NCBI GenBank assembly: GCA_030631125.1
Contig: DAOVLS010000154.1
Span: forward strand, 1 to 6,071
Length of the DNA stretch: 6,071 bases
Direction: 5' to 3'
Origin: Planctomycetales bacterium
Lineage (GTDB): Bacteria > Planctomycetota > Phycisphaerae > SM23-33
In this document: piece after piece, positions 1-6,071 of the stretch
How positions within the stretch are numbered: position 1 is the first letter of the stretch
Layout: every line of letters begins with the position of its first letter
The notes under the pieces: model-generated
What the model was told of the DNA's origin: nothing
Seen by the model: only the letters and a program-made list of their open reading frames with translations
The model's database searches: none
Made by a program: the position numbers and the translations under genes

Positions 1-1064
1 AGGACGTTTTCGGTGGGCGTGTCGGGCGGGATGTTGTGGGCTGTGCCGAAGATGTAGCCGCCGCCGGGTGCTAGGATACGGACCCGGTCGCGGACGTGCT
101 CGGCTACATCGGCGGGCGTGCCGGTCGGCAGGACGGACTGGATGTCGATGCCGCCCTGGAATGACAGGTCTTTGCCGTATTCGCGCTTGAGTGCGGCCAG
201 GTCCTCGCCCATCGCCGCCGGCTGGAGCGACTGGAGGATGTCAAGCCCGGCTTCGACAAAGTCGCCCACCAGCGGCGTAACGTGGCCGCAGGTGTGGTAC
301 ATTACCTTCATATCGAACTCGTGCGCCAGGTCGCAGTAGGCGGCGAAGCGCTTTCTGAAGAACTTCCGATACATCTCCGGCGAGACTAATGTGTTGGCCT
401 GAGCGCCCATGTCGTCGCCCATGAAGAAGATGTCGATTGTTCCGGCGGCGGCTTCGAAAAATCGGCGGTTGTATTGGAGATAATAGTTGCCGATGTGTTC
501 GAGGATGCACTCGGCGATAGCCGGTTCGAGGACTAGGTCGTAGAAGAACTTTTCGGTCCCTCGGATGTACATTGCCGGCTTGAGTTGTGCAGTACGGTCC
601 AATCGGTCCGCCCCGGCGATGACGGCGTAACCGGCGTCGCGGATGGCGCCGCAAGCGGCCTGAACGGCGGAGTAGTCCCAGAGGTCGGCTGTGGGCCAGT
701 TGTGCTGCTCGATCTCGGCCACCGTCGTCGCCTCTGCCAACGGGCTGGAAATCAGGTGCTTATAGGCCCATGTGTATTCGGTGCCGTCGCGGCGAGCGCC
801 GGTAACGGTGTTGAGTTTCCGCCGGACGCCCCAGTGATCGGTGATGACCCCGTCGGCATCCGGCAGGCCGGACTCGCCAATAAAGGCCGGACCGTTGAAA
901 TATCGCAGGTCAACCTCGATCCGCTTCAGCACGGTCTCTTTATCTGACAGGCCCCATTCTGCCGCCAGACGTTCGTACACGTCGTCCGTCGCCCAGAAGT
1001 CGATAGGAATGCGGTCAGGTTCGGCGTGGCTGATGGCTTCGAGAACTCGCTGTCGTGGTGTCAT
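1..1064 (-). CDS. Uroporphyrinogen decarboxylase (URO-D) family protein, 3' end beyond window
   Basis: A frame open from ATG at 1064 to the left edge gives 354 residues with no stop, so the gene is nearly complete (the family is about 340-380 aa). The N-terminus MTPRQRVLEAISHAEPDRIP is typical of URO-D-like proteins related to the MtaA/MtbA/CmuA cobalamin methyltransferases rather than of haem-pathway HemE. Further landmarks are GDDMGAQ (217-223), the HTCGH segment (257-261), QGGID (303-307) and the glycine-rich PGGGYIFGTAHN stretch (333-344). In MtaA/MtbA, HxC plus a distal Cys bind the zinc that activates a thiol. Here His257 and Cys259 are present, but the distal Cys position is occupied by GTAHN, so zinc chemistry is uncertain; His343 could substitute. 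The substrate is unknown; methyl transfer or demethylation of a methoxylated compound is a guess. The start is clear because an in-frame TGA lies at 1142-1140 and no other ATG, GTG or TTG intervenes. The SD is weak (GTGAG about 8 nt upstream). Confidence 0.85.
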   Translation of the reverse strand, partial: MTPRQRVLEAISHAEPDRIPIDFWATDDVYERLAAEWGLSDKETVLKRIEVDLRYFNGPAFIGESGLPDADGVITDHWGVRRKLNTVTGARRDGTEYTWAYKHLISSPLAEATTVAEIEQHNWPTADLWDYSAVQAACGAIRDAGYAVIAGADRLDRTAQLKPAMYIRGTEKFFYDLVLEPAIAECILEHIGNYYLQYNRRFFEAAAGTIDIFFMGDDMGAQANTLVSPEMYRKFFRKRFAAYCDLAHEFDMKVMYHTCGHVTPLVGDFVEAGLDILQSLQPAAMGEDLAALKREYGKDLSFQGGIDIQSVLPTGTPADVAEHVRDRVRILAPGGGYIFGTAHNIPPDTPTENV

Positions 1065-1139
1065 GTCAATCTCACACTTCGTCCGTTTTGCAGGCGAGGC
1101 GGTCCAGGAGACCCGCCGCCCGGATTTCGAGTCAGAAAA

Positions 1140-1276
1140 TCAGTATGGCGCCTCGGTATTTCTCAAGATGCGCACCTTGAACCCGAGTGCCCGGGAAAGC
1201 GCGACCATCTCATCGAAAATTTCGCAATCTTCTGATTCTTACCCGGCACGATCCTCCTCTTGTCAAAAGGGGGCAT
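1140..1276 (-). pseudogene. Possible decayed or frameshifted small ORF between the epimerase and URO-D genes
   Basis: Three nt after the epimerase stop, an ATG at 1276 opens a 37-codon frame (stop 1165-1163) beginning MPPFDKRRIVPGKNQK. Its second half looks non-protein-like (RWSRFPGHSGSRCAS). In another frame, open from 1238 to the TGA at 1142-1140, the same DNA reads ESEDCEIFDEMVALSRALGF and continues KVRILRNTEAPY, which has the balanced, amphipathic look of a real protein C-terminus. Joining the two near 1228-1238 by one frameshift would give a protein of about 45 aa. AGAGGAGG at 1260-1253 resembles an SD but sits only 3 nt before a GTG (1249). I recognise no family. It may be a remnant of a longer gene, a frameshifted small gene, or chance. 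Low confidence. Confidence 0.22.
1235..1266 (-). promoter_or_regulatory. Possible weak promoter for the URO-D family gene
   Basis: A perfect -35 hexamer TTGACA (1266-1261) is followed by TAAGAAT (1241-1235) after 19 nt. The spacing is longer than ideal and the -10 is poor, so this is only a candidate. It lies in the 215-nt gap that separates the URO-D gene from the tightly packed mscS-trpF-epimerase trio, where an independent start site would make sense. Confidence 0.2.
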
Positions 1277-1279
1277 AAG

Positions 1280-2149
1280 CTATTGTGTTTTCGCGTAGTA
1301 CTTTTTCTCTAATGACTTGAGGTACTTCAGACCTTCCGTCAGAAGTTGATCGCTCGAAGGCGCAAGTTTGCGCCATATACACGTAGCGGCGCGCATTGCG
1401 TCGGATGGTGCACAAAATGATTCCAGACCCACAATGCCGTCATATCCGATTTCCGCCAGCGCTCTGTATATTTCGTCCCAGTCCACCGTACCTGTTCCAG
1501 GCGTACCGCGATGGCTCTCGCTCAAATGGTAATGGCATAGATCATCGGCCGCTTCCAGTGTGGGGTGATAGAAATCCGTCTCCTCGATGTTCATGTGATA
1601 CGCATCGAGATGAATCGCGACGTTCGGTTCATCAATCATGGCCTTAAGTTTCAATGCCTGCCGGCATGTGTTTATCAAGAAAGTCTCGTACCGGTTGATA
1701 GGTTCAATGCCGATCGTAATGCCAAAATTCTGAGCAAACCTCGCAATTTCTCTCATGCAATCAGCGGCGCGGTTCCAGTAACGCTCGTCAGGCATGGAAT
1801 CGATCTTTCGACCGATGGCCGAATAAGCAACCCCTGTAAACAGCGTGGCGCCCATTTCCGAAGTCGCTTCGACGCATTTCTTCAGGTATTCCACGCCGCG
1901 ATTGCGGGTGTCTTTGTCTTCTCCGGTCAGATCATTCTTCTCGGAACACGCCGTTGAGGCGCATACGCCGAGACCGACGGCGTTTGCTCGTTCCCGGATC
2001 GCTTTCGGATCAATATGTTCGAGTTCCATTAGTGGAATCTCTATAAGATCGAACCCGATCTGTTTGGCGTGGCCAATGATATCCAGAGAATCGGAATTCC
2101 AACTGGATGTCCAGGCATAGGCGTGCACGGCATATTTCAGGTAACTCAT
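1280..2149 (-). CDS. D-psicose/D-tagatose 3-epimerase-like sugar isomerase (AP endonuclease family 2, TIM barrel)
   Basis: A 289-aa protein, the usual length of ketose 3-epimerases (about 290 aa). The family interconverts ketoses or related keto-sugars at C3 through a metal-bound cis-enediolate in the cytoplasm. All four metal/catalytic positions can be seen: Glu149 in GIEPINRYE, Asp182 in HLDAYHMNIEE, His208 in YHLSESHRG and Glu243 in GLESF. His185 and Arg214, both conserved around the active site, are also present. The HLDAYHMNIEE and HLSESHRGTPGTG segments closely resemble Agrobacterium D-psicose 3-epimerase (LDTFHMNIEE, HTGESNRRVPGKG). The exact sugar cannot be told; inosose- or hydroxypyruvate-isomerase-type activity is less likely. 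ATG 2149 is preferred because AAGGAGA (2161-2155) lies 5 nt upstream and the ATG overlaps the trpF stop as ATGA. A frame extension to 2392 is only antisense-like read-through of trpF DNA. Third gene of the mscS-trpF operon. Confidence 0.88.
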   Translation of the reverse strand: MSYLKYAVHAYAWTSSWNSDSLDIIGHAKQIGFDLIEIPLMELEHIDPKAIRERANAVGLGVCASTACSEKNDLTGEDKDTRNRGVEYLKKCVEATSEMGATLFTGVAYSAIGRKIDSMPDERYWNRAADCMREIARFAQNFGITIGIEPINRYETFLINTCRQALKLKAMIDEPNVAIHLDAYHMNIEETDFYHPTLEAADDLCHYHLSESHRGTPGTGTVDWDEIYRALAEIGYDGIVGLESFCAPSDAMRAATCIWRKLAPSSDQLLTEGLKYLKSLEKKYYAKTQ

Positions 2150-2847
2150 GATGATCTCCTTCTCTGTTCGCAGTTTGTAAGATGAACTGGATTCCGCGCA
2201 GCGCGGATGAAATCTTCGACTTTTTTCAGGTCTTTTACGCCGGGCGACGATTCGACGCCGCTGGAAACGTCCACCATCCATGGCTGGACGATTCGGACGG
2301 ACTCGGCGATGTTTTCCGCATCCAGCCCGCCGGACAGCACCAGCGGCGGGAGATCGTCGAGTTTGCCCGCTGCCCGCGCTTGTGCCACCCACTGCCAGTT
2401 GAACCGCTCGCCCGTCCCGCCGGCGACGCCGGGAACGTAGGCGTCAAGCAGAACGGCTTTGACCTGCTGGGTCGATTGCACGCCATCCATCCAGGAGCGA
2501 ACTTCGTCAATCCAACGGTCATCACGAATGCGGAAGGCCTTGATGCACGGAACGAATAAATCTTCGACGATTTCCGGCTTCTCAGCGCCGTGGAGTTGGA
2601 CCAGTGTCAGGTTCGCTCTGGCGGCAATGCGATTGACAGTTTCGGCGTCGTTATCGACGAAAACGCCGATGGTCGTTGTCAATGGCGGAAGCGCGTCAGT
2701 AACAGCCTGCGCCTGCTTTGGAGAAACCTGTCGAGGCGAGTCGGCAAAGACAAGCCCAATCGCATCAGCGCCCATCCGCACAATCTCGGCTGACTGGGCA
2801 GGATCGCGCAGACCACAGATTTTGATTCGAGGTTGCACCGGCTCCAC
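2146..2847 (-). CDS. trpF: Phosphoribosylanthranilate isomerase
   Basis: This enzyme catalyses the Amadori rearrangement of N-(5-phosphoribosyl)anthranilate to CdRP, the third step of tryptophan synthesis, as a cytoplasmic (beta/alpha)8 barrel. Visible family signatures are KICGLRDP at the N-terminus with the general-base Cys11, GLVFADSPRQVS (31-42), VQLHG (83-87), the general-acid Asp135 in LLDAY, GGTGERFNW (143-151), LSGGLDAENI (171-180) and the phosphate-binding DVSSGVESSPGVKD (193-206). It is monofunctional and slightly long (233 aa against about 200-220); the extra is mainly a C-terminal tail after about residue 219. The start is GTG at 2847, 1 nt after the mscS TAA, with GGAG (2858-2855) 7 nt upstream inside the last mscS codons. 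The tail's final codons encode the AAGGAGA SD of the next gene, and the TGA overlaps its ATG. No other trp gene is in the window, so trpF is detached from a trp operon here. Confidence 0.96.
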   Translation of the reverse strand: MEPVQPRIKICGLRDPAQSAEIVRMGADAIGLVFADSPRQVSPKQAQAVTDALPPLTTTIGVFVDNDAETVNRIAARANLTLVQLHGAEKPEIVEDLFVPCIKAFRIRDDRWIDEVRSWMDGVQSTQQVKAVLLDAYVPGVAGGTGERFNWQWVAQARAAGKLDDLPPLVLSGGLDAENIAESVRIVQPWMVDVSSGVESSPGVKDLKKVEDFIRAARNPVHLTNCEQRRRSS

Positions 2848-2848
2848 T

Positions 2849-3997
2849 TTAATTCTCCGATTTACCTTTGACGTATAGCGTTTGTGTCGGGAAGGCGAAT
2901 TCGATTCCCTCTTCGTTGAATCTACGCAGGAGTTCCATGTTGAACTCGTGCGTGAATTCCAGGTAGTCCCACCACTCCGGCGGGGCGAACCAGTAATAGA
3001 CGACGATATTCAGGCTGGTCGGGTTGAAATCGTTGAAAAATACCTGTCCGGGCCTGTCGGCGGGGAAATGGCCTTTTCGGGCGTCGAGCATTTCCCGGAT
3101 AATCTCGACGGCGCGGTCGACCTTCTCCGGCGGGGTGTCGTAGGTAATCGTTACGTCCAGGACTCGTTTGATATAAGGGCGGCGACCGACATTCTCCACG
3201 GGCGAATTGGTTATGACGGAGTTGGGTATTGTAACCAGGTGTCCGGTGAGTGTCCGAAGCCGCGTCGAGCGGAAGCCGACTTCCTCGATAATCCCCTCGT
3301 GGCTGCCTATCCTGACCCTTTCACCCATCTGGAAGGGCCTGTCCGTGAAGATCGTTACCGAACCGAAGAAGTTGGCGAGCGTGTCCTTTGCGGCCAGCGC
3401 GAACGCCAAGCCGCCGATGCCCAGTCCCGTCAGCAGCGTGCCGATGTTCCAGTGGAAGATGTTCTGGGCGATGAACAGACCCGCGACGATGATTACGAAT
3501 ACACGCAGCGTCTTGCGCAGGATGGGAACCAACTGGTCGTCCAGTTGAGTGTGAGTCTTTGACGTCAAACGCAGGAGGAATATCTCAAGAACGTCCACGA
3601 GGCGATAGACTGCCCAGCCGGAGGCGATAACGGCGATGGTCTTGCAGACGGCGGTCCACAGCCACATGAAATTCTTTGGGGCGCCGTCGGCGTTGATGAA
3701 GACGACGTCGTCGAGCCGCATGAACACCCTGGCAGAGTAAAGCCCGGCGGCGAAGATGAGCAGAGCGACCGGTCTGGCCAGAGAACGAAGGACCATGCCC
3801 GTGGCGACAAATCGCTCGGACCGGATTAACCTCTGCCCCTGACGGATAAGGACAAACGAGATAATCTTTCCGACGATAAACGTAACCAGCAGCGCGCCAA
3901 ACAGAATCGCCCATTGCCAGATTTCGTTATTGAGAAATTCGGCGCGATACCAGACATCTCCGGCAGCCTGCATCGTTTGTGCGAGAGTCAATGTCAT
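2849..3997 (-). CDS. MscS-family small-conductance mechanosensitive ion channel
   Basis: A 382-aa integral membrane protein. Hydrophobic segments lie at about 29-53, 70-92, 110-133 and 162-180, followed by the pore-lining helix (183-215) with the Gly/Ala-rich stretch LLTGLGIGGLAFALAAKDTL typical of MscS TM3. The beta domain follows (about 216-270: PFQMGERVRIG, EEVGFRSTRLRT, VTIPNS), then a C-terminal alpha/beta vestibule domain ending in FAFPTQTLYVKG. The family opens under membrane tension to release solutes during hypo-osmotic shock. With extra N-terminal helices it is larger than E. coli MscS (286 aa), like YnaI-type or plant-type members. I prefer ATG 3997 over the TTG at 4066, because the TTG overlaps the putative -35 hexamer and has no SD. 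The SD for 3997 is modest (AGGGA about 9 nt upstream). It heads a compact operon with trpF and the epimerase. Confidence 0.93.
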   Translation of the reverse strand: MTLTLAQTMQAAGDVWYRAEFLNNEIWQWAILFGALLVTFIVGKIISFVLIRQGQRLIRSERFVATGMVLRSLARPVALLIFAAGLYSARVFMRLDDVVFINADGAPKNFMWLWTAVCKTIAVIASGWAVYRLVDVLEIFLLRLTSKTHTQLDDQLVPILRKTLRVFVIIVAGLFIAQNIFHWNIGTLLTGLGIGGLAFALAAKDTLANFFGSVTIFTDRPFQMGERVRIGSHEGIIEEVGFRSTRLRTLTGHLVTIPNSVITNSPVENVGRRPYIKRVLDVTITYDTPPEKVDRAVEIIREMLDARKGHFPADRPGQVFFNDFNPTSLNIVVYYWFAPPEWWDYLEFTHEFNMELLRRFNEEGIEFAFPTQTLYVKGKSEN

Positions 3998-4037
3998 TTC
4001 GGTGGTTCCCTGGTTCCTGAAAAAGAAAGACAGCGGG

Positions 4038-4066
4038 ATTGTAACTGTCGATCGGGGTGAATACAA
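4038..4066 (-). promoter_or_regulatory. Sigma70-like promoter of the mscS-trpF-epimerase operon
   Basis: TTGTAT (4066-4061) and TACAAT (4043-4038) are separated by exactly 17 nt. The -10 matches the consensus at 5 of 6 positions and the -35 at 3 of 6. Predicted initiation is near 4031, giving a 5' UTR of about 34 nt before ATG 3997. This also argues against the upstream TTG start at 4066. It is divergent from the ncRNA promoter at 4092-4120, with about 25 nt between the two -35 elements. Confidence 0.5.
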
Positions 4067-4091
4067 CGCTTAGGCGTCCCGAAAAAAATGC

Positions 4092-4120
4092 TTGGTGATT
4101 TGCCGGTTGGGTGATATAAT
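4092..4120 (+). promoter_or_regulatory. Near-consensus sigma70 promoter driving the 74-nt structured RNA
   Basis: TTGGTG (4092-4097), a 17-nt spacer and a perfect TATAAT (4115-4120). The expected start point, 6-8 nt downstream (about 4126-4128), coincides with the first bases of the long closing stem of the RNA candidate. That is a strong positional argument that this DNA encodes a discrete plus-strand transcript. Confidence 0.6.
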
Positions 4121-4125
4121 AAATT

Positions 4126-4199
4126 GGACCGGGATTCGCGGCGGTGATTCTTCACTGCTGCGAGAGAGGTCTCCCTCCGCCTCTCGGCTTCCCGGTCCA
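4126..4199 (+). ncRNA. Novel-looking compact structured small RNA (three-stem fold), family unknown
   Basis: The transcript starts on a closing helix: TGGACCGGGA (4125-4134) pairs perfectly with TCCCGGTCCA (4190-4199), 10 bp. Inside are two hairpins. GCGGCGGTGA (4138-4147) pairs with TCACTGCTGC (4152-4161) as 10 bp including two G-U pairs, with a TTCT tetraloop. GAGAGG (4164-4169) pairs with CCTCTC (4180-4185), leaving the 10-nt loop TCTCCCTCCG. The whole is a three-way junction. The C-rich loop is complementary to purine-rich Shine-Dalgarno sequences, so a regulatory sRNA that masks ribosome binding sites or titrates a protein is conceivable. After the closing stem comes ACTTTTCTTTAT, a T-rich tail that could terminate transcription. 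It is not a tRNA: the closing stem is 10 bp and there are no D- or T-loop motifs. It lacks the SRP RNA GGAAGGAAGC motif. I recognise no Rfam family. Evidence is by-eye folding only. Confidence 0.58.
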
Positions 4200-4210
4200 C
4201 TTTTCTTTAT
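4190..4210 (+). terminator. Possible terminator of the 74-nt RNA
   Basis: The 3' arm of the GC-rich closing helix is followed at once by ACTTTTCTTTAT. The T-run is interrupted and the stem is long-range rather than a local hairpin, so termination efficiency is uncertain. The AT-rich sequence continues to about 4330. Confidence 0.3.
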
Positions 4211-4333
4211 CGGCCAGCTTCAAGCGCATATCCAATAAGGTGTTTTAGAATTTAACGAATTTGTAGCCAGGCGCAACTGTTTATTTCACAAGGCATTAGC
4301 AAATATATATCTCTTAAAAGGAGTAATTCGTTC
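4211..4333. other. AT-rich intergenic spacer
   Basis: I see no gene here. Base composition drops sharply compared with the surrounding coding DNA. It contains a GAATTT-N3-GAATTT-like direct repeat beginning near 4249, a TATATAT stretch (4304-4310) and AAAAGGAG (4316-4323). Immediately upstream of the TTGACT -35 at 4334, the AT-rich block could act as an UP element for the promoter of the following RNA. Confidence 0.4.
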
Positions 4334-4362
4334 TTGACTTGCCGATTTAAGCCGATTAGTAT
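4334..4362 (+). promoter_or_regulatory. Sigma70-like promoter upstream of the rod-like RNA and RNase Y
   Basis: TTGACT (4334-4339, 5 of 6 consensus) and TAGTAT (4357-4362, 4 of 6) are separated by 17 nt, preceded by an AT-rich, UP-like block. Initiation would be near 4368-4370. The spacer carries a direct repeat GCCGATT-taa-GCCGATT (4341-4347, 4351-4357) with a period of 10 nt, one helical turn, so a regulator could bind there. Confidence 0.5.
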
Positions 4363-4367
4363 GGTAT

Positions 4368-4555
4368 TAGGATTGGGTCGTGGCTGGGGAATTGCTTTCC
4401 GGCCCGGCCTTGGATAAGTAACTGAACAGACGGTTGAAGAGTATTGCGGCAGGGAAGTCGCGTGAAGAGGCTTTCTCCCGCTGCGGGTGTTCGGAATCTG
4501 GTATAAGAGCGGATTTCCGGCACGTCGCTTCCGGGTCAGAAATTAAAGGCAGTTT
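4368..4555 (+). ncRNA. ssrS: Candidate 6S-like rod-shaped RNA (or structured rny leader)
   Basis: About 185 nt that fold by eye into one interrupted rod. From outside in: GGCTG (4382-4386) with CAGTT (4550-4554). Then TTGCTTTC (4392-4399) with GAAATTAA (4539-4546), one mismatch and one G-U. Then GGCCCGG (4401-4407) with CCGGGTC (4531-4537). Next is a large asymmetric bubble (4408-4426 and 4501-4530). Then CAGA/TCTG (4427-4430, 4497-4500), TTGAA/TTCGG (4434-4438, 4490-4494), and an apical helix GCGGC-A-GGGA with TCCC-GCTGC (4446-4455, 4476-4484). Length, a rod with a central bubble, an own promoter and a location directly upstream of rny all resemble 6S RNA, which mimics an open promoter and binds RNA polymerase. 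I did not verify conserved 6S sequence positions, so the symbol is provisional. The alternative is an rny leader without separate function. Confidence 0.38.
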
Positions 4556-4562
4556 AAGGTTA

Positions 4563-4577
4563 TGACCACATTGGTCA
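4563..4577. repeat. Perfect palindrome TGACCA-CAT-TGGTCA
   Basis: Six-base perfect inverted repeat with a 3-nt centre. Its length and symmetry suit a dimeric transcription factor operator, but it could equally be a small RNA hairpin at the 3' edge of the 6S-like transcript. No regulator gene is nearby. Confidence 0.4.
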
Positions 4578-4595
4578 AAGATGTATCAGGATGTA

Positions 4596-4626
4596 GGAAC
4601 CTGCCTGCACGGCAGGCAGGGTTTCC
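4596..4626. repeat. Strong palindromic hairpin (CCTGCCTGC / GCAGGCAGG)
   Basis: CCTGCCTGC (4600-4608) and GCAGGCAGG (4612-4620) are perfect complements around a 3-nt ACG loop. GGAA (4596-4599) pairs with TTCC (4623-4626) beyond a 2-nt bulge, making 13 bp. There is no T-run, so it is a poor intrinsic terminator. The internally repeated CCTG/CAGG pattern suggests a dispersed palindromic element of the kind scattered between genes in many bacterial genomes. Only one copy lies in this window. Confidence 0.55.
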
Positions 4627-4886
4627 AGGTGCGATTCACGGGCATCCGGGGCCTCGACCGGACAGTCGGGCTGTCCCGGCGGCAACGCAACGATGGACGC
4701 GAATGCGATCAAGTGCATCCGAAACTGCATGACATTATTCTGACCTGACGAGGCCCGGGACGACGCAACTCCCGCAGCGCAGAGACGGCATTGACACGCC
4801 TGCCGCGGACACCGGCAACGAAGGCGAAAAACCCTTCGCGCCGGCGTTCGCCATACTCCCAACCGGCAGCATAAAGGAATACTGCA
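4627..4886 (+). other. GC-rich leader of the RNase Y gene
   Basis: No convincing gene. It holds several small stems: CCGGACAG with CTGTCC-C-GG (4658-4665, 4671-4679, loop TCGGG) and CGAAGG with CCTTCG around 4819-4838. The latter competes with GGCGAA/TTCGCC (about 4823-4852). A lone TTGACA (4791-4796) has no -10 at the right distance. The end carries the rny ribosome binding site AAAGGA (4873-4878), 8 nt before the ATG. If rny is transcribed from the 4334 promoter, its leader is more than 500 nt long. Confidence 0.45.
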
Positions 4887-6071
4887 ATGTACACCTACGC
4901 GCTTCTTTCTCAGATACAGATAACCGGTGGAATGGTGACGGCGATTTTGGTCAGTCTGATTGCGGGTATTGTCGGCGCTCTGGTGATTCGGGCTTTTCTG
5001 GTCCGCCGACAGGAAAAGGCGCTGAGTCAGGAGATAGAGGCCCGGCGCGCCGCTGCTGAAGCCGAGGCGGAACGCATCAAGGCGCAGGCCCAGGCGGAGG
5101 CAAAAAGCGAATTCATCGCACGCCGAAAAGAGTTCGACGCCGAAACCAAAAATGCCAGGACGGAACTTCGCGGCGAGGAAAAACGCCTCTCCAAACGTGA
5201 AGACCTTATCAACCAGAAAATGGAAATGCTGGCGATTAAAGAACGGTCGGCGGAAGCCGCTGAAAGGACCATCAAGGAGCGTGAAAATTCGCTCGTTACC
5301 AAGGACCGGCACCTGAACGAATTAATCGCCCAGCAGAAAAGCCAGTTGCTCAAAGTGGCCAATTTGTCGGTGGAAGATGCACGAAAAATTCTCCTGGCCG
5401 AGGTCGAGAAGGATATCGAGGACGATGCCGCCCAATTGGTCCAGCGCCGGCTGGAAGAGGCTGAAGAAAACGCCGAGTCGAAGGCTCGTGAGATCGTTAC
5501 GATGGCGATCCAGCGCTACGCGGCTAAACATACCAGCGAGGCCACCGTTTCAACCGTCAGCATTCCCTCCGACGAGATGAAGGGTCGCGTCATTGGGCGG
5601 GAAGGTAGAAACATCCGCGCCTTCGAGGCGGCTACCGGTGTCGATGTAATCGTCGATGACACGCCCGGCGTGGTGGTCATTTCAGCGTTCGACCTGGCCC
5701 GGAGGGAAGTGGCGCGATTGGCGCTGGAAAAACTCGTCCAGGACGGGCGAATCCATCCGGCTCGCATAGAAGAACTGGTGGAAGAGACGCGAAAGGAAGT
5801 TGATCGGCAGATACAGGAAATGGGCAAGCAGACGACAGTCGATGTCGGCGTCCGCGGCTTGCACGCCAAACTGGTCAACCTGCTGGGCCGGTTGCATTAC
5901 CGGACAAGTTACGGGCAGAACGTCCTTCAACATTCGATTGAAGTCGCCTTCCTGTCGCAGATGATTGCCGAGGAGATTGGCTTCGACGGTACACTGGCCA
6001 AGCGCTGCGGGCTGCTTCACGACATAGGCAAGGCCGTCGATCACGAGGTCGAGGGCACGCACCCGCAGATC
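4887..6071 (+). CDS. rny: Ribonuclease Y, 3' end beyond window
   Basis: Membrane-anchored endoribonuclease that initiates mRNA decay in bacteria lacking or complementing RNase E. The visible 395 residues (family about 510-530) show, in order, a single N-terminal membrane helix (about 14-37, ending in basic residues), a long charged Glu/Lys/Arg/Ala-rich coiled coil (about 40-215), a KH RNA-binding domain with the GxxG loop ([10 protein letters not shown], 235-244), and the beginning of the HD phosphohydrolase domain (QHSIEVA at 348-354 and the metal-binding His378-Asp379 in [20 protein letters not shown]). The rest of the HD domain lies beyond the window. ATG 4887 has a good SD (AAAGGA, 8 nt). 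The gene is divergent from the mscS operon. Any regulation through the long structured leader is unknown. Identification is secure. Confidence 0.96.

Follow-up and report, generated by a model that had tools for sequence, protein, structure and literature searches.

The window, the whole 6,071-nt stretch of planctomycete DNA analysed here, carries on its minus strand a uroporphyrinogen-decarboxylase-like gene, a TIM-barrel gene, a phosphoribosylanthranilate isomerase gene and a mechanosensitive channel gene (mscS), and on its plus strand the RNase Y gene (rny). A structured RNA, here called type A, sits within the 889-bp gap between mscS and rny. The features discussed are the following.

2849..3997, minus strand: MscS-type mechanosensitive channel gene, mscS (Pfam), the divergent 5' neighbour; start put at ATG
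4092..4097, plus strand: putative -35 box TTGGTG, 3 of 6 bases as in the consensus; TTGTGA or TTGTCA nearby in the four nearest relatives
4115..4120, plus strand: perfect -10 box TATAAT after a 17-nt spacer; TAAAAT or TGAAAT in the four nearest relatives, TATAAT in L126
4125..4205, plus strand: type A sRNA, a three-way junction of about 75 nt with a T-rich tail; probable start near 4126
4125..4134, plus strand: 5' arm of the 10-bp closing helix (fold; 7 of 10 pairs invariant in alignment A2)
4136..4163, plus strand: hairpin 1, 12 bp (4136-4147 with 4152-4163), loop UUCU (fold; 4 of 12 pairs changed on both sides)
4164..4185, plus strand: hairpin 2, 7 bp including a U-G closing pair (4164-4170 with 4179-4185), the recurring C-loop module
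4171..4178, plus strand: 8-nt loop CUCCCUCC of hairpin 2, the presumed working site
4190..4199, plus strand: 3' arm of the closing helix (fold)
4200..4205, plus strand: T-rich tail CTTTTC (sequence), a possible termination site together with the closing helix
4208..4214, plus strand: TATCGGC, invariant in the window and the four nearest relatives (alignment A1)
4887..6071, plus strand: rny, RNase Y (Pfam RNase_Y_N, KH and HD), the 3' neighbour of type A, cut by the window end

An RNA gene between mscS and rny

Folding of positions 4125-4210 gave -50.6 kcal/mol (z = -7.92), a stability equalled by 0 of 200 dinucleotide shuffles, with 4125-4199 forming a closed three-way junction in which the 10-bp closing helix surrounds hairpins of 12 and 7 bp. 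Sequence and fold thus confirm the three-stem RNA that the initial annotation had described here. The perfect closing helix (4125-4134 with 4190-4199) stands as claimed; the tetraloop hairpin is present but has 12 bp at 4136-4163 rather than 10 bp at 4138-4161; and the reading of 4164-4185 as 6 bp around a C-rich 10-nt loop is valid, the alternative being 7 bp around the 8-nt CUCCCUCC. The promoter had been described more generously than our results allow. While the -10 box is perfect and the spacer is 17 nt, "near-consensus" overstates a promoter whose -35 box matches at 3 of 6 bases, and TTGGTG-17-TATAAT was absent from the list returned by a promoter scan of the window. The tail CTTTTC is T-rich but weak as a terminator, and a terminator scan of the window returned no classical terminator for type A. 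The reverse strand of type A also folds (z = -6.42), as expected from inverted repeats, and in an intergenic alignment of five sequences the minimum z lay at 4110-4228, with -8.1 on the plus strand and -7.9 on the minus strand. An Rfam scan, one of the checks initially proposed, gave chance-level matches alone for the window RNA and nothing at threshold in Rfam 15. Neither a tRNA or tmRNA (ARAGORN) nor a match to 6S RNA, SRP RNA or a riboswitch (Rfam) was found in the window, in agreement with the claim that this RNA resembles none of them.

The closest sequences found, L001-L004, come from metagenome-assembled "Planctomycetales bacterium" and have RNase Y identities of 84-88% to the window. 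From hairpin 2 through the closing helix, about 40 nt hardly vary between the window and these four relatives; given this, we agree that the arrangement is hard to explain by chance. Type A was found in 10 of 100 related genomes, comprising L001-L004, four more copies detected by DNA similarity and two more by a covariance model. All ten RNAs lie upstream of rny, and mscS lies on the other side in seven, being unseen within the fetched flank in the remaining three. Covariation, which had also been proposed as a check, was scored in a set of nine sequences (A2), in which 87.2% of cells pair. Seven of 29 pairs changed on both sides, a level reached by 4 of 500 shuffles, and the score of 0.189 (shuffled mean 0.122) was equalled by 0 of 500, while further pair types were not above shuffles in this set (304 of 500 reach the count). 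Among the nine there is almost no variation in the closing helix or the C-loop hairpin, so that in this set both are supported mainly by conservation. L174, which lies outside the set, has the closing helix GGGCC...GGCCC and not GGACC...GGUCC, replacing A-U by G-C.

The loop CUCCCUCC is retained among type A relatives with small changes. A C-rich loop is present on the second arm alone in 7 of 11 type A sequences, the window included, and on both arms in the other four, which are distant relatives (L165, L166, L174 and L175; for example UUUCCUCC and UCUCCUCC). At minimum energy, two of nine type A sequences (L002 and L003) fold with the junction but without the 7-bp C-loop hairpin. The tail is T-rich in most of the ten genomic copies, L166 and L175 being the exceptions, and wobble evidence for the strand of type A is weak (23 G-U versus 12 A-C cells).

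Two further parts of the gap were conserved. A hairpin in the rny leader (4774-4890), from which L001 lacks the inner part, almost matches the minimum z of type A (-8.0 on the plus strand, five-sequence alignment) and may regulate RNase Y from the leader. In the four nearest relatives, conservation extends to 4330-4770, the stretch that separates the sRNA from rny; it opens with a promoter-like TTGACT-17-TAGTAT (4334-4362), includes blocks such as GGCAGGGAAGTCG and TTAAAGGCAGTTAA, and had no Rfam match at threshold.

For wider comparisons, near kin were defined as G001-G038, the first 38 genomes on the list of relatives of G004, taken as ordered by kinship, with the boundary set post hoc once the distribution was known. 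RNase Y identity agrees roughly with this boundary, being at least 57% in all 27 near-kin genomes that were searched; of 13 other genomes, 12 fall at 46-58% and the remaining one gave a partial match at 65%. The expectation that every near-kin genome carries type A upstream of rny was refuted by a hairpin scan of 26 rny loci, which detected type A in four genomes, all found by the model before, and unrelated hairpins at six loci.

A recurring C-loop hairpin and its RNAs

The second hairpin of type A has a 16-base match at other loci of the same genomes, the recurring loop hairpin being AGGUCUCCCUCCRCCU. The initial interpretation is supported in part, the -35 box being weaker and the anti-Shine-Dalgarno likeness looser than claimed; that the hairpin is reused across a family with several members lay beyond a view of one sequence. 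Its 14-mer core, GGTCTCCCTCCRCC, is present at 108 places in 36 of 38 near-kin genomes versus 9 places in 8 of 160 others; the reversed control gives 4 and 7 places, respectively. A stem of at least 6 bp closes the loop in 85 of the 108 near-kin contexts, including the window, versus 2 of 9 outside, and the near-kin places are often paired, mostly 46-53 bases apart. The loop-proximal GG:CC pairs are mostly kept and the outer stems are variable, also in members not selected by the exact pattern. In alignment A3 the loci were chosen by pattern, which by itself accounts for part of the invariance of the loop and closing pairs; loci found by the model alone have looser loops. One type A and one type B query returned no plasmid copies.

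Most near-kin occurrences of the core are located in type B, an RNA composed of GUCCGCUGCACCC, a C-loop hairpin, GGGUUGCGGC, a second C-loop hairpin and a U-run, the latter two forming a terminator. Among 44 type B sequences, 18 of 29 predicted pairs changed on both sides, and 172 G-U versus 9 A-C cells indicate that the C-rich strand is the structured RNA. Perfect TATAAT boxes were found in 10 of 41 upstream regions (0.3 expected), three of the 44 sequences having been dropped for want of a usable anchor; of the 31 regions without a perfect box, nine had no candidate at all. T-runs follow the second hairpin in most rows. A type B covariance model gave 82 matches in 37 of 38 near-kin genomes, all except G007, with the weak match in G030 (4.8e-5) representing another C-loop RNA and not a true type B. 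Among 397 genomes drawn from the class, 37 matched this model at E 0.001, 36 of them near kin plus one weak other. Two weak matches outside the clade (G067 and G147) were rejected as type B, having no C-rich loop by eye.

The same large gene lies upstream on the same strand at 30 of 69 type B loci examined. In the two tested, it was identified as a ribonucleotide reductase with a TSCPD domain, which we take to be class II. Acido-Lenti-1 RNAs (RF01687) were observed about 0.8 kb from the type B loci in L024 and L028 (at ~490-740), one per strand. A general family of C-loop terminators was considered and rejected: in 397 kb of G002, hairpins with CTCC loops and T-runs (3) were not commoner than those with GGAG loops (5).

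Other members have different architectures. Twenty regions had model matches without the exact pattern, and all except two out-of-clade regions showed, by eye, C-rich loops that mostly lie between GG and CC and precede T-runs, as in L352 (CAGG[CUCCCCUCC]CCUG, two copies) and L351 (GUCGG[UCUCCCCCCA]CCGAC). A further twin C-loop RNA with a T-run lies in G001 and G002 (L316 and L327, minus strand) between genes that we call coaD-like and nadD-like from a reading of translated frames; L348, L354 and L355 contain similar RNAs. L152 (G012) carries three tandem copies about 195 bases apart (1700-2440, plus strand), each preceded, by eye, by a palindrome around TTTTCCTCCTTT. This palindrome contains CCTCCTTT of the 16S 3' end, as seen in L254. 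By eye, C-loop hairpins in L117, L123, L125, L129 and L157 stand in other architectures without a clear poly-T terminator. Noted separately from these RNAs, L313 (G002:C31) has a tandem array of units like CGCACGGAGGGGATATTTTTTC near a contig end. A terminator-hairpin model, whose training hairpins come from near kin, matched 71 places at E below 1e-6, all in near kin (37 of 38) and none in the 62 other genomes searched; at a looser limit of 0.05, 23 of these 62 also matched, the best at 1e-5. An alignment that contained reverse-strand matches (A5) was left out of the analysis.

We conclude that the window holds a real, conserved type A sRNA gene whose loop recurs in sister RNAs of one planctomycete group. 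The C-loop family is nearly restricted to this clade, has more than one member per genome, and points to small regulatory RNAs of a kind not catalogued before.

Likeness to known C-rich-loop sRNAs

Stable hairpins with a conserved C-rich loop are a trait that these RNAs share with the C-rich-loop sRNAs, which form a functional group and not one defined by homology; two of nine type A sequences fold otherwise at minimum energy. In the excerpts available of the published accounts, alpha-r14/NfeR1 of Rhizobiales has a conserved C-rich loop motif, variable stems and a sigma70-type promoter, is Hfq-independent, and pairs through its loop motif with the ntrB start region (PMC10746234, PMC3927594). 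The planctomycete RNAs resemble alpha-r14 (RF02344, ar14) in their C-loop hairpins, and no Hfq gene was found in 60 related genomes. However, alpha-r14 has three CCUCCUCCC hairpins, whereas the planctomycete RNAs have one or two with CUCCCUCC and its relatives, and type A, unlike alpha-r14, is closed by a 10-bp helix. The window RNA had no match to ar14 up to E 10, while the paralogues L152, L352 and L354 matched it below threshold, at best with 30.7 of the 58.8 bits needed. Some paralogues match ar14, ar7 and CcsR1 below the Rfam threshold (E 0.01-0.8; CcsR1 in L340, L348, L354 and L355), and such matches also include the unrelated ftsZ-DE, FinP and a riboswitch; there were none for the type A loci or the canonical type B locus tried.

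Other known sRNAs share the design. Xanthomonas sX13 is characterized, in the parts of its description available, as a 115-nt Hfq-independent RNA with stable stems and C-rich loops that represses mRNAs with G-rich motifs near start codons (PMC3771888). It differs in its three hairpins with CCCC/CCCCC loops, its location beside polA and its occurrence in a different phylum. Mycobacterial B11 acts on mRNAs through C-rich loops without a known chaperone and has its working loop in the terminator, according to an excerpt of PMC12395582; 6C, the other mycobacterial C-rich-loop sRNA, appears in a title of its reference list. The terminator position of the working loop recalls type B, although B11 and 6C come from a different phylum, and our Rfam scans returned no match named 6C or B11. 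CcsR RNAs (RF02791) are named for their CCUCCUCCC motif in the Rfam description; an excerpt on the cuckoo RNA family/CcsR reports co-transcription with the DUF1127 gene ccaF1 in Rhodobacter (PMC10253847). Here the likeness lies in C-rich-loop sRNAs present in several copies. To our knowledge, the closed three-way-junction form is unusual.

For planctomycetes themselves, no description of a C-rich-loop sRNA family was seen among the papers listed by a literature search, mostly as titles and abstract starts. Table 1 of PMC2864571, as excerpted, lists Rhodopirellula-1 as a candidate motif of Proteobacteria and Planctomycetes, which has no Rfam accession. The functional kind of C-loop sRNA is already known, and the planctomycete family matched nothing in Rfam 15 at threshold; Rhodopirellula-1 has no Rfam model.

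Mode of action

We consider it somewhat probable that type A is an sRNA gene with its own transcription, that it belongs to a C-loop family specific to a clade of Planctomycetota, and that it acts in trans without Hfq. Type A would be transcribed independently as an RNA of about 75-80 nt, displaying a single C-rich loop, or two in some relatives, on a hairpin within the closed three-way junction; twin-hairpin type B, downstream of the ribonucleotide reductase gene, would be the commonest family member. By analogy with known systems, the preformed loop may pair with G-rich stretches at or near the ribosome-binding sites of several mRNAs, which would lower their translation or stability, an effect established by experiment for alpha-r14/NfeR1 and sX13. 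We favour pairing in trans with G-rich leaders because the design matches that of known Hfq-independent C-loop sRNAs, and because of the subthreshold Rfam matches. The search for Hfq was negative in all 60 related genomes and positive in 5 of 14 control genomes.

The initial annotation had taken the loop as a mimic of the anti-Shine-Dalgarno sequence, suggesting translational regulation or protein titration. The mimicry is no more than approximate: the loop would pair with GGAGGGAG, whereas start regions in 397 kb of G002 (294 predicted genes) are AAGGA/AGGAG-like: AAGGA occurs in 11%, AGGAG in 9%, GGAGG in 3% and GGAGGGA in none. Pairing of the loop at or below -8 kcal/mol was predicted for 34 of 293 start regions versus 15 of 293 upstream controls, but the loop shows no special fit to Shine-Dalgarno sequences, ranking 29 of 84 permutations of its own letters, 28 of which pair better on average. 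Counts of GGAGGGAG-spacer-ATG exceeded the reversed control in 26 near-kin genomes (148 versus 69, including some complements of sRNA hairpins) and in 12 others (67 versus 35); this roughly twofold excess in both groups alike gives no clade-specific target signal.

The sequence GGAGGGAGA occurs at 49 places in G001-G004 versus 17 for the reversed control. Ten of the 49 are type A or type B hairpins and two correspond to the other-strand C-loop sRNA (L316 and L327). The pairs L290/L331, L297/L315 and L323/L325 are each conserved between two genomes and lie in long open frames; one further pair has just 41 bases in common. A conserved mRNA target with GGAGGGAGA was rejected, as no site besides sRNA hairpins is common to all of G001-G004.

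As the loop is not tuned to Shine-Dalgarno sequences, a C-loop-binding protein stays a live rival, and these target results, combined with the retention of the loop-proximal G-C pairs, leave scope for recognition by a protein. CsrB acts as a decoy for CsrA with GGA loops. In a comparable manner, C-loop hairpins could be binding sites for an RNA-binding protein, with KH proteins such as RNase Y as candidates, and the RNAs its decoys or sponges; we regard this as possible, though rather unlikely. It would fit the mostly retained loop-proximal GG:CC pairs beside varying outer stems, and a loop that tolerates C/U exchange. With two loops on type B and more than one RNA in a genome, the system suits titration, and type A adjoins rny, whose product has a KH domain. 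However, the protein partner is hypothetical, the GG/CC invariance stems partly from choosing loci by pattern or by a model trained on pattern loci, and comparable C-loop sRNAs act on mRNAs via G-rich motifs or base pairing, according to excerpts of PMC3771888 and PMC10746234. A more specific form, which we hold to be speculative, is that the clade-wide RNAs, showing RGG-UCUCCCYCCR-CCY once or twice each, are decoys for a dedicated C-loop-binding protein, with a possible tie to RNase Y given the KH domain and the type A gene beside rny. If true, the C-loop decoy set would be a global system, a mirror image of CsrB/CsrA.

Type A might instead be a cis-acting leader element of the rny transcript that controls RNase Y expression, given that it lies upstream of rny in 10 of 10 genomes and that the interval between them is conserved in the four nearest relatives. 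We consider this quite improbable: type A ends about 690 nt before rny, has its own -10 box and T-rich tail, and is separated from rny by the second promoter-like sequence, TTGACT-17-TAGTAT. Moreover, type A is present in 10 of 100 genomes versus rny in 40 of 40 examined, and the same hairpin occurs at unrelated loci.

Two readings without a C-rich RNA have very little in their favour. The hairpin resembles a palindrome-like dispersed repeat and forms a terminator in type B, as a DNA-level element without an RNA role (a dispersed repeat, protein-binding site or terminator decoration) might do, but such an element is hardly credible in view of the selection on one RNA strand evident from type B wobble asymmetry (172 versus 9) and double changes, the few copies per genome with neighbours shared across the clade, and the finding that the known type B locus is the only one in 397 kb of G002 to hold a pair of CUCCCUCC hairpins within 60 nt. 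A CsrA sponge with exposed GGAGGGAG loops, read as the working RNA from the other strand, would accord with the reverse fold (z -6.4) and with CsrA in 52 of 60 related genomes, but is just as implausible, since the TATAAT boxes, T-runs and G-U/A-C ratio of type B mark the C-rich strand and type A has its -10 box on the plus strand.

We therefore return to trans-acting C-loop sRNAs as the preferred reading of type A and its sister RNAs. The family would extend the list of unrelated bacteria that have C-rich-loop sRNAs, in this case partly within a closed three-way junction. Its neighbours, rny and ribonucleotide reductase, make the idea directly testable, and a family that spans the clade, with several members in a genome and recurrent neighbours, offers a concrete entry point to post-transcriptional control in planctomycetes.
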